The notes under the pieces were generated by a model. That model had not been told where the DNA came from, did not search any database, and saw only the letters and a program-made list of their open reading frames with translations. A stretch of DNA of 64,000 nt from Pontibacillus sp. HMF3514 (GTDB lineage Bacteria > Bacillota > Bacilli > Bacillales > BH030062), in contig NZ_CP047393.1 of assembly GCF_009858175.1 (NCBI RefSeq), positions 1,860,001 to 1,924,000 on the forward strand, written 5' to 3'. The position numbers and the translations under genes were made by a program. Positions 1 to 64,000 of this stretch are shown here, piece by piece; the stretch's first letter is position 1; every line of letters starts with the position of its first letter.

Positions 1-783
1 AACCACGCTTCAATCATTGATGGCATCCGTCTAACTAAAGCAGCGCGTAAAATTTACAAGCACGTTGACATGGAATCTTTAGAGGAAGCACTAAAAGCTT
101 CTAGTGAGTACCGTACACGTTTAGTTGTAACAGATGGTGTTTTCTCTATGGACGGAAACATTGCACCATTACCAGAAATCGTTGAATTAGCTGAGAAATA
201 TGATGCCCTTATTATGGTAGATGATGCTCATGCTAGTGGTGTGCTTGGTGAAAATGGCCGAGGCACAGTAAATCACTTTGGTTTAGATGGTCGTGTACAT
301 ATTCAGGTTGGTACGCTAAGTAAAGCTATTGGTGTACTTGGTGGGTATGTAGCAACATCTCAAACATTAAAAGAGTACTTAATCCACAAAGGCCGTCCAT
401 TCCTGTTCAGTACATCACACCCGCCAGCAGTTACAGCAGCATGTGACGCAGCAATTGATGTATTACTTGAAGAACCAGAGTTAATTCAAAAGCTATGGGA
501 TAACACGAAATTCTTCAAGGATGGTTTAACGAAGCTAGGCTTTGATACAGGTATCAGTAAAACACCGATTACACCAGTAATGATTGGTGACGACGCACTG
601 ACACATAAATTTTCCGATGAACTGTTCAAAGAAGGCGTGTTTGCACAAGGTATTGTTTTCCCAACTGTACCAAAAGGAAAAGCACGTATTCGTACGATTG
701 TTACAGCAGAGCACTCTAAAGAAGAGCTCCAAGAAGCATTGGACGCATTTGAGCGCGCTGGTAAGAATTTGGGAATTTTATAA
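1..783 (+). CDS. kbl: Glycine C-acetyltransferase (2-amino-3-ketobutyrate CoA ligase), 5' truncated by window edge
   Basis: PLP-dependent enzyme that joins glycine and acetyl-CoA, or runs in reverse after threonine dehydrogenase during threonine breakdown; cytosolic. The frame is open from base 1 and begins [13 protein letters not shown], a conserved stretch of the alpha-oxoamine synthase fold, so the true start lies before the window. Seen further on are VDDAHASG (PLP-ring contact) and VGTLSKAIG, whose Lys should form the Schiff base. The C-terminus [15 protein letters not shown] is typical. In B. subtilis kbl also lies just upstream of the miaB-ricA-cotE-mutS block, so the context agrees. 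A terminator follows directly. Confidence 0.95.
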
Positions 784-791
784 CAGTGAAG

Positions 792-822
792 AGCTGACCT
801 CGATATGTGGGGTCAGCTTTTG
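792..822 (+). terminator. Terminator after kbl
   Basis: Inverted repeat AGCTGACC / GGTCAGCT with an 11-base loop followed by a short T-rich tail, nine bases past the kbl stop. Confidence 0.8.
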
Positions 823-837
823 TTATGGACAAGATGT

Positions 838-1112
838 GACATCTAGCTCCACCGCCCAGCAACGAAGGGGCTTGGGCCCACACGACGTGAGTCAGATCGA
901 CGTTGTCACAGGACGTGACGAACTTGGGGTCACACGATGTGGGTCAGATCGGCGTTGTCACAGGACGTGACGAACTTAGCCGATCATCCTTTTTACTTTC
1001 TCCGTTCGATAAGTCAACATCAAATTGCTTCACAATTTGTGTTTCCTTTATCTCACTACGGGCTCAGTCCAGTCCCTTCGTTGCTAAACGGACGGATTCG
1101 CTTTTGTTAATT
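838..1112. repeat. Intergenic repeat family D, copy 1 (contains a tandem insert)
   Basis: Starts with CTAGCTCCACCGCCCAGCAA and ends with the inverted partner CAGTCCCTTCGTTGCTAAAC. Shared internal blocks are TTCGATAAGTCAACATCAAA and GGGCTCAGTCC. The same framework occurs near 26776-26921 and 40612-40882. This copy is longer because a 52-base tandem duplication (879-982) replaces the segment that reads CTTCCCTCGCC in the other copies. It fills most of the kbl-miaB gap and has no supported gene. Confidence 0.85.
879..982 (-). repeat. Tandem pair of 52-bp two-hairpin modules (family C) inside repeat D1
   Basis: Two units, 879-930 and 931-982, both running CACACGAyGTGrGTCAGATC, then GTTGTCACAGGACGTGACGA. 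On the minus strand each has a hairpin TCAC-gtcc-tGTGA and a second CACrTCGTGTG-type hairpin. The same two-hairpin plan is inserted at 21042-21117 and 44581-44657. Confidence 0.75.
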
Positions 1113-1152
1113 TTGTCACGAAATGTCCTTTTATTTTTGCTTTCAAGCCTGA

Positions 1153-1158
1153 TATAAT
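1153..1158 (+). promoter_or_regulatory. Probable -10 box for miaB
   Basis: A perfect TATAAT lies 41 bases before the miaB start. No convincing -35 lies 16-18 bases upstream, so the promoter is only partly supported. Confidence 0.4.
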
Positions 1159-1198
1159 ATTACAGTTAGAGAGACCGTACGAAAGGAGATCTCCATTA

Positions 1199-2770
1199 AT
1201 GAACGAAAAGCAAAGACTTGAACAACAAATTATCAATAAGAATCCATCGGACATAAAATCCGAGAAGGATCAAGATTTAGAAAGAATTAAAAGTACATCA
1301 TCAGATGAAATGATTGCGAAATACTTTCAAACCACATACCAGGCACCTAATATGAAGGATGCTAAAAAACGCGGAAAACAAGATACTCAGGTCCATTATG
1401 ACTTTAAAATCCCGGAAGATATGAAAAATATCGGAGAAGGAAAAAAGTTTCTAATCCGTACTTATGGTTGCCAGATGAACGAACATGACACAGAAGTTAT
1501 GGCTGGTATCCTTGCTGACATGGGTTATGAAACCACATATGATCAACATGAAGCGGATATTATTCTGCTAAACACTTGTGCAATCCGTGAAAATGCAGAG
1601 AATAAAGTGTTTGGTGAAATCGGTCACTTAAAAGCATTGAAGCGTGAAAATCCAGACTTAATTCTAGGTGTATGTGGCTGTATGTCACAGGAAGAATCCG
1701 TGGTAAATCGTATTCTACAAAAGCACCAATTTATTGATCTGATATTTGGTACCCATAACATCCACCGTTTACCACAGCTACTTAAAGAAGCACTGTTCGG
1801 TAAAGAAATGGTCGTTGATGTATGGTCGAAGGAAGGGGATATCATTGAAAACCTTCCACGCCAACGTAAAGGGAATATCAAAGCTTGGGTAAACATTATG
1901 TACGGGTGTGACAAATTCTGTACGTATTGTATTGTACCATTCACGCGCGGTAAAGAGCGTAGTCGCCTACCTGAAGACATTATTCAGGAAGTTCGTCATT
2001 TGGCTGCTCAAGGATATAAGGAAATTACGCTTCTTGGTCAAAACGTAAACGCATACGGTAAAGATCTAGATATGGAATATGGGCTGGGAGATTTAATGGA
2101 CGAGATCCATAAAATCGATATCCCGCGTGTTCGATTTACAACATCTCACCCACGCGATTTTGACGACCGTCTTATTGAAGTGCTAGCTAAAGGCGGGAAC
2201 TTACTGGATCACATTCACTTACCTGTACAATCAGGAAGTTCAGAAGTCTTAAAGATTATGAACCGTCGCTACACGCGTGAACGTTATTTAGATCTTGTTC
2301 GTAAAATTCGTGAGGCAATGCCAAATGCAACGTTAACAACAGATATTATTGTTGGCTTCCCGAATGAAACAGAAGAACAGTTCCAAGAAACCTTAACACT
2401 TGTTGAGGAAGTTGGATTTGAAGGGGCGTACACATTTATTTACTCACCACGTGAGGGTACCCCAGCTGCTAAAATGCAAGATAATGTACCACATGAAGTG
2501 AAAAAAGAACGTTTGCAACGCCTTAATGCAGTAGTCAATCATCAAGCTGCACAGGCAATGAGCAAATATGAAGGGGAAGTTGTCGAGGTCCTCGTCGAAG
2601 GTGAAAGTAAGAACAACCCAGATGTATTAGCGGGACATACGTATAGAAACAAACTCGTAAACTTCCGTGCACCAAAGTCGATGATTGGACAGATTGTACC
2701 TGTGAAAATAACAAAAGCAAAAACATGGTCTCTTGATGGGGAAATGGTAGAGACAGCGGAGGTTCGATAA
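1199..2770 (+). CDS. miaB: tRNA-2-methylthio-N6-dimethylallyladenosine synthase MiaB
   Basis: Radical SAM methylthiotransferase that converts i6A37 to ms2i6A37 in tRNAs reading UNN codons. MiaA at 9586 supplies its substrate. The N-terminal UPF0004 domain has the cluster cysteines in [20 protein letters not shown] and GVCGCM. The radical SAM motif CDKFCTYC (CxxxCxxC) follows, and a C-terminal TRAM domain ends the protein. At 523 residues it has the Bacillus-type N-terminal extension of about 70 residues. The ATG has AAAGGAGAT at 1182-1190. It is one base from ricA, so the two are cotranscribed. Confidence 0.97.
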
Positions 2771-2771
2771 T

Positions 2772-3203
2772 ATGGCAAAATATACACGTAAAGAAGTTAT
2801 CTCACGAGCAGAAGAGTTAGCACACATGATGGCAGAAACACCTGAGATTGATCGTTTCAAACAAGTAGAAGCAAAACTTAATGAAAACAAAAAAGTGCAA
2901 GAGTTAATTAATCGCATCAAATCCCTACAAAAAAACGCGGTTAACTTCCAGTATTATGAGAAGACTGAAGCACTTAAAAAAGTTGAAAAAGAGATCGATC
3001 GTTTACAAGAAGAATTAGATGAAATCCCTGTTGTGCAAGAGTTCAAGAACACTCAAACAGACGTGAATGACTTCTTGCAAATGGTTTCGAATTCTATCGC
3101 AAATGAAGTGACGAACGAAATCATTCGTGAAACAGGCGGAGATTTGTTAAAAGGTACGACAGGCTCAGCAACAGTTGACGAAGGTGAAGGTTGCAGCCAC
3201 TAA
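2772..3203 (+). CDS. ricA: RicA (YmcA) subunit of the RicAFT complex
   Basis: All-helical protein of the YmcA/YlbF family, 143 residues. In B. subtilis RicA acts with RicF (YlbF) and RicT (YaaT) as an Fe-S-containing complex that promotes RNase Y-dependent mRNA maturation and supports biofilm formation, competence and sporulation. The heptad-rich sequence and a C-terminal Cys in GEGCSH match the family; that Cys region is linked to cluster binding. Its ribosome site lies inside the end of miaB, and the miaB-ymcA-cotE order is that of B. subtilis. A terminator follows. Confidence 0.93.
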   Translation: MAKYTRKEVISRAEELAHMMAETPEIDRFKQVEAKLNENKKVQELINRIKSLQKNAVNFQYYEKTEALKKVEKEIDRLQEELDEIPVVQEFKNTQTDVNDFLQMVSNSIANEVTNEIIRETGGDLLKGTTGSATVDEGEGCSH

Positions 3204-3215
3204 TATAAGTAAGGA

Positions 3216-3248
3216 AAGAGCATTCGGTAAACGGGTGCTCTTTTTTTG
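3216..3248 (+). terminator. Terminator after miaB-ricA
   Basis: GAGCA / TGCTC stem with a loop of about 12 bases, followed by TTTTTTTG. Confidence 0.8.
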
Positions 3249-3547
3249 TGCTATAGGAAAATTATAAAATTACTATCTTGTGTATAACTCTTTTATGAGT
3301 GTGGCCACATCCGGTTACAGGGTCGAGCATCTTCCTTACCCAAAAACTGTACAAGCTTTCGCCAAATTTCTTCCAACTTTCTTTAACTTTTCGTACATTT
3401 TCTTAGGCGCTTGCATAGAATGTACTAGGAGCAAAAATCTTTTGTTCATATGAGTTAGAAATGTGAATCATTTTTATACTTTGTGCACTTCGGGCGAATG
3501 TCTTGCATAGGATGAGTATGAACAAAGAAGGAGGAGGTTGGGCTCTC

Positions 3548-4108
3548 ATGTCTTTATTTGACCAGGAGTATCGTGAGATCATTACAAAAGCGGTATGCGG
3601 AAAGGGTCGAAAGTTTACACAAGATACGAATACCGTATCACCATCTCATCGCCCAACGAGCATTTTGGGATGCTGGGTAATCAACCACATTTATAATGCA
3701 AGGAATAAGGGCGACTATGTGGAAGTATCAGGGAGTTACGACGTAAACACTTGGTATTCGTATAATGACAATACGAAGACTGAAGTTGTAACAGAAAAGG
3801 TGAATTATAGAGATCAAGTTCGCCTTTCCACAAAAGATGCAAACTGCTTAAGTGATGATTTTGAAGTAGTCGCTCGTGTGGTGCAGCAACCAAATTGTTT
3901 AGAGGCACGTATTTCGAATCAAGGCCACAAGATTGTTGTGGATGTAGAACGTGAATTTATCGTCGAGGTTGTCGGTGAGACAAAAGTTTACGTAAAGCAA
4001 GATCCCGAGGGTCTTCTAAATTTAGATGACGAATGGGATTTTGATGTTGAGGAAGATGATTTCTCAGATATCGACCCAGATTTCTTAGCAAAAGAAGAAG
4101 AAGAGTAA
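3548..4108 (+). CDS. cotE: Spore outer coat morphogenetic protein CotE
   Basis: CotE forms the ring around the forespore on which the outer coat is built in the mother cell. The 186-residue product starts [20 protein letters not shown] and ends in a very acidic tail ([12 protein letters not shown], then EEEE), both typical. I chose the ATG at 3548 rather than an in-frame start at 3503, because GGAGGAGG (3530-3537) sits ten bases before it and family members begin there. The 340-base upstream gap should hold sporulation-sigma promoters, but I could not assign boxes with confidence. A terminator follows. Confidence 0.96.
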
Positions 4109-4110
4109 CA

Positions 4111-4149
4111 AAAACGATCCCCTTCTTAGGAAGGCGGATCGTTTTTTAT
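4111..4149 (+). terminator. Terminator after cotE
   Basis: AAACGATCC / GGATCGTTT stem followed by TTTTATTT. Confidence 0.85.
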
Positions 4150-4189
4150 TTCTTAATTGTTTTGTTCACATTCTGTTTAAAGAGTTATT

Positions 4190-4857
4190 CAATTATATGG
4201 AAGTAATATGGAATAACTGTTTTAGTAAGAGAGGAGGTTCCGTTGCTATTGTGGAGTGCGGTGGGCTTGGGAACGGGTTGCTTTCCCCGGACGAACGATC
4301 GAGCCTCCTCATACGCTACGCTTCTTGCGGGGTCTCGCTCGCCCGTTTTTCCGGAGGAGTCAACCCGTTCCCAAGCCCACCTTAGCCGAATGGAGATTAA
4401 CGGAACCGCAGCGATATGAGGAGGTAATGCTTACGGACATTTGTTCCGCTATTTCACCTTAAAATGGTTTTTCTAAAGAGCTTACGGACATTCATTCCGC
4501 TAATTGCTGCAAATCACCGTAATAAAGAGCAATCTGTCACAAATAAGGTACCATATGTCCGTAACGACTCTCGAAATGCCTTAAAAGTTCAAAATAACGG
4601 AACAGATGTCCGTAAGGTTTAGAACTCACACACTAGGGTCCGTTATTCTCCATAAACGCAAGGGGGGGGGGAAGGAAACGGCAAACTCCAGTGGTAGAAA
4701 GGGCAGATGAGACCCCACAGAGAACGGAGTGAACGAGGAGGCTCAGCTGGTCTTCCACAGGAGTATTGCCGTTTCACTGACCCCCTTACTCTCATGCAAG
4801 CAACGGACTCCTCCGAACCTATATCTCGAATCCAAGTCTCCCAGATAAGGGGGCTTT
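4190..4857. repeat. Paired hairpin element, locus 1 (type A plus, type B minus)
   Basis: Left end TTATATGGAAGTAATATGGA. Type A hairpin 4260-4381 has perfect 21-bp arms (4260-4280 with 4361-4381). An interior module (4430-4650) carries several CTTACGGACAT/TTCCG motifs. Type B hairpin 4675-4775 has arms GAAACGGCAA-ACTCC and GGAGTaTTGCCGTTTC. Right end CAGATAAGGGGGCT. Outside each hairpin, GGTTCCGTT/AACGGAACC (A) and GTCCGTT/AACGGAC (B) extend the pairing. This explains the long cotE-mutS gap; I see no gene in it. Confidence 0.88.
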
Positions 4858-4975
4858 AATGGAAATATTAAATTTTAAAACACCCACAATAAATATGGCT
4901 TACGCTCACAGAAATCAACGTACTTTTCTAGAATATGGACTTCTCTTAGATTAGTAGAGCCGCCAATCTATATGC

Positions 4976-4981
4976 TATAAT
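4976..4981 (+). promoter_or_regulatory. Probable -10 box for mutSL
   Basis: TATAAT 36 bases before the mutS start, after the repeat ends. The -35 is weak. Confidence 0.4.
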
Positions 4982-5016
4982 GGATAGCATATGAGATTTG
5001 ATCGGTTGGAGGAAAA

Positions 5017-7599
5017 ATGATGGCAAAACATACACCAATGATGCAGCAATATTTACAAATCAAAGCCCAACATAAAGATGCTTTTTTATTTTTTCGCTTA
5101 GGCGATTTTTATGAAATGTTCTTTGAAGATGCTACAAGAGCAGCTCAAGAGTTAGAGATTACATTAACAAGTCGTGATGGTGGAGATGAGCGGATTCCAA
5201 TGTGTGGAGTTCCTTATCATTCTGCTGAAAACTATATTAAAAACTTAATAGAAAAAGGCTTCAAAGTCGCCATTTGTGAACAAGTTGAAGATCCTAAACA
5301 TACAAAAGGGGTCGTAAAACGTGAAGTCGTTCAACTGATTACTCCAGGTACAGTAATGGAGGGGGCTATGCTTCAAGAAGAAGAAAATAACTTCCTTGCT
5401 GCTGTTACACCTTTTGACAATCAAACCTATGTTGTTGCGTATAATGACTTAACAACAGGCGAAAATAGCGTTGCTCTCATTAACGACGGATTTGATCATG
5501 TGCTTAGTGAGCTTTACAATCGTCCAGTAAAAGAGATTGTCGTTCCCCCAGATATGGCTGAGGACAAAAGCTCAGCATTCGTAGAACGATTAGGAGTTAC
5601 CCTATCTACAGAAGAAGAATCGGACATGCCAGAAGAACACTTAGATCTTGTGAAAGACCTACCTCAAGATAAACTGAAAACCGGATTTGGGCGACTATTC
5701 CATTACATTCAACGCACACAGAAACGCTCAATGGATCACCTGATGCCAGTACAAGTCATTGAGTTACAACAGTATATGACACTGGATATGTATTCCAAGC
5801 GAAACCTCGAACTAATGGAAACCCTTCGTAAACAAGGGAAAAAGGGAAGTCTTTTGTGGGTTCTTGATAAGACTGTAACTTCAATGGGAGCACGTCTTCT
5901 TAAAAAATGGCTAGAGCGTCCACTTTTAAATAAAAATATGATAGAAAAGCGCTACAATCAGGTGGAAGGATTAGTAGAGCAATTTTTTGAGCGTGAATCG
6001 TTAAGAGAAGCGCTTACCTCTGTGTATGACCTCGAGCGTTTAGCAGGACGAGTAGCATATGGGAATGTGAACGCGCGCGATCTTATTCAACTAAAACAAT
6101 CTTTATCTAAGGTCCCTGAGATTAAAACACTCTTACAATCGTTCCAGCAACCTGAGCTTCATAGACTTGCAGACAACATCGATCCCCTCCAAGAAGTTCA
6201 TGATTTCTTAGAGGAATCCATTAGTGACGATGCTCCTATTACGATTAAAGAAGGGAACATTATTAAAGATGGATTTAATGGCCAACTTGATGACTACCGA
6301 GATGCAGCCAGGAACGGGAAACAATGGATTGCTGAACTCGAACAAAAAGAGCGTCAGGATACAGGGATTAAGTCACTTAAAGTAGGCTATAATCGTGTTT
6401 TTGGCTACTATATTGAGGTAACAAAAGCCAATCTTCACCTTTTACCTGAAGGAAGGTATGAACGTAAGCAAACGTTAACGAACGCAGAACGTTATATTAC
6501 CCCTGATTTAAAAGAAAAAGAGAGTCTCATTCTCGAAGCTCAGGAAAAAAGTGTAGACCTTGAGTACGAGTTGTTTATCCAAGTGCGTGACCGAGTAAAA
6601 CAATACATCCGCCCGCTCCAACAGCTTGCAGAGCAGATTAGTGGTATTGATGTTCTTCAAGGTTTTGCGACGGTTAGTGAAACGAATCAGTATTACCGTC
6701 CAACCATTACCGAAACTCGTACCGTTAATATTGATAAAGGCCGTCACCCTGTTGTTGAGCAGGTTATGAAAGATGATTCTTTTGTTCCTAATGATGTGAA
6801 AATGGGCGAGGATAACGATATCCTCCTCATTACAGGTCCAAACATGAGTGGTAAAAGTACCTATATGCGTCAGCTTGCTTTGACAGCCATAATGGCGCAA
6901 GTAGGTTGTTTTGTCCCGTGTGAATCAGCTCAGTTACCAATATTTGATCAAATTTTCACTCGTATTGGAGCGGCTGATGATCTAGTTTCCGGTCAGAGTA
7001 CTTTTATGGTGGAAATGATGGAAGCTAAACATGCGTTAACCAACGCTACGGAAAACAGCTTGATTTTGCTAGATGAAATTGGGCGTGGGACAAGCACGTA
7101 TGATGGAATGGCTTTAGCGCAAGCAATTGTTGAGCATATTCATGAACACATTCATGCTAAAACATTATTCTCAACGCACTATCATGAGTTAACCGAACTT
7201 GATCAGTCACTTTCAAAATTAAAAAACGTCCATGTACGTGCAGAGGAATATGAAGGACGCGTAGTCTTCCTTCACCAAATTCAAGACGGCGCTGCAGATG
7301 AGAGTTATGGAATTCATGTGGCACAGCTAGCAGAACTCCCTTCTGAACTCATCCAACGAGCAAATAGTCTTCTACAGCAGTTTGAAGGCTCATCAGTAGA
7401 GGCGCCTAAGCAAGTTGAACCTGAACCAGACGGTCAACTTTCCTTATTTGTAGAAGAAAAGCAACCAGAAAAAGCACGATCAGTGAATCCAAATCAACAA
7501 AACGTAATTGATAAACTTGGAAACTTGAATTTACTAGAGATGAACCCAATAGAAGCCATGAACCATCTTTATCAATTGCAAAAGGAACTGAACAAATAA
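5017..7599 (+). CDS. mutS: DNA mismatch repair protein MutS
   Basis: Mismatch-sensing ATPase that binds base mismatches and small loops and recruits MutL. Of 860 residues, the mismatch-binding Phe-x-Glu lies in [11 protein letters not shown] near the N-terminus. The connector, core and clamp follow. The C-terminal ABC ATPase has Walker [11 protein letters not shown], Walker B-type [11 protein letters not shown] and the later STHYHEL switch. The C-terminal tail contains QLSLF, the form of a beta-clamp-binding motif. The start is ATGATG with GGAGGAAAA just upstream; either ATG could be used. mutL follows after 15 bases in one operon. Confidence 0.98.
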
Positions 7600-7614
7600 T
7601 AGAGGAGGACAAGG

Positions 7615-9462
7615 ATGCCTACTATTAAGCAAATGCCTGATGCACTGGCGAACAAAATTGCCGCTGGTGAGGTCGTTGAGCGTCCGTCTTCAGTTGTAAA
7701 AGAATTAGTAGAAAACAGTATAGATGCAGGAAGCACTTGGGTGAAAGTCGAGTTAGAGGAAGCAGGGCTTTCTCGTATCAAAATTATGGATAATGGGAAA
7801 GGCATGAGTGAGGATGATTGTGAACGTGCTTTTCTTCGCCATGCCACGAGTAAGATTTCTCATGAAGATGATCTATTCCGTGTTCGTTCCCTGGGCTTCC
7901 GTGGTGAAGCATTAGCAAGTATCGCTGCAGTGAGTCGGTTAACACTAAAAACTTCACAAGGAGATAAAGCTGGAACAAAGCTTTACCTTGAAGGTGGAAA
8001 CGTGAAGGAAAAAGAAAAAAGTGATGCGCGACAGGGTAGCGAAATAACAGTAGAAGAGCTCTTCTTTAATACGCCAGCTCGTTTGAAGTATATGAAGACG
8101 ATTCATACTGAACTAGGGCACATTACAGATGTTCTTAACCGTATGGCAATGTCTCACCCTGAGATCCGTTTTGAGTGTTGGCACAATGAGAAGCGTTTGT
8201 TCCAAACATCCGGTCGCGGGGACATTTTGCAGGTTATTGCTCAGATTTATGGGATGTCTACAGCTAAAAAAATGATGCCGATTCATCATGAAACGCTAGA
8301 TTTTACGATTAAAGGGTATATTGCTAAGCCTGAAGTGACACGTGCTTCACGAAACTATATGTCTACGATCATAAATGGTCGTTACATTCGTAATCATGCT
8401 GTGAACAAAGCTGTTCTTCAAGGCTATCATACCTTGCTTCCGATTGGTCGGTACCCTTTGGTTGTTTTACAAATTGAGATGGATCCTATACTTGTCGATG
8501 TGAACGTTCATCCAGCTAAGCTTGAAGTTCGATTCAGTAAGGAAAATGAATTGTTTGAAGCTGTACGTGATGCTGTAACGAACGCATTTCGACAAGAGAC
8601 CCTTATCCCTGAAGTGGAACAAAAACCAAAAAAAGCGAAAGAAAAAGATCATTCTGTCCAAGAGTCCTTTTCATTTCAATCAAATGGACCTAGTGCCCAA
8701 GCTGAAGCCACTAAAGAGAGAGAAGCGATTTCGCATCCGGTTGTCCGAGAAAAACAACCAGAACCAGACTGGATGAAGGAAGACATTTCACATGATCCAC
8801 TAGAACAGGCTGTTCAAAGCCAAGAAGCTCATTTTAATGATGAAGAAACATCTAGTGAATCAAAAGAGGTTTCTCATGATCGTATTCCAGTCATGTATCC
8901 AATTGGTCAGCTTCATGGGACGTATATTTTGGCACAGAATGAAACAGGAATGTATATCATTGACCAGCACGCAGCTCAAGAGCGCATAAAATATGAGTTT
9001 TTCCGTGATAAACTAGCTGAACCTGAAAATGAAGTACAAGAGCTTCTTGTACCTTTAACGTTTGATTTTACGAAACAGGAAGCCATTCTTATTGAGGAAC
9101 ATAAGGACCAGCTTGAGCAAGTAGGGCTATTTTTTGAAACGTTTGGTGAACAAACGTACATTGTACGCTCTCATCCTCAATGGTTTCCAAAAGGGTTCGA
9201 GCAAGAAGTGATTGAAGAAATGGTAGAACAGCTTTTTGAAAATCAAAAGGTCGATATTTTGAAACTAAGAGAAGAAGCGGCAATCTTAATGTCCTGTAAA
9301 CGTTCAATTAAAGCGAATCATTATTTGAATCATGAAGACATGAATCAGTTGCTCAAGGATTTAAGGCTTTCCACAGATCCTTTTACATGCCCTCACGGCA
9401 GACCCATCATCGTACACTTTTCGGAGTATGAATTGGAGAAAATGTTTAAGCGAGTTATGTAA
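7615..9462 (+). CDS. mutL: DNA mismatch repair endonuclease MutL
   Basis: GHKL ATPase that couples mismatch detection to strand nicking. The N-terminus shows [24 protein letters not shown] and FRGEALASI. The linker (about 330-430) is acidic and low complexity. The C-terminal endonuclease signature [12 protein letters not shown] (DQHAx2Ex4E) is present, as are [12 protein letters not shown] and [11 protein letters not shown]. This matches nicking MutL proteins of species lacking MutH. 615 residues. The ATG is preceded by GAGGAGG. A terminator follows. Confidence 0.98.
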
Positions 9463-9465
9463 TAA

Positions 9466-9497
9466 AGGCAGCGTCAGTATGGCGCTGTCCTTTTTCT
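9466..9497 (+). terminator. Terminator after mutSL
   Basis: GGCAGCG / CGCTGTC stem with loop TCAGTATGG, followed by CTTTTTC. Confidence 0.75.
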
Positions 9498-9585
9498 ATA
9501 TGCTTTTACACTTTTATTTCGATCCAAAACCCTATATAATAAGGATACATTTTTGAAGGAAGTCTAGATAAAGTGAGGAAAAGAG

Positions 9586-10515
9586 ATGAAGCAAAACGTA
9601 GTGGCCATAGTCGGTCCCACAGCTGTTGGGAAGACGAAGCTAAGTGTTGAAGTGGCCAAGCGATTTAATGGTGAAATTATTAGTGGCGATTCGATGCAGA
9701 TCTATAAAAGTATGGACATTGGAACCGCTAAAGTTACAGAGGAGGAAAAACAAGGTGTCCCTCATTATATGGTAGACATTAAGCAACCAGACGAAGGTTT
9801 TTCTGTAGCTGAGTTCCAAGAAAAAGTCCAAGGCTATATAGATGAAATCGCTGCAAAAGGAAAGCTTCCTATCATTGTAGGAGGTACAGGGTTATACATA
9901 CAGTCCGTCCTTTATGATTTTCAGTTTTCTGATGAGGGATCAGATGAAAACTTCCGGCAATCATTAGAGGCGAAGATTGAAGAAGAGGGAATCCAACCTT
10001 ACTATGAAAAGCTTCAATCCATAGATCCTGAACAAGCAGCAAAAGTTCATCCGAATAATGTGAGACGTGTGATTCGAGCTTTAGAGGTGTATGAAACAAC
10101 TGGTATGACGATGACGGAGTATCAGGAGAAACAGAAACAAGAATCTCCTTATAACCCAATTCTTATTGGGCTCGAGATGGAGCGCGAGAAACTTTATGAG
10201 CGGATTAACAACCGTGTTGACAAGATGATGGATGAAGGGCTTTTAGAAGAAGTTAAAGCGTTATATCATCAGGGTTATGCTAATAGTCAAAGTATGCAGG
10301 CAATTGGTTACAAGGAGTTTATTCCGTATTTTGAAGGGGAACGCTCCTTGGAAGATGCTGTATTTTTGTTGAAGCGTAATTCTAGGCGTTATGCTAAAAG
10401 ACAATATACATATTTTCGCAACAAATTGGACATTAATTGGTATGAGATTACCGTCGAATCAGCACGAGAAAAGTTTGAAGAAATTTTGAATGATTTAGCA
10501 GGAAAGCTTTGCTAA
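9586..10515 (+). CDS. miaA: tRNA dimethylallyltransferase MiaA
   Basis: Adds a dimethylallyl group to A37 of tRNAs reading UNN codons, the step before MiaB (1199). The P-loop is GPTAVGKTKLS, followed by IISGDSMQIYKSMDIGTAK, which holds the conserved catalytic Asp and Tyr/Lys region. GGTGLYIQSVLYDF and RRYAKRQYTYFRN are also diagnostic. 309 residues, the usual length. hfq follows after 46 bases, the arrangement seen in most Bacillus and many other bacteria. Confidence 0.97.
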   Translation: MKQNVVAIVGPTAVGKTKLSVEVAKRFNGEIISGDSMQIYKSMDIGTAKVTEEEKQGVPHYMVDIKQPDEGFSVAEFQEKVQGYIDEIAAKGKLPIIVGGTGLYIQSVLYDFQFSDEGSDENFRQSLEAKIEEEGIQPYYEKLQSIDPEQAAKVHPNNVRRVIRALEVYETTGMTMTEYQEKQKQESPYNPILIGLEMEREKLYERINNRVDKMMDEGLLEEVKALYHQGYANSQSMQAIGYKEFIPYFEGERSLEDAVFLLKRNSRRYAKRQYTYFRNKLDINWYEITVESAREKFEEILNDLAGKLC

Positions 10516-10561
10516 ACATCGAAATATATAATCACAGACAGAAAAAGAGGAGGAAATTTTC

Positions 10562-10786
10562 ATGGCTCAATCAGTGAATATCCAGGACAATTTTTTAAAT
10601 CAATTACGTAAGGATCACGTTCAAGTAACGGTCTTCCTGCTTAACGGTTTCCAATTACGAGGAGTCGTTAAAGCTTTCGATAATTTTACCGTTCTTTTAG
10701 AAGCTGACGGTAAGCAACAACTGATTTATAAGCATGCAATCTCAACATTTGCTCCACAAAAAACGATTACATTAGATAAAGAGTAA
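10562..10786 (+). CDS. hfq: RNA-binding protein Hfq
   Basis: Sm-fold hexameric RNA chaperone, 74 residues. The Sm1 motif [21 protein letters not shown] and the Sm2 motif IYKHAIST are intact. As in other Gram-positive Hfq proteins the C-terminal tail is very short. The start follows GAGGAAATTTTC. The gene is probably cotranscribed with miaA, and a terminator comes after it. Confidence 0.97.
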
Positions 10787-10798
10787 TAAGTGAAACAA

Positions 10799-10834
10799 GC
10801 GGGTGTCTCCAATAGGCGTCCGCTTTTCTTTTGG
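10799..10834 (+). terminator. Probable terminator after hfq
   Basis: Imperfect stem from AGCGG to CCGCT around the CTCCAATAGG region, followed by TTTTCTTTT. Confidence 0.6.
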
Positions 10835-10940
10835 CAAAATCATTTAGTTCAACAAGCGGGAATAGGACACTTTCTTTGGGCATCTGTCACAAATCACACT
10901 AAAGATGCGTATAATGTGGGTGAATAAGGGGTGATTTTTG

Positions 10941-11864
10941 GTGGATACTCAAGTGACGTACAAACAAAATGGGCAAATCAACGTCATGTTCCAAGATCGA
11001 AACACTTCAATAGCGAAGCCGAAACCAACCGAGTCGACGTCATACTTAACAAACCCTTTTCAGAACATAGACAATCAATTTGAAGATTTTATAGGTTTGG
11101 ATTCGTTAAAAGATACCATTAAAGAGATTTATGCGAGTATTTATGTGAATCAAAAGCGACAGGAAGCAGGTCTAAAACCATCTAAGCAAGTCCTTCATAT
11201 GTTGTTTAAAGGAAATCCGGGAACAGGTAAAACAACTGTAGCCCGAAAGCTTTCTCAACTTTTTTATGATATGAATGTTCTATCAAAAGGACACTTTATT
11301 GAAGCGGAACGAGCTGATTTAGTAGGCGAATATATTGGTCATACTGCACAAAAAACGCGAGACCTCATCAAGAAAGCTATGGGGGGCGTACTGTTCATTG
11401 ATGAAGCCTATTCATTAGCGCGTGGTGGGGAGAAAGACTTTGGGAAAGAAGCGATCGATACACTTGTAAAGCATATGGAAGATTATCACAACGACTTTAT
11501 CCTTATCCTTGCTGGGTATCCTGCAGAAATGGATAAATTCTTGCGGCTGAATCCAGGTCTACATTCTCGCTTTCCAATCATGATGGATTTTAAAGATTAC
11601 TCGATTGATGAATTAATGACAATCGCAACTCAAATGGCATCTGAAAGGGAATATGAGCTTTCAAAAGAAGCTCAATGGAAGTTGAAGAATCATCTAATGA
11701 GGAAAAAACAAGAGCGTCATCAGAGTTTTTCAAATGGACGCTACATCCGGAACATAATTGAACAATCAATACGAAAGCAAGCTATTCGTGTCATGAAACA
11801 AAATCGATTCAGCCATTCCGAATTAATTTTATTGACCAGTCGAGATATTACATTTGATACCTAG
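10941..11864 (+). CDS. spoVK: Stage V sporulation protein K, AAA ATPase of the CbxX/CfqX family
   Basis: AAA protein of the CbxX family, needed for spore maturation in B. subtilis and found in the same place between hfq and hflX. Walker A is FKGNPGTGKTTVARK, Walker B LFIDEAYSL, and LHSRFPIMM carries the arginine finger region. About 307 residues. Two adjacent starts exist: TTG at 10938 and GTG at 10941. AAGGGGTG at 10927-10934 is six bases before the GTG, so I prefer it. A second protein of this family, with two AAA modules, lies at 40968. Confidence 0.93.
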   Translation: MDTQVTYKQNGQINVMFQDRNTSIAKPKPTESTSYLTNPFQNIDNQFEDFIGLDSLKDTIKEIYASIYVNQKRQEAGLKPSKQVLHMLFKGNPGTGKTTVARKLSQLFYDMNVLSKGHFIEAERADLVGEYIGHTAQKTRDLIKKAMGGVLFIDEAYSLARGGEKDFGKEAIDTLVKHMEDYHNDFILILAGYPAEMDKFLRLNPGLHSRFPIMMDFKDYSIDELMTIATQMASEREYELSKEAQWKLKNHLMRKKQERHQSFSNGRYIRNIIEQSIRKQAIRVMKQNRFSHSELILLTSRDITFDT

Positions 11865-11867
11865 CTT

Positions 11868-11900
11868 AGAGCGGCTTCCACCAAAGGGAGTCGCTTTCGT
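11868..11900 (+). terminator. Possible terminator after spoVK
   Basis: Imperfect stem GAGCGGCTTCC / GGAGTCGCTTT. The T tail is short. Confidence 0.45.
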
Positions 11901-11971
11901 ATGTGGTGAATTCGCATTTACGCAACACATTTGGTATGATTGTAGCACTAATGGAAAGATGAGGGATCCTT

Positions 11972-13213
11972 ATGGAACAACGAGAACGTGTATTATTAGC
12001 TGCATGTCGATTGCCGTTTCAAGATGACGAACGTTTTCAATCCTCATTGGAAGAATTGCGTTCATTAACCGAAACGGCTCATGGAGAAGTGGATAAAATT
12101 ATTATTCAAAATCGAAATAAAGTCCATCAAGCATTATATTTAGGACAAGGAAAGCTTGAGGAAATTAAAACATACATAGAGGAACGAGACATTGATCTGG
12201 TCATCATTAATGATGAATTATCACCTAGCCAAACAAAAAATATTAGTGATTTTCTCGATATCGCAGTCATCGATCGTACTCAGCTGATTCTTGATATTTT
12301 TGCAAGAAGAGCGAATACAAAAGAGGGTAAACTGCAAGTCGAACTAGCTCAATTACAGTATCTACTTCCTAGACTATATGGACAAGGTAAAAACCTATCT
12401 CGCTTAGGCGGTGGAATAGGTACAAGAGGGCCAGGTGAGACGAAGCTTGAGACCGATCGCCGTCATATTCAGCGTCGTATTGATGATATTCGTAAACAAA
12501 TCCAACAGGTTGCGACTCAACGTGAGCAATATCGAAAGCGTCGAAAAGAGAATAAAGCGTACCAAATTGCTATTGTAGGTTATACAAACGCGGGGAAGTC
12601 AACGCTTTTCAATCGGATAACAAACAGCCAATCATTTGAAGAAAATCAATTGTTTGCTACACTTGATCCTTTGACTAGACAGATTCAATTGCCGAGCGGA
12701 TTTCAGGCTCTAATATCTGATACCGTTGGGTTTATTCAAGATCTTCCAACAACGTTGATTGCAGCATTCCGATCAACCTTAGAGGAAGTGAAGGAAGCGG
12801 ATCTGGTGTTGCATATGGTTGACGCATCTCATCCAGATCATGTTCATCATGAAGAAACGGTGCACAAGCTCTTAAAAGAACTTGAAGCGGACCACATTCC
12901 GATGCTCAACGTGTATAACAAAAAAGATTTACTGAATGAGGACTTTATGCCGGTTAGTTTACCAGCTTTAACAATCAGTGCGAATGATCCAATTGATATT
13001 AAACGGTTGTTTGATAAGATTGAAGAAGTGCTTATGAAAGAATGGGAGCCATATCAGACATATGTGCATGCCTCAAAAGGTGATATGCTTCATCGTTTAT
13101 CAAAACATTCCATCATGACAGATCGAGATTTCTTGGAAGAAGATGAGGTTTATTTTGTAAAAGGGTGGATCGATCCAGATCATCCGTTATATCATCAATT
13201 ACGTAAAGAATAG
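11972..13213 (+). CDS. hflX: Ribosome-associated GTPase HflX
   Basis: Obg-HflX superfamily GTPase that in other bacteria splits stalled 70S ribosomes. An N-terminal HflX domain (to about residue 190) includes the glycine-rich LGGGIGTRGPGETKLETDRR. The G domain follows with G1 VGYTNAGKST, G3 DTVGFI and G4 NKKD. 413 residues. It lies 20 bases before the PLP-enzyme gene, an arrangement shared with B. subtilis ynbA-ynbB. Confidence 0.95.
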   Translation: MEQRERVLLAACRLPFQDDERFQSSLEELRSLTETAHGEVDKIIIQNRNKVHQALYLGQGKLEEIKTYIEERDIDLVIINDELSPSQTKNISDFLDIAVIDRTQLILDIFARRANTKEGKLQVELAQLQYLLPRLYGQGKNLSRLGGGIGTRGPGETKLETDRRHIQRRIDDIRKQIQQVATQREQYRKRRKENKAYQIAIVGYTNAGKSTLFNRITNSQSFEENQLFATLDPLTRQIQLPSGFQALISDTVGFIQDLPTTLIAAFRSTLEEVKEADLVLHMVDASHPDHVHHEETVHKLLKELEADHIPMLNVYNKKDLLNEDFMPVSLPALTISANDPIDIKRLFDKIEEVLMKEWEPYQTYVHASKGDMLHRLSKHSIMTDRDFLEEDEVYFVKGWIDPDHPLYHQLRKE

Positions 13214-13233
13214 AAGAAGGGGAAACACCGAGA

Positions 13234-14472
13234 ATGAACAAGGATATCGAAGTATTAGCAAGAGAGACAGAAAAAGATATAAAAGAAATCCATGGAAACA
13301 TCCATGAACTTGTGGAACACAATCAAGAGCGTGTTCTAAAAGCTTTTCAAAATCACCAGGTAAGTGATGCTCATTTCAACCCAACAACAGGCTATGGTTA
13401 TGATGACATGGGGCGAGATAAACTTGAAGAAGTTTATGCAGATGTCTTTAAAGGTGAGGATGCATTAGTTCGACCACATATCGTTTCAGGTACGCATGCG
13501 ATTACGATTGCTTTATTTGCAACACTACGTCCTTATGATGAACTTTTATATATTACTGGACGTCCTTATGACACGCTTGAAGAGATCGTAGGTGTCCGTG
13601 GGGAAAACAATGGATCATTAAAGGATTTTTTAATTGATTACAATCACATAGATTTAACTGAAGATGGTGCGATTGATTTTGATAGAGTTAGTGCTTCCAT
13701 GACTTCTAAAACAAAAGTGATTGGAATTCAACGCTCAAAAGGATACGCAGATCGCCCGTCATTCAGTATCTCTGAAATTGAGGAAATGATTCGATTTGTA
13801 AAAGAGATTAACCCAAATGTGGTTGTTTTCGTTGATAATTGTTATGGAGAATTTGCTGAAGATCGAGAACCGATAGAAGTTGGAGCTGATCTTATTGCGG
13901 GATCTTTGATTAAAAATCCTGGTGGTGGACTTGCCAGAACAGGTGGTTATATTGCAGGACGAAAAGATTTGGTCGAGCAATGTGGTAACCGTCTGACGGC
14001 TCCAGGACTCGGCAAAGAAACAGGAGCGAGTGTCAGCAGTCTTCAAGATATGTATCAAGGATTATTTTTAGCTCCTCATGTTGTTGGTGAAGCCATGAAA
14101 GGCGCAGTTTTCACATCACGTTTGTTAGAAAAGTTAGGCTTTAATACGAGTCCTAGATATGATGTTATGCGAACTGACCTTATTCAATCTGTAACGTTTG
14201 ACACATCCCAACAAATGGTTGCGTTTTGTCAGCAAATACAAAAATCATCCCCAATTAACTCACATGTAACACCACACCCTAGTTATATGCCTGGATATGA
14301 ACATGATGTGATCATGGCAGCAGGGACATTTGTACAGGGAGCAAGTCTTGAGTTAACAGCTGATGGGCCAATTAGACCACCTTACACAGCGTTTGTACAA
14401 GGTGGATTAACATATGCTCATGTGAAAATTGCCATCAAATCAGCAGTAAAAAATCTCTTAAAAGAAGTTTAA
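13234..14472 (+). CDS. PLP-dependent Cys/Met-metabolism-type protein (YnbB family)
   Basis: Fold-type I PLP enzyme of the family long annotated as aluminium resistance protein or methionine gamma-lyase-like. It is the equivalent of B. subtilis YnbB. The expected Schiff-base Lys is in GSLIKNPGGGLARTGG, and VVVFVDNCYGEF holds the Asp that contacts the pyridine nitrogen. 412 residues. Substrate and reaction are not known from sequence. Probably cotranscribed with hflX; a strong terminator follows, before glnR. Confidence 0.88.
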   Translation: MNKDIEVLARETEKDIKEIHGNIHELVEHNQERVLKAFQNHQVSDAHFNPTTGYGYDDMGRDKLEEVYADVFKGEDALVRPHIVSGTHAITIALFATLRPYDELLYITGRPYDTLEEIVGVRGENNGSLKDFLIDYNHIDLTEDGAIDFDRVSASMTSKTKVIGIQRSKGYADRPSFSISEIEEMIRFVKEINPNVVVFVDNCYGEFAEDREPIEVGADLIAGSLIKNPGGGLARTGGYIAGRKDLVEQCGNRLTAPGLGKETGASVSSLQDMYQGLFLAPHVVGEAMKGAVFTSRLLEKLGFNTSPRYDVMRTDLIQSVTFDTSQQMVAFCQQIQKSSPINSHVTPHPSYMPGYEHDVIMAAGTFVQGASLELTADGPIRPPYTAFVQGGLTYAHVKIAIKSAVKNLLKEV

Positions 14473-14500
14473 AAGATTATAAGTAAGGGTAACAGCTTAA

Positions 14501-14534
14501 AAGGTGAACGCTCGTGTGGGCGTTCACCTTTTTG
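14501..14534 (+). terminator. Terminator after hflX operon
   Basis: AAAGGTGAACG / CGTTCACCTTT perfect 11-bp stem followed by TTG. Confidence 0.85.
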
Positions 14535-14551
14535 TGTAAGAAATCCTCACA
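14535..14551. promoter_or_regulatory. GlnR/TnrA operator upstream of glnRA
   Basis: Seventeen bases fit TGTNA-N7-TNACA exactly (TGTAA, seven bases, TCACA). It lies just upstream of the -35 of the glnR promoter, the place expected for GlnR autoregulation. Confidence 0.8.
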
Positions 14552-14555
14552 CACG

Positions 14556-14585
14556 TTGACACTTTTACATACGTTCGCATATACT
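14556..14585 (+). promoter_or_regulatory. SigA promoter of glnRA
   Basis: TTGACA (14556-14561), 18-base spacer, TATACT (14580-14585), about 39 bases before the glnR start. Confidence 0.7.
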
Positions 14586-14623
14586 TAGTATAGATAAACG
14601 TCACGTGAGGAGGGCAGTAAACT

Positions 14624-15028
14624 ATGAATGATGAATACAGAAGATCTATGCCTTTGTTCCCAATAAGCATCGTCATATCACTGACTGATTTATCAGCTCG
14701 ACAGATTCGATATTACGAACAACATGAATTGGTTAAACCAGCTCGTACCGATGGGAATCGTCGATTGTTTTCATTTAATGATGTCGATCGATTATTAGAA
14801 ATAAAATCCCTTATTGAAAAAGGAATCAACTTGGCAGGGATTAAACAAGTATTAAGTATGCAAGACGAAGAAGATACCCAAGAACACAGTAAAGAAGAAA
14901 TTCAAGAAGCCCAAAAAGATTTATCTGAAAAGGAATTACGAAAAATGCTTAAAAATGAACTGTTCCAAGGAAATCGAATGGGTAAATCATCGTTGCGTCA
15001 GGGAGAATTATCTCGATTCTTCCATTAA
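14624..15028 (+). CDS. glnR: Nitrogen regulator GlnR, MerR family
   Basis: MerR-type repressor of glnRA and other nitrogen genes, active when glutamine-inhibited glutamine synthetase stabilises it. The winged HTH starts near residue 20 with LTDLSARQIRYYEQHELVKPAR and the wing TDGNRRLFSFNDVDRL. The C-terminal tail (about 85-134) is charged and is the region that senses the GlnA interaction in Bacillus. 134 residues. GAGGAGG precedes the ATG. It sits 34 bases before glnA. Confidence 0.96.
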   Translation: MNDEYRRSMPLFPISIVISLTDLSARQIRYYEQHELVKPARTDGNRRLFSFNDVDRLLEIKSLIEKGINLAGIKQVLSMQDEEDTQEHSKEEIQEAQKDLSEKELRKMLKNELFQGNRMGKSSLRQGELSRFFH

Positions 15029-15062
15029 ATAAAAAGAAAATTTTTAGGAGGAACCTACGATT

Positions 15063-16403
15063 ATGAGTGCGAACAATTTGACTAGAAAAGAGATTTGGAA
15101 AAAGATTGAGGAAGAAAACGTAAAATTCATCCGACTACAATTCACAGACCTCTTAGGAACGATCAAAAATGTAGAGATTCCAGTAAGTCAATTGGATAAA
15201 GCCTTAGACAATGAAATGATGTTTGATGGATCTTCCATCGAAGGATTTGTGCGTATTGAAGAATCAGATATGTTACTACATCCAGATATCGATACATTTG
15301 TTGTATTCCCTTGGACTTCTGAAAAAGGGAAAGTGGCACGATTCATCTGTGACATCTGCAATCCAGATGGTACACCATTTGAGGGCTGCCCGCGTTATAA
15401 CTTAAAACGTAACCTTAAGAAGATGGAGGAGCTAGGATTTTCAGCATTTAATCTAGGTACTGAGCCAGAATTCTTCCTATTTAAGTTAGATGAAAAAGGC
15501 GAACCAACGATGGAATTGAACGATAAAGGTGGTTATTTTGACCTTGCACCAACTGACTTAGGTGAAAACTGCCGTCGCGACATCGTTTTAGAATTAGAAG
15601 AAATGGGCTTTGAAATTGAAGCATCTCACCACGAAGTGGCTCCAGGCCAGCACGAAATAGACTTTAAATATGCAGATGCAGTAAAACATGCTGACGATAT
15701 TCAAACCTTCAAACTTGTTGTTAAAACAATCGCCCGTAAACACGGCTTGCACGCTACCTTCATGCCAAAACCACTATTTGGTGTAAACGGATCAGGAATG
15801 CACTGTAACATGTCCTTATTCAAAGGCAAAGAAAATTCGTTCTACGATAAGAAAGGCGAACAGGAACTCAGTAAAACAGCATATCAGTTTATCGCTGGTG
15901 TAGTGAAGCACGCAACGAACTTCACAGCTGTTACGAACCCGACGGTAAACTCTTATAAGCGTCTTGTTCCAGGTTACGAAGCTCCTTGTTACGTAGCATG
16001 GTCGGGACAAAACCGTAGCCCATTAATACGTATTCCAGCTTCTCGAGGCTTGAGCACTCGTATTGAAGTACGTTCCGTAGACCCAGCAGCGAACCCATAC
16101 TTAGCCATGACTGTTCTATTAGCAGCAGGTCTTGATGGAATCGAAAATAACTTAGAAGCTCCAACTCCAGTAGACCGTAATATCTATGTGATGGATAAAG
16201 AGGAACGTGAAAAACACGGTGTACAGGATCTACCGGCAACGTTATCTGATGCATTAGAGCTATTGAAGAAAGATGAAATAATGGTGAATGCATTAGGCGA
16301 ACACCTTTTCGAACACTTTATTGAAGCAAAAGAAATTGAATGGGATATGTTCCGTACTCAAGTTCATCCTTGGGAGCGAGAGCAGTATCTATCAACCTAT
16401 TAA
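15063..16403 (+). CDS. glnA: Glutamine synthetase type I (alpha)
   Basis: ATP-dependent amidation of glutamate to glutamine; a dodecamer. The beta-grasp N-terminus reads [29 protein letters not shown] is followed by the substrate loop, and the metal- and ATP-binding stretches [21 protein letters not shown] and NRSPLIRIP are present. At 446 residues it is the short GSI-alpha type of Bacillus, which is controlled by feedback inhibition and GlnR/TnrA contacts. Shares the glnR promoter; a strong terminator follows. Confidence 0.98.
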
Positions 16404-16404
16404 A

Positions 16405-16454
16405 CCCAATAATAAACCCTCGATGCGTAAAGTATCGGGGGTTTATTATTGGGG
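16405..16454 (+). terminator. Terminator after glnRA
   Basis: Long stem CCCAATAATAAACCC...CGAT / ATCG...GGGTTTATTATTGGG. Confidence 0.9.
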
Positions 16455-16456
16455 GG

Positions 16457-16555
16457 TTAAAGTACCCATTTGATTATGCCACCTATCAGTAAGGTGACAC
16501 TTGCAAGTAATAATGTGATTTTTGTAGTTCTATTCCCTTTGTGAAAGATCCTCAT
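16457..16555 (-). CDS. Possible 32-residue single-pass membrane peptide
   Basis: ATG-to-TAA frame giving MRIFHKGNRTTKITLLLASV followed by a hydrophobic end, TLLIGGIIKWVL. A basic head followed by one membrane span is visible. The nearest ribosome-site-like sequence (GAGGTGAG) is rather far upstream, so expression is uncertain. No family recognised. Confidence 0.3.
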   Translation of the reverse strand: MRIFHKGNRTTKITLLLASVTLLIGGIIKWVL

Positions 16556-16701
16556 CCACATACATCTCACCTCACACTTATGAAACTTTATATTTTAAAT
16601 ACGTACTTACATCAAGAAAGACTTATTTTATCATATTGATTTTTTAAAGGAAGGAAATGTATTTGCTGTAGAGAAAATATATGCTTAAAGGAGGAATTTA
16701 A

Positions 16702-17088
16702 ATGCCAAATTACAGTACCAAAGTGAAAAGGTTTTTAAAAAACATCAAAATTGAAGATAGTCATATACATTATGATTTAGCTGATCATAATACAGCAAAT
16801 TTCATGAATCTTTTGGGATGGATTTTAATCGGAGCTGGTGTATTATTTTCAATCCCATTCTCCGTTTTAGTAGTTAGCACTGAGGGTTTTGGGTCCGTAT
16901 TTATAACTTTTATCATCTGTCTTATAGGAAGCGTTGCAAGTGGCTCATTATTTGTAGGTATTGGCGAGATCATTTCTCAACTTCAGATTAAAAATGAATT
17001 ATCCGAATTACATTTAACTTATATGAGGCGATTAGATAAGCAAATCCATAGAGAGAAAGGTCGACCAGGTTTTTCACCGTATGAATAA
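16702..17088 (+). CDS. Small membrane protein of unknown function
   Basis: 128 residues. A soluble basic N-terminus (1-40) is followed by two strong membrane spans, about 40-60 (LLGWILIGAGVLFSIPF) and 70-95 (VFITFIICLIGSVASGSLF). The amphipathic charged C-terminal tail ends REKGRPGFSPYE. AAAGGAGGAATT is well placed before the ATG. I do not recognise the family. It stands alone between the glnA terminator and the NagZ lipoprotein gene. Confidence 0.7.
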   Translation: MPNYSTKVKRFLKNIKIEDSHIHYDLADHNTANFMNLLGWILIGAGVLFSIPFSVLVVSTEGFGSVFITFIICLIGSVASGSLFVGIGEIISQLQIKNELSELHLTYMRRLDKQIHREKGRPGFSPYE

Positions 17089-17214
17089 TGATATTTCGCT
17101 CTCCTTTCAAGAGGCTTTTTCATTAGAATGAGTAGTCACCATACAAGATGGGTAGATAGAATGGAAGAGGCTCTTATTTTCATGCATAGTAGAAAACATC
17201 AGAGGAGGAAAAGA

Positions 17215-18519
17215 ATGAAGCTGCTCTTGTTTATGCTATCTAGCATAGGACTGTTGCTTTTAGTCCTAACAGGTTGTGCATCTTCAGAGAAAAATATATC
17301 AGAGCAAAAAGAAGATAAACAACTAGAAAAGGATCAAACAAGTGAACATGAAAAAACGAACGAAGAACATTCAAATCATGAATCGAACTCATCTGTAAAA
17401 AAACAAACATCTAAAAAGAAAGATCCTAGTCAAAAGATCGTAGACAATATGAATATAGACGAAAAAATTGCCCAAATGATGTTCATAGGGGTCAAGGGAA
17501 CGTCTTTAAAAAAACAGGAAGCTGAGCTCATTCGAACAGAACGAGTTGGGGGAGTTATTCTTTTAGGTGGAAATATTCAAAATACCAAGCAATTACTTCA
17601 TTTCATAAAAAGTATAAAAGAAGCTAATCAAGATAGTCATACTCCTTTGATGCTCGGAGTGGATGAAGAAGGTGGAAGAGTTAGTCGCATTCCTGATGCT
17701 ATAGCTAATTTTCCTTCTAATCAATATATAGGTAAATATGCAAATGCTTCATTATCCCATCGTATTGGTGAACTTTTAGCTCAAAAGGTTCAAGCATTTG
17801 GGTTTAATGTTGATTTTGCCCCTGTACTAGATATTCATAATAATCCTCAAAATAGAGTCATAGGCGATCGCTCTTTCGGATCAACATCAGAAAGAGTTTC
17901 AGAATTAGGGATAGCAACTATGAAAGGAATACAATCCGAAGGTGTTATTCCTGTTGTGAAACACTTCCCTGGTCATGGAAATACGACAAAAGATTCTCAT
18001 ATAAGTTTACCCAAAGTAGATAAATCCATCGTAGAGATCAAACAAGAAGAGCTTATTCCATTTAAAAAGGCAATTGATCAAGGTGCTGATATGGTTATGG
18101 TGGCTCATATTCTTTATTCAGCAATTGACCAAAAGTATCCAGCTACATTATCAAAAAGAATCATTTCAGATGTATTGCGTAATGACATGGGTTTTGAGGG
18201 TGTTGTTATAACAGATGACATGTCCATGGGGGCCATCACACAAAATTATGGGATGGAAGAAGCGGCCGTTTTATCGATCAGAGCTGGAACGGATATGTTT
18301 ATGTTGACAAGCTCAGGTAACGGAAATTATGACCGTGTTAAGAAAGCACTAAAACAAGCCGTAAAACAAGGAACTATCTCTGAAGAAAGCATAGATAAAA
18401 GTGTGAAAAGAATATTGAAATTAAAGAAAAAATACAAATTATCTCATGACCCCCCTCAAGAGGTTGATGTTTCATCTCTAAATCAAAAAATAAGAAAAGT
18501 TATAGATCAAATAAAATAG
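17215..18519 (+). CDS. nagZ: Glycoside hydrolase family 3 lipoprotein, beta-N-acetylhexosaminidase (NagZ type)
   Basis: Exported enzyme expected to remove terminal GlcNAc from muropeptides. I start at the ATG at 17215, because AGAGGAGGAAAAG precedes it and the product then opens with a lipoprotein signal MKLLLFMLSSIGLLLLVL-TGC (lipobox LTGC, Cys22). A charged, Ser/Lys-rich linker follows to about residue 75. The GH3 barrel then shows GVDEEGGRVSRIP, KHFPGHGNT (catalytic-dyad His loop in the NagZ family) and the nucleophile region VITDDMSMGAI. 434 residues. A terminator shared with convergent lexA follows. Confidence 0.9.
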   Translation: MKLLLFMLSSIGLLLLVLTGCASSEKNISEQKEDKQLEKDQTSEHEKTNEEHSNHESNSSVKKQTSKKKDPSQKIVDNMNIDEKIAQMMFIGVKGTSLKKQEAELIRTERVGGVILLGGNIQNTKQLLHFIKSIKEANQDSHTPLMLGVDEEGGRVSRIPDAIANFPSNQYIGKYANASLSHRIGELLAQKVQAFGFNVDFAPVLDIHNNPQNRVIGDRSFGSTSERVSELGIATMKGIQSEGVIPVVKHFPGHGNTTKDSHISLPKVDKSIVEIKQEELIPFKKAIDQGADMVMVAHILYSAIDQKYPATLSKRIISDVLRNDMGFEGVVITDDMSMGAITQNYGMEEAAVLSIRAGTDMFMLTSSGNGNYDRVKKALKQAVKQGTISEESIDKSVKRILKLKKKYKLSHDPPQEVDVSSLNQKIRKVIDQIK

Positions 18520-18534
18520 GTGCTAGTAAAAGAA

Positions 18535-18576
18535 ACAGCTATCTATCCACTGTAAGGATAGATAGCTGTTTTTACG
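18535..18576. terminator. Bidirectional terminator between nagZ and lexA
   Basis: AACAGCTATCTATCC / GGATAGATAGCTGTT perfect stem flanked by A- and T-runs. Confidence 0.85.
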
Positions 18577-18579
18577 TCT

Positions 18580-19209
18580 TTAATGAATATGTCGATACAA
18601 TCCTACTACTTTACCTAAAACACTAACATTTTGAACTAGAATCGGATCCATTGTCGCATTCTCAGGTTGCAAACGAATATGCGTGGATTCTTTAAAGAAA
18701 CGTTTAACTGTAGCCTCTTCATCTTCTGTCATTGCTACTACAATATCTCCATTTTGAGCAGTTGGTTGTTTTCGAACAATGACCATATCCCCGTCTAGGA
18801 TACCTGCTTCAATCATACTTTCGCCTTGTACAACAAGCACAAAGGTCTCATTGTCTGGTGTAGCAAGTGTGTCTGGTAGAGGAACATATTCTTCAATGTT
18901 TTCAATTGCTGTGATTGGAACACCAGCAGTTACTTTACCGATTACTGGCGCATATGATGCTTCACCTTTAGGGATCGTAACAGCATCGTTATCCTCTAAT
19001 TCTAGTACTTCAATAGCTCTTGGTTTAGTTGGGTCTCTACGGATATAACCTTTTTTCTCTAGTCGAGCTAGATGTCCATGGACCGTTGAGCTTGATGCAA
19101 GCCCTACTGCCTCTCCAATATCTCTTACGGAAGGTGGATAACCTTTCTCTAATACACGACCTTTGATGAAGTCTAAAATCGCTTCCTGCCTTTTTGATAG
19201 TTTTGTCAT
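18580..19209 (-). CDS. lexA: SOS repressor LexA
   Basis: Represses SOS genes until RecA filaments trigger self-cleavage. The start is the ATG at 19209, because the family begins [12 protein letters not shown]; an upstream in-frame start would add 31 unrelated residues. The winged HTH is [20 protein letters not shown]. The cleavage site is Ala-Gly in GKVTAGVPI. The catalytic Ser is in [10 protein letters not shown] and the Lys in EATVKRFF. 209 residues. Divergent from the SOS peptide gene; a LexA box overlaps its own -35. Confidence 0.97.
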
Positions 19210-19246
19210 ATTGTTTACACCTCGTACATATCCTTTTATTACCGTC

Positions 19247-19286
19247 ATTATATCATGGCTGGTAACAAGATACAAACATTCGTTCG
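19247..19286 (-). promoter_or_regulatory. lexA promoter with overlapping LexA box
   Basis: On the minus strand: -35 TTGTAT (19275-19270), 17-base spacer, -10 TATAAT (19252-19247). The box CAAAC-ATTC-GTTCG at 19273-19286 overlaps the -35, as expected for autoregulation. Confidence 0.8.
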
Positions 19287-19295
19287 CAAAAATCC

Positions 19296-19350
19296 TTGAC
19301 AAGAACGAATGTTCGTATATAATAAGACTTAGAAACCGAACGAAAGTTCT
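19296..19350 (+). promoter_or_regulatory. SOS promoter of the yneA-position peptide with two LexA boxes
   Basis: TTGACA (19296-19301), 16-base spacer, TATAAT (19318-19323). LexA box AGAAC-GAAT-GTTCG (19302-19315) fills the spacer exactly. A second box CGAAC-GAAA-GTTCT (19337-19350) lies just downstream. Confidence 0.88.
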
Positions 19351-19373
19351 TATATTTTCTGGAGGCGATAACG

Positions 19374-19478
19374 ATGTTTCAAAAACTTTTTAACCTATCA
19401 AAATTAGACGTAGCCTATTTTCTTATCTTTACTGGTAGTCTAGTATTCATGTATTTTGCTATGGTAACGAGTGGATAA
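19374..19478 (+). CDS. 34-residue SOS-controlled membrane peptide in the yneA position
   Basis: Short frame with a strong ribosome site (GGAGG, 19361-19365) and a textbook LexA-repressed promoter. The product opens [19 protein letters not shown] and continues into a hydrophobic stretch ending FAMVTSG, so it is one membrane span with a short basic head. In B. subtilis this place, lexA-yneA-yneB-ynzC, encodes YneA, a larger division inhibitor with a LysM domain. No LysM or remnant follows here. It may be a minimal division inhibitor acting like other tiny SOS membrane peptides; that role is inference. Confidence 0.75.
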
Positions 19479-19513
19479 TACTTTACGTCCTAAATCAAAA
19501 TCTCATATGATAG

Positions 19514-20182
<669 letters not shown>

Positions 20183-20200
20183 AAACGTTAATATATATAA

Positions 20201-20236
20201 AAGACAAGTCCCTAATAGGTGCTTGTCTTTTTCAAT
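20201..20236 (+). terminator. Terminator after yneB
   Basis: AAGACAAG / CTTGTCTT stem followed by TTTC. It may be partial readthrough into ynzC. Confidence 0.65.
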
Positions 20237-20270
20237 TTTTAGTTAGCTTACAAGTAAAGGAGAATCTTGT

Positions 20271-20504
20271 ATGATTTCACAAGACAAGCTTAATCGTATA
20301 AATGAATTAGCGAATAAATCCAAACAAGAAGGATTAACCTTAACTGAACAAAAAGAACAAAAAAAGCTTCGAACAGAATATCTTAAAAACGTACGTCAGT
20401 CCTTTAAGAACCAGCTTAAATCCACGAAAATTGTGGACCCTGAAGGCAATGACGTTACACCAGAGAAGCTCAAGCAGGAAAAAGAACGAAATAGCAAGCA
20501 TTAA
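20271..20504 (+). CDS. ynzC: UPF0291 protein YnzC
   Basis: 77-residue helical-hairpin protein of the UPF0291/DUF896 family. LNRINELANKSKQEGLTLTE and EQKKLRTEYLKNVRQSFKNQ are characteristic. In B. subtilis it is part of the SOS yneA operon and its function is unknown. AAAGGAGAATC precedes the ATG. Confidence 0.9.
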   Translation: MISQDKLNRINELANKSKQEGLTLTEQKEQKKLRTEYLKNVRQSFKNQLKSTKIVDPEGNDVTPEKLKQEKERNSKH

Positions 20505-20510
20505 AGAAGA

Positions 20511-20540
20511 GCACACGTATATGAGCGTGTGCTTTTTTCT
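20511..20540 (+). terminator. Terminator after ynzC
   Basis: GCACACG / CGTGTGC stem followed by TTTTTTC. Confidence 0.85.
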
Positions 20541-20578
20541 TGAATATTTATCCCCTTAGTACGAGTCCCTTCTTCAAC

Positions 20579-21216
20579 TAAAGCCCCCTTATCTGGAAGA
20601 CTTGAAATTGAGATAAAGTGAGAGGAGTCCGTTGCTTTCGTGAGAGTAAGGGGTTCAGTGAAACGGCGATACTCCTGTGGAAGACCGTCCGAGCCTCCTC
20701 ACTCACTTCGTTCCCTGCGGGGTCTCGGCCGCCCTTTCTACCACTGGAGTTCGCCGTTTCCTTCACCCCTTTGCTAATATGTAGATTAACGGACCCATGG
20801 CTGAATTCACTTAATTTCTTGCTTAAGGAAAAAATGATTTTAGATACTAAACCCCTTTACATATAAGGCTTTAGATTACTTTGATGCATATATGATTTAA
20901 CCACAAATCATAAATAAGAAAACCTTACAATAGCTGCGGTTACGTTAATCTCAATAACGCCAAGGTGGGCTGTGGAACGGGTTGACTCCTCCGGTAGAAA
21001 GGGCGAGCGAGATCCCGCAGGAACGAAGTGACGAGGAAGCTGTAAAATAAACAAGGAAGTTCGACTAAGAGCGCTACATCCTGTAGCAACATCGAACGAC
21101 CCCACGTCGTGTGGGGCCGGGGAAAGCAACCCGTTCCACAGCCCGCCGCACTGCACTATAGTAACGGAACCACTCTGCACTAGCTTATTCCAGATAACTG
21201 CCAGATAACTGAATAA
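20579..21216. repeat. Paired hairpin element, locus 2 (type B plus, type A minus with insert)
   Basis: Left end AAGCCCCCTTATCTGGAAGA. Type B hairpin 20660-20760 has arms GAAACGGCGAtACTCC / GGAGTtCGCCGTTTC. The interior (20780-20950) is AT-rich and unlike the interior at loci 1, 4 and 5. Type A hairpin 20964-21147 has perfect 21-bp arms (20964-20984 with 21127-21147) and is enlarged by the module at 21042-21117. Right end CCAGATAACTGAATAA. The ynzC-tkt gap is otherwise empty of genes. Confidence 0.88.
21042..21117 (+). repeat. Family C two-hairpin module inside the type A hairpin of locus 2
   Basis: GTTCGA (21059-21064) pairs with TCGAAC (21092-21097), enclosing CTACA-tcc-TGTAG (21074-21086). 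CCCCAC-gtcgt-GTGGGG (21100-21116) follows. It replaces about 11 bases present in the equivalent hairpin at locus 5. Confidence 0.8.
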
Positions 21217-21466
21217 TAATCTGTTCTTATGAATTATTCTGTGTATTCTTAAATTGATTTTAAAGTTGAATACAGAATGGGATTAATTGTGAAAAAAACT
21301 ATGTAAATCACGCATATGTAAGCATAAATCAGACATTTCTTTACATTCTATAAAGGGAGGAATAAGAATTTTAGACACTTCTTTACCTCTAATGCTTGTC
21401 ACTTGTCGATTTTCATTATAGGATTAAATTGTTACATAGTTCTCGAAAAATGAAAGGAGATCATAC

Positions 21467-23461
21467 ATGTCACAGCAAATTGAACAACAATCGATTAACA
21501 CAATCCGTACTCTATCTATTGATGCGGTTGAGAAAGCGAATTCAGGTCACCCAGGAATGCCAATGGGAGCTGCTCCTATGGCTTATGCCCTTTGGACTGA
21601 GTTCATGAACCACAATCCAAAAAACTCTGAATGGTTTAACCGCGACCGTTTTGTACTTTCTGCGGGTCACGGCTCTATGCTTTTATATAGCCTGTTACAC
21701 CTTTCTGGTTACAACGTTTCAATGGACGACCTAAAGGAATTCCGTCAGTGGGGATCTAAAACACCAGGTCACCCTGAGTATGGCCATACAGATGGCGTTG
21801 AAGCTACAACAGGTCCATTAGGTCAAGGGATTGCCATGGCAGTCGGAATGGCAATGGCAGAAAGTCATTTAGCAGCAAAATTCAACCGCGACTCCTATAA
21901 TGTCGTAGATCATTACACTTACTCTATCTGTGGAGATGGCGACCTTATGGAAGGGGTTTCTCAAGAAGCTGCATCTCTTGCAGGTCACCTAGGATTAGGG
22001 AAGTTAGTAGTTCTTTACGACTCTAACGATATTTCCCTTGATGGTGACTTACACCGTTCCTTCTCTGAAAGCGTAGAAGATCGCTTCAAAGCTTACGGGT
22101 GGGAAGTTATTTATGTTGAAGAAGGTACAGATGTAGATTCTATTCGTGAAGCTCTTAAACAAGCTCGCCAATCTACAGACAAGCCAACACTAATTGAAGT
22201 GAAAACGGTAATTGGACATGGTTCTCCTAATAAATCAGGAAAATCTGCTTCTCATGGTGCTCCTCTTGGAGAAGATGAAGTGAAGCTTACGAAAGAGTCT
22301 TACAAATGGGATCATGAACCATTCCATGTACCAGCTGATGTATATCAAGACTTTGAAACAAAAGTACAAACAAAAGGTGCTGAAGCTGAAACAAACTGGA
22401 ACGATCTATTTAACCAGTACAAAGAAGCTTACCCTGAGCTTGCTAAAGAATTAGAACAAGCAATGAACAATGAACTACCAGAAGGTTGGGAAAATCAACT
22501 ACCTACTTATACACCTGGAGAAGACAAGGTAGCTACACGCGCAGCTTCAGGAGATATGATTAATGCGCTATCAGAGTATGTACCAAGCTTCTTTGGTGGA
22601 AGTGCAGACCTAGCCGGCTCAAACAAGACTACAGTTAAAGGCGAAGAGGATTTCTCTCGCAATAACTATGCAGGTCGTAACATTTGGTTTGGTGTTCGTG
22701 AATTTGCTATGGCATGTGCACTAAATGGTATGGCACTTCATGGTGGCCTGAAAGTGTATGGCGGTACATTCTTTGTATTCAGTGACTACCTACGTCCAGC
22801 TGTACGTCTTTCTGCTCTTATGGGAGCTCCAGTAAACTATGTATTCACGCACGACTCTGTTGCTGTAGGTGAAGATGGTCCAACACACGAACCGATTGAA
22901 CAGCTTCCATCTCTTCGTGCAATGCCAAACCTTTCTGTCATTCGTCCAGCAGACGGTAATGAAACAAATGCTGCATGGCGTTTAGCTCTAGAGTCAGACG
23001 ATATTCCAACAGCACTTGTTCTTACACGTCAAGGACTTCCTACACTTGAAGGTACAAATTACGAAGGTGTGAAAAAAGGTGCTTATGTTGTAAGTCCTGC
23101 AAATAAAGGGGAAGCGGACGCATTGCTTCTTGCTTCAGGTTCTGAAGTACAATTAGCTGTTAGCGCCCAAGAAACTTTACGTGAAAAAGGCATCGAAACA
23201 AGCGTTGTATCTATGCCTTCATGGGATCGCTTCGATAAGCAAGATAAGAGCTATAAAGAAGAAGTACTTCCGAGCAGTGTAACCAAGCGTCTTGCAATTG
23301 AAATGGCTTCTCCATTTGGTTGGGAGCGTTACACAGGTATGGACGGAGATGTGCTAGGTATTGATACATTTGGTGCATCTGCTCCTGGTGACAAAGTTAT
23401 CGAAGAATACGGGTTTACCGTTGAAAATGTCGTTCAAAAAGTCGAAAACCTTTTAAAATAA
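21467..23461 (+). CDS. tkt: Transketolase
   Basis: TPP enzyme of the pentose phosphate pathway that moves two-carbon ketol units between sugar phosphates. 664 residues, the usual length. The N-terminal PP domain has the TPP motif [20 protein letters not shown] ending in a conserved Asn. The Pyr domain has [20 protein letters not shown] and [22 protein letters not shown]-terminal domain follows. AAAGGAGATCATAC precedes the ATG. The gene follows the repeat element; ynzC-tkt-sirA-yneF is the B. subtilis order. Confidence 0.98.
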
Positions 23462-23480
23462 TTAAATAAAATTATTTTTT

Positions 23481-23518
23481 TTAGGCTGTCCTAGTTGTCA
23501 GGACAGCCTAAATATTTT
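23481..23518 (+). terminator. Terminator after tkt
   Basis: TTAGGCTGTCC / GGACAGCCTAA perfect 11-bp stem. Confidence 0.85.
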
Positions 23519-23606
23519 TCGACAAAACTTTCGTGTGATAAATGACGTGTTTTGACATATTATTTTATATGCATAGCTTACAATGTCTTTAAAGGAGGGA
23601 CAGGCT

Positions 23607-24044
23607 ATGCATACCTATTCGCTTTATTGGATTAAGGAAGAGTTTTCGTACCATTACTTTCACAAAACGAATATCTTGTTTCACTTCTTGCGGGAGTGGA
23701 AATACAACCCAGGGAGTGAGCAACTGTCACTTCAATATCAGTATGTGGCACAGCCAATACCACTAGAAGTGCTTATGCATCATGTCACAAATCATTTAAG
23801 AAAGCCTGTAGAACTTCAATTCAATGATGATGAAATGAGTTTTACGATATATGAAAAAGGGCGAGCAGTTAAGCTGTTACAACGTGATCATAGAGAAGTG
23901 GAAATACAAGCAGAAAACCTTCATATAGCAGAATGTTTGTTGTTTGACACATTACGTAAAGTGGACCATTCCTTCTTCATTATGAATCAGGATTGTCAGC
24001 AATATGGATGGATTGCTCCAATTAAAAAAGAAGTGATTCTTTAA
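23607..24044 (+). CDS. sirA: Sporulation inhibitor of replication SirA
   Basis: In B. subtilis SirA (YneE) is made under Spo0A control and binds domain I of DnaA to stop new rounds of replication as the cell enters sporulation. The 145-residue product begins MHTYSLYWIKEEFSYHYFHK, the family's opening. I start at 23607 because AAAGGAGGGACAGG is eight or so bases upstream; an earlier in-frame start has no ribosome site. Position between tkt and yneF agrees. Confidence 0.9.
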   Translation: MHTYSLYWIKEEFSYHYFHKTNILFHFLREWKYNPGSEQLSLQYQYVAQPIPLEVLMHHVTNHLRKPVELQFNDDEMSFTIYEKGRAVKLLQRDHREVEIQAENLHIAECLLFDTLRKVDHSFFIMNQDCQQYGWIAPIKKEVIL

Positions 24045-24116
24045 GCATCCTATTGTATTCTCTCTTTCGTTTTACTATAATGTTTGAGAGACAACATGAA
24101 GGAGGAAATTTGTACG

Positions 24117-24341
24117 ATGAGTATAACTTGGGTTATTGTAATCGCTGTATTAACCCTACTTGCTGGCGTAGCACTTGGTTTCTTTATTGCCAGAAAGTAT
24201 ATGATGAACTATCTGAAGAAAAACCCACCAATTAACGAACAAATGTTACGAACACTAATGATGCAGATGGGTCAAAAGCCATCTCAGAAGAAAATCAATC
24301 AAATGATGCGTGCGATGAACAATCAACAACAGCAGAAATAA
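24117..24341 (+). CDS. yneF: UPF0154 membrane protein YneF
   Basis: 74 residues. One N-terminal membrane span ([20 protein letters not shown]) is followed by the conserved [20 protein letters not shown] and a Gln-rich end. I use the ATG at 24117 with AAGGAGGAAATTTG; a frame start 33 bases upstream lacks a ribosome site. Function is unknown; it is widely conserved in Firmicutes next to tkt/sirA. Confidence 0.93.
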
Positions 24342-24355
24342 CGTCATGAGACGCT

Positions 24356-24391
24356 AAAAGCCTTTCTTCCATAGAAGAAAGGCTTTATTAT
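24356..24391 (+). terminator. Terminator after yneF
   Basis: GCCTTTCTTC / GAAGAAAGGC stem followed by TTTATT. Confidence 0.85.
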
Positions 24392-24553
24392 GTTGAAGGT
24401 ATTCGGAAGAGAGAAATCTTTATGAGCAGATGTTTACGTGTTAATAATCTACACAAAGTTGTCATAACTATTTGCTTTGAGCAGATAGATATCGTTACTC
24501 ATTTTCTTTACAATAGAATATAGTGTGAACATATGTTATAAAGGGGCGTTACC

Positions 24554-25258
24554 ATGTCTGATATTAATATTTTCATTGCATTTGGTGCGGGGTTTTTATC
24601 ATTTATATCACCATGTGTGTTACCTCTGTACCCAGCGTTTTTATCTTACATAACGGGTATGAGTGTAAATGAATTAAAATCCGATAATGCAATGCTAAAC
24701 AAAAGAAGTATATTGCATACGATTTTATTTCTCTTAGGTTTTACAACGATTTTTGTATTTCTTGGATTCTCTACTACTGCAATAGGAGATGTATTTTATA
24801 AATATAAAGACTTAATTCGCCAATTAGGTGCTATATTAATTATCTTTTTTGGTTTTGTGATTATAGGGGTCTTTAATTTTGATTTCTTAATGAAAGATCG
24901 AAAAATAACATTTAAAAATCGTCCTGGAGGGTTCTTGGGGTCTTTTGTTATTGGTATGGCTTTTTCAATGGGATGGACACCATGTACAGGACCTATTTTA
25001 GCGGCAGTGTTTGGGCTTGCCGCAACAAATCCAGACAGTGGAATGCTTTACTTGATGGCTTATTCCTTAGGATTTTCTGTTCCGTTTTTAATTTTATCTT
25101 TCTTTATTGGAAAACTAAATTGGATCAAGCGTCACAGCGCCAAATTGGTGAAAATAGGCGGCTATGTTATGATTGGAATGGGAATTTTCTTATTCTTTGA
25201 CTTAATGACGAAGTTGACTTCTTGGCTTTCAGACATTTTTGGTTTCACAGGATTTTAA
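24554..25258 (+). CDS. ccdA: Cytochrome c-type biogenesis protein CcdA (DsbD transmembrane domain family)
   Basis: Six-span membrane protein that carries reducing equivalents from cytosolic thioredoxin to extracytoplasmic thiols for cytochrome c maturation and, in Bacillus, spore cortex formation. The two redox cysteines are in FISPCVLPLYPAF (first span) and GWTPCTGPILAAV (fourth span). 234 residues. It begins the ccdA-yneI-ccdC group; a TlpA-type thioredoxin that could be its partner lies at 39267. Confidence 0.96.
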   Translation: MSDINIFIAFGAGFLSFISPCVLPLYPAFLSYITGMSVNELKSDNAMLNKRSILHTILFLLGFTTIFVFLGFSTTAIGDVFYKYKDLIRQLGAILIIFFGFVIIGVFNFDFLMKDRKITFKNRPGGFLGSFVIGMAFSMGWTPCTGPILAAVFGLAATNPDSGMLYLMAYSLGFSVPFLILSFFIGKLNWIKRHSAKLVKIGGYVMIGMGIFLFFDLMTKLTSWLSDIFGFTGF

Positions 25259-25324
25259 TCCATAATGGATTCTGTAAGTCATTTGTATTATGATTAAGGT
25301 ATGCTTGAAAAAGGAGTAGAATCA

Positions 25325-25750
25325 ATGAGAACAAACGATGTTATACTGCGAACCACTACGACATTGATTGCCTTTATCTTATTAGCATTTTCCGTGTACT
25401 TATTTTTAGCAGGTCACAATGCTCCAGGTGGAGGGTTTATTGGTGGTCTAATGACTGCTGCTGCTATCATTTTAATGTATATGACATACGGCATTGAATC
25501 GATCAGGAAGATTATTCCAGTTAATTTTCGAAGTATCGTTCCTGTTGGACTTCTCATTGCTGTTTTAAGTGGAGCGGGATCCTTCCTTTTCGGAGAACCG
25601 TTTTTAAGCCAAACGTTCGCTCACTTACACCATGTACCGATCTTTGGTGAGATGGAGCTTGCTACGGCTATGCTATTTGATTTAGGTGTATATGTGACAG
25701 TAGTTGGAATCACATTAACCATTATATTAACGATTGCAAATGATCAATAA
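25325..25750 (+). CDS. Orphan MrpB/MnhB-like membrane subunit
   Basis: 141 residues and four apparent spans. The family signature is LAGHNAPGGGFIGGLMTAAA, with a second conserved end ELATAMLFDLGVYVTVVG. Such proteins are subunit B of the seven-subunit Mrp Na+/H+ antiporter, yet no mrpA, C-G is adjacent. The ATG at 25325 follows AAAAAGGAG. It lies between ccdA and yneI, where B. subtilis has no such gene. It could supply a subunit to an mrp operon elsewhere, or serve another complex. Confidence 0.85.
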   Translation: MRTNDVILRTTTTLIAFILLAFSVYLFLAGHNAPGGGFIGGLMTAAAIILMYMTYGIESIRKIIPVNFRSIVPVGLLIAVLSGAGSFLFGEPFLSQTFAHLHHVPIFGEMELATAMLFDLGVYVTVVGITLTIILTIANDQ

Positions 25751-25785
25751 ACGGTTCATGTTGAGTAAGGGGGGGGGATGAATCT

Positions 25786-26145
25786 ATGGCCAACATATTG
25801 ATTGTTGATGATGCGAAATTCATGCGAATGACGCTCTCGAACATTTTAGCAAATGGTGGGCATGAGGTAGTAGGTGAGGCTGAAAATGGTGAACAAGCCG
25901 TGGGAATGTATAACGACTTGCTCCCAGATCTCGTAACAATGGACATTACGATGCCAGAAATGAATGGACTAGAAGCATTGAAAGCAATACTAGAAAAGAA
26001 TCCAACTGCAACCATAATTATGTGTTCAGCTATGGGGCAGCAAAAAATGGTGGTAGAAGCCATTGAGATGGGTGCGAAGGACTTTATTGTCAAACCATTC
26101 GATGAAAGTCGAGTGCTTGAAGCGATTGATCGAGTACTTCGATAA
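25786..26145 (+). CDS. yneI: CheY-like single-domain response regulator YneI (CcdB)
   Basis: 119-residue receiver domain with no output domain. The phospho-acceptor Asp is in LVTMDITMPEMNG, the acidic pair in IVDDAKFM and the Lys in DFIVKPF. In B. subtilis yneI (also called ccdB) lies between ccdA and ccdC and is not needed for cytochrome c synthesis; its output is unknown. The start follows a G-rich ribosome site (AAGGGGGGGGATG). Confidence 0.93.
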   Translation: MANILIVDDAKFMRMTLSNILANGGHEVVGEAENGEQAVGMYNDLLPDLVTMDITMPEMNGLEALKAILEKNPTATIIMCSAMGQQKMVVEAIEMGAKDFIVKPFDESRVLEAIDRVLR

Positions 26146-26187
26146 CACCTTTACATAAAGTGTTTTTCTAAGAAGAGAGTTGATAGT

Positions 26188-26685
26188 ATGTGGGTACTTG
26201 TAAGTACGATAGGAGCCGCTATTATGGCGACGATGATGATCTTCATTCGTCTACGTGCTGCTCGTAAACCTGCTTCAGTTAAGAAGATTATACTCCCGCC
26301 ATTATTTATGAGTACTGGGGCTTTCATGTTCCTTTTTGAACCTTTTCAAGTCTCATGGTCGCAAGTACTCGAAGCGATGTCGGTAGGAGTAGTCTTTTCA
26401 ATATTACTAATTAAGACATCAAATTTTGAGGTTCGGGGCAAACAGATTTATTTAAAGCCTTCCAAGGCCTTTGGAGCCATTTTAATTGGGTTATTACTAT
26501 TACGCATTGTTTTAAAACTAATCGTAGGACAAAGTGTCTCATTTGGCGAAACAAGCGGGATGTTTTTCCTCCTTGCACTAGGGATGATCCTTTCTTGGCG
26601 TATTACTATGCTTATTAAGTTTAAAAGGCTAGAAGAAGATTTGAAAAGTTCTAAGTCCATTAAAGAATTTGCTACTCAAGAATAA
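26188..26685 (+). CDS. ccdC: CcdC (YneJ) membrane protein
   Basis: 165 residues with about five membrane spans and a basic tail, matching the CcdC family. It is found next to ccdA in Bacillus but is not essential for cytochrome c maturation there. RLRAARKPASVKKIILPPLFMS after the first span and GMILSWRITMLIKF near the end are typical. A terminator follows immediately. Confidence 0.9.
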   Translation: MWVLVSTIGAAIMATMMIFIRLRAARKPASVKKIILPPLFMSTGAFMFLFEPFQVSWSQVLEAMSVGVVFSILLIKTSNFEVRGKQIYLKPSKAFGAILIGLLLLRIVLKLIVGQSVSFGETSGMFFLLALGMILSWRITMLIKFKRLEEDLKSSKSIKEFATQE

Positions 26686-26686
26686 A

Positions 26687-26718
26687 AAATCCTACCACAA
26701 GGTGGTAGGATTTTGTTT
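26687..26718 (+). terminator. Terminator after ccdC
   Basis: AAATCCTACCAC / GTGGTAGGATTT stem followed by TGTTT. Confidence 0.9.
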
Positions 26719-26775
26719 ATTCTCTAGTTACAGAATTTGTGCCTTGTGTATAATTTTTTAATGAGAGCGGGGCAA

Positions 26776-26921
26776 CATCCAGCTCCAGCGCCCAGCAACG
26801 AATGGACTTCCCTCGCCTCCGTACGATAAGTCAACATCGATTCGCTTCATTCCCAAAGAGTTTCCTTTATCATACTACGGGCTCAGTCCCTTCGTTGCTA
26901 AACGGGCGCATCCGCTTTTGT
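26776..26921. repeat. Intergenic repeat family D, copy 2 (shortest, intact)
   Basis: CATCCAGCTCCAGCGCCCAG ... CGATAAGTCAACATCGATTC ... GGGCTCAGTCCCTTCGTTGC ... GGGCGCATCCGCTTTTGT. The ends CGCCCAGCAACGAAnGGACT and AGTCCCTTCGTTGCTAAACG can pair into a long imperfect hairpin. It ends three bases before the stop of the next minus-strand gene and could act as its transcription end. Confidence 0.85.
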
Positions 26922-26923
26922 GC

Positions 26924-27352
26924 TTATTGATCAAATAATGGTTGATAAGGCTTTAAATCAATATTTTTTTCATCAAGTGTCTGTTTTAAGAATTTATGGT
27001 CACGTTTTGGTGTTGCGATGATGTAGCCTTCAATAATAATGTCCTGTGTTATCGTTTTTTTCTTTTTTTCTAGAGCAAGCTCTCCAATTTTTCCAGCGAT
27101 TTTTTGACGGGCAATATCTCGGAACAGTTCAGGAACAGGTGATACAAGCTCTTCAAGAAAAGCTTTTTCTTCTTTTCCCCACATGTTCTTCGTTTTTTCG
27201 ATGTAATATTCTTCCCAGTCAATAATCGACTTGCCGTCTTCTTTAGGAAGGCGCTTTAAAAATTTGCGGAACATAAAATATCCACCAATTGCTAAAAGTC
27301 CGACCATGATTAGTGTCCAGCCGACTATGAAGATGGAAAATGCAGTGTTCAT
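26924..27352 (-). CDS. yneK: DUF2621 membrane-anchored protein (YneK-like)
   Basis: 142 residues. One N-terminal membrane span (about 8-28, VGWTLIMVGLLAIGGYFMF) is followed by a soluble helical part containing DWEEYYIEKTKNMW, VSPVPELFRDIARQKIAGKI and IIEGYIIATPKRDHKFL. It resembles the sporulation-associated YneK of B. subtilis, which lies in the same place after ccdC. Function not established. The opposite orientation to ccdC also matches. Confidence 0.75.
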   Translation of the reverse strand: MNTAFSIFIVGWTLIMVGLLAIGGYFMFRKFLKRLPKEDGKSIIDWEEYYIEKTKNMWGKEEKAFLEELVSPVPELFRDIARQKIAGKIGELALEKKKKTITQDIIIEGYIIATPKRDHKFLKQTLDEKNIDLKPYQPLFDQ

Positions 27353-27420
27353 AACATCACCTTTTTCAATATATCAACATTACTGTTAGAATAGCATAGA
27401 ATGCTCTTTCGGTCTATGTA

Positions 27421-27517
27421 TGGCGGGACTGTGTGGGAATCGAACCCACCAGAGACGGCACGCGCCTCTCAAACGGTTTTGAAGACCGCGGGGGACACCA
27501 GTACCCCATCCAGCCCC
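27421..27517 (-). tRNA. selC: Selenocysteine tRNA, tRNA-Sec(UCA)
   Basis: 97 bases read 27517 to 27421. Acceptor GGGGCUG pairs with CAGUCCC, followed by discriminator G and encoded CCA. The extended D arm has GGGG/CCCC. Anticodon stem CGGU/ACCG carries the loop CUUCAAA, anticodon UCA (plus-strand TGA at 27480-27482). The long variable arm is GAGAGGC / GCCGUCUC, and the T arm is GUGGG-UUCGAUU-CCCAC. The oversized variable arm plus UCA anticodon identify tRNA-Sec. It is charged with Ser, converted by SelA and delivered by SelB, both encoded within 7 kb. Confidence 0.96.
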
Positions 27518-27534
27518 ATAGAATCGACATGAAT

Positions 27535-27563
27535 ATTATAAATTCTTTTTCATATAATGACAA
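27535..27563 (-). promoter_or_regulatory. Promoter of the tRNA-Sec gene
   Basis: Minus strand: -35 TTGTCA (27563-27558), 17-base spacer, -10 TATAAT (27540-27535), 18 bases before the tRNA 5' end. Confidence 0.8.
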
Positions 27564-27697
27564 GGAAAGGTGAATAAAACTGCATTTTTACATGTTTTTT
27601 AATCTTTTTCACGATTTTTTGATGCCTTTTCTTGAAGAAAGTTAATTTTGTGGGATAAAATGTTAGTATGTGTTGCATAGGTGAGGGGGTGGCAAGG

Positions 27698-28831
27698 ATG
27701 GAAGATAAATCTAAACGACCTAGCAATAGCAACTTAAAATATGAATCTATAAATCAAGAAGATTATATCGGATCCATCCATACGCTGGGAGAAATGCCTG
27801 GTGTATTTCATGATTGGATTGACCAATACGGGTTTGACTTCATCTGTGTATGTGACACAAGAGGAAACATCCTTTATGCATCTTCTTCCGCCAAACGACT
27901 TCTCGGATATGAACCAGACGATCTTACTGGAGAGAGATCTATTGATTTTTGTTCTCCTCAAGATCGGGAGAAGTTAATCAGTACATTTATGAATCAAAAT
28001 AATAAAGCAACCACTTTTGATCTGCAGATAAGACAAAAAAGCGGAAAGTACATTTGGGTAGAGACAATTGCTTCTCATGTAGAAGACCCAAATACAAAAA
28101 ATGATGTTATTTTGGCGATTACTCGGGATATATCTGATAAAAAAGAAGCGGAAGAGATGATGATTCGATCTGAAAAAATGTCTGTTGCAGGGCAACTAGC
28201 AGCAGGTATTGCACATGAAATTCGAAATCCATTAACGTCCTTAAAAGGATTCTTACAGCTCATACAAGCTGGAATTGATGGAAAAGAAGAATATTATACG
28301 ATTATGAACGAGGAAATTGAAAAAATCGAAACCATAACATCAGAGCTTCTATTTATTTCGAAACCTATGACAAATGATCGTAGAAAAGAATCTATTATTA
28401 CGATGTTACAGGATGTTTGTACCTTATTACGCTCCCAAGCGAAATTACATAATATTGATCTGGTACTGAACTATGAGGAAAATGAAGTGATCGATTGTGA
28501 CCGTTCTCAAATTAAACAGGTTTTTATTAACTTAATTAAAAACGCTGTGGAAGTTATGGAGGATGGTGGTCGTATAACAGTTGACGTAGAGTCTGATGAA
28601 GACAATGTGTGGGTCGATGTAGCTGATGAAGGCCCAGGGATTCCAAAGCACCTTGTCGATAAAATTAAAGAGCCATTCTTCACCACAAAAAAGAATGGGA
28701 CAGGGCTGGGCTTAATGATCACGAACCAAATCCTTGAAAAGCATGAAGGTGGTTTAAATGTCTATGATAACGAACCAACAGGCAGTGTTTTTCGAGTCCA
28801 ATTGCCTAGAGAAGTCTCAAAGGCTAATTAG
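27698..28831 (+). CDS. PAS-domain sensor histidine kinase, sporulation-kinase type
   Basis: Soluble kinase, 377 residues from the ATG at 27698, which follows GAGGGGGTGGCAAGG; an earlier in-frame ATG lacks such a site. One PAS/PAC domain (about 40-150: GFDFICVCDTRGNILYASSS) comes before HisKA with His173 in AAGIAHEIRNPLTSLKGFLQ. The HATPase domain shows INLIKNAVEVM, DEGPGIP and GTGLGLMI. The H-box resembles KinA/KinE-type kinases feeding the Spo0A phosphorelay. No response regulator is adjacent, which fits an orphan kinase of that kind. It lies between selC and selB. Confidence 0.85.
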   Translation: MEDKSKRPSNSNLKYESINQEDYIGSIHTLGEMPGVFHDWIDQYGFDFICVCDTRGNILYASSSAKRLLGYEPDDLTGERSIDFCSPQDREKLISTFMNQNNKATTFDLQIRQKSGKYIWVETIASHVEDPNTKNDVILAITRDISDKKEAEEMMIRSEKMSVAGQLAAGIAHEIRNPLTSLKGFLQLIQAGIDGKEEYYTIMNEEIEKIETITSELLFISKPMTNDRRKESIITMLQDVCTLLRSQAKLHNIDLVLNYEENEVIDCDRSQIKQVFINLIKNAVEVMEDGGRITVDVESDEDNVWVDVADEGPGIPKHLVDKIKEPFFTTKKNGTGLGLMITNQILEKHEGGLNVYDNEPTGSVFRVQLPREVSKAN

Positions 28832-28869
28832 CACACTTTAATGGTTTTATATGATGTAGAACCATATAT

Positions 28870-28906
28870 GAAATCCTACCTCTATTGAAAAGGTAGGATT
28901 TTTTAC
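28870..28906 (+). terminator. Terminator after the PAS kinase
   Basis: AAATCCTACC / GGTAGGATTT stem followed by TTT. Confidence 0.85.
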
Positions 28907-28956
28907 ATGACAAGAAAAATGGTATATGTTCATAGAAACAAAAAAGGAGGGTCCCA

Positions 28957-29322
28957 ATGTTATCCTATCAACAAAGAGAAATGATTGTAGAATATGTATT
29001 TGATCAGTTTATGATTACATATCCTGAGTTATCTGTGATGTATGATGAAGAGAGACTAGCACATATCAAAAAAGACACGTATCACCATTTAGATCATTTG
29101 GAATCAGCCATTTCTGCTGGAATGAAGTCGATTTATTTCGATTACATTCAATGGACCGATAGAGTTCTCACATCTAGAGGTATTGGTACTGAACTTTTAG
29201 TAGATTGTTTAAAATGGATGGAAAAAGGTATTACTCTTGAAAAAGATATAGAAAATCTCTATCAATATCAAAGCATGTTAAAAGAGTCTATTTCTTATTT
29301 AAAGGAAAGAACAACTGGATAG
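28957..29322 (+). CDS. Helical protein of unknown function directly upstream of selB
   Basis: 121 residues, predicted all-helical. A visible pattern is YHHLDHLESAISAGMKSIYF then DYIQWTDRVLTSRGIGTELL. This loosely resembles the helical N-terminal modules found before B12-binding or RsbR-type regulatory domains, but here no second domain follows. I cannot name the family. AAAAGGAGGGTCCC precedes the ATG. It ends 18 bases before selB with no terminator between, so the two are probably cotranscribed. Confidence 0.75.
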   Translation: MLSYQQREMIVEYVFDQFMITYPELSVMYDEERLAHIKKDTYHHLDHLESAISAGMKSIYFDYIQWTDRVLTSRGIGTELLVDCLKWMEKGITLEKDIENLYQYQSMLKESISYLKERTTG

Positions 29323-29340
29323 AAGGAAGGTCGTTCATTT

Positions 29341-31224
29341 ATGGATCAGAAATACTTTACAATCGGTATGGCAGGGCATATTGATCATGGTAAAACATCA
29401 TTAACAAAAGCCTTAACGAAAATTGATACAGATCGGCTAAAAGAAGAAAAGGAACGAAGTATATCAATTGAGTTAGGGTTTGCGCCTTTAAAGCTACCAA
29501 ATAGCACGTTAAATGTATCGATAGTAGACGTACCTGGTCATGAAAAGTTTATTCGACAAATGATTGCTGGTGTAGCTGGGATTGATTTGGTACTTGTTAC
29601 AGTTGCTGCTGACGAAGGTGTGATGCCACAAACGAAAGAACATATGGACATATTAAACTTATTAGAAGTTCATCAAGCCATTATCGTGATAACCAAAATA
29701 GATCGAGTAGATGAAGAAATGTTGGAATTGGTGAAAGATGATATTGATCACCACATTCAAAAAACGTCTTTTGCAACTGCACCTATCGTACAAGTAGATA
29801 GTATCTCTGAAAAAGGACTAGATGAGCTTAAAATTCATATCGAAGAGTTTTTACTAAGCTTACAACCTAGAAATGAAAGTGGAGCATTTAGATTGCCAAT
29901 TGATCAGGTTTTTACTGTAAAAGGACAAGGTACTGTTATTCGTGGGACCGTCTATGATGGTACTGTAGAAGAGGAAGAAACATTAAAAGTGCTTCCATTA
30001 GGGCATGCATGTCGAGCCAGACAAATTCAAGTACATAATAGAGAAGTAATAAAAGCTCGTGCTGGACAGCGGACAGCAATTAACTTGGGTGGAGTTGAAA
30101 ATGATGAGCTTAAAAGGGGAGATGTACTCGTCCGAGATGATACCTATCCAGTAACAAACACGATTGATGTGACACTTCATTTTATTGGAAACTTATCTTC
30201 TTCACTAAAACAACGTGGCCAAGTTAAACTACACATAGGGACGAGCGAGGTTATGGGGCGTATCGTATTTTTTGATCGTAACGAGATTATCCATAATCCA
30301 GGAGAGATCGTATGCCAGATTCGTTTGGAAGAACCGATCGTTACTCAACGAGGAGACCGGTTTATTATTAGAAGACCAAGTCCTGTAGAGACAATTGGTG
30401 GAGGGTGGATACTGGATCCTCACGGAGAAAAGTACAGATTCGGACAAGAGACCATCTCCATGCTCGAAAAGAAACGGGAAGGCACACCAGAAGAAAGAAT
30501 AGAAGATGTTCTAGAAGAAGCACACTGGTTAACAATAGAGCAATTGAAGGATCAAACCGGTTTGCAGCATGATGAGTTAGAAGGATGTTTACAAGCTATG
30601 TTGGAAGATAACATTGTTTATTTTTCTCCTTATTATAGCCTGAAGCGGATCATGCAAAAGGTTGAATCAAATGTAACAACATATCTTCATCAGTTTCATG
30701 AGGAATTTCCGATGAGAAACGGAGCTAACAAGCCTGATGTTATGAATGTAGCTGGTGTTAATTCTAAATTATTTGATAGGTTATTAGAACAATGGGAGCA
30801 AGCACGGCTTATCCAGAAAGATGGTCGTTTTATAGCGCTTCATTCTTTTACCCCTCATATACCGCAAAAGTGGGAAAAGAGGATACAGAATGCGCTTGAT
30901 TCCCTTAAACAGGATGGATTGAAGCCGAATCCATTTGAGGAATATTTGAATCAAGAAGGCGTTCCAAAAGATATAAATGATGAGCTAGAAGGATTCCTTA
31001 TAGAGCAAAGTATAGTCGTTCGTTTAGATGACAAGCACCTGCTAGATTTAAAAGTGTTGGATCGTGCCATCGAGACCCTAAAAAATAACACAAATCAATC
31101 TTTCAGTTTGAAAGAAGCAAAAGATGTCTGGGGCGTATCAAGAAAATATTTAATACCACTTTTAGAAGTAATAGATGAAAAAGCAATAACAAAACGAGTA
31201 AATGACAAGAGAGAATGGCTCTAA
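29341..31224 (+). CDS. selB: Selenocysteine-specific elongation factor SelB
   Basis: GTPase that carries Sec-tRNA-Sec to the ribosome and binds the SECIS hairpin through its C-terminal winged helices. G1 is GHIDHGKTSL, the switch region RLKEEKERSISIELGFAPL replaces the EF-Tu type, G3 is DVPGHEKF and G4 TKID. Domains II-III follow, then about 260 residues of winged-helix repeats (for example ERIEDVLEEAHWLTIEQLKD). 627 residues, the normal SelB size. Convergent with selD across a shared terminator. Confidence 0.97.
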   Translation: MDQKYFTIGMAGHIDHGKTSLTKALTKIDTDRLKEEKERSISIELGFAPLKLPNSTLNVSIVDVPGHEKFIRQMIAGVAGIDLVLVTVAADEGVMPQTKEHMDILNLLEVHQAIIVITKIDRVDEEMLELVKDDIDHHIQKTSFATAPIVQVDSISEKGLDELKIHIEEFLLSLQPRNESGAFRLPIDQVFTVKGQGTVIRGTVYDGTVEEEETLKVLPLGHACRARQIQVHNREVIKARAGQRTAINLGGVENDELKRGDVLVRDDTYPVTNTIDVTLHFIGNLSSSLKQRGQVKLHIGTSEVMGRIVFFDRNEIIHNPGEIVCQIRLEEPIVTQRGDRFIIRRPSPVETIGGGWILDPHGEKYRFGQETISMLEKKREGTPEERIEDVLEEAHWLTIEQLKDQTGLQHDELEGCLQAMLEDNIVYFSPYYSLKRIMQKVESNVTTYLHQFHEEFPMRNGANKPDVMNVAGVNSKLFDRLLEQWEQARLIQKDGRFIALHSFTPHIPQKWEKRIQNALDSLKQDGLKPNPFEEYLNQEGVPKDINDELEGFLIEQSIVVRLDDKHLLDLKVLDRAIETLKNNTNQSFSLKEAKDVWGVSRKYLIPLLEVIDEKAITKRVNDKREWL

Positions 31225-31227
31225 AAG

Positions 31228-31262
31228 AAAGCCGCTTGGATAATTTCCAAGCGGCTTCTAAT
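31228..31262. terminator. Bidirectional terminator between selB and selD
   Basis: GCCGCTTGGA / TCCAAGCGGC perfect stem, A-rich on the left and TTCTAA on the right. Confidence 0.8.
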
Positions 31263-31271
31263 ATTATTTGA

Positions 31272-32324
31272 TTAATCAACATAAATAAGCTTGTCTTGCT
31301 TTTCAACTACTTTCCCAATAATCGTAGCCTCACGAATTTCCTCATTTTTTAGCTTTTGAATATATTGTTTAGCTTCCTCTTCAGGCATTGAAACGAGTAA
31401 ACCTCCTGAAGTAATCGCATCACAAAGAATCAATTGATCGATATCCGTTAAAGAGTCATCATAGATTACATCTTCTTTTAACCAGGTGTGATTTTTCTTT
31501 GATCCACCGGGGATGACACCATCTTTAGCAAGTTCCTTAGTACCAGGAAGTACTGGGATATCTTGATAATGAAAATGAAGAGACACATCACTTGCTCGGG
31601 CAATTTCACTACCGTGACCTAATAAACCAAAACCAGTTACGTCTGTTACTGCATGAACCTCAAAGTCATGAAGAGCTTCAGATGCTTTTTGGTTTAATTC
31701 GGACATAACAATAGACACGTCGTTGATTTGCCCCTTAGTGAGCTTCTCACGCTTAATTCCGGTAGTTTGGATGCCAACGCCTATTGGCTTTGTTAAAACC
31801 AGTACATCCCCTGTCTGTGCACCTGCATTTGTATATATACGTTCAGGGTGAACAAGCCCAGTAACAGATAAACCGAATTTAGGCTCTTGGTCATCGATAG
31901 AATGTCCACCGACAATAACCCCACCAGCTTCATGAACTTTATCCTGTGCACCTTGAAGAATTTGTCCTAACAATTCTGGGCCCAATTTTTTTATTGGGTA
32001 ACCTACTATATTTAGTGCTGTTTTGACTTCTCCGCCCATAGCATACACATCACTGAGGGCATTTGCCGCTGATATTTGACCGAACATGTATGGGTCATCC
32101 ACAATCGGTGTAAAATAATCAAGTGTTTGAATCATCGCTAACTCATCTGTTAATCGATATACACCAGCATCATCAGAGGTGTCGTGACCTACTAATAAAT
32201 TGGAGTCTTGTTTACTATTTTCTACGTGACGCAAAACTTGCGTCAGGTCATCAGGACCTAATTTGCATCCTCAACCAGCTTTTGTAGACAATGTTGTTAG
32301 ACGGATTTTTTCTTCTTGTGTCAT
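31272..32324 (-). CDS. selD: Selenophosphate synthetase SelD, itself a selenoprotein (Sec18)
   Basis: Makes selenophosphate from selenide and ATP for SelA. The ordinary frame starts only at 32234, but it continues upstream through one TGA (32273-32271) to ATG 32324, which has AAGGAGGTG before it. The product then begins MTQEEKIRLTTLSTKAG-U-GCKLGPDDL. The TGA falls at the catalytic Cys/Sec position of the family (usually GCGCK or GUGCK). 350 residues including Sec18. Later HDTSDDAGVYRL, SDVYAMGG and GGHSIDDQEPKFGLSVTG match SelD. A perfect 8-bp hairpin 25 bases past the TGA is the probable SECIS. Confidence 0.95.
32227..32245 (-). promoter_or_regulatory. Probable SECIS hairpin in selD
   Basis: In the selD message TGACGCAA-GTT-TTGCGTCA: perfect 8-bp stem, triloop GTT, starting 25 bases after the TGA codon. 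The same triloop occurs in the hairpin after the other in-frame TGA at 32507-32521. Confidence 0.8.
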
Positions 32325-32368
32325 GGTTCAGCACCTCCTTCTCTCTAGTCTAGTGTACAAAAAATTTC

Positions 32369-32419
32369 TATATACATGAAGTATGTTATTTTGCAAAAAG
32401 AAGAAATGTTCAATACAAT
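32369..32419. promoter_or_regulatory. Overlapping divergent promoters for selD and the selW-like gene
   Basis: TTGCAA at 32391-32396 is its own reverse complement. Rightward: TTGCAA, 17 bases, TACAAT (32414-32419). Leftward: TTGCAA, 16 bases, TATATA (32374-32369). Both promoters could use the same six bases as -35. Confidence 0.6.
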
Positions 32420-32451
32420 AAATTATATATAGTTAATAAGGAGGATGTTGT

Positions 32452-32685
32452 ATGACGTATAAGGTATCCATAGAATTCTGCATGAAGTGAAACTATGCAC
32501 CTAAAGCTGCGAGTTTCGCAGAAAACATGTTTTCGCATTTCCGTCATGACATTGAAGAATTAACCTTAGTTCCAAGTAGCGGAGGGGCTTTTGAGGTTAC
32601 TGTTAATGGAGAGAAGATTTACTCTAAGCTCGATACAGGTGAATTTCCGAATGAGAAAGAACTTTTCTCTAAAATGAGTACTTAA
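32452..32685 (+). CDS. SelW/Rdx-family selenoprotein with CxxU motif (in-frame TGA)
   Basis: 77 residues if TGA 32488-32490 is read as Sec13. The product begins MTYKVSIEFCMK-U-NYAPKA and then runs ASFAENMFSHFRHDIEELTL, PSSGGAFEVTVNGEKIYSKL, TGEFPNEKELFSKMS. C10xxU13 after a first beta strand, the mid GGAFEV-NG-Y-KL pattern and the G-FP C-terminal block are those of the thioredoxin-like SelW/Rdx redox family. GGAGGATG lies before the ATG. A perfect hairpin starts 16 bases past the TGA. The only selenoprotein seen here apart from SelD. Client redox partner unknown. Confidence 0.92.
32507..32521 (+). promoter_or_regulatory. Probable SECIS hairpin in the selW-like gene
   Basis: CTGCGA-GTT-TCGCAG: perfect 6-bp stem with GTT triloop, 16 bases after the TGA. 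Loop sequence identical to the selD hairpin although the stems differ. Confidence 0.8.
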
Positions 32686-32698
32686 CGAAGGGTAACCG

Positions 32699-32730
32699 AT
32701 GCATATCCGGAAAAGGGTATGCATTTTTTT
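32699..32730 (+). terminator. Terminator or attenuator between selW-like gene and selA
   Basis: ATGCATA / TATGCAT stem followed by TTTTTTTAT, 14 bases past the selW-like stop and 32 before selA. No separate selA promoter is obvious, so it may set a lower selA level. Confidence 0.75.
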
Positions 32731-32761
32731 ATACTAGACAGATCAAGAAAGGAGGAAAAAC

Positions 32762-34168
32762 ATGCAAAAGTTTTTAAGAAATATCCCACCAATACATGAG
32801 TTGCAAAATCATATAAAAGTAAGACAAATACAAGAAAAATTTTACGTAAATAACAATCAACTAACATCCTTTTTACAACAAGAAACAAACGCTCTTCGAA
32901 ATGATATTTTAACTGGCCATTGGAAGCCTGAACATGAAAATGGGATAGAAGAAGAGATCCTCTCACGTGTTTATAGAACCATCCAACAATGGAATACACC
33001 AAATTTAAAGCGTGTTATAAATGCTACCGGTACGATATTACATACCAATTTAGGGCGTGCACGATTAAGTGAAGAAGCTGTGAAAAGAGTTGTGGAAGTC
33101 GCAAGTCACTATTCAAACTTAGAATATAATTTAGAACAGGGGACAAGAGGTTCAAGGCACGATATCGTTGAAGACTTGATTATGGAGTTAACGGGTGCTG
33201 AAGCGGCCATGGTTGTGAATAATAATGCTGCTGCAGTGTACATGATCTTAACAGCTTTCGCTAAAAATCAAAATGTGGTTGTATCAAGAGGAGAACTTGT
33301 TGAGATTGGTGGAAGTTTTCGCGTGTCATCGATCATGGAAGAGAGTGGGGCAGGACTAGTTGAAGTTGGTACCACGAATAAGACACATCTTTTTGATTAT
33401 GAGAATGCAATTGATGAAGAGACCGCTATGCTAATGAAAGTACATACAAGTAATTTTAAAATTCTAGGCTTCACTCAGTCAGTGGATCGGGAGTCGTTAG
33501 TTCAACTCGCTCAAGAAAATGAGAAGCTGTATTATGAAGATTTAGGTAGTGGTGCGCTCCATGCTTTTCATGAAGAAGGTATAGGGGAAGAGCCAGTCGT
33601 TCGAAAAATTTTAAATGAGGGAGCTCACCTAGTTTCTTTTAGTGGTGATAAATTACTAGGGGGGCCACAGGCAGGTATCATTGCTGGGAAGAAATCATAT
33701 ATTGATCGCTTAAAAAAACATCAATTAGCTCGTGTACTTCGTGTAGATAAAATGACATTGGCAGCATTAGAGGGAACGTTTAAACAATATGCAAAGAGAG
33801 AAGAAAATCAGATACCTGTTATTCGTGACTTAAGAAAATCACAAGGAGATATTCAAGAACAAGCTCGACAGTTTATTGAACGTGTAGGAGAATTAGAACA
33901 TTTTAAGTTAAGTGTCATCGATTCTGAAGCTCAAGTAGGAGGAGGCACAATGCCAGAAGTACTTATTCCTTCCGCAGGAGTTGCTTTAACAGAGAAATCT
34001 GTCAGTGCTGAAAAGATTGAACAAAAGCTTAGGAAGCATGAACCAAGTGTGATCACGCGATACTACAATGAACAGCTTTTCATCGATTTTCGAACACTGA
34101 CAGAGGAAGAACAATCAGAATTGGTTTACATTGTTAAGTCGATTGACCAACAATTACAAATCGTGTGA
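32762..34168 (+). CDS. selA: L-seryl-tRNA(Sec) selenium transferase SelA
   Basis: PLP enzyme that converts Ser-tRNA-Sec to Sec-tRNA-Sec with selenophosphate; a large ring-shaped homodecamer in other bacteria. The expected PLP Lys297 is in [31 protein letters not shown] and [17 protein letters not shown] are further family marks. 468 residues, the usual length. AAGGAGGAAAAAC precedes the ATG. Its last 15 bases overlap the end of sspP on the other strand. Confidence 0.97.
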
Positions 34169-34306
34169 AGAGTGTTTCTTTTGGCGTGAATGGTTACGAT
34201 TTTTCACTTTATGCGATCCACTCAATTTTTCTCCATATCCTTGTTGAGGGCTTTTAGGAAGGTTAGGGCGCTCTTGCTGTTTTGGTCCTTTTGGTTTTCC
34301 GGACAT
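34154..34306 (-). CDS. sspP: Small acid-soluble spore protein P (SspP)
   Basis: 50 residues, starting [19 protein letters not shown] and ending with the diagnostic block [21 protein letters not shown]. The same end (SGSKKVKNRNHTRQKHN-type) marks B. subtilis SspP. It is a minor SASP made in the forespore and located in the spore core. A GGAGGGATT ribosome site lies upstream. Tail-to-tail overlap with selA; in B. subtilis sspP also lies close to sspO and citB. Confidence 0.93.
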
Positions 34307-34371
34307 TGTAATCCCTCCTTTCAATACTAGGTTTTGAAAGAATGTTGTGGTCTATACGCGCCAATGCATGG

Positions 34372-34425
34372 ATTTCTACTCACTACATAAACTAGGTGCA
34401 TCAACATGAAGGAGTGAGTAGAAAT
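34372..34425 (+). promoter_or_regulatory. Hairpin covering the start of the 34424 gene
   Basis: ATTTCTACTCACT (34372-34384) is exactly complementary to AGTGAGTAGAAAT (34413-34425). The right arm includes the end of the ribosome site AAGGAG and the first two bases of the ATG, so a message starting upstream would hide its own start. Confidence 0.65.
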
Positions 34426-34684
34426 GCCACATCATAAAAATAAACAACAGGCATTCCAAGCTGCTCAACAAGGGTATGAGCAAGCTGAAAAAGCTAATAA
34501 ACAACGTATTGAAGCCATTAATCGAGCGGACTATGGAAAAGAATTAGGTCACCTGACACAAGAGGTCAATGAAGCCTATCAACAAATCGATAAAGCACTA
34601 AGTGTTGCAAGTGAACACCAGGAAAAGCAGCTAAAGCAATACCAAGAAAAATTAAATCAAATTATGTCTGAGCTTGAAGAATAA
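34424..34684 (+). CDS. Small coiled-coil protein of unknown function, spore-region neighbour
   Basis: 86 residues, strongly helical, rich in Gln/Glu/Lys (HKNKQQAFQAAQQGYEQAEK through to the end QIMSELEE). It is not Tlp, which is at 40309. It sits between sspP and sspO, so a late sporulation role is plausible but unproven. AAGGAG precedes the ATG and the start is enclosed in a 13-bp hairpin. A terminator shared with sspO follows. Confidence 0.75.
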   Translation: MPHHKNKQQAFQAAQQGYEQAEKANKQRIEAINRADYGKELGHLTQEVNEAYQQIDKALSVASEHQEKQLKQYQEKLNQIMSELEE

Positions 34685-34689
34685 TTAAA

Positions 34690-34728
34690 AGAGTCCTTCC
34701 TCACAAAAAAATGGGAAGGACTTTTTTA
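34690..34728. terminator. Bidirectional terminator between the coiled-coil gene and sspO
   Basis: AGTCCTTCC / GGAAGGACT stem flanked by AAAA and TTTTTT. Confidence 0.85.
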
Positions 34729-34881
34729 TTATTGATTTTTTTTGCGTTTCTTATTATTTTGTCGTTCTTCAGCTGTTAAAGGGATCTGAGGAGTTTCTTC
34801 GTTGTATCCGGCACCTTGCCCTTGACCTTTCGCTGCATTCATACCAGGTCTAATGTGGTTTGCTTTACGTTTGTTACCCAT
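34729..34881 (-). CDS. sspO: Small acid-soluble spore protein O (SspO)
   Basis: 50 residues: [20 protein letters not shown], then GQGAGY, and the end [16 protein letters not shown]. The start (KRKANH-GMN-AK-QG-GAGY) and the ending ERQNNKKRK are those of B. subtilis SspO. Forespore-made minor SASP. GGAGGTGATC precedes the ATG. Divergent from citB, as in B. subtilis. Confidence 0.94.
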
Positions 34882-35090
34882 GATGATCACCTCCATATTT
34901 TCGTAGGATCACCTACGTATTTCACTCTTATTATGAGAAAATTGACACGAAATAATTTACTTATAAATCGTTTTCATATAAAATGTTAGTTGCGGATTTG
35001 GCTTTCAGTACATAAAGAAAGCGAATTATTGGGGTAGGAGAAGTCTTATATAGGGCTTTTCATGAAATTTAATTGAGGGGGTAAACAAAC

Positions 35091-37805
35091 ATGGCAGTGA
35101 ATGATGCTTATAATGCAAAAAAGCAATTTGAACTGAATGGTAAAACGTACAACTATTACCAGCTAAAAGCTCTCGAAAACGCTGGATATGGAGATATTTC
35201 ACGTCTTCCATATTCCATTCGTGTATTACTTGAATCTGTTCTTCGTCAGTATGATGGAGAGGTTATTCAAAAAGAGCATATTGAAAAACTTGCTAAATGG
35301 GGAAGCAAGGATTTTGAAAGCGTAGATGTTCCATTTAAACCATCTCGCGTTATCCTTCAAGACTTCACAGGTGTACCAGCAGTTGTAGATCTTGCGTCTT
35401 TACGTAAGGCAATGGTAGACATGGGTGGAAGTCCTGATGAAATCAATCCAGAGGTTCCGGTTGATCTTGTAATTGACCACTCTGTACAGGTTGACCAATA
35501 CGGTACGCAGGATGCATTACGTGTAAATATGGAATTAGAATTTGAACGTAACAAAGAACGTTATGAATTCCTAAACTGGGCGAAGAAAGCTTTCGATAAC
35601 TACGAAGCGGTACCGCCTGCAACTGGAATCGTTCACCAAGTTAACTTAGAGTACATTGCAAACGTTGTACATGCTAAAGAAAACGAACAAGGTGAATATG
35701 ATACTTACCCAGATACTCTAGTTGGAACCGATTCCCACACGACTATGATCAATGGTCTTGGAATTCTTGGTTGGGGTGTAGGTGGAATTGAAGCTGAAGC
35801 AGGAATGCTTGGACAGCCTTCATACTTCCCAGCTCCAGAAGTAATTGGTGTAAAACTAACTGGAAGCTTACCACAAGGTACTACTGCAACCGACCTTGCG
35901 TTAAAAGTTACACAAAAGCTACGTGAGAAAAACGTTGTAGGTAAGTTTGTTGAATTCTTCGGTCCTGGGCTGAAAGATATGCCACTAGCTGACCGTGCTA
36001 CAATCTCAAACATGGCACCTGAATACGGTGCAACTTGTGGCTTCTTCCCAGTAGATGAAGAATCCCTTGAATACTTACGTTTAACAGGTCGTAGCGAAGA
36101 GCATATCAAAGTAGTAGAACAATACTGTAAAGAGAATGATCTTTTCTACTCTCCTGATCAACCAGATCCACAATTTACGGATCTAGTGGAAATTAATCTT
36201 ACTGAGCTTGAACCAAACCTATCTGGTCCAAAGCGTCCACAGGATTTAATTCCACTATCTAAAATGCAAGAATCTTTCAATCAAGCCTTAACTGCGCCTG
36301 AAGGAAACCAAGGCTTCGGTCTTTCTGAGAAAGAGAAAGAAAAAGAAGTAACGATTGAGCATCCGAATGGTAAGAAGTCTACAATGAAGACAGGTGCTGT
36401 TGCTATTGCAGCCATCACATCTTGTACGAACACTTCAAACCCACATGTTATGCTTGGTGCAGGCTTAGTTGCGAAAAAAGCGGTTGAAAAAGGTCTAGAA
36501 GTACCTGAATATGTTAAGACATCTCTAGCACCTGGTTCTAAAGTTGTTACACGCTACCTAGAGGATTCCGGTTTAATGGAACCACTTCAAACTCTAGGGT
36601 TTAACCTAGTTGGTTATGGTTGTACAACTTGTATCGGTAACTCCGGACCACTTGCTGAAGAAATTGAACAGGCAATTGCAGACAATGATCTAACAGTTTC
36701 TTCTGTTCTTTCCGGTAACCGTAACTTTGAAGGACGCATTCACCCACTTGTGAAAGCGAACTACCTTGCTTCACCACCGCTTGTTGTGGCTTATGCACTA
36801 GCTGGTTCAGTAGATGTTGACCTTCGTAATGAACCAATCGGTCAAGACAAAGATGGTAATGATGTATTCTTTGATGACATCTGGCCTACAATGGATGAAA
36901 TTAAAACGGAAATTGATCGCAGTGTAAACCCTGAGATCTTCCGTAAAGAATACGAAAATGTTTTCGATTCCAACGAAAAATGGAATGAAATTAATACAAC
37001 GGATCAGCCTCTATATGACTGGGATGAGAATTCTACTTACATTCAAAACCCACCATTCTTTGAAGGCTTATCAAAAGATCCATCTGCTGTGAAGAGCTTA
37101 AACAACCTGAAAATGATCGGGAAGTTTGGCGACTCTGTAACAACAGACCACATCTCTCCAGCAGGTGCTATTGCAAAGGATATGCCAGCAGGTCAATACT
37201 TGCAGGAAAAAGGCGTTTCTCCTCGTAACTTTAACTCTTATGGCTCCCGTCGCGGTAACCATGAGGTTATGATGCGTGGTACATTCGCTAATATCCGTAT
37301 CCGTAACAAATTAGCTCCAGGAACTGAAGGTGGCTATACAACATACTGGCCAACTGGAGAAGTAATGCCGATTTACGATGCAGCGATGAAATACAAGCAA
37401 GACGGAACAGGTCTAATTGTAGTTGCAGGTAAAGACTATGGTATGGGAAGCTCCCGTGACTGGGCAGCAAAAGGAACTGACCTATTAGGTATTAAAACGG
37501 TTATTGCAGAGAGCTTTGAGCGTATCCACCGTTCTAACCTTGTAATGATGGGCGTACTTCCACTTCAGTTTAAAGAAGCCGACAGTGCAGATTCTCTTGG
37601 TCTAACTGGTAAAGAAACATTTAACATCGATATCGATGAAAATGTAAAACCACATGACCTTGTTAAGGTAACTGCTACTGACGAAGAAGGTAACAAAACT
37701 GAATTTGATGTCATCGCACGCTTCGATAGTAACGTTGAGATCGACTACTATCGTAACGGCGGAATCCTTCAAAAAGTACTTCGCGACAAACTTGCGACAA
37801 ACTAA
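35091..37805 (+). CDS. citB: Aconitate hydratase (aconitase A type)
   Basis: Converts citrate to isocitrate in the TCA cycle; in B. subtilis it also acts as an iron-responsive RNA-binding protein. 904 residues. The cluster cysteines are in [11 protein letters not shown] and [14 protein letters not shown]. Active-site stretches [41 protein letters not shown] and [15 protein letters not shown] are complete. TTGAGGGGGTAAACAAAC is the ribosome site. A terminator follows. Confidence 0.98.
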
Positions 37806-37815
37806 TAAGGATTAT

Positions 37816-37853
37816 TATGCAGCAGTCTCTAAACGAGGCTGTTGCATTTTTAA
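37816..37853 (+). terminator. Terminator after citB
   Basis: TGCAGCAGTCTC / GAGGCTGTTGCA stem (two G-T pairs) followed by TTTTTAA. Confidence 0.8.
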
Positions 37854-37895
37854 TTTTAGAAATACTGTTAGGGAAATTGGTATAAACTTTGTTCA

Positions 37896-38474
37896 GTTAT
37901 ATGGCAGTAATCTGGAATAAGCTTCTGAGTGAGATGGTGGGTTCGTTGCGTTTGTGAGGCGTGGGGGTCATTGAAACGGCAATACTCCTGCGGAAGACCG
38001 TCCAAGCCTCCTCATCCGCTACGCTCCTTGCGGGGTCTTGGCCGCCCTTTCTACCGCGGGAGTTTGCCGTTTCCTTCCCCCCATTGGTATGTAGGTTAAC
38101 GACCCCAGCTCTAATTAGTTGATCTTCCATAGAGCATCAGAAGTATTATATGGAGATCAGAAATGCTATAAACAAGCTTTATCTCAGGATTCAAATCTTC
38201 TTCAATCTAATTAAGGTGCAACTAACAAATCAAAACAGAAATACTTATTAGGCTGCGGTTCCGTTAACCTAAATACAGCTAAGGTGGGCTGGGAAACGGG
38301 CTGACTCCTCCGGAAAAACGGGCGAGCGAGACCCCGCAGGGAACGAAGTGAGTGAGGAGGCTCGATCGTTCGTCCGGGGAAAGCAGCCCGTTTCCCAGCC
38401 CGCCGCACTCCATTAAAGCAACGGAACCATACTCACCTTATCTCGAAATCAAGTCTTCCAGATAAGGGGGCTAT
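37896..38474. repeat. Paired hairpin element, locus 3 (type B plus, type A minus, ends swapped)
   Basis: Left end TTATATGGCAGTAATCTGGA. Type B hairpin 37973-38073 has GCGGG-type arms near its tip. The interior 38095-38250 is unlike the other loci. Type A hairpin 38283-38404 has perfect 21-bp arms (38283-38303 with 38384-38404). Right end CCAGATAAGGGGGCT. The outer ends are arranged as at loci 1 and 4, but the hairpins as at loci 2 and 5. No gene seen here. Confidence 0.87.
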
Positions 38475-38608
38475 AGAGGAATAACGATTTTTGATATAAA
38501 TCAATGTTTATGTGACTATTATCCAACAATAAGAGCAATTGACTTTACAATAGAGGCGGCTTCAACGTACTATAAAACCATATCTTATCAGACATAGGAG
38601 AAAAGTTT

Positions 38609-39274
38609 ATGCTTGATTTTAATCTGGGGCCATTTCTCATTCAAGGTTCATATATCATCCTTTTACTTAGTCTTACCTTTTCTTTACTAATAACATATGG
38701 TCTCTTATCGCATTACAAGTTGAATGATAAAAAGGTCATCTTAAGTGAATGGGTTCAATCTATTCTTATGATCATCATCATATGGAAGTTCAGCTATATT
38801 CTTTCTCATCCTATAGAGGGTATCCAAGATCCGCTGAGATTAATTTACTTTGATGGAGGAGCTGTAGGATGGATTGTGGGAGTTCTTGTAGCTTATATCT
38901 TTTATAGAAAAGCTCTTACCAAGCAGAGCATTCCATCTGAGTTTATTCAAAATACTTTTATATTTTCAGGCTTAATCTTGTTTGGGGCATTTCAAGTGCT
39001 GTACATATGGATGTATTCCCTTTACTGGGGAGACATAGTATTTGGAGTTTATTTTATTACTTTAGCTATTTTCTTTTTCTTCTCAAACAGATTCAAAAGT
39101 AACAAAAGTTCGATTCGTATTGGTCAGTGGGCTGTTGCTGGGTGGATTGGACATGATATCATAAATGGGAACATACATATGAATGATTGGACACTTTGGG
39201 GAGCATTCCTATTAGGAATCACTCTATTGGTCCTTGATTTTCGTCTAATTAAAGGAAGTGAACATAATGCTTAA
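38609..39274 (+). CDS. Polytopic membrane protein paired with a TlpA-type thioredoxin
   Basis: 221 residues with about seven membrane spans. It opens FNLGPFLIQGSYIILLLSL, which faintly recalls prolipoprotein diacylglyceryl transferase (Lgt) openings, but the Lgt catalytic motif is not evident and no cysteines for electron transfer are seen. Its stop overlaps the thioredoxin start by eight bases, so the two are translationally coupled and probably work together. Function not assigned. Confidence 0.75.
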   Translation: MLDFNLGPFLIQGSYIILLLSLTFSLLITYGLLSHYKLNDKKVILSEWVQSILMIIIIWKFSYILSHPIEGIQDPLRLIYFDGGAVGWIVGVLVAYIFYRKALTKQSIPSEFIQNTFIFSGLILFGAFQVLYIWMYSLYWGDIVFGVYFITLAIFFFFSNRFKSNKSSIRIGQWAVAGWIGHDIINGNIHMNDWTLWGAFLLGITLLVLDFRLIKGSEHNA

Positions 39275-39860
39275 ACGAATAGCTGCTGCTACTGTACTAC
39301 TTGTGCTTTTTGGGATGACCGTTTACACAGTGTTACAGAACCAAAATGATTCAAGTAACCCTTCATTAAATGAAGATCAAAACATTTCTTCTTCTGAAGG
39401 GACTGGTATGACACCACCAAATGCACCAGAAGGGTTAAAAGTTGGAGAAGCCATGCCAGATGTTGAACTAAAAACATTGGATGGAGAGACCGTTCAACTT
39501 TCTGATTTTAAAGGAGAAAAATTATTTTTAAACTTTTGGGCTACATGGTGCCCACCTTGTCGAGTTGAAATGCCAGAAATGCAGGAGTTTCATGAAAAAT
39601 ACGGAGATGATGTCAAAATCATTGCCATAAATGCGACTGGTACTGAAAAGGGAGTAGAAAAAGTAAAACAATTTGTAGAAGAAAATGGATACACATTTAC
39701 GGTTTTGTTAGATCCAAAACTTAAAGCAAATACACAGTTTCGTGCTACAGCTTTACCAACAACTTATTTCATTGGTTCTGATGGTTTAATTCAAGCGCCT
39801 CGTAAGGTAGGTCCAATGACCAAATCCTTTATGGAAAAGAAAATGGACGAATTAAAATAA
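39267..39860 (+). CDS. yneN: Membrane-anchored TlpA/ResA-like thiol-disulfide oxidoreductase (YneN-like)
   Basis: 197 residues. One N-terminal span (AAATVLLVLFGMTVYTVL) and a Ser/Asn-rich linker lead to a thioredoxin domain from about residue 60. The active site is WATWCPPCRVEMPEM, and the cis-Pro is in ATALPTTYFIG. It faces outside and would be reduced through CcdA (24554). The ATG at 39267 is preceded by AAAGGAAGTG. Located between citB and sspN-tlp as yneN is in B. subtilis. Confidence 0.88.
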   Translation: MLKRIAAATVLLVLFGMTVYTVLQNQNDSSNPSLNEDQNISSSEGTGMTPPNAPEGLKVGEAMPDVELKTLDGETVQLSDFKGEKLFLNFWATWCPPCRVEMPEMQEFHEKYGDDVKIIAINATGTEKGVEKVKQFVEENGYTFTVLLDPKLKANTQFRATALPTTYFIGSDGLIQAPRKVGPMTKSFMEKKMDELK

Positions 39861-39924
39861 TGATGTATATTTTCTGACAATTAAGTCAATCCTTGTTCTA
39901 AAAAGGATAAGGGGTTGATTTCCT

Positions 39925-40059
39925 TTGGTACGTAAACGCAAACCAACATTTGAAGAGCTTATTCAAATGAATAGAAAACAAATTGTAGAAGATAAAAAGC
40001 AAATGAGTAAAATTGAAGAAAAAATAGAAAAACGTATGAATGATTCCTTAAACAGATAG
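39925..40059 (+). CDS. FbpB-like small basic protein
   Basis: 44 residues from TTG 39925, with AAGGGGT at 39908-39914: (M)VRKRKPTFEELIQMNRKQIV, then EDKKQMSKIEEKIEKRMND. The RKRKxxFEELIxxN-K-I-xD...IEEKIEKR pattern matches the Fur-regulated basic protein B family, which in B. subtilis helps the small RNA FsrA spare iron. I see no clear Fur box upstream (TGACAATTAAGTCA at 39876 is a poor match). A terminator follows. Confidence 0.72.
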   Translation: MVRKRKPTFEELIQMNRKQIVEDKKQMSKIEEKIEKRMNDSLNR

Positions 40060-40083
40060 TCGTCTCGGCTATCTGTTTTTGTA
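40053..40083 (+). terminator. Terminator after the FbpB-like gene
   Basis: ACAGATAG / CTATCTGT stem followed by TTTTG. The stop codon lies in the left arm. Confidence 0.8.
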
Positions 40084-40148
40084 TATTTAAACCGATTCAG
40101 CATCAAAATAAACATGTACTCCTTAAACAAGAAAGGAGGGCATTCGTG

Positions 40149-40295
40149 ATGAGTAATCCGAAACGCGATCCGTCACAATTCGCACCGAACCATAAAGGAA
40201 CACAACCACGTAACATCCATTCAAATAAAGGCTCAAAAATGGAGATGGATTCTCCTGTAAAGCCGAAAGTCATTAAAACTAAAGGGAAAAAATAG
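40149..40295 (+). CDS. sspN: Small acid-soluble spore protein N (SspN)
   Basis: 48 residues: MSNPKRDPSQFAPNHKGTQP, then RNIHSNKGSKMEM and a basic end VIKTKGKK. The F-PNHKGTQPR block followed by NKG-KM identifies SspN. Minor forespore SASP. AAAGGAGGGC precedes the start; a GTG one codon upstream is also in frame. tlp follows after 13 bases, the sspN-tlp operon of B. subtilis. Confidence 0.9.
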   Translation: MSNPKRDPSQFAPNHKGTQPRNIHSNKGSKMEMDSPVKPKVIKTKGKK

Positions 40296-40308
40296 GAGGA
40301 ATTCATTC

Positions 40309-40557
40309 ATGAGTCAACGCAAACAAAATCAACAATATGCAAATCCAGATGATCGTAGTGATAACGTTGAAAAGCTTCAAGAAATGGTTCAAAACACCAT
40401 TCAAAATTTAGAGTCTGCCCATGATACTATGCAGTTTTCTGAAGGGGAAGCCAAACAACAGATTATAGACAAAAACAAACGTCGTGAAGAATCCATTAAC
40501 GCTATGCGTAATGAAATTAAGGATGAAGCACGACATCAGCAAGATCAAAAAAAATAG
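40309..40557 (+). CDS. tlp: Small acid-soluble spore protein Tlp (thioredoxin-like)
   Basis: 82 residues. YANPDDRSDNVEKLQEMVQN, TIQNLE and the end KNKRREESINAMRNEIKDEA are nearly diagnostic for Tlp. Despite its name it lacks a CxxC. Forespore-made minor SASP, cotranscribed with sspN in B. subtilis. TAGGAGGAATTC precedes the ATG. A terminator follows. Confidence 0.95.
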   Translation: MSQRKQNQQYANPDDRSDNVEKLQEMVQNTIQNLESAHDTMQFSEGEAKQQIIDKNKRREESINAMRNEIKDEARHQQDQKK

Positions 40558-40564
40558 CATGACT

Positions 40565-40600
40565 CAGAGCCCTGTCCAATGACAGGGCTCTTCCTTCGTT
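40565..40600 (+). terminator. Terminator after sspN-tlp
   Basis: GAGCCCTGTC / GACAGGGCTC perfect stem with loop CAAT, then TTCCTT. Confidence 0.8.
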
Positions 40601-40611
40601 AATATAGTTCC

Positions 40612-40882
40612 TAGATGTCTAGCTCCAGCGCTCAGCAACGAATGGACTTCCCTCGCCTCCGTTCGATAAGTCAACACAAATTGTTTTGCAATTTGTGTTT
40701 CCTTTACACATTTGATGACATGCAATTTTAGCTAAGGAGTATTTCGACGTAGTTAAAATTTCTAGGTTAAAGTACCACGGCAACTAAGCTTCTGTCTGCG
40801 CCTACCGGCTTGCCAATCAGCAAGTTTGGTTAATCTGGCTCAGTCCAGTCCCTTCGTTGCTAAACAGGCGCTTACGCCTTTT
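40612..40882. repeat. Intergenic repeat family D, copy 3 (with a different insert)
   Basis: Begins AGATGTCTAGCTCCAGCGCT, continues CAGCAACGAATGGACTTCCC and CGATAAGTCAACAC, and closes CAGTCCCTTCGTTGCTAAAC. About 130 bases (roughly 40705-40833) not found in copies 1 and 2 are inserted before GGCTCAGTCC. I see no gene in this gap. Confidence 0.83.
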
Positions 40883-40967
40883 GTAACATCTTTTATGCAA
40901 GATCATCAACTTTCTTAAGCACCTATGATAAAATGGGTTATTGGATTATGTATGGAAGGATGATGAC

Positions 40968-43271
40968 ATGAACATCGATCAACAAACTATAGATAACTTA
41001 CAAGCATGGAATGATTTATCCCATCAACCTCCATTAGATGAAACGGTAGCGCTTCGCTATGCAGATGCTTTTGAACAAAACACAATCAAGTTAAGTGAAG
41101 AAACAGTGAGTAAGATATATGCATTGGTTGCTTTTCATCGTATGAAACGGACTACACTTCATGAAGATGCGATTGCTAAAGAATTTGTTCAAAAGGCTAG
41201 AGATGTAAATCCTTCCGATGCTATTATTGATCAATTATTTGAACTCGTAGAAGTACAAGAACATATAAAGTTACTAAAAGATGAAGATTTTCGTGACTTA
41301 TTTATACACGAAACCGATCACCAATCCGTTAAGCGAAAAAAACTTCAACTAATCCATGAAAAAGTGGAGAAGCTTGAAGAAGAATGGTCTACTGGTGGAT
41401 ACTCACTATACCGTTCTAATAGTGATTCACAAATTCAGGTTCTCTTAAAAAATGGACAAGAAGCTTTTGATGAATTGCTAAAAGAATTAGAACCATTTTT
41501 AGCAAACCAAATGAATGGTGTGAATCATGTTTCAGCTACTACTATAAATCAGTGGTTACGTAAGCTTGAATCACTAACTCATCATTTGGAAAGTGAATTA
41601 CCTGAAGGTTTGCAAGATCAAAAAGAAAAAAACCCTTTAAGCCAATTAGATGACATGGTTGGATTAGATGAAATCAAATCATACATCCATAGGTATTATC
41701 ACTATTTAAAATATCAACAGCAACGAAAAGACATTGGGTTTCATATGAATGACGAACCTGAACTTCATATGATCATTACGGGTAACCCTGGTACTGGTAA
41801 AACAACATTGGCTCGCTTGTTAGCAAATATCTACTATGATCTGGGATTACTTGATACAAAAGAGGTTATTGAAGTTAACAGATCACATTTAGTGGGATCT
41901 TATGTTGGACAAACGGAAGAAAACACGATGAATTACGTACAACAAGCGATCGGTGGTATTTTATTTATAGATGAAGCTTATAGCTTAAAAAGAGAAGGGC
42001 AGTCCGGAAATGATTATGGCCAGGCCGCCATTGATACACTTGTTTCTGCTATGACGAGTAAAGAGTATGGAGATAAGTTTGCTGTAATTCTCGCTGGTTA
42101 TCCAGAAGAAATGCGTCAGTTTCTTTGGGCAAACCCTGGTCTCCGAAGTCGTTTTCCAGAACAAAATCACATGACTCTTCCGAATTATAATTTAGATGAA
42201 CTTGTTTATATCGGAGAAACGACTGCGTTAGAAAATGACTATTTCCTAACTGAGAAAAGTCTTGCAAAACTTGAAACAGCCATCGAAAAACAGCAAGTAG
42301 ATGATACGTTTGGTAATGCACGTACGGTAAGAAACATTATCTTACAAACGATTTTTCAAAAAGGTGCAACAGAATCTGGAGATCCTTCTGAAACAGGATT
42401 ATTGGATTTCATGCGAATTGAAGGCGATGACTTTGATCCTTTATTCGATCAGGATAAAGAGGAGGAATCTCCTATCCATAAGCTAGAACGCTTAATTGGA
42501 TTGCAGCCCGTTAAGGATGAAGTGAAAAAGCTGTCTTCATTTGTGCGCTTACAACAAAGAAGAAAGGAAGAAGGTTTACCTTCTGTTCCAATTCAACTTC
42601 ACGCAGTTTTTTCAGGAAATCCTGGTACTGGCAAAACGACGGTGGCTCACATTTATGCTCAAATCCTGAAGAATTGTGGTTTACTAAAGCGTGGTCATGT
42701 AGTTGTAGCCTCTCGTAGTGACTTAGTCGCTGGCTATATAGGGCAAACTACTATGAAAACCAAGAAAAAAATACGAGAAGCCCTTGGGGGTGTTCTCTTT
42801 ATTGATGAAGCTTATTCTCTATTTAAATCAGGATCTACCGATTTTGGAAAAGAAGCGATTGATACACTAGTAGATGAAATGACCAAGCATAATGAAAACT
42901 TAGTTGTGATTTTGGCAGGCTACAAACAAGAGATGAAAGCGTTGATTCAGTCAAATCCAGGTCTGTCTTCCCGTTTCAAGAAATTTTTCCACTTCCCAGA
43001 TTATACAGCAGATGAATTGGTGGATATTACACTTTATCAAGCCAAGCAATATCAATATGAATTAAGCGATGAAGCTATTACATTCTTAACAGAACAATAT
43101 AAACAACATTCTGTAGAAGGAAACGGTCGTTTTGTTAAAAACCTTGTTGATGAATCCATTCAATACCAGGCCCTTCGCATTGATGAGGCTGAACAAATTG
43201 ACTCATTCCACATCTTAAGTAAAGATGATGTACAGAATGCTTGGAATGCTGTAAAGGGGAGAGAAATATGA
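40968..43271 (+). CDS. Tandem two-module CbxX/CfqX AAA ATPase (SpoVK-like)
   Basis: 767 residues from the ATG at 40968 (GGAAGGATGATGAC upstream). A helical region of about 220 residues leads to two AAA modules: the first with TGNPGTGKTTLARLL and FIDEAYSLKREG, the second with SGNPGTGKTTVAHIY and FIDEAYSLFKSG. Each has an LRSRF/LSSRF arginine-finger region. Single-module relatives include SpoVK (10941). Such proteins act as ring ATPases on unknown clients. Its TGA overlaps the yneP start (ATGA), so translation is coupled. Confidence 0.88.
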   Translation: MNIDQQTIDNLQAWNDLSHQPPLDETVALRYADAFEQNTIKLSEETVSKIYALVAFHRMKRTTLHEDAIAKEFVQKARDVNPSDAIIDQLFELVEVQEHIKLLKDEDFRDLFIHETDHQSVKRKKLQLIHEKVEKLEEEWSTGGYSLYRSNSDSQIQVLLKNGQEAFDELLKELEPFLANQMNGVNHVSATTINQWLRKLESLTHHLESELPEGLQDQKEKNPLSQLDDMVGLDEIKSYIHRYYHYLKYQQQRKDIGFHMNDEPELHMIITGNPGTGKTTLARLLANIYYDLGLLDTKEVIEVNRSHLVGSYVGQTEENTMNYVQQAIGGILFIDEAYSLKREGQSGNDYGQAAIDTLVSAMTSKEYGDKFAVILAGYPEEMRQFLWANPGLRSRFPEQNHMTLPNYNLDELVYIGETTALENDYFLTEKSLAKLETAIEKQQVDDTFGNARTVRNIILQTIFQKGATESGDPSETGLLDFMRIEGDDFDPLFDQDKEEESPIHKLERLIGLQPVKDEVKKLSSFVRLQQRRKEEGLPSVPIQLHAVFSGNPGTGKTTVAHIYAQILKNCGLLKRGHVVVASRSDLVAGYIGQTTMKTKKKIREALGGVLFIDEAYSLFKSGSTDFGKEAIDTLVDEMTKHNENLVVILAGYKQEMKALIQSNPGLSSRFKKFFHFPDYTADELVDITLYQAKQYQYELSDEAITFLTEQYKQHSVEGNGRFVKNLVDESIQYQALRIDEAEQIDSFHILSKDDVQNAWNAVKGREI

Positions 43272-43690
43272 TGATTACAACATCAGAAGTAAAAGTACGA
43301 TACGCTGAAACAGATCAAATGGGAGTTGTTTATCATGCAAATTATTTTGTGTGGTTTGAAATTGGACGAACTGAATTCATCGAAGACTTAGGTTTTCGTT
43401 ATCATGAAATGGAAGAGAGCGGTGTATTATCGCCTCTTGTTGATGCTGATATTCAGTTTAAGAGACCATTACGATATGGTCAAACGGCAAGAGTGAAAAC
43501 CTGGTTAAAAGAGTATGATGGTTTGAAAGTAACGTATGGGTATGAAATTTTAACTCCAGAAGGGGAAACAGCTGTTACAGGAAGTACAAAGCACGTTTGT
43601 GTCAAGAAGGACTCATTTAAGCCTATTTCAGTTCGTAAGTCTTTTCCAGATTGGCACGAAGCGTATTTAAAAGCTAAAGGAGACGAGTAG
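43268..43690 (+). CDS. yneP: Acyl-CoA thioesterase, 4HBT hotdog family (YneP)
   Basis: 140 residues. The 4-hydroxybenzoyl-CoA thioesterase-type motif is YAETDQMGVVYHANYFVWFE, with the catalytic Asp in TDQMG. The hotdog helix is followed by GRTEFIEDLGF. AAAGGGGAG lies before the ATG. A start overlapping the AAA gene stop and a two-base gap to yneQ suggest one operon. Physiological substrate unknown. Confidence 0.9.
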   Translation: MMITTSEVKVRYAETDQMGVVYHANYFVWFEIGRTEFIEDLGFRYHEMEESGVLSPLVDADIQFKRPLRYGQTARVKTWLKEYDGLKVTYGYEILTPEGETAVTGSTKHVCVKKDSFKPISVRKSFPDWHEAYLKAKGDE

Positions 43691-43691
43691 A

Positions 43692-43994
43692 GTGGCCTTT
43701 GGACTTAAACGTGAGGAATTAAAAAGGTGGAAAAGTGATGTGAAAAATGGAAACATTGCTTTTTTAACACACTTTTGGATTGATGAGCGTTTTCCAGATG
43801 CTAAGACCGTTACCAAGGTCGGTTGCGTCGATCAAGACAAGTTAATTGAATGGGGGAAGCAATATGGTTTGAAACCTGAGTGGATACATCAGGATCCGGA
43901 GTACCCTCATTTCGATTTACTTGGCGAGAGACAGCGGACTATCTTACAAGCAGAAGGAAAAACAGACCAACTAAAAAAATTCAATCTTGATTAA
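43692..43994 (+). CDS. yneQ: Conserved protein YneQ
   Basis: 100 residues starting with GTG. KREELKRWKSDVKNGNIAFL and THFWIDERFPDAKTVTKVGC, later GLKPEWIHQDPEYPHFDLLG, are the hallmarks of this small Bacillus family of unknown function. It follows yneP as in B. subtilis. A terminator follows. Confidence 0.88.
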   Translation: MAFGLKREELKRWKSDVKNGNIAFLTHFWIDERFPDAKTVTKVGCVDQDKLIEWGKQYGLKPEWIHQDPEYPHFDLLGERQRTILQAEGKTDQLKKFNLD

Positions 43995-44026
43995 ACTCGC
44001 TCATAATTATGAGCGAGTTTTATTTT
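43993..44026 (+). terminator. Terminator after yneQ
   Basis: AACTCGCTCATAA / TTATGAGCGAGTT perfect stem followed by TTATTTT. Confidence 0.9.
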
Positions 44027-44088
44027 AAAAAGTTTTTTCGATGTATTTGTAAAAACACAGGTTCACATAAATTATTTTATTCAGTTAT

Positions 44089-44758
44089 ATGGCAGTAATA
44101 TGGAATAACTGTTTTAGTGAGATAGGCGGTTCCGTTGCTATTGTGGAGTGCGGTGGGCTTGGGAACGGATTGCTTTCCCCGGACGAACGATCGAGCCTCC
44201 TCATCCGCTACGCTTCTTGCGGGGTCTCGCTCGCCCGTTTTTCCGGAGGAGTCAACCCGTTCCCAAGCCCACCTTAGCCGAATGGTGATTAACGGAACCG
44301 CAGAGATAATGTGAGGAAATGCTTGAGGACATTTATTCCGTTATTTGCATCAAATCACCTTGAAAAACCCCAATTTGTCACAAATAAGGTACCATATGTC
44401 CGTAACGACTCTCGAAATGCCTTAAAAGTTCAAAATAACGGAATAAATGTCCGTAAGGTTTAGAACTCACACATTAGGGTCCGTTATTCTTCATAAACGC
44501 AAAGGGGGGAAGGAAACGGCAAACTCCAGTGGTAGAAAGGGCAGATGAGACCCCACAGAGAACGGAGTGAACGAGGAGGCTGAAAGTAAATAATGAAGAT
44601 CGACTAAGACCGCCACATCGTGTGGCAACGTCGACCTACCCCACGTCGTGTGGGGCAGCAGGAGTATTGCCGTTTCACTGACCCCCTTACTCTCATACAA
44701 GCAACGGACTCCTCCGAACCTATATCTCGAATCCAAGTCTTCCACATAAGGGGGCTAT
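44089..44758. repeat. Paired hairpin element, locus 4 (type A plus, type B minus with insert)
   Basis: Left end TTATATGGCAGTAATATGGA. Type A hairpin 44152-44273 is almost identical to locus 1, with one arm mismatch (GGATTG for GGGTTG). The interior module 44320-44500 is shared with loci 1 and 5. Type B hairpin 44513-44676 is enlarged by the module at 44581-44657. Right end CCACATAAGGGGGCT. Over 900 bases lie between yneQ and the next gene; no gene supported. Confidence 0.88.
44581..44657 (+). repeat. Family C two-hairpin module inside the type B hairpin of locus 4
   Basis: CGAC (44601-44604) with GTCG (44630-44633) encloses CCACA-tcg-TGTGG (44613-44625). CCCCAC-gtcgt-GTGGGG (44639-44655) follows. 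It replaces about 15 bases of the uninterrupted hairpin at locus 1. Confidence 0.8.
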
Positions 44759-44959
44759 AATTGAAGAATCTCAATGATTTAACCTCTGTGATAATTTCAC
44801 TTATTTCATCAAAATGGTAATAAATTATACATTTTTTTCAATAGATCATATCTTTATATAGACATGGAAGGTATAATAAGAGTGTTATCTAAGAACATTA
44901 AAGAGACTAAAATCTTTTATATCTCTTTTATATTAAAGGATTCAGAGGTGTAAGCATTA

Positions 44960-46042
44960 ATGAATTATGTCATAACTCTTATTATACCGATTATTATAAG
45001 CCTTATCATAACACCATTTGTACGAAGATTAGCTTTTCACTTGAATATCGTTGATCAACCTAATAGTGATCGCAAAGTTCATAAAAAAGTGATGCCTTAT
45101 TTAGGCGGCATAGCCATTTACATATCTTTTTCACTAAGTTACTTAATTGCCGATCATTTTACGACTTTTGAATCCACCATAATAGGAAATTCCATCTTAT
45201 TGGGTGGTCTCATCATCGTTATAACAGGTAGTATTGACGATGCAGTTGATATTCGACCTTTGTATAAATTATTTGGTCAAATGATTGCTGCTTTGATCCC
45301 TATTTATTACGGTCTTAGCATTAATGTTATATCCTTGCCATTCATAGAAGATGGATTGTACGTAGGCTGGTTTGGAATTGCCATTACTTTCGTTTGGATT
45401 GTTGGAATGACGAATGCGGTGAACTTTATAGATGGCTTAGATGGACTTGCCTCAGGTGTATCTGCCATTTCATTTGGTGCGTTATTTGTAGTTTCATTAT
45501 TATTGGGGAACATGATGTTAGCTTTTACATCGCTTTTACTGATAGGAGCATTGCTTGGGTTCTTACCTTATAACTTTTACCCAGCCCGTATCTTTATGGG
45601 GGACTCAGGTTCTTTGTTTCTAGGTTATACACTTGCGGTTCTTTCATTGCTCGAGTTAAAACAGGTAACACTTGTATCCTTTTTAGTACCGATCATTATT
45701 TTAGGGATCCCTTTGATGGATACGTTTTATGCAATGATCCGACGGAAATTGAAAGGTGTGCCGATCTCATCACCTGATAAAGATCATTTGCATCATCGTT
45801 TTTTACATCTGGGTTTTTCACACCGGACAACCGTGTTAATCATTTATGCGATCTCATTTATCTTTTCATGTTTTGCTGTATTAGTTTTATATACAAACAT
45901 TTTGCTATCCTTGTTAGTAGTAGGAATTGTGTTAATACTTGTTCATTTATTCGCAGAATTTATTGGGATTTTCTCCGATCAGTTCAAGCCTCTAACATCA
46001 TTTCTTTTTAAATTTATCAGAGCAATGGAGCGCCAAAAATAA
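44960..46042 (+). CDS. tagO: Undecaprenyl-phosphate N-acetylglucosaminyl-1-phosphate transferase (TagO/WecA type)
   Basis: Membrane enzyme, 360 residues with about eleven spans, that starts teichoic acid or other wall polymer synthesis by moving GlcNAc-1-P to undecaprenyl phosphate. Motifs are GGIAIYISF, the Asp pair in GSIDDAVDIRPLYKLFGQ, NFIDGLDGLASGVSA, FMGDSGSLFLG and the cytosolic HLHHRFLHLGFSHR typical of the WecA branch rather than MraY. The gene is isolated from other wall polymer genes. Terminator after it. Confidence 0.92.
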   Translation: MNYVITLIIPIIISLIITPFVRRLAFHLNIVDQPNSDRKVHKKVMPYLGGIAIYISFSLSYLIADHFTTFESTIIGNSILLGGLIIVITGSIDDAVDIRPLYKLFGQMIAALIPIYYGLSINVISLPFIEDGLYVGWFGIAITFVWIVGMTNAVNFIDGLDGLASGVSAISFGALFVVSLLLGNMMLAFTSLLLIGALLGFLPYNFYPARIFMGDSGSLFLGYTLAVLSLLELKQVTLVSFLVPIIILGIPLMDTFYAMIRRKLKGVPISSPDKDHLHHRFLHLGFSHRTTVLIIYAISFIFSCFAVLVLYTNILLSLLVVGIVLILVHLFAEFIGIFSDQFKPLTSFLFKFIRAMERQK

Positions 46043-46053
46043 AAACATGTTAA

Positions 46054-46085
46054 AAGTCTTGTCTCTATGGCAAGGCTTTTTTTCT
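46054..46085 (+). terminator. Terminator after tagO
   Basis: AGTCTTG / CAAGGCT stem followed by TTTTTTTC. Confidence 0.75.
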
Positions 46086-46110
46086 GATCTTAGAGAAACT
46101 CTTTTAGAAA

Positions 46111-46197
46111 CTAAGTAGTAACTCCGAAGTGGTAATATAAATAAATAAGAAACAAAAATGTAGATATTAATGACCCATACTTAGTAGCAACTCCGAA
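46111..46197 (+). repeat. Two copies of a short intergenic repeat (family E)
   Basis: CTAAGTAGTAACTCCGAA (46111-46128) and ACTTAGTAGCAACTCCGAA (46179-46197). A third copy is at 60862-60880. AATGCAAAAAA follows the copies at 46179 and 60862 at a short distance. Confidence 0.7.
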
Positions 46198-46257
46198 CAT
46201 TAAATAATATTGAATGCAAAAAAAGTAACAATATTAAACCATAAAAAAGTACAAAAA

Positions 46258-46293
46258 AAAATCCCTGTTTCATGCTAGACAGGGATTTTTCTT
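46258..46293. terminator. Terminator for yneR (minus strand) and the gap
   Basis: AAATCCCTGT / ACAGGGATTT stem with A- and T-rich flanks, so it can work both ways. Confidence 0.8.
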
Positions 46294-46302
46294 AGGAAAC
46301 AT

Positions 46303-46602
46303 TTATTCTTGCTCTTCTTCATATTCAAAATCAGGTTCTTGCATTTTGGGATCATAGGTTACTTTCACACTGTGGTTGTCAAAATACCACGCGTCATCTT
46401 GTTCGATATAGAAGTGTACGCCATCAACGGTTGTCTCTGCAATGGGCTCTTGTGCTGTGTCAGGGCGAACTCCAAGAGAAAATCCTGGTTTTAATCCGCC
46501 AACGCCCCCATAGCGAACAAAGAAACGAAGGGAGTCGTTATCACTTAATTCTAATTCATCTTTATACCATTGTGCTGCTTCTTCTGCTACTTTTAATTGC
46601 AT
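46303..46602 (-). CDS. yneR: HesB-like protein YneR
   Basis: 99 residues. The N-terminal helix VAEEAAQWYKDELELSDNDSL is followed by the beta region RFFVRYGGVGGLKPGFSLGV, a HesB/IscA-like fold. The three cysteines of true A-type Fe-S scaffolds are absent, as in B. subtilis YneR, so cluster binding is doubtful. Very acidic C-terminus (EYEEEQE). Function unknown. Confidence 0.88.
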   Translation of the reverse strand: MQLKVAEEAAQWYKDELELSDNDSLRFFVRYGGVGGLKPGFSLGVRPDTAQEPIAETTVDGVHFYIEQDDAWYFDNHSVKVTYDPKMQEPDFEYEEEQE

Positions 46603-46742
46603 TCCTTCAACTCCTAGTAGGGATTATGTGCTCCTTTATCGTATTACACTAAAAGAGGCGTTTCAAACATAGGGATTTATTTATTAGGATGAAACAAAGA
46701 GTATGATTCATTCGTACTAATAGTTAAAAGGTGATGGCCACC

Positions 46743-46879
46743 ATGGCAATTGGTATGTTTTTATACGGCTTCTCTAAAAATATGCAGCAACTTAATGCTA
46801 TAACACCAATCGTTGCTTCGGCATGACGCTCATATTAATTATTGTTGGAATCCTATTGTTCAAAAAACAATCCAAAGCC
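46743..46879 (+). pseudogene. Possible small membrane protein broken by a frameshift
   Basis: From ATG 46743 (AAAAGGTGA nine bases upstream) the frame gives MAIGMFLYGFSKNMQQLNAI, TPIVASA and stops at TGA. A second frame opening ATGACGCTC at 46823 continues MTLILIIVGILLFKKQSKA to a TAA just before a terminator. Joined, they would make a 46-residue two-part membrane protein. The second part has no ribosome site of its own. Could be a sequencing slip, a real frameshift or chance. Confidence 0.4.
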
Positions 46880-46922
46880 TAAAAAAGAGGAAATCACGAA
46901 GATTGTGATTTCCTCTTTTTTT
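46879..46922. terminator. Bidirectional terminator before yidD
   Basis: AAAGAGGAAATCAC / GTGATTTCCTCTTT perfect stem with T-run on the right and A-run on the left. Confidence 0.9.
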
Positions 46923-47136
46923 CTTTTTCAGGAACAGGGTCGATTCCACCAGCGTGAAATGGCTGACATTTGAGTATTCGTTTAATGGTTAAATAGCCAC
47001 CCTTGATCGCTCCAAAGCGTTGTATTGCTTCGACCCCATATTGCGAGCATGTTGGATAGAAACGGCATGTAGGAGGCTTGATAGGAGATATGATTTTTTG
47101 ATAAAAGCGTATTATCCATAAAAATACATGCTTCAT
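46894..47136 (-). CDS. yidD: Membrane protein insertion efficiency factor YidD
   Basis: 80 residues. The conserved [20 protein letters not shown] and [20 protein letters not shown], then [15 protein letters not shown], identify YidD. The peripheral membrane protein helps YidC-dependent insertion in other bacteria. The end of the gene overlaps the terminator stem, so its last codons are part of the hairpin. Next to folE2 on the same strand, 18 bases apart. Confidence 0.95.
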
Positions 47137-47154
47137 AGTGGTCTCATCCTTAAT

Positions 47155-48081
47155 TTACTCTTGTGTTTTATCGTAGGTAACTTCAGCAATCGCATCATGA
47201 AGGTGAATGGACTCTTCATTTTGACAAGAAACATAGAATTTCTCAACGTAAGGAAGTTCATAAAGGTCAGCTGCTACTAATCGTACAATATCCTCAACGA
47301 AACGAGGGTTTTCATATGCTTGTTCGGTTACAGCTTTTTCATCAGGACGTTTTAGAACAGGGTGAATCCGCGCGCTTGCATTCGATTCAGATGCTTCTAA
47401 AAGAGCAGCTTTCCAGTCTGTTTGATTCTCATCAAAATCGTCAGTAAGCTTAACAGACATGGTCACTTGTCCGCGTTGGTTGTGAGCAGAATATTCACTG
47501 ATCTCTTTAGAGCAAGGACAAAGAGTAGTAATAGTACCTTTCAGACTCACCTCAATATCATACCCTGTATCTTCATGATATTGAACTTTCATTGTCGCAT
47601 CAGCGTGGTTCATACCAGCAAGGTCAGAAAACGGTCCTTTGCGTTCGAAAAACCAAGGATAGGTAACTTCGACCTCAGCATCCTTTTGTTTGAGACGACC
47701 AGCTAATTCTTTTGTGAATCGTTTTAAGGTCTCTAGGTCAATGGCAAAACCTTCATTGTGGTATTGATCAAGCTGTTCTGTAAAACGACTCATGTTCGTT
47801 CCTTTACTTCCTTTCCCAATACTAGATGAAAAGCGGAAGTTTCCAATTGTTGTTTGGATTTCTGGCTTCATGGAACTATTTATCTTAATGGGGTGCTTCA
47901 CATTTGTAATTCCTACTGCGTCCAAATCAAATAAAAAATCTTTTTTTGTATTTTGCAAATCCACCATTTGTTCCTTCTCAACAGGCTTTGTACGAGGTCC
48001 GGCTGGAACTGAACCGAACATTTTATGGCGCTCATGTTTAGGAGGGAGTTGTTTATTTGCGTTAATGTTCGTCTGATTCAT
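47155..48081 (-). CDS. folE2: GTP cyclohydrolase FolE2 (type IB)
   Basis: Converts GTP to dihydroneopterin triphosphate for folate synthesis. The type IB enzyme can use metals other than zinc and is induced in zinc shortage in B. subtilis. 308 residues. DAVGITNVKHPI, the catalytic Cys region ITTLCPCSKEISEYSAHNQRG and PRFVEDIVRLVAADLYELPY are characteristic. I could not recognise a Zur box upstream. AAGGAGACATCAC precedes the ATG. Confidence 0.95.
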   Translation of the reverse strand: MNQTNINANKQLPPKHERHKMFGSVPAGPRTKPVEKEQMVDLQNTKKDFLFDLDAVGITNVKHPIKINSSMKPEIQTTIGNFRFSSSIGKGSKGTNMSRFTEQLDQYHNEGFAIDLETLKRFTKELAGRLKQKDAEVEVTYPWFFERKGPFSDLAGMNHADATMKVQYHEDTGYDIEVSLKGTITTLCPCSKEISEYSAHNQRGQVTMSVKLTDDFDENQTDWKAALLEASESNASARIHPVLKRPDEKAVTEQAYENPRFVEDIVRLVAADLYELPYVEKFYVSCQNEESIHLHDAIAEVTYDKTQE

Positions 48082-48350
48082 AGTGATGTCTCCTTTCAGC
48101 TTCTTCTAAAGCTACTCAAAAGTATACATGATACTTAGTCAATTGTTCAATTTTTATACCTATCCATTGTACTCGACCTATTAGAATATATCTATATTTT
48201 GTAGAAATCTTCTAGGATATTCTGAATTCCTTTACAGTAAACGCTTTCTATTATCTTAAAATTTCAAATTAGGGAAAATGGGTTGGCAATAGGTGTTTCG
48301 TTGCATATGATAGATGCATCAACAATGATATGGGAAGGTGACAAACAGCT

Positions 48351-48551
48351 ATGAAAGGAACAGCATTGTTCAGCACAGATCGTCAAGATGTAATCGTGCT
48401 TGAAGATATAGATCGTAAAACTTTTGATGACATGAAAGATAATGGTGGGTTTACACGTACAACAAAGTGTGAACGTGTAGGTCAAACAACAGAACGTGTT
48501 TGGCCAGTTAGCTTTTTTGAAGCGGATATCGACTGGACTTACGGTTACTAA
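48351..48551 (+). CDS. Small soluble protein of unknown function
   Basis: 66 residues: MKGTALFSTDRQDVIVLEDI, then DRKTFDDMKDNGGFTRTTKC and a Trp/Phe-rich end FFEADIDWTYGY. GGGAAGGTGAC lies before the ATG, and a good terminator follows the stop, which supports it as a real gene. No family recognised. It stands alone between folE2 and a repeat element. Confidence 0.7.
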   Translation: MKGTALFSTDRQDVIVLEDIDRKTFDDMKDNGGFTRTTKCERVGQTTERVWPVSFFEADIDWTYGY

Positions 48552-48569
48552 TATGAAAATAATATTCAG

Positions 48570-48604
48570 CCATGGGGAAGCGGAACCTCATGGCTTTTTT
48601 TATT
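48570..48604 (+). terminator. Terminator after the 48351 gene
   Basis: AGCCATG / CATGGCT stem with an inner GGGGAAGCGGAACCT, followed by TTTTTTTATT. Confidence 0.8.
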
Positions 48605-48635
48605 CACTGTGTAATATTTAAGACCAGTTTCACTA

Positions 48636-49296
48636 TAGCCCCCTTATCTGGAAGACTTGATTTCGAGATATTGTGCGGTGAAGGTCCGTTGCTTTTATGA
48701 GGGGGAGGGGTTCAGTGAAACGGCAATACTCCTGCGGAAGACCGTCCAATCCTCCTCGTCACTTCGTTCCTGCGGGGTCTCGGCCGCCCTTTCTACCGCG
48801 GGAGTTTGCCGTTTCCCTCACCCCTTTGCGTTTATGGAGATTAACGGACTCTGGTTGTGTGATTTCTTAACCTTACGGACATCTGTTCCGTTATTTTATC
48901 TTAATCTAACTTCATTGAAGAGCTTACAGACATTCATTCCGTTATTTGCTTCAAATCACCTTGAAAAAGACCAATTTGTCACAAATAAGGTATCATATGT
49001 CCGTAACGACTCTCGTAATGCCTTAAAAGTTCAAAATAAAGGAACAGATGTCCGTAAGCATCGACCTCTCAACATCGCTGCGGTTCTGTTATTCATCATT
49101 TGGCCAAGGTGGGCTGTGGAACGGGTTGACTCCTCCGGTAGAAAGGGCGAGCGAGATCCCGCAGGAACGTAGTGACGAGGAAGCTCGATCGGTCTTCCGG
49201 GGAAAGCAACCCGTTCCACAGCCCGCCGATCTGCATAAACGTAACGGAACCATCCCGCACCAGCTTATTCAAGATAACTGCTATATAATTGAATAA
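48636..49296. repeat. Paired hairpin element, locus 5 (type B plus, type A minus)
   Basis: Left end AGCCCCCTTATCTGGAAGAC. Type B hairpin 48717-48815. The interior module 48865-49060 is shared with loci 1 and 4 (for example CACAAATAAGGTATCATATG). Type A hairpin 49108-49227 has perfect arms of 21 bp (49108-49128 with 49207-49227). Right end AAGATAACTGCTATATAATT. No gene is supported in the gap. Confidence 0.88.
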
Positions 49297-49324
49297 GAAT
49301 TATGATACAAAATAGGTTAGCAAA

Positions 49325-49366
49325 AAAGCCAAAGCATACAGTTCAGTATGCTTTGGCTTTTTTTAC
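49325..49366. terminator. Terminator for plsY (minus strand)
   Basis: AAAGCCAAAGCATAC / GTATGCTTTGGCTTT perfect 15-bp stem with A-run and T-run. Confidence 0.9.
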
Positions 49367-49944
49367 ATCCATTTAATTTTAGGCTCTGTTTTATCCTTAA
49401 TTCGTTTAATATTTGTTCTATGGCGATAGATTACAAATAATGTGAGGATACTTGTAACGATAACCAAACCAATGTTTTGCAGAATAATGGCTGAAATGAC
49501 TGTAACAACACCTGTTACCATTGAGGAAAGAGATACGTATTTGGTTAGATATAACATTAAGAAGAACGTAGCAAGCATAATGACAAAAAGAACAGGTTCA
49601 ACTGCTAATATTACACCACCAGATGTTGCAACGGCTTTACCACCTTTGAACCTCGCAAAGATTGGGTACATATGTCCGATAACGGCAAAGATCCCGATAA
49701 TTAAAATGTTTATATCAAGACCCATTAACCATGGTAGAAGGGAGGCAAATGTTCCTTTTAAAATATCTCCTATTGTAACAATAAGACCAGCTTTGACGCC
49801 TAGTACACGAAATGTGTTTGTCCCGCCTAAATTTCCACTTCCGTGTTCACGAATATCGATTTTATACCCTAGTTTTCCTACAAGCAATCCAAATGGGATC
49901 GATCCAATAACATACGCAATAAGTGCAAAAATCACATAATTCAT
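49363..49944 (-). CDS. plsY: Acyl-phosphate glycerol-3-phosphate acyltransferase PlsY
   Basis: Membrane enzyme of 193 residues and five spans that makes lysophosphatidic acid from acyl-phosphate and glycerol-3-phosphate. The three motifs are [20 protein letters not shown] with [37 protein letters not shown], and [12 protein letters not shown] near the C-terminus. Corresponds to yneS, next to yneT-parE-parC in B. subtilis, though here three genes lie between. Confidence 0.96.
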
Positions 49945-50088
49945 CTAAAAACTCCTTTACCTTCGGCTTCATGCTTTCTATATTCTATCAAAAACCGTCC
50001 ATCGAAAGAACATAAAATCAATTTTTCTAAAAACTATTTCAAAATTTAACAGAATTTTATACCATAATAAAGGGGGGAGGATACAAGC

Positions 50089-51831
50089 GTGGCAAGAACA
50101 GAAGTGTATAATAAGAAAAAGAATCGAACAACATCCCTAATTGTTTTTTCACTTGCTTTTTTGTTTATTTTATCATCGATTGGATTTTGGGTGGTATATC
50201 CATTCCCTTCAGATGAAAAAGTGCCATACTTTACAGAAGACTATACAATGATATTTGAAGAAGATATCTTCAATAAACAAGCGATGTTTTCAAATCAACT
50301 TTATATTCCATATACCTTTATCAAACAACATATAGATTCTTCAATTCAATTTGATGAAGAGTCATCATCCGTTATCATGACCACCGATCAGAAGGTTTAT
50401 CAGATGCCTAGTGATTCATTAAACTACTATATGAATAATAGCAAGCAAAAGCTTTCATTTCCCGTACTTAAACAAGAAAATGGTAACCTATACTTAGCTA
50501 GTGAGTGGCTTCAAAAAGTTTATCCAATGGAAATACGTTATTTCAAGGACACAAAAGCTGTTCAAATTCTTGAGCACGATCAAATCCTTCAGAAAGCAAC
50601 AATGAGAGCCACCGAGGATGAGGACTTAAGAAGAATGAGAACCTCTCCTACATTAACGTCTCCTTATGTAGCTGAATTATCAGAAGGTGTTGAGTTATTT
50701 ATAGAGAAGGATACCAAGGAGTATTTTAAAGTTCGGACAGAGAATGGTGTTGCAGGCTATTTAAAAAAATCTGTGGTCCAGCTTAACGGTACAGATCGAA
50801 TCAAGGCAGAAGTCCAGGCTAACAAAATACCATTTAAGCCAAGCATTGAATGGCCTGTCCATGTGACTTGGGATGGGATTTATCAAGCAAGTGCTAACCC
50901 AACATCACAACCTGATCTTGAAGGTGTGAAAGTATTATCTCCTACATGGTTTGAGTTGCAAAATGGAGAAGGCGATATTCGTAATATTGCATCTAAATCC
51001 TATGTTGATCAAGCTCATGAAAAAGGGTACAGAGTTTGGGCCCTATTCTCGAATGCGTTTGAACCAGATAGGACTCAAAAAGCTCTATCAACCTATGAAT
51101 CTCGTCAAAAGATGATTAAACAATTACTCCAATATGCTGAAATATATAACTTGGATGGACTTAATCTTGATTTTGAAAATGTGTATGAACAAGATGGTCC
51201 AAAATTAACTCAATTTGCACGAGAGCTGACTCCTCTTGCGCATGAGGCAGGGTTAGTTGTTTCGATGGATATTACATTCATTTCAGAGAGTGCGATGTGG
51301 TCTAAATTTTATGAGCGTGAAGAACTAGCAGATGCTGTGGATTACCTCATGGTTATGGCGTATGATGAGCATTGGGGCAGTTCTCAAGTTGCTGGTAGTG
51401 TAAGTAGTCTGCCATGGGTGAAGCGGAATCTTAATCAATTGCTACAAGTTGTACCCCATGATCGCCTCATATTAGGAGTGCCGTTATATACAAGACTGTG
51501 GAAAATTGAACAGGGAGAAAACGGTAAAAAGGTAAGTTCTGAATCATTTACTATGGAAGAAGCGGAAAAGTGGATGAAAGAACGAGACTTGGAATCTAAA
51601 TATGATAGGAGTACTGGGCAAGATTATGTAGAATATCAAGTACCAGATAAATCAATCACCTATAAAATGTGGCTTGAAAATAAAACTTCTTTAGCAAAAC
51701 GAGCACAACTCGTACATCAATTCCAATTAGCAGGAATAGCTACTTGGAGTAAATATTTCGCTGATGATGAGGCTTGGAAAACGCTTGATGAAGAGCTCTC
51801 TCACAGAAAAATTGTACAAAAATCCGAATAA
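50089..51831 (+). CDS. GH18 family glycosylase with SH3-like region, spore peptidoglycan hydrolase type
   Basis: 580 residues from GTG 50089 (AGGGGGGAGG eight bases upstream). An N-terminal membrane anchor (SLIVFSLAFLFILSSIGFWV) leads to a copper-amine-oxidase-like/SH3 region up to about 240. The GH18 barrel then carries the catalytic DGLNLDFENVYEQDG (DxxDxE-type). This resembles YdhD/YaaH-like cortex or cell-wall N-acetylglucosaminidases of sporeformers, though the anchor suggests vegetative surface use is possible. Flanked by terminators, monocistronic. Confidence 0.82.
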   Translation: MARTEVYNKKKNRTTSLIVFSLAFLFILSSIGFWVVYPFPSDEKVPYFTEDYTMIFEEDIFNKQAMFSNQLYIPYTFIKQHIDSSIQFDEESSSVIMTTDQKVYQMPSDSLNYYMNNSKQKLSFPVLKQENGNLYLASEWLQKVYPMEIRYFKDTKAVQILEHDQILQKATMRATEDEDLRRMRTSPTLTSPYVAELSEGVELFIEKDTKEYFKVRTENGVAGYLKKSVVQLNGTDRIKAEVQANKIPFKPSIEWPVHVTWDGIYQASANPTSQPDLEGVKVLSPTWFELQNGEGDIRNIASKSYVDQAHEKGYRVWALFSNAFEPDRTQKALSTYESRQKMIKQLLQYAEIYNLDGLNLDFENVYEQDGPKLTQFARELTPLAHEAGLVVSMDITFISESAMWSKFYEREELADAVDYLMVMAYDEHWGSSQVAGSVSSLPWVKRNLNQLLQVVPHDRLILGVPLYTRLWKIEQGENGKKVSSESFTMEEAEKWMKERDLESKYDRSTGQDYVEYQVPDKSITYKMWLENKTSLAKRAQLVHQFQLAGIATWSKYFADDEAWKTLDEELSHRKIVQKSE

Positions 51832-51837
51832 GCACAT

Positions 51838-51878
51838 TGAATAGGCAAGATGCTATGCATCTATGCCTATTTTTTATA
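51838..51878 (+). terminator. Terminator after the GH18 gene
   Basis: AATAGGCA / TGCCTATT stem, nested with GATGC / GCATC, followed by TTTTTATA. Confidence 0.85.
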
Positions 51879-51947
51879 TCATAATAGTTAAGCTTCACTG
51901 ATCAAATTGGTCGGAATTGAAGCTCAAGACATTCAAGGAGGTAAACC

Positions 51948-53015
51948 ATGATAGAATTTCAGTCGGTAAGCAAGACGTTCCCCGACGGAACAGAAGCTGT
52001 TAAAGATCTAAATTTAACGGTAAATAAAGGGGAACTACTTACACTTATTGGACCTAGTGGTTGCGGGAAAACCACGTCTATGAAAATGATTAATCGCCTC
52101 ATCGAACCTACATCAGGGAACATTATTATTAATGATAAAGATATACGAGAATATAAAATCGATGAACTTCGGTGGAATATCGGATATGTCCTTCAAGAGA
52201 TTGCATTATTTCCCCACATGACGATTGAAGAAAACATCGCAATCGTTCCAGAGATGAAGAAGTGGAAAAAGAATAAACTTTCCAAACGTATTGAAGATCT
52301 TATGGATATGGTTGGCTTAGAACCTAATACATATAAAAAACGTAAGCCGAGCGAATTATCAGGAGGTCAGCAGCAACGTGTAGGTGTGATCAGAGCTTTA
52401 GCCGCAGACCCGGACATTATACTAATGGACGAGCCCTTTTCAGCGCTTGATCCTATAAGCCGCGAACAGCTGCAGCAAGATATTCAACAATTGCAACAAG
52501 AAATCCAAAAGACCATTGTCTTTGTAACCCACGATATTGATGAAGCACTTGCGTTAGGAGACCGTGTTTGCTTAATGAAAGATGGTCAGATTGAGCAATT
52601 ATCTACTCCACAAGAACTTATTCTTAATCCTCAAACAGACTTTGTAAAAAGCTTCGTGGGTGAACGAAAATCTCCATGGCAAACAGCAGTTGATGTTATG
52701 GTAGACAGAAGTCAAGCACATGTTGTACAAGAGTCAGAAGTGAATACATTGAGTAGTGAGGACTCAACGCTTTATATGATTGTAGATAACAAGAATGGGT
52801 ATAAAGGTGCTATTCAAAATGGAAAGAAATTAGATCTTAGAGCACTTCCAAATGCAATGCATCTAAGTAAAGCAACTGAAGAATTTGAAAATCAAGATGT
52901 CACCGTGCTTCCTGTTGTAAAAGAGAATGAGTTTATTGGAACGTTATCTTATAAAGACATTGTTCAGTATCTACAGAAACAAACCACGATGGAAAACGGG
53001 GTGATTCAACAATGA
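51948..53015 (+). CDS. Betaine/choline-type ABC transporter ATPase (OpuA/OpuC-like)
   Basis: 355 residues. Walker A is LIGPSGCGKTTSMK, the signature LSGGQQQRVGVIRAL, Walker B IILMDEPFSALD and the switch His is in VFVTHDID. The C-terminal part has a CBS-like end (VTVLPVVKENEFIGTLSYKD), as in osmolyte transporter ATPases. Its stop overlaps the next start by four bases (ATGA). Takes up compatible solutes, which fits a salt-tolerant bacterium. Confidence 0.9.
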   Translation: MIEFQSVSKTFPDGTEAVKDLNLTVNKGELLTLIGPSGCGKTTSMKMINRLIEPTSGNIIINDKDIREYKIDELRWNIGYVLQEIALFPHMTIEENIAIVPEMKKWKKNKLSKRIEDLMDMVGLEPNTYKKRKPSELSGGQQQRVGVIRALAADPDIILMDEPFSALDPISREQLQQDIQQLQQEIQKTIVFVTHDIDEALALGDRVCLMKDGQIEQLSTPQELILNPQTDFVKSFVGERKSPWQTAVDVMVDRSQAHVVQESEVNTLSSEDSTLYMIVDNKNGYKGAIQNGKKLDLRALPNAMHLSKATEEFENQDVTVLPVVKENEFIGTLSYKDIVQYLQKQTTMENGVIQQ

Positions 53016-54562
53016 GTAAATTCATGTCCGTTTTCGAAAGTCGACAAGATGAATTAATGCAGTTAATTTGGGAGCATTTGCAGTTATCTTTAATTGCTCT
53101 TTTACTTGCTATTCTTATCGCGGTACCACTAGGGCTTGCCCTTACGCGTACCAAACGATTGGCAGAGCCCATCATTGGTGTAACGGCTGTATTACAGACC
53201 ATACCAAGCTTAGCGATTTTAGCCTTTTTAATCCCTATACCAGCCATAGGTACAGGAACAGATAATGCTATTATTGCTCTTACTCTTTATGCATTACTTC
53301 CAATCCTTCGTAACACATATACAGGTATAAAAGAGGTAGATCCTGCTTTAAAAGAAGCGGCTGAAGGAATGGGAATGAGCTCTTTACGACGTTTATCTCG
53401 TATAGAGCTACCAATAGCAATGCCTGTGATCATAGCTGGTATTCGTACTTCTATGGTATTAATTGTGGGGACAGCTACAATAGCGGCATTAATCGGAGCA
53501 GGTGGATTAGGTAACTTAATTCTTTTAGGAATTAATCGAGGAGCAGAAGTGAACCTGATATTATTAGGTGCAATACCAGCTGCTTTATTAGCCATTTTCT
53601 TAGATGTGATTCTTCGAGGATATGAAAAAGTGGCGGAACGTGCAAAATCAGGATTTAAATCCTTGCTCATTTTTATCATTATTGCAGCACTTATTGTTGC
53701 AACACCATTTGTAATTGATACACAAGGAGCAGAAGAAGTACAAGAGACAGACCTTGTTATAGGAGCCAAGCTTGGTGCAGAACCTGAGATTTTAATCAAT
53801 ATGTACAAACTTCTTATTGAGGAAGAAACAGAGCTAAATGTTGAGTTGAAGCCTCGATTTGGTAAGACAGCATTTGTGTTCAATGCATTGAAAGTTGGAG
53901 ATATTGATATTTATCCTGAATTTACGGGTACTGCTCTTGTAACCCTTTTAGAGCAACAAGCAAACAGTAATAAGAGAATTGATGTATATCAACAAGCGAA
54001 AGAAGGTATGCAGCAACAATTTAATATGGCTTTCCTTGAACCAATGCAATATAACAACACGTATGCAGTAGCTGTACAACAAGATTATGCAAAAGAAAAT
54101 AATTTGAAATCCATTGGTGATCTGAAAAATATCGAAAATCAAGTTACAGCTGGATTTACACTTGAGTTTATTGATCGTGAGGACGGGTATAAAGGTATGC
54201 AAAAGCTCTATAATTTGGATTTAGCTAATGTGAAATCCATGGAACCTGGTGTACGTCAAAAAGCGATCACTAGTGGGGAGGTAGATGTCATTGATGCATA
54301 TGCCACAGCCGGTTATATGATCGAATATAACTTGAATGTACTTGAAGATCCTAAAAATCTATTCCCTCCATATCAAGGCGCACCATTAATGCGTCAAGAA
54401 ACATTAGATAAATATCCTGAAATAGAGAGCATTTTAAATCAACTTGGTGGCAAAATAACGAAAGAACAAATGCAGAAAATGAATCACAAAGTTGATTTCC
54501 AAAACAAAGACCCTGAAGATGTTGCGAGAAATTACTTACAGGGTGAGGGCTTGATTGACTAA
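53012..54562 (+). CDS. Fused permease and solute-binding protein of a betaine-type ABC transporter
   Basis: 516 residues. Residues 1-210 form a permease with about five spans and the EAA-type loop DPALKEAAEGMGMSSLRRL. A further span (about 215-235) leads to an extracellular solute-binding domain beginning DLVIGAKLGAEPEILINMY, ending at NYLQGEGLID. The binding domain is of the OpuAC/OpuCC glycine-betaine type. This permease-binder fusion makes a two-gene system like OpuF or BusAB rather than the four-gene OpuC. Coupled to the ATPase gene. Confidence 0.9.
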   Translation: MSKFMSVFESRQDELMQLIWEHLQLSLIALLLAILIAVPLGLALTRTKRLAEPIIGVTAVLQTIPSLAILAFLIPIPAIGTGTDNAIIALTLYALLPILRNTYTGIKEVDPALKEAAEGMGMSSLRRLSRIELPIAMPVIIAGIRTSMVLIVGTATIAALIGAGGLGNLILLGINRGAEVNLILLGAIPAALLAIFLDVILRGYEKVAERAKSGFKSLLIFIIIAALIVATPFVIDTQGAEEVQETDLVIGAKLGAEPEILINMYKLLIEEETELNVELKPRFGKTAFVFNALKVGDIDIYPEFTGTALVTLLEQQANSNKRIDVYQQAKEGMQQQFNMAFLEPMQYNNTYAVAVQQDYAKENNLKSIGDLKNIENQVTAGFTLEFIDREDGYKGMQKLYNLDLANVKSMEPGVRQKAITSGEVDVIDAYATAGYMIEYNLNVLEDPKNLFPPYQGAPLMRQETLDKYPEIESILNQLGGKITKEQMQKMNHKVDFQNKDPEDVARNYLQGEGLID

Positions 54563-54575
54563 AGGAGGATGCGTC

Positions 54576-54995
54576 ATGGGAATCAAAAATCCAGGCAAAC
54601 AAGAAATGAAGGAAATTTTATTAAATGCTAAAACTATTGCCGTTGTGGGATTATCCGACAATCCGTCACGTACATCCTATCAAGTATCAAAATCGATGCA
54701 GGAAGCGGGCTATAACATCATTCCTGTAAATCCGACTATTGAAGAATCACTTGGTGTGAAGGCAGTAGATTCACTTGATCAAATAGAAGAGCCGATTGAC
54801 ATTGTAAACGTATTCCGTCGCTCTGAATATTTACCTGAGATTGCAAAAGAAGCATTTGAAGTGGATCCAAAAGCATTCTGGGCACAGCTAGGTGTTGAGC
54901 ATGAGGATGCTTACGAATATTTAACGCAACGTGGTGTGACAACGATTATGGATACATGTATCAAAGTTGTCCATTCTGCTACGTTAGGCGTATAA
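54576..54995 (+). CDS. yneT: CoA-binding domain protein YneT
   Basis: 139 residues, Rossmann-like CoA-binding fold: IAVVGLSDNPSRTSYQVSKS, YNIIPVNPTIEESLGVKAVD, VFRRSEYLPEI, and DTCIKV near the end. I use the ATG at 54576 with AAAGGAGGATGC. It starts right after the ABC operon, and the ribosome site overlaps the previous stop region, so the gene may be cotranscribed. yneT-parE-parC order as in B. subtilis. Role unknown. Confidence 0.9.
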   Translation: MGIKNPGKQEMKEILLNAKTIAVVGLSDNPSRTSYQVSKSMQEAGYNIIPVNPTIEESLGVKAVDSLDQIEEPIDIVNVFRRSEYLPEIAKEAFEVDPKAFWAQLGVEHEDAYEYLTQRGVTTIMDTCIKVVHSATLGV

Positions 54996-55007
54996 AACAA
55001 TTGTTAA

Positions 55008-55040
55008 AGAAATCCCTGTCAAGGCAGGGATTTTTTTATT
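55008..55040 (+). terminator. Terminator after yneT
   Basis: AAATCCCTG / CAGGGATTT stem with loop TCAAGG, then TTTTATTT. Confidence 0.9.
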
Positions 55041-55217
55041 TGATGTATAAGTTATAATAGGATATCGATGCGTGAATAACTGTGGGGAAAACACCTAAAT
55101 GTTATTCTTTGCAAATAGGCCTTTCATAAGCTGCTTTCAACTTACCTATTTGCTAAAGAAGAAAAAAAAGGCTAAAATAAGATACAGGCTCAAGGGAGGA
55201 GCCCTTATTTACAAAAA

Positions 55218-55231
55218 CGAACATTCGTTCT
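55218..55231. promoter_or_regulatory. LexA box upstream of parEC
   Basis: CGAAC-ATTC-GTTCT, a full match to the Bacillus LexA consensus, 39 bases before parE. parEC is also a LexA target in B. subtilis. Confidence 0.8.
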
Positions 55232-55269
55232 AATATTGTAAAAAGGGCATTGAAAGGAGTACAAATAGA

Positions 55270-57222
55270 TTGGTTACGAATTCGACACAATACAATGATG
55301 ATTCAATTCAAGTTTTAGAGGGGTTAGAAGCTGTACGTAAACGACCTGGTATGTACATTGGTAGTACAGACCATCGTGGCTTGCATCACCTCGTTTATGA
55401 AATTGTAGATAACGCAGTAGACGAAGCGTTAGCTGGTTTTGGCGAGCGTATTACGGTAACAATACATAAAGATCACAGTATTTCTGTGCGTGATGAAGGA
55501 CGTGGTATGCCTACAGGGATGCATAGTTTAGGGAAACCCACCCCTGAAGTCATACTAACCGTGCTTCACGCTGGAGGTAAGTTTGGACAAGGTGGATATA
55601 AAACATCTGGAGGTCTGCATGGTGTAGGTGCTTCCGTTGTGAACGCTCTATCAGAATGGTTAGAGGTAACCATCTACCGCGATGGGCAAACTTATTATCA
55701 ACGTTTTGAAAATGGTGGTAAGGCGGTAACTTCGTTAGAACGAAAAGGAAATACGAGAAAAAGTGGAACATTAATTCAATTCAAACCAGATCCAGAAATG
55801 TTCTCAACAACGACTTATCATTTCGAAACCTTATCTGAACGTCTACGTGAAGCGGCTTTCTTATTAAAGGGACTCGAGATCGTATTAGTTGATAAGCGTC
55901 ATGACATGGAAGAAAGCTATAAATATCCAGATGGTTTAGAATCATTTGTTTCCTACCTGAACGAAGAAAAAGATACCCTTCATCCTGTAGTTGCTTTTGA
56001 AGGAGAAACTGAAAACATTGAAGTAGACTTTGCTTTTCAATTTAACGATGGATACGCTGAAAACATGCTTTCGTTCGTAAACAACGTACGAACAAAAGAT
56101 GGAGGCACACACGAATCTGGTGCTAAAACCGCTATTACGAGAAGCTTTAATGACCATGCGCGTAAAACAGGTCTTCTAAAAGAAAAAGATAAAAACCTTG
56201 ATGGAAATGATATTCGAGAAGGGTTCACGGCTGTTGTGTCCGTGCGAATTCCTGAGGAAAAGCTCCAGTTTGAAGGTCAAACGAAAAGTAAACTAGGTAC
56301 ATCTGAAGCTCGTTCGGCAGTAGATTCAATTGTTTCTGAAAAACTTTCTTATTTCTTAGAAGAGAACCCTGATTCAGCTACGATGCTGATTAAAAAAGCG
56401 ATTAAAGCAAAAGAAGCACGTGAAGCAGCAAGAAAAGCACGTGAAGATGCACGCTCAGGCAAGAAAAAGAAACGAAAAGAAACCATGCTAAGCGGAAAGT
56501 TAACACCTGCACAATCCAAGAACCCGCAAAAGAATGAATTGTATCTTGTTGAGGGTGACTCAGCTGGAGGATCAGCTAAACAGGGAAGAGATCGTCGTTT
56601 CCAAGCTGTATTACCGCTCCGAGGTAAAGTTATCAATACTGAAAAAGCAAAGCTTCAAGATATCTTGAAAAATGAGGAGATATCAACAATCATTCATACA
56701 ATTGGAGCTGGAGTTGGTGCAGACTTCAATTTAGAAGATGTACAGTATGATAAGATCATCATTATGACAGATGCGGATACGGATGGAGCTCACATTCAAG
56801 TTCTTTTATTAACGTTCTTTTATCGATATATGCAAGAACTAATAAAAGAAGGAAAAGTCTATATCGCTTTACCACCGCTTTATAAAGTTTCAAAAGGTAA
56901 AGGCAAAAAAGAACAAATCAAATATGCATGGGAAGAAGATGAGCTTCAGGAAATTCTTAAGGAGTTTAAGAATGGCTATACCATTCAACGTTACAAAGGT
57001 TTAGGCGAGATGAATGCCGAACAACTTTGGAAAACCACTATGAGCCCAGAAACGCGTACATTGATTCGAGTGACAGTTGATGATATGGCGCAAGCAGAGC
57101 GAAGAGTAACAACCCTTATGGGTGGAAAAGTTGAGCCACGACGTAAGTGGATTGAATCCCATGTTGCCTTTGGACTTGAGGAACAAACAAATATACTAGA
57201 GAACGACAAGCTACAATCGTAA
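55270..57222 (+). CDS. parE: DNA topoisomerase IV subunit B
   Basis: ATPase subunit of the enzyme that unlinks daughter chromosomes. 650 residues from a TTG start, with AAAGGAGTACAAATAGA upstream. GHKL motifs are EIVDNAVDEALAG and SGGLHGVGASVVNALSEW. The TOPRIM domain has LVEGDSAGGSAKQGRDR and IIMTDADTDGAHI. PLRGKVINTEKAKL marks ParE over GyrB. parC follows after 15 bases. Confidence 0.97.
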   Translation: MVTNSTQYNDDSIQVLEGLEAVRKRPGMYIGSTDHRGLHHLVYEIVDNAVDEALAGFGERITVTIHKDHSISVRDEGRGMPTGMHSLGKPTPEVILTVLHAGGKFGQGGYKTSGGLHGVGASVVNALSEWLEVTIYRDGQTYYQRFENGGKAVTSLERKGNTRKSGTLIQFKPDPEMFSTTTYHFETLSERLREAAFLLKGLEIVLVDKRHDMEESYKYPDGLESFVSYLNEEKDTLHPVVAFEGETENIEVDFAFQFNDGYAENMLSFVNNVRTKDGGTHESGAKTAITRSFNDHARKTGLLKEKDKNLDGNDIREGFTAVVSVRIPEEKLQFEGQTKSKLGTSEARSAVDSIVSEKLSYFLEENPDSATMLIKKAIKAKEAREAARKAREDARSGKKKKRKETMLSGKLTPAQSKNPQKNELYLVEGDSAGGSAKQGRDRRFQAVLPLRGKVINTEKAKLQDILKNEEISTIIHTIGAGVGADFNLEDVQYDKIIIMTDADTDGAHIQVLLLTFFYRYMQELIKEGKVYIALPPLYKVSKGKGKKEQIKYAWEEDELQEILKEFKNGYTIQRYKGLGEMNAEQLWKTTMSPETRTLIRVTVDDMAQAERRVTTLMGGKVEPRRKWIESHVAFGLEEQTNILENDKLQS

Positions 57223-57237
57223 GAGGGGGATATACTT

Positions 57238-59700
57238 TTGGCTGAAACAGAAAAATATATGGATCTGCCTTTAGAAGAAGTATTAGGCGATCGTTTTGGA
57301 CGTTATAGTAAATATATTATTCAAGACCGTGCTCTTCCTGATGTAAGAGACGGTCTTAAACCTGTACAACGCAGAATTCTTTATGCAATGGATCAGGAAC
57401 GAAATACACATGATAAACCTTACCGTAAATCTGCTAAAACTGTTGGTACGGTGATTGGTAACTATCACCCCCACGGTGATACATCCGTATATGATGCCAT
57501 GGTCCGTCTAAGTCAGGATTGGAAGGTACGTAATGGTTTAGTAGAAATGCACGGAAACAATGGTAGTGTCGATGGAGATCCCCCGGCTGCCATGCGTTAT
57601 ACTGAAGCAAGACTTTCGAGTATTTCATCACAACTACTTCGAGATATTGATAAAGAGACCGTAGATTTTATTCCAAACTTTGATGATACGATCCAAGAAC
57701 CTGTAGTACTTCCCGCAAAGTTTCCAAACCTTTTAGTAAATGGCTCTACGGGTATTTCAGCAGGTTATGCGACTGAGATTCCACCTCATAACCTTGAGGA
57801 AGTCATTGATGCTGTTATCATGAAAATTGATAAACCTAATGTAACGGTTGATGACTTAATGACAGCGATAAAGGGACCTGATTTTCCAACAGGCGGTATT
57901 ATCCAAGGTGTTGAAGGAATTAAGCAAGCTTATGAAACAGGTAAAGGTAAAATATTCGTTCGTGCACGTGCCGCAATTGAAGATATAAAAGGGAATCGAC
58001 AGCAAATTGTCATTGACGAGATTCCATTTGAAGTCAATAAAGCGACGCTAGTAAAGAAAATGGACGAGTTACGCCTAGATAAAAAAGTAGAAGGCATTGC
58101 AGAAGTGCGTGATGAAACAGATCGCACAGGCCTTCGAATCGTAGTTGAACTTAAGAAAAATGCTGATAGTGAAGGCGTACTAAACTTTTTATATAAAGCT
58201 ACGGATTTACAGATTAATTACAACTTCAATATGGTAGCCATTCAGGATAAAACACCTAAGCTGTTAAGTCTTCAATCTATTTTAGACTCTTATATTTCAC
58301 ACCAGCGTGAAGTTGTTACACGTCAATCTCAACATGATTTACGTAAAGCGAAAGAACGTGCTCATATTGTTGAAGGTCTTATGAAGGCTATATCCATTTT
58401 GGATGATGTTATTTCTACAATCCGAGCTTCTAAAGACAAGCAAGATGCGAAGAAACAAATTATGAATGCCTTTGGTTTTACAGATGCTCAAGCAGAAGCT
58501 ATTGTAAATCTTCAATTGTATCGTTTAACGAACACAGACATTACATCTCTTGAAAAAGAGTCTGAAGAGTTAAAGCAAAAGATTGAGGAGCTTGAAACCA
58601 TCTTAAATAATGAAAATAAGCTTCTAAACGTAATCAAGAAAGATCTTCGCTCAATTAAAAAGCAGTACTCAACATCTCGTAAAACCAAGATTGAAGAGAA
58701 AGTGGAAGAACTTAAGATTAATTTAGAGGTTACAGTACCTAGTGAAGATGTATTGGTTTCGGTAACGAAGGAAGGGTACACAAAACGCACGAGTCTTCGT
58801 TCATATGCAGCCTCAAATGGAGCAGACTTCGCTATGAAGGATGGAGACCATTTACTAGGCTTATTTGAAATCAATACAACCGATACACTTCTTTTATTCA
58901 CGAACAAAGGAAATTACTTATTCTTACCGGTTCACGAGCTGCCAGATATCCGTTGGAAGGATCTCGGACAGCATGTAGCAAATATCATAACGATTGATAA
59001 AGATGAGCATCTCATCCGTGCTATTCCTATTCGTGATTTCTCTGAAGAGAAGTACCTTATGTTTGTAACGAAAAATGGTATGATTAAACGAAGCGAGTTA
59101 GGTTTATATCAAGCACAACGCTACTCCAAGCCTCTAGTAGGGATAAACATCAAGGGTGAAGACGAGCTGGTTGATGTTCATATAACAGATGGCCACTGTG
59201 ATGTATTCCTTGCTTCCAATAAGGGGTATGGATTGTGGTATCACGAATCTGAAGTTAAACCGATTGGTCAACGAGCTGCAGGTGTGAAAGCTATGCAATT
59301 GAAAGATGATGAGTGGGTCGTAGGTGGAAAAGTGTTTGGTGATTTAACAGATCCATCTCTTGTATTAATTACACAGCGTGGAGCAGTAAAACGAATGAAA
59401 TTGAAGGAGTTCGAAAAGTCTTCTCGAGCGAAGAAAGGCGTAGTCATGCTCAGAGAGTTGAAACGAAATCCTCACCGTGTCGCAGGCATAGAAATTGTTC
59501 ATGATGAAGATATACTTTATTTTGAAACAGAAAGCGGTACAGTAGATGAATTTATGCCACTTAAGCTAAAACCAAGCGATCGTTACAGTAATGGATCGTT
59601 TGTGATTGATACAGATGAAACAGGTGAAGTCATCAAGCTTTGGAAAGCAAAAGATTATGAGAAAGTATTTGATGATGGAGAAGATGGAGATTCACAATAA
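57238..59700 (+). CDS. parC: DNA topoisomerase IV subunit A
   Basis: Breakage-reunion subunit, 820 residues from a TTG start (GAGGGGGATA upstream). The catalytic Tyr is in AMRYTEARLS. The quinolone-resistance region reads YHPHGDTSVYDAMVRLSQDW, with Ser at the usual first position, the susceptible state. A coiled-coil (about 435-500) and C-terminal beta-pinwheel repeats follow. No GyrA box was noticed, in agreement with ParC. Terminator downstream. Confidence 0.97.
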   Translation: MAETEKYMDLPLEEVLGDRFGRYSKYIIQDRALPDVRDGLKPVQRRILYAMDQERNTHDKPYRKSAKTVGTVIGNYHPHGDTSVYDAMVRLSQDWKVRNGLVEMHGNNGSVDGDPPAAMRYTEARLSSISSQLLRDIDKETVDFIPNFDDTIQEPVVLPAKFPNLLVNGSTGISAGYATEIPPHNLEEVIDAVIMKIDKPNVTVDDLMTAIKGPDFPTGGIIQGVEGIKQAYETGKGKIFVRARAAIEDIKGNRQQIVIDEIPFEVNKATLVKKMDELRLDKKVEGIAEVRDETDRTGLRIVVELKKNADSEGVLNFLYKATDLQINYNFNMVAIQDKTPKLLSLQSILDSYISHQREVVTRQSQHDLRKAKERAHIVEGLMKAISILDDVISTIRASKDKQDAKKQIMNAFGFTDAQAEAIVNLQLYRLTNTDITSLEKESEELKQKIEELETILNNENKLLNVIKKDLRSIKKQYSTSRKTKIEEKVEELKINLEVTVPSEDVLVSVTKEGYTKRTSLRSYAASNGADFAMKDGDHLLGLFEINTTDTLLLFTNKGNYLFLPVHELPDIRWKDLGQHVANIITIDKDEHLIRAIPIRDFSEEKYLMFVTKNGMIKRSELGLYQAQRYSKPLVGINIKGEDELVDVHITDGHCDVFLASNKGYGLWYHESEVKPIGQRAAGVKAMQLKDDEWVVGGKVFGDLTDPSLVLITQRGAVKRMKLKEFEKSSRAKKGVVMLRELKRNPHRVAGIEIVHDEDILYFETESGTVDEFMPLKLKPSDRYSNGSFVIDTDETGEVIKLWKAKDYEKVFDDGEDGDSQ

Positions 59701-59715
59701 TATAATTATGTAAAC

Positions 59716-59754
59716 TAAAAAGCCCAGAGCCTAACATTATGCTCTGGGCTGAAT
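59716..59754. terminator. Terminator after parEC
   Basis: AAGCCCAGAGC / GCTCTGGGCT stem; the downstream tail is only moderately T-rich (GAATTTAT). Confidence 0.75.
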
Positions 59755-59800
59755 TTATAATTAGAAATCGTACGTTAGGCATGATGTACTTTCTAAAGAA

Positions 59801-60754
59801 TTAAAAAGTAAACGTATCCATTACATCCTGCGTATAGGCAGAATAATCAAATTGATTCGCAATGCTATGAATTGGATAATCTTCCTTTTCTTTGATTTGT
59901 CGGAAATCCGCAATACTCTGACCAAAAGCGACCCCTTCATCTGTAACCACTTTTACTGGAGCTTTTTGATAAATAACCTCATTCCCATTCATCATAGCCC
60001 AGAAAGGTAGTAAATCATGAATAGGTACACCTTGGATTGGTACAGAAGATTTTTTCTGGTAAAAAGCAAAATAGTGTTCAAACATAGGGGATAAAATATT
60101 TCCTATAGCTTCGTTTTTGCAGTTTTCCCCCATATATTTAATCATAGATTTTGTTAATATTGCCTGACTTGTAACATTTAAAGGGAAAATCTTTACGTTG
60201 TCTGCTAATGTAAGTACCAGGTTTGCTGCATAGGGATCTCCGTAAATATTTGCTTCCGCAACAGGAGTCACATTACCAGGATAAAAGAAGGCACCACCCA
60301 TAATATAGATATCGTTTACCAGGTCACTAACGTCAGGATAAACAACAAATAAAGTAGCTAATGAAGATAATCGACCTATATTAACGATGGTTATATCATT
60401 TTTGTTCTCTAAGATTAAATCAATTGCTTTTTCATAATTGTCGATGGTAAAGTCTTTAATGGACTGTGTATCAGGCTCCCATGGACCAAGGCCATATTCT
60501 CCGTGAATTTCAGGAAAGTATTCTGGATAAACCCCAGTATAAGGGTGGTAAGCACCTTGAATTATAGAAAGTTTCCCTTCAGCTTGTGTGAGTGCTCGAA
60601 GGAATAAAGCATTTTGTTCAGCATTTTTCCTCGGGATATTACCATACCCTGTAACAACACCAACTACTTCTATATCTTCTTTGAAATTTGCGTAGAGTAA
60701 AGCAAAAACATCATCTACTCCAAAATCTCCAAAAAACAACACCTTTTTAGGCAT
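59801..60754 (-). CDS. Nucleoside hydrolase (inosine-uridine preferring family)
   Basis: 317 residues. It splits ribonucleosides into base and ribose. The N-terminal Ca-binding motif is varied: FFGDFGVDDVFALLYA in place of the usual DTDxxxDD. VVGVVTGYGN, IMGGAFFYPGNVTPVAEANI and the downstream DPYAANLVL are normal. I use the ATG at 60754, because AAAGGAGG is close before it; a TTG two codons earlier is less likely. The altered first Asp makes exact activity uncertain. Convergent with parEC. Confidence 0.85.
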   Translation of the reverse strand: MPKKVLFFGDFGVDDVFALLYANFKEDIEVVGVVTGYGNIPRKNAEQNALFLRALTQAEGKLSIIQGAYHPYTGVYPEYFPEIHGEYGLGPWEPDTQSIKDFTIDNYEKAIDLILENKNDITIVNIGRLSSLATLFVVYPDVSDLVNDIYIMGGAFFYPGNVTPVAEANIYGDPYAANLVLTLADNVKIFPLNVTSQAILTKSMIKYMGENCKNEAIGNILSPMFEHYFAFYQKKSSVPIQGVPIHDLLPFWAMMNGNEVIYQKAPVKVVTDEGVAFGQSIADFRQIKEKEDYPIHSIANQFDYSAYTQDVMDTFTF

Positions 60755-60861
60755 ACACAACCTCCTTTGACCAAAGACGTATGATCATAGTCTATTTACA
60801 ATTCATTTCCAATATACATCATCTTCTTAAATTACTACAAGAAGCCTAATATTTCACCAAT

Positions 60862-60880
60862 ACTTAGTAGTAACTCCGAA
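60862..60880 (+). repeat. Short intergenic repeat family E, third copy
   Basis: ACTTAGTAGTAACTCCGAA, followed within 20 bases by AATGCAAAAAA, as at 46179. Confidence 0.65.
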
Positions 60881-61029
60881 TATAAAAAAAGAAATGCAAA
60901 AAACATTTAATCATACAGCTTATAGTCCAATAAATCTATATTTTAATGAATCATTTGTATTTTCAGAAATTTATGATAAAATTATCTACAAATTGGTGAA
61001 AGCGCTGTCACATGATGAGGAGATGATGT

Positions 61030-61659
61030 ATGACGGATCTAAAAGAACGAATCATTCAATCATCCTTAGAGTTATTTGAAAAACATGGATACCATGGTGT
61101 ATCTATTAATCAAATTGTAGAGCACTGTGGAGCATCTAAAGGAGGCTTTTATCACTATTTTCACTCTAAAGATGAACTCTTGTATGTGATACATGATACG
61201 TTTATTACATATGTATTAGAGAAAGCCAATCAAGCAAAACAAACCTACAACAATCCAACTGAGAAATTACAAGCCATCATAGAATCCTTTGTAAAAGTAT
61301 TTGACTTATACAAACCACACATTTCTGTATTCTACCAAGAAAGCACATATCTAAAACCTGACTATGAAGAACTGATTAAAAAGAAACGAGATCAATTTAA
61401 GCAAAACATTTTTGAGGTACTACAAGAAGGGCAAGACAAAGGAGAATTCCGTTCTATACTACCAGTCGAAATAACTGGTATGGCTGTGCTAGGCATGGTG
61501 AACTGGACGTATAAATGGTATCGAAAAAATGGAGAGAAAGATATTGAGGAAATCTCTCATGTTTTTGTCGATTTAATTCTTCATTCCGTCCTTACTGGAG
61601 AAACCTTACAACAAGATCGTTATAATGATTTCTTTCTTCAAACAAAAATGAATAGCTAG
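61030..61659 (+). CDS. TetR/AcrR family regulator of an acyl-CoA gene cluster
   Basis: 209 residues. The N-terminal HTH has SINQIVEHCGASKGGFYHYF and SKDELLYVIHDTF. The C-terminal ligand-binding part is helical with a VFYQESTYLKPDYEEL segment. GAGGAGATGATGT precedes the ATG. It comes 68 bases before an acyl-CoA dehydrogenase gene. A palindrome lies between them, so it probably represses the cluster and responds to an acyl-CoA; that is inference. Confidence 0.9.
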   Translation: MTDLKERIIQSSLELFEKHGYHGVSINQIVEHCGASKGGFYHYFHSKDELLYVIHDTFITYVLEKANQAKQTYNNPTEKLQAIIESFVKVFDLYKPHISVFYQESTYLKPDYEELIKKKRDQFKQNIFEVLQEGQDKGEFRSILPVEITGMAVLGMVNWTYKWYRKNGEKDIEEISHVFVDLILHSVLTGETLQQDRYNDFFLQTKMNS

Positions 61660-61682
61660 GAAGTATTTTTTATTTGGTTAGC

Positions 61683-61700
61683 ACCGACCAACCAGTCGGT
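61683..61700. promoter_or_regulatory. Probable TetR operator before the acyl-CoA dehydrogenase gene
   Basis: ACCGAC-CAACCA-GTCGGT palindrome 28 bases before the ATG. ACCGACnnnnnnGTCGGT-type palindromes are common binding sites of TetR regulators of acyl-CoA metabolism. Confidence 0.65.
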
Positions 61701-61727
61701 ATCTACAATATAAAGGGGAGAAACGAT

Positions 61728-62870
61728 ATGGATTTTTCTTTAACAAAAGAACAAGAAATGACAAGAAAGATGGTACGAGATTTTGCTCAGGAGAAGATTG
61801 CTCCACGTGCTGTAGAAATGGATATTAACTCTGAATTTCCAAAGGATATTTTCGATGAGATGGGTAAATTAGGTCTTTTAGGTATTCCGTTCCCTGAAGA
61901 ATATGGAGGCTCTGGTGGAGACACTGTAACATACGCCCTTGCAGTTGAAGAAATTGGACGCGTTTGTGGGGGTACAGGGCTTAGCTACGCTGCAGCTGTT
62001 TCACTAGGTTCTAGCCCTATTTACTACTTTGGTACTGAGGAACAAAAACAAGAATGGTTAGTTCCGCTAGCAAAAGGTGAAGGTCTAGCCGCATTCGGCT
62101 TAACAGAACCAAACGCTGGGTCGGACGCAGGTGGAACACAAACAAAGGCCGTTCTTGACGGAGATGAATACGTCATTAATGGCGAAAAGTGTTGGATCAC
62201 AAATGCTGAATACTCCCGTTCCATTACCGTTACTGCAGTAACAGGGAAGAATGAAAAAGGTAAAAACATCATCTCAGCATTTATCGTTCCTAAAGATACA
62301 CCAGGGCTAACCATAACCAGTAATTATGACAAGATGGGTGTTCGTGCATCGAATACTTGTGAAATTATTTTGGAGGATGTTCGGGTTCCAAAAGAGAATA
62401 TTTTAGGAGACGAGAAAAAAGGCTTTAATCAGTTTCTTTACACATTGGATGGAGGACGTATCTCAATTGGTGCGCTAGCCGTTGGTATTGCTCAAGCATC
62501 TCTTGATAAAGCACTCGCTTATGCTAAAGAACGTAAGCAATTCGGTAAAACCATTTCAAATTTCCAGGCCATTCAATTCAAGCTTGCGGATATGGCAATG
62601 GAAGTAGAACTCGCTCGCAATATGGTACTAAAAGCTGCATGGTTAAAAGATCAAGGAAAGAATTTTTCTAAAGAATCTGCATATGCGAAGTTGTTCGCTT
62701 CTGAAACCGCTTTCCGATCAGCAAACCAGGCGATTCAAATTCATGGTGGTTATGGCTACATGCGTGAATATGAAGTTGAGCGCTACCTTAGAGATGCTAA
62801 ACTACTTGAAATTGGTGAAGGTACATCAGAAATTCAACGCCTTGTGATTAGCCGCCAACTAGGTTGCTAG
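61728..62870 (+). CDS. yngJ: Acyl-CoA dehydrogenase, YngJ type
   Basis: FAD enzyme, 380 residues. I use the ATG at 61728 (AAAGGGGAG upstream); the longer frame adds 18 unrelated residues. FGLTEPNAGSDAGGTQTKA (FAD/substrate), CWITNAEYS, YGYMREYEVERYLRDAKL and the catalytic Glu in EIGEGTSEIQR are visible. The catalytic Glu is in the short-chain/butyryl type position. In B. subtilis YngJ lies beside YngI in a leucine/isovalerate-type degradation group, which this order suggests. Confidence 0.92.
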   Translation: MDFSLTKEQEMTRKMVRDFAQEKIAPRAVEMDINSEFPKDIFDEMGKLGLLGIPFPEEYGGSGGDTVTYALAVEEIGRVCGGTGLSYAAAVSLGSSPIYYFGTEEQKQEWLVPLAKGEGLAAFGLTEPNAGSDAGGTQTKAVLDGDEYVINGEKCWITNAEYSRSITVTAVTGKNEKGKNIISAFIVPKDTPGLTITSNYDKMGVRASNTCEIILEDVRVPKENILGDEKKGFNQFLYTLDGGRISIGALAVGIAQASLDKALAYAKERKQFGKTISNFQAIQFKLADMAMEVELARNMVLKAAWLKDQGKNFSKESAYAKLFASETAFRSANQAIQIHGGYGYMREYEVERYLRDAKLLEIGEGTSEIQRLVISRQLGC

Positions 62871-62925
62871 ATTTAATGCTCGTTATTTAAAAGTCCATTT
62901 TATAAGATTCCTTAGGAGGGTGCCG

Positions 62926-64000
62926 ATGTCACTGTTACAGTTAACCGTTGGAGAGTTATTGGAAGAGAAAGTGCGTTTATATCCAGATCAAGAAGCGTTT
63001 GTCTATCCAGAACTAGGGTTACGTAAGACGTATCAGGAATTTGATGACATGGTCAATGAAGCTGCAAAAGGATTTATGGCTTTAGGAATTGAAAAAGGAG
63101 AGCATGTAGCGATTTGGTCAGATAACAAACCTGAATGGCTAATCTCTCAATTTGCAACAGGGAAAATGGGTGCCGTATTGGTCACTGTAAATACCAACTA
63201 TCAGGCAAAAGAACTTGAATATCTATTAAAGCAATCTGATGCTACAACGCTAATTTTAGCTGAAAGTTTTAAACAAACCTCATACATAGAGGTTCTTCGT
63301 GAAGTTTGCCCTGAAATTGATTCCCATGATAAAGGGAAACTTGAAGTTCAAAATCTACCGTACTTAAAGAATATTATCGTATTGAGCGATGAGGAATACG
63401 AAAACATGTATTCCTGGCAAGAAGTCATGGATCAAGGTGAAACAATAAGTGATGACCAGCTTAAGCAACGTCATCAAGAATTGAATTATAAAGACGTCAT
63501 TAATATGCAATATACCTCTGGAACAACTGGGTTTCCTAAAGGAGTTATGCTTTCCCATTACAACATTGTTAATAATGGAAATCAGGTTGCAGATTGCATG
63601 GAGCTTACGAACGAAGACCGCTTATGTATTCCAGTTCCATTCTTCCATTGTTTCGGGTGTGTATTAGGTACGATGGCTGCAGTTTCTAAAGGAGCAACAA
63701 TGGTCATCCTTGAACAGTTTGACCCAGAAAAAGTGCTTCATGCTGTTGAACAAGAAAAGTGCACAGGATTACATGGTGTACCTACCATGTTTATTGCAGA
63801 ACTAAATCATCCTGAATTCAAAGAAAACGGCTATCAACATCTGCGAACGGGTATTATGGCAGGATCTACTTGCCCGATGGAAGTTATGAAAAACGTCATA
63901 AATAAAATGGGTGCTGAGGAGATCACGATTGCTTATGGACAGACTGAATCTTCTCCAGTCATTACACAAACTCGGACTGACGATCCAATAGAGTTACGAG
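62926..64000 (+). CDS. yngI: Acyl-CoA synthetase, AMP-binding family (YngI type), truncated by window end
   Basis: The frame is open from ATG 62926 (TTAGGAGGGTGCCG) to the window end, at least 358 residues. ATP/AMP motif YTSGTTGFPKGVMLSH, PFFHCFGCVLG, and GSTCPMEVMKNV then AYGQTESSPV are present. It opens SLLQLTVGELLEEKVRLYPD. It activates a fatty or branched acid with CoA for the dehydrogenase upstream. Probably the third gene of the TetR-yngJ-yngI operon. Confidence 0.93.
   Translation, partial: MSLLQLTVGELLEEKVRLYPDQEAFVYPELGLRKTYQEFDDMVNEAAKGFMALGIEKGEHVAIWSDNKPEWLISQFATGKMGAVLVTVNTNYQAKELEYLLKQSDATTLILAESFKQTSYIEVLREVCPEIDSHDKGKLEVQNLPYLKNIIVLSDEEYENMYSWQEVMDQGETISDDQLKQRHQELNYKDVINMQYTSGTTGFPKGVMLSHYNIVNNGNQVADCMELTNEDRLCIPVPFFHCFGCVLGTMAAVSKGATMVILEQFDPEKVLHAVEQEKCTGLHGVPTMFIAELNHPEFKENGYQHLRTGIMAGSTCPMEVMKNVINKMGAEEITIAYGQTESSPVITQTRTDDPIELR

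Follow-up and report, generated by a model that had tools for sequence, protein, structure and literature searches.

Interchange of cysteine (Cys) and selenocysteine (Sec) is usual within selenoprotein families. As described in PMC1794560, selA, selB, and selC form an operon with fdhA in some Proteobacteria, and the same source names SelD and FdhA as the most widespread selenoproteins. For SelW-like proteins, the GOS table in PMC2398784 gives 427 Sec forms and 56 Cys homologues.

The Pontibacillus locus analysed here, which lies in a window of 64,000 nt (the whole stretch of DNA examined), resembles the bacterial Sec-decoding trait in combining SelA, SelB, SelC, and SelD, all above curated cut-offs, with UGA/bSECIS target genes. 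Its SelD carries Sec within GUGCK of the catalytic loop, with no difference seen from other Sec-containing SelD proteins, and its SelW-like protein shares the CxxU motif and the Rdx family with known SelW-like/Rdx selenoproteins. The layout differs from the selA-selB-selC-fdhA operon of some Proteobacteria and from the loci of Clostridia, where selD-selA-selB mostly lie together, away from yneK/acnA neighbours. No description of a syntenic Bacillales Sec locus, or of a Sec-only SelW in this order, was found in the literature searched, which was without most subscription papers and supplements, so that this absence is no proof of novelty.

Architecture of the locus

The sel genes are arranged in the order selC, selB, selD, selW, and selA, flanked by yneK and acnA (Table 1). 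The identities of the flanking yneK (DUF2621), SspP, SspO, and AcnA were confirmed with family models, with SspP above the Pfam cut-off but below that of NCBIfam (51.3 vs 63). As the preliminary description of this DNA had reported, tRNA-Sec(UCA), SelB, SelD, and SelA are all intact, exceeding curated cut-offs (ARAGORN, Rfam, NCBIfam), and two genes of the locus, selD and the SelW-like gene, carry one in-frame TGA each at the catalytic position. The same description had treated the interval 27421-34168 as a Sec island; this holds for the sel genes, whereas the kinase and the 121-aa ORF within it are residents of the site.

Table 1. Features of the Sec locus, with positions in the window.
Feature	Position	Strand	Basis or remark
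selC, tRNA-Sec, anticodon UCA, 3' CCA encoded	27421..27517	-	ARAGORN and Rfam RF01852
Candidate selC promoter, TTGTCA-17-TATAAT	27535..27563	-	Consensus scan; ends 17 nt before selC
PAS histidine kinase	27668..28831	+	Pfam PAS/HisKA/HATPase_c; resident, outside the Sec system
121-aa ORF, resident of the site	28957..29322	+	No Pfam or NCBIfam match
selB, Sec-specific elongation factor, C-terminal winged helices	29341..31224	+	TIGR00475; Pfam SelB-wing_2, SelB-wing_3
selD, selenophosphate synthetase, Sec18	31272..32324	-	TIGR00476; UGA 32273-32271
selD bSECIS hairpin, stem GACGCAA/TTGCGTC, apical GUU	32228..32244	-	Pair conservation and codon shuffles
selW-like, Rdx family, CxxU	32452..32685	+	PF10262, TIGR02174; UGA 32488-32490
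selW bSECIS hairpin, stem CTGCGA/TCGCAG, apical GUU	32507..32521	+	Pair conservation and codon shuffles
selA, selenocysteine synthase	32762..34168	+	TIGR00474

selC scored 68 bits against RF01852 (gathering score 47), and of 19 genome matches listed it alone exceeded the cut-off; its single-strand fold was -43.8 kcal/mol (z -1.9). Its identity was 99% in P. marinus and 87-89% in two sister-family loci, and blastn gave no match at the same locus in seven Sec-less relatives. The candidate selC promoter, with 11 of 12 consensus matches, ranked first among 20 promoter-like sites in the region; shuffles predict 24.0 such sites, so the candidate is not functional evidence. Among the proteins, SelB reached 358 bits (TIGR00475, cut-off 242) and has a winged-helix (bSECIS-binding) domain at its C-terminus, SelA 558 bits (TIGR00474, cut-off 268), and SelD 412 bits (TIGR00476, cut-off 125). 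The SelW-like protein reached 82 bits against Pfam Rdx (PF10262, cut-off 22.6) and was also above the cut-off of TIGR02174.

UGA codons and downstream hairpins

In selD, which encodes 350 aa, the in-frame UGA is codon 18, in the motif GUGCK, and that of selW is codon 13, the last position of CMKU (residues 10-13) in a protein of 77 aa. In homologues from 41 fetched loci, which were selected because selA was present, the UGA stood at the same residue in 35/35 readable SelD and 36/36 SelW sequences.

The hairpins downstream of both UGA codons are conserved beyond codon choice. The selD hairpin begins 29 nt past the U of the UGA and kept 249 of 252 pair cells across 36 sequences, a value reached by none of 5000 synonymous-codon shuffles (mean 227.5, max 237); its single-sequence fold had a z of -2.1. 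The selW hairpin begins 19 nt past the U and kept all 222 pair cells across 37 sequences, with compensatory changes present (shuffle mean 207.4, max 213; 0/5000 reached 222). Counting against it, the isolated 60-nt stretch has a different minimum-energy fold (z -1.3).

Further UGA genes and other uses of selenium

The locus had been described as encoding its own users, which is correct for SelD and the SelW-like protein but incomplete: two more UGA redox genes, each matched by a UGA orthologue in P. marinus, lie outside the window, far off in the chromosome. The first is ResA-like and has its best NCBIfam match in NF041054 (124 bits, below the cut-off of 300); the two share Sec as the first residue of UxxC, and the motif reads WASWURC rather than WAxxUGC. 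The second, a SelL-related peroxiredoxin-like gene with UPxC, has its best match in NF040769 (101 bits, below the cut-off of 120), again with Sec first in UxxC. One product is estimated at 189 aa and the other at about 255 aa; the start of the ResA-like gene is provisional. The hairpins of both are predicted folds only. Across the seven Sec-less relatives, TGA was present in 0/83 PF00578 matches.

A genome-wide scan for the shared hairpin core gave 14 matches, and the reversed pattern gave 13. When a UGA was sought 8-45 nt upstream, convincing in-frame codons turned up for selD and selW alone; one short read-through frame (L205) was attributed to chance. The scan missed both distant UGA genes, whose hairpins differ, and is therefore no census. 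Formate dehydrogenase (FdhA) was rejected as a hidden user, with three matches in the genome (two above the cut-off) and none with an internal stop; a full-length UGA FdhA was found in at least 5 of 40 other selA genomes among the matches listed. Selenouridine as a second use of SelD was likewise rejected, as ybbB/selU (TIGR03167) was above the cut-off in 0/9 family genomes, with weak partial matches. A SelL-like candidate in another genome (G009, L226) has a translation that reads glutathione-peroxidase-like and was set aside as not orthologous. Candidate read-through ORFs at the loci of relatives were mostly close to frame ends.

Distribution across the family and the order

selA was above the cut-off in 181 of 397 sampled Bacillales genomes, for which 'scattered', the word of the preliminary description, is too weak, and in 2 of 9 family genomes. 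Disabling sel mutations in close relatives, a possibility that had also been raised, were not seen; the other 7 of the 9 family genomes had no selA above the cut-off, and no sel remnants were detected at the locus in these seven.

Cross-tabulation of selA and SelW over the 397 genomes gave 165 with both, 16 with selA only, 0 with SelW only, and 216 with neither; SelW thus occurred in 165/181 selA genomes and in 0/216 genomes without selA. Exactly one TGA was present in each of the 150 SelW matches listed, of 165, in contrast to the GOS table with its Cys homologues. One SelW-like match, on a Cytobacillus plasmid, had no gene in the annotation table searched, which is incomplete.

Evolutionary history of the locus

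The sel genes lay on one stretch with acnA in 38 of 41 loci across the order (selected for selA), and yneK, the 86-aa ORF, sspO, or acnA was nearby in 52 of 80 named loci. Two sister-family loci also carry selC between yneK and the kinase. When the locus was compared among relatives with conserved flanks, as had been proposed, the sel genes were indeed absent in 7/9 family genomes, but the interval did not behave as one unit: the absence comprised two separate segments, and the genes between them remained in 6 of the 7 Sec-less genomes. The kinase was at the same position in 6/7, and homologues of the 121-aa ORF (39-49%) were present in 6/7, with none detected at the P. marinus locus.

The concatenated Sel tree, built from the 31 of 46 rows with all four proteins, and the acnA tree both recovered the same four-row clade, which in the Sel tree had a support of 99 (93 after re-rooting). 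Alkalibacillus salilacus formed a very long branch (2.49) in the concatenated Sel tree. In the SelA-only tree of 80 rows (the window plus 79 of 80 loci, with the P. marinus SelA row left out), the window adjoined Sutcliffiella (93, unstarred) and not Alkalibacillus.

The best reading is that of an ancestral locus that was probably lost repeatedly, and it is very likely that this bacterial Sec-decoding locus works and has been passed down vertically in its ancestral position. Of the two histories that had been offered, block gain or retention, retention is supported, and block gain is not, given the acnA synteny, the position of selC in the two sister-family loci, the shared clade, and flank-like dS.

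An improbable alternative is that the family ancestor lost the trait and that the lineage of the window and P. marinus acquired it anew at that site, through homologous recombination with a relative, for instance Alkalibacillus. On the family tree, early loss followed by one regain amounts to two changes, and retention with 2-3 losses needs at least as many; the flanks are also conserved enough to recombine. Compatible with regain, SelB and SelD resembled several other families at least as much as they did sister-family locus L063, and for SelA the edge of L063 was marginal (57% vs at most 56%). However, recombination would have had to reinstate selC and selB-selA on either side of a kinase and a 121-aa ORF that belong to the family itself, as well as the two unlinked UGA user genes. 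The kinase, moreover, follows the species (97% to P. marinus and 55% to L063).

Recent horizontal entry of the island into the Pontibacillus chromosome as one block is very unlikely, even with selA above the cut-off in just 2/9 family genomes, a SelA-only tree that separates the window from Alkalibacillus, and precedents for the movement of entire Sec pathways described in PMC1794560 and PMC5029168. The same neighbourhood is in use across the order, the local clade of the concatenated Sel tree is that of acnA, and the two further user genes are distant in the chromosome. The interval is not a single inserted block, since two of its genes are residents whose homologues occupy this position in Sec-less relatives. 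The dS of the sel genes against P. marinus (0.43-0.51) lay within that of the flanks (0.12-0.90).

Against P. marinus, the dN/dS of the sel genes was 0.07-0.19 (0.19 for SelA), higher than that of the flanks (0.01-0.06), and the Sel proteins evolve faster. That the locus is decaying, with UGA acting as a stop and selD and selW yielding only short or internally started products, is extremely improbable: these dN/dS values and the absence of the trait from many relatives would fit decay, but dN/dS is far below 1, the frames are open across the full family models, UGA was replaced in 0/35 SelD and 0/36 SelW homologues, the hairpins are maintained, and the tRNA is intact. Judging from the sequences, all four factors, the UGA codons, and the hairpins are undamaged and subject to purifying selection.

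Proposed function and implications

Family membership suggests that SelD would make selenophosphate, SerRS would charge tRNA-Sec with serine, and SelA would convert the Ser-charged tRNA-Sec to Sec-tRNA, which SelB-GTP would bring to UGA codons that have a short downstream hairpin carrying GUU at its apex. Because the active site of SelD needs Sec, the product of the system would feed back into it. The SelW-like CxxU protein would be the user kept within the locus, and at least two further users, the ResA-like UxxC protein and the SelL-related UPxC peroxiredoxin-like protein, would be encoded elsewhere. The whole system is missing in most congeners, where it was presumably lost, with selC and selB-selD-selW-selA gone at two sites and the intervening genes mostly staying.

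With these results, the 'scattered trait' becomes a history that can be tested, with one conserved neighbourhood across sporeformers, many absences, and a small selenoprotein family, SelW-like, with no Cys form seen in the order (150 matches listed of 165). The UGA genes found here are likely to be shortened or overlooked in annotation, as for the Cytobacillus plasmid match. Since Pontibacillus comprises congeners that carry the trait and others that lack it, how far Sec matters to a salt-loving sporeformer is directly measurable. We tentatively suggest, as a possibility we consider somewhat less probable than its opposite, that the Sec trait in Bacillales may be an old, vertically kept locus whose persistence depends mainly on a SelW-like protein unable to work with Cys, so that where the machinery was lost, SelW would have been lost too and not changed to Cys. 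If true, the presence of the locus would indicate a redox function that only Sec can fulfil and that has repeatedly been given up among sporeformers.

Sec-decoding genes and conserved UGA codons

The window (G000:C1:1860001-1924000), from a host genome of 3.98 Mb in a single contig, contains a complete Sec-decoding system. SelB, SelD, SelA, and a SelW-like protein each scored above the curated family-model cut-off, with open frames covering the full length of the models, and selD and selW each contained one internal UGA translated as Sec (motifs KAGUGCK and FCMKUNY, respectively). Together with the tRNA match, this confirmed all of the components named in the preliminary description: tRNA-Sec, SelB, SelD, SelA, and two genes with in-frame TGA. 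A candidate selC promoter (11/12 consensus matches) ends 17 nt upstream of selC; promoter-like sites were not rarer in shuffled sequence (20 found vs 24.0 expected).

Features located in the window and elsewhere in its genome (G000)
Feature	Position	Strand	Evidence
tRNA-Sec(UCA), selC	window 27421-27517	-	Rfam 68 bits, cut-off 47
121-aa small conserved ORF	window 28957-29322		no Pfam match over cut-off
86-aa small conserved ORF	window 34424-34684		no Pfam match over cut-off
ResA-like UGA gene, motif WASWURC	G000:C1:1098015-1098350	+	best model NF041054, under cut-off
SelL-related UGA gene, motif HLGUPVCR	G000:C1:3718235-3718516	-	best model NF040769, under cut-off
Bacillaceae-1 RNA	window 929-995	-	RF01690
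Bacillaceae-1 RNA	window 21049-21115	+	RF01690
Bacillaceae-1 RNA	window 44588-44654	+	RF01690

Homologues were read at 41 loci (L025, L063-L102) of the order, a Bacillales group named Caryophanales at NCBI, chosen for having selA. The UGA occupied the same residue in 35/35 readable SelD copies, leaving out five loci without SelD in the stretch and one with unknown bases at the site, and in 36/36 SelW copies, five loci having no SelW in the stretch. Bacterial SECIS hairpins with an apical GUU spanned nt 20-34 (selW) and nt 30-46 (selD) from the U of UGA. Pairing was kept in 222/222 pair cells for selW (37 sequences) and 249/252 for selD (36 sequences), with compensatory changes in both, and none of 5,000 synonymous-codon shuffles within columns equalled the observed pairing (maxima of 213 and 237, respectively). 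Folded alone, the window selD stretch retained its hairpin (z -2.1); the selW stretch favoured a different structure (z -1.3), which counts against its hairpin.

Selenoproteins of the genome and the order

Rdx/SelW was present in 165 of the 397 sampled order genomes, all selA-positive; SelW without selA occurred in none, and selA without SelW in 16 (G016, G052, G061, G067, G109, G131, G189, G213, G229, G256, G274, G292, G305, G319, G334, and G373). All 150 SelW matches listed, of 165, had exactly one TGA, and the UGA was seen at fetched loci for four of the 15 outside the list (G035, G049, G157, and G328). No Rdx protein of any kind was found in the seven family genomes lacking selA over the cut-off (Sec-less). 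Of these 16, only G109 had a UGA formate dehydrogenase of full length among the matches listed. In G016, a partial match to this enzyme (G016:C108:3864-4286) contains an in-frame TAG and may be a pseudogene. On a Cytobacillus spongiae plasmid, a SelW-like match (NZ_CP089998.1:370650-370868, 64% identity) has no gene annotated in the PLSDB gene table, which is incomplete; it may have been overlooked owing to a putative in-frame UGA.

Formate dehydrogenase is the commonest Sec user elsewhere (67/75 Sec organisms; PMC1794560, section 8); it is no Sec protein in the window genome, where its three matches contained no stop. Two of the 17 AhpC-TSA (PF00578) matches had one TGA each, compared with 0/83 in the seven Sec-less genomes. 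Under the standard code, these ResA-like and SelL-related genes (L220 and L221) yield ORFs only 3' of the UGA, of 213 and 142 aa. Both have UGA orthologues in Pontibacillus marinus (ResA-like: 97% identity, dS 0.30, dN 0.018; SelL-related: 90% identity, dS 0.31, dN 0.047). The sister-family genome G009 has a ResA-like orthologue with UGA, and no SelL-like orthologue was found there. In both Pontibacillus genomes, the sequence 3' of these UGAs is predicted to fold into a hairpin whose loop is AGUU; the G009 copy differs. The island encodes its own users as proposed, namely SelD and the SelW-like protein, but two further UGA genes lie outside the window. The genome encodes at least four selenoproteins, a minimum because only FdhA, AhpC-TSA, and Rdx were searched.

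No component of the system is new in kind: PMC2398784 lists selenoproteins of the SelW-like, SelD, and UxxC Trx/Prx-like types, and Table 2 of PMC1794560 gives three selenoprotein families and three selenoproteins for Firmicutes/Bacillales. No description of an order-wide syntenic Sec locus or of strict SelW-selA nesting was found in the literature searched, which covered few subscription journals.

Distribution and history of the locus

selA exceeded the cut-off in 181 of the 397 order genomes and in two of the nine family genomes; a closely similar locus occurs in P. marinus DSM 16465 (L119). The sel genes and acnA lay in one stretch of ≤18 kb at 38 of the 41 order loci (exceptions L072, L078, and L079), usually with sspO and the 86-aa ORF. 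Across 80 named loci, 52 had at least one of yneK, the 86-aa ORF, sspO, or acnA in the stretch; these neighbours were missing at Clostridia, Paenibacillaceae, Planococcus-type, and several other loci, with some contigs ending early. The window shares its selC-kinase-selB order with L063 (G009) and L174 (Alkalibacillus salilacus), both from a sister family. Trees of concatenated SelA, SelB, and SelD and of acnA (31 rows) both recovered these two with the window and P. marinus (support 99 and 100, both starred; Sel value 93 after re-rooting), with a Pearson correlation of 0.62 between path lengths. L174 formed a very long branch in the concatenated tree, and in the SelA-only tree the window adjoined Sutcliffiella (93, unstarred), both of which count against vertical descent. 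Between the window and P. marinus, dS was 0.43-0.51 for the four sel genes (flanks 0.12-0.90) and dN/dS was 0.07-0.19 (flanks 0.01-0.06).

The locus was also taken from the eight other family genomes, seven of them Sec-less. Two separate segments, selC and selB-selD-selW-selA, are absent from the Sec-less relatives. The histidine kinase and 121-aa ORF are residents of the site, since they occur at the same place in 6/7 Sec-less genomes (both missing from G002); the 86-aa ORF occurs in 7/7 and at many order loci. In those six genomes, the yneK-kinase gap was 237-257 nt (vs 316 in the window) and the distance between the 121-aa and 86-aa ORFs was 329-596 nt (vs 5102); in G002, yneK to the 86-aa ORF measured 580 nt. 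At the seven Sec-less loci, no remnants of sel proteins (tblastn, E 1e-3) or selC (blastn, 7-base words) were found.

The best reading of these sequence comparisons is that the sel locus is ancestral and was lost repeatedly, with two to three losses within the family on the flank-gene tree. One early loss followed by one regain is as short on that tree and stands as a rival reading. Retention in the lineage, one alternative of the preliminary description, agrees with the shared acnA neighbourhood and the local Sel/acnA clade agreement; its other alternative, gain as a block, is opposed by the resident genes between the two absent segments. Disabled sel genes in close relatives, which it had envisaged as contrary evidence, were not seen; no sel sequence was found at the locus in the seven Sec-less relatives.

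Other loci carry extra genes between selB and selD (including L064, L065, L066, L067, L068, L070, L098, L099, L100, and L101): a GT4 glycosyltransferase at 15/41 order loci and PhnC-, PhnD-, and PhnE-type transporter genes at 12/41 each. The L099 binding protein best matched a general phosphonate model (putative selenate model TIGR04553, 164 bits, cut-off 250), and relatives of the L083 GT4 include the GPMC-system and SenB selenosugar enzymes, with scores below the cut-offs. A LysR protein occurred at seven loci, and the L082 copy scored above the cut-off for NF040786, a selenium-associated model. From their sequences, these genes could serve to take up selenium and to form a selenosugar branch; none of them lies at the selB-selD position in the window. 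The window's three Bacillaceae-1 RNAs scored 66-73 bits.

Proposed function

The factors are intact, the UGAs and hairpins conserved, and the locus under purifying selection. By the known pathway, SelD would produce selenophosphate, SelA would form Sec-tRNA, and SelB would bring it to the UGA and bSECIS. By analogy with its family, SelW would act in thiol/selenol redox. The SelD active site itself has Sec, and the system therefore would depend on its own product.
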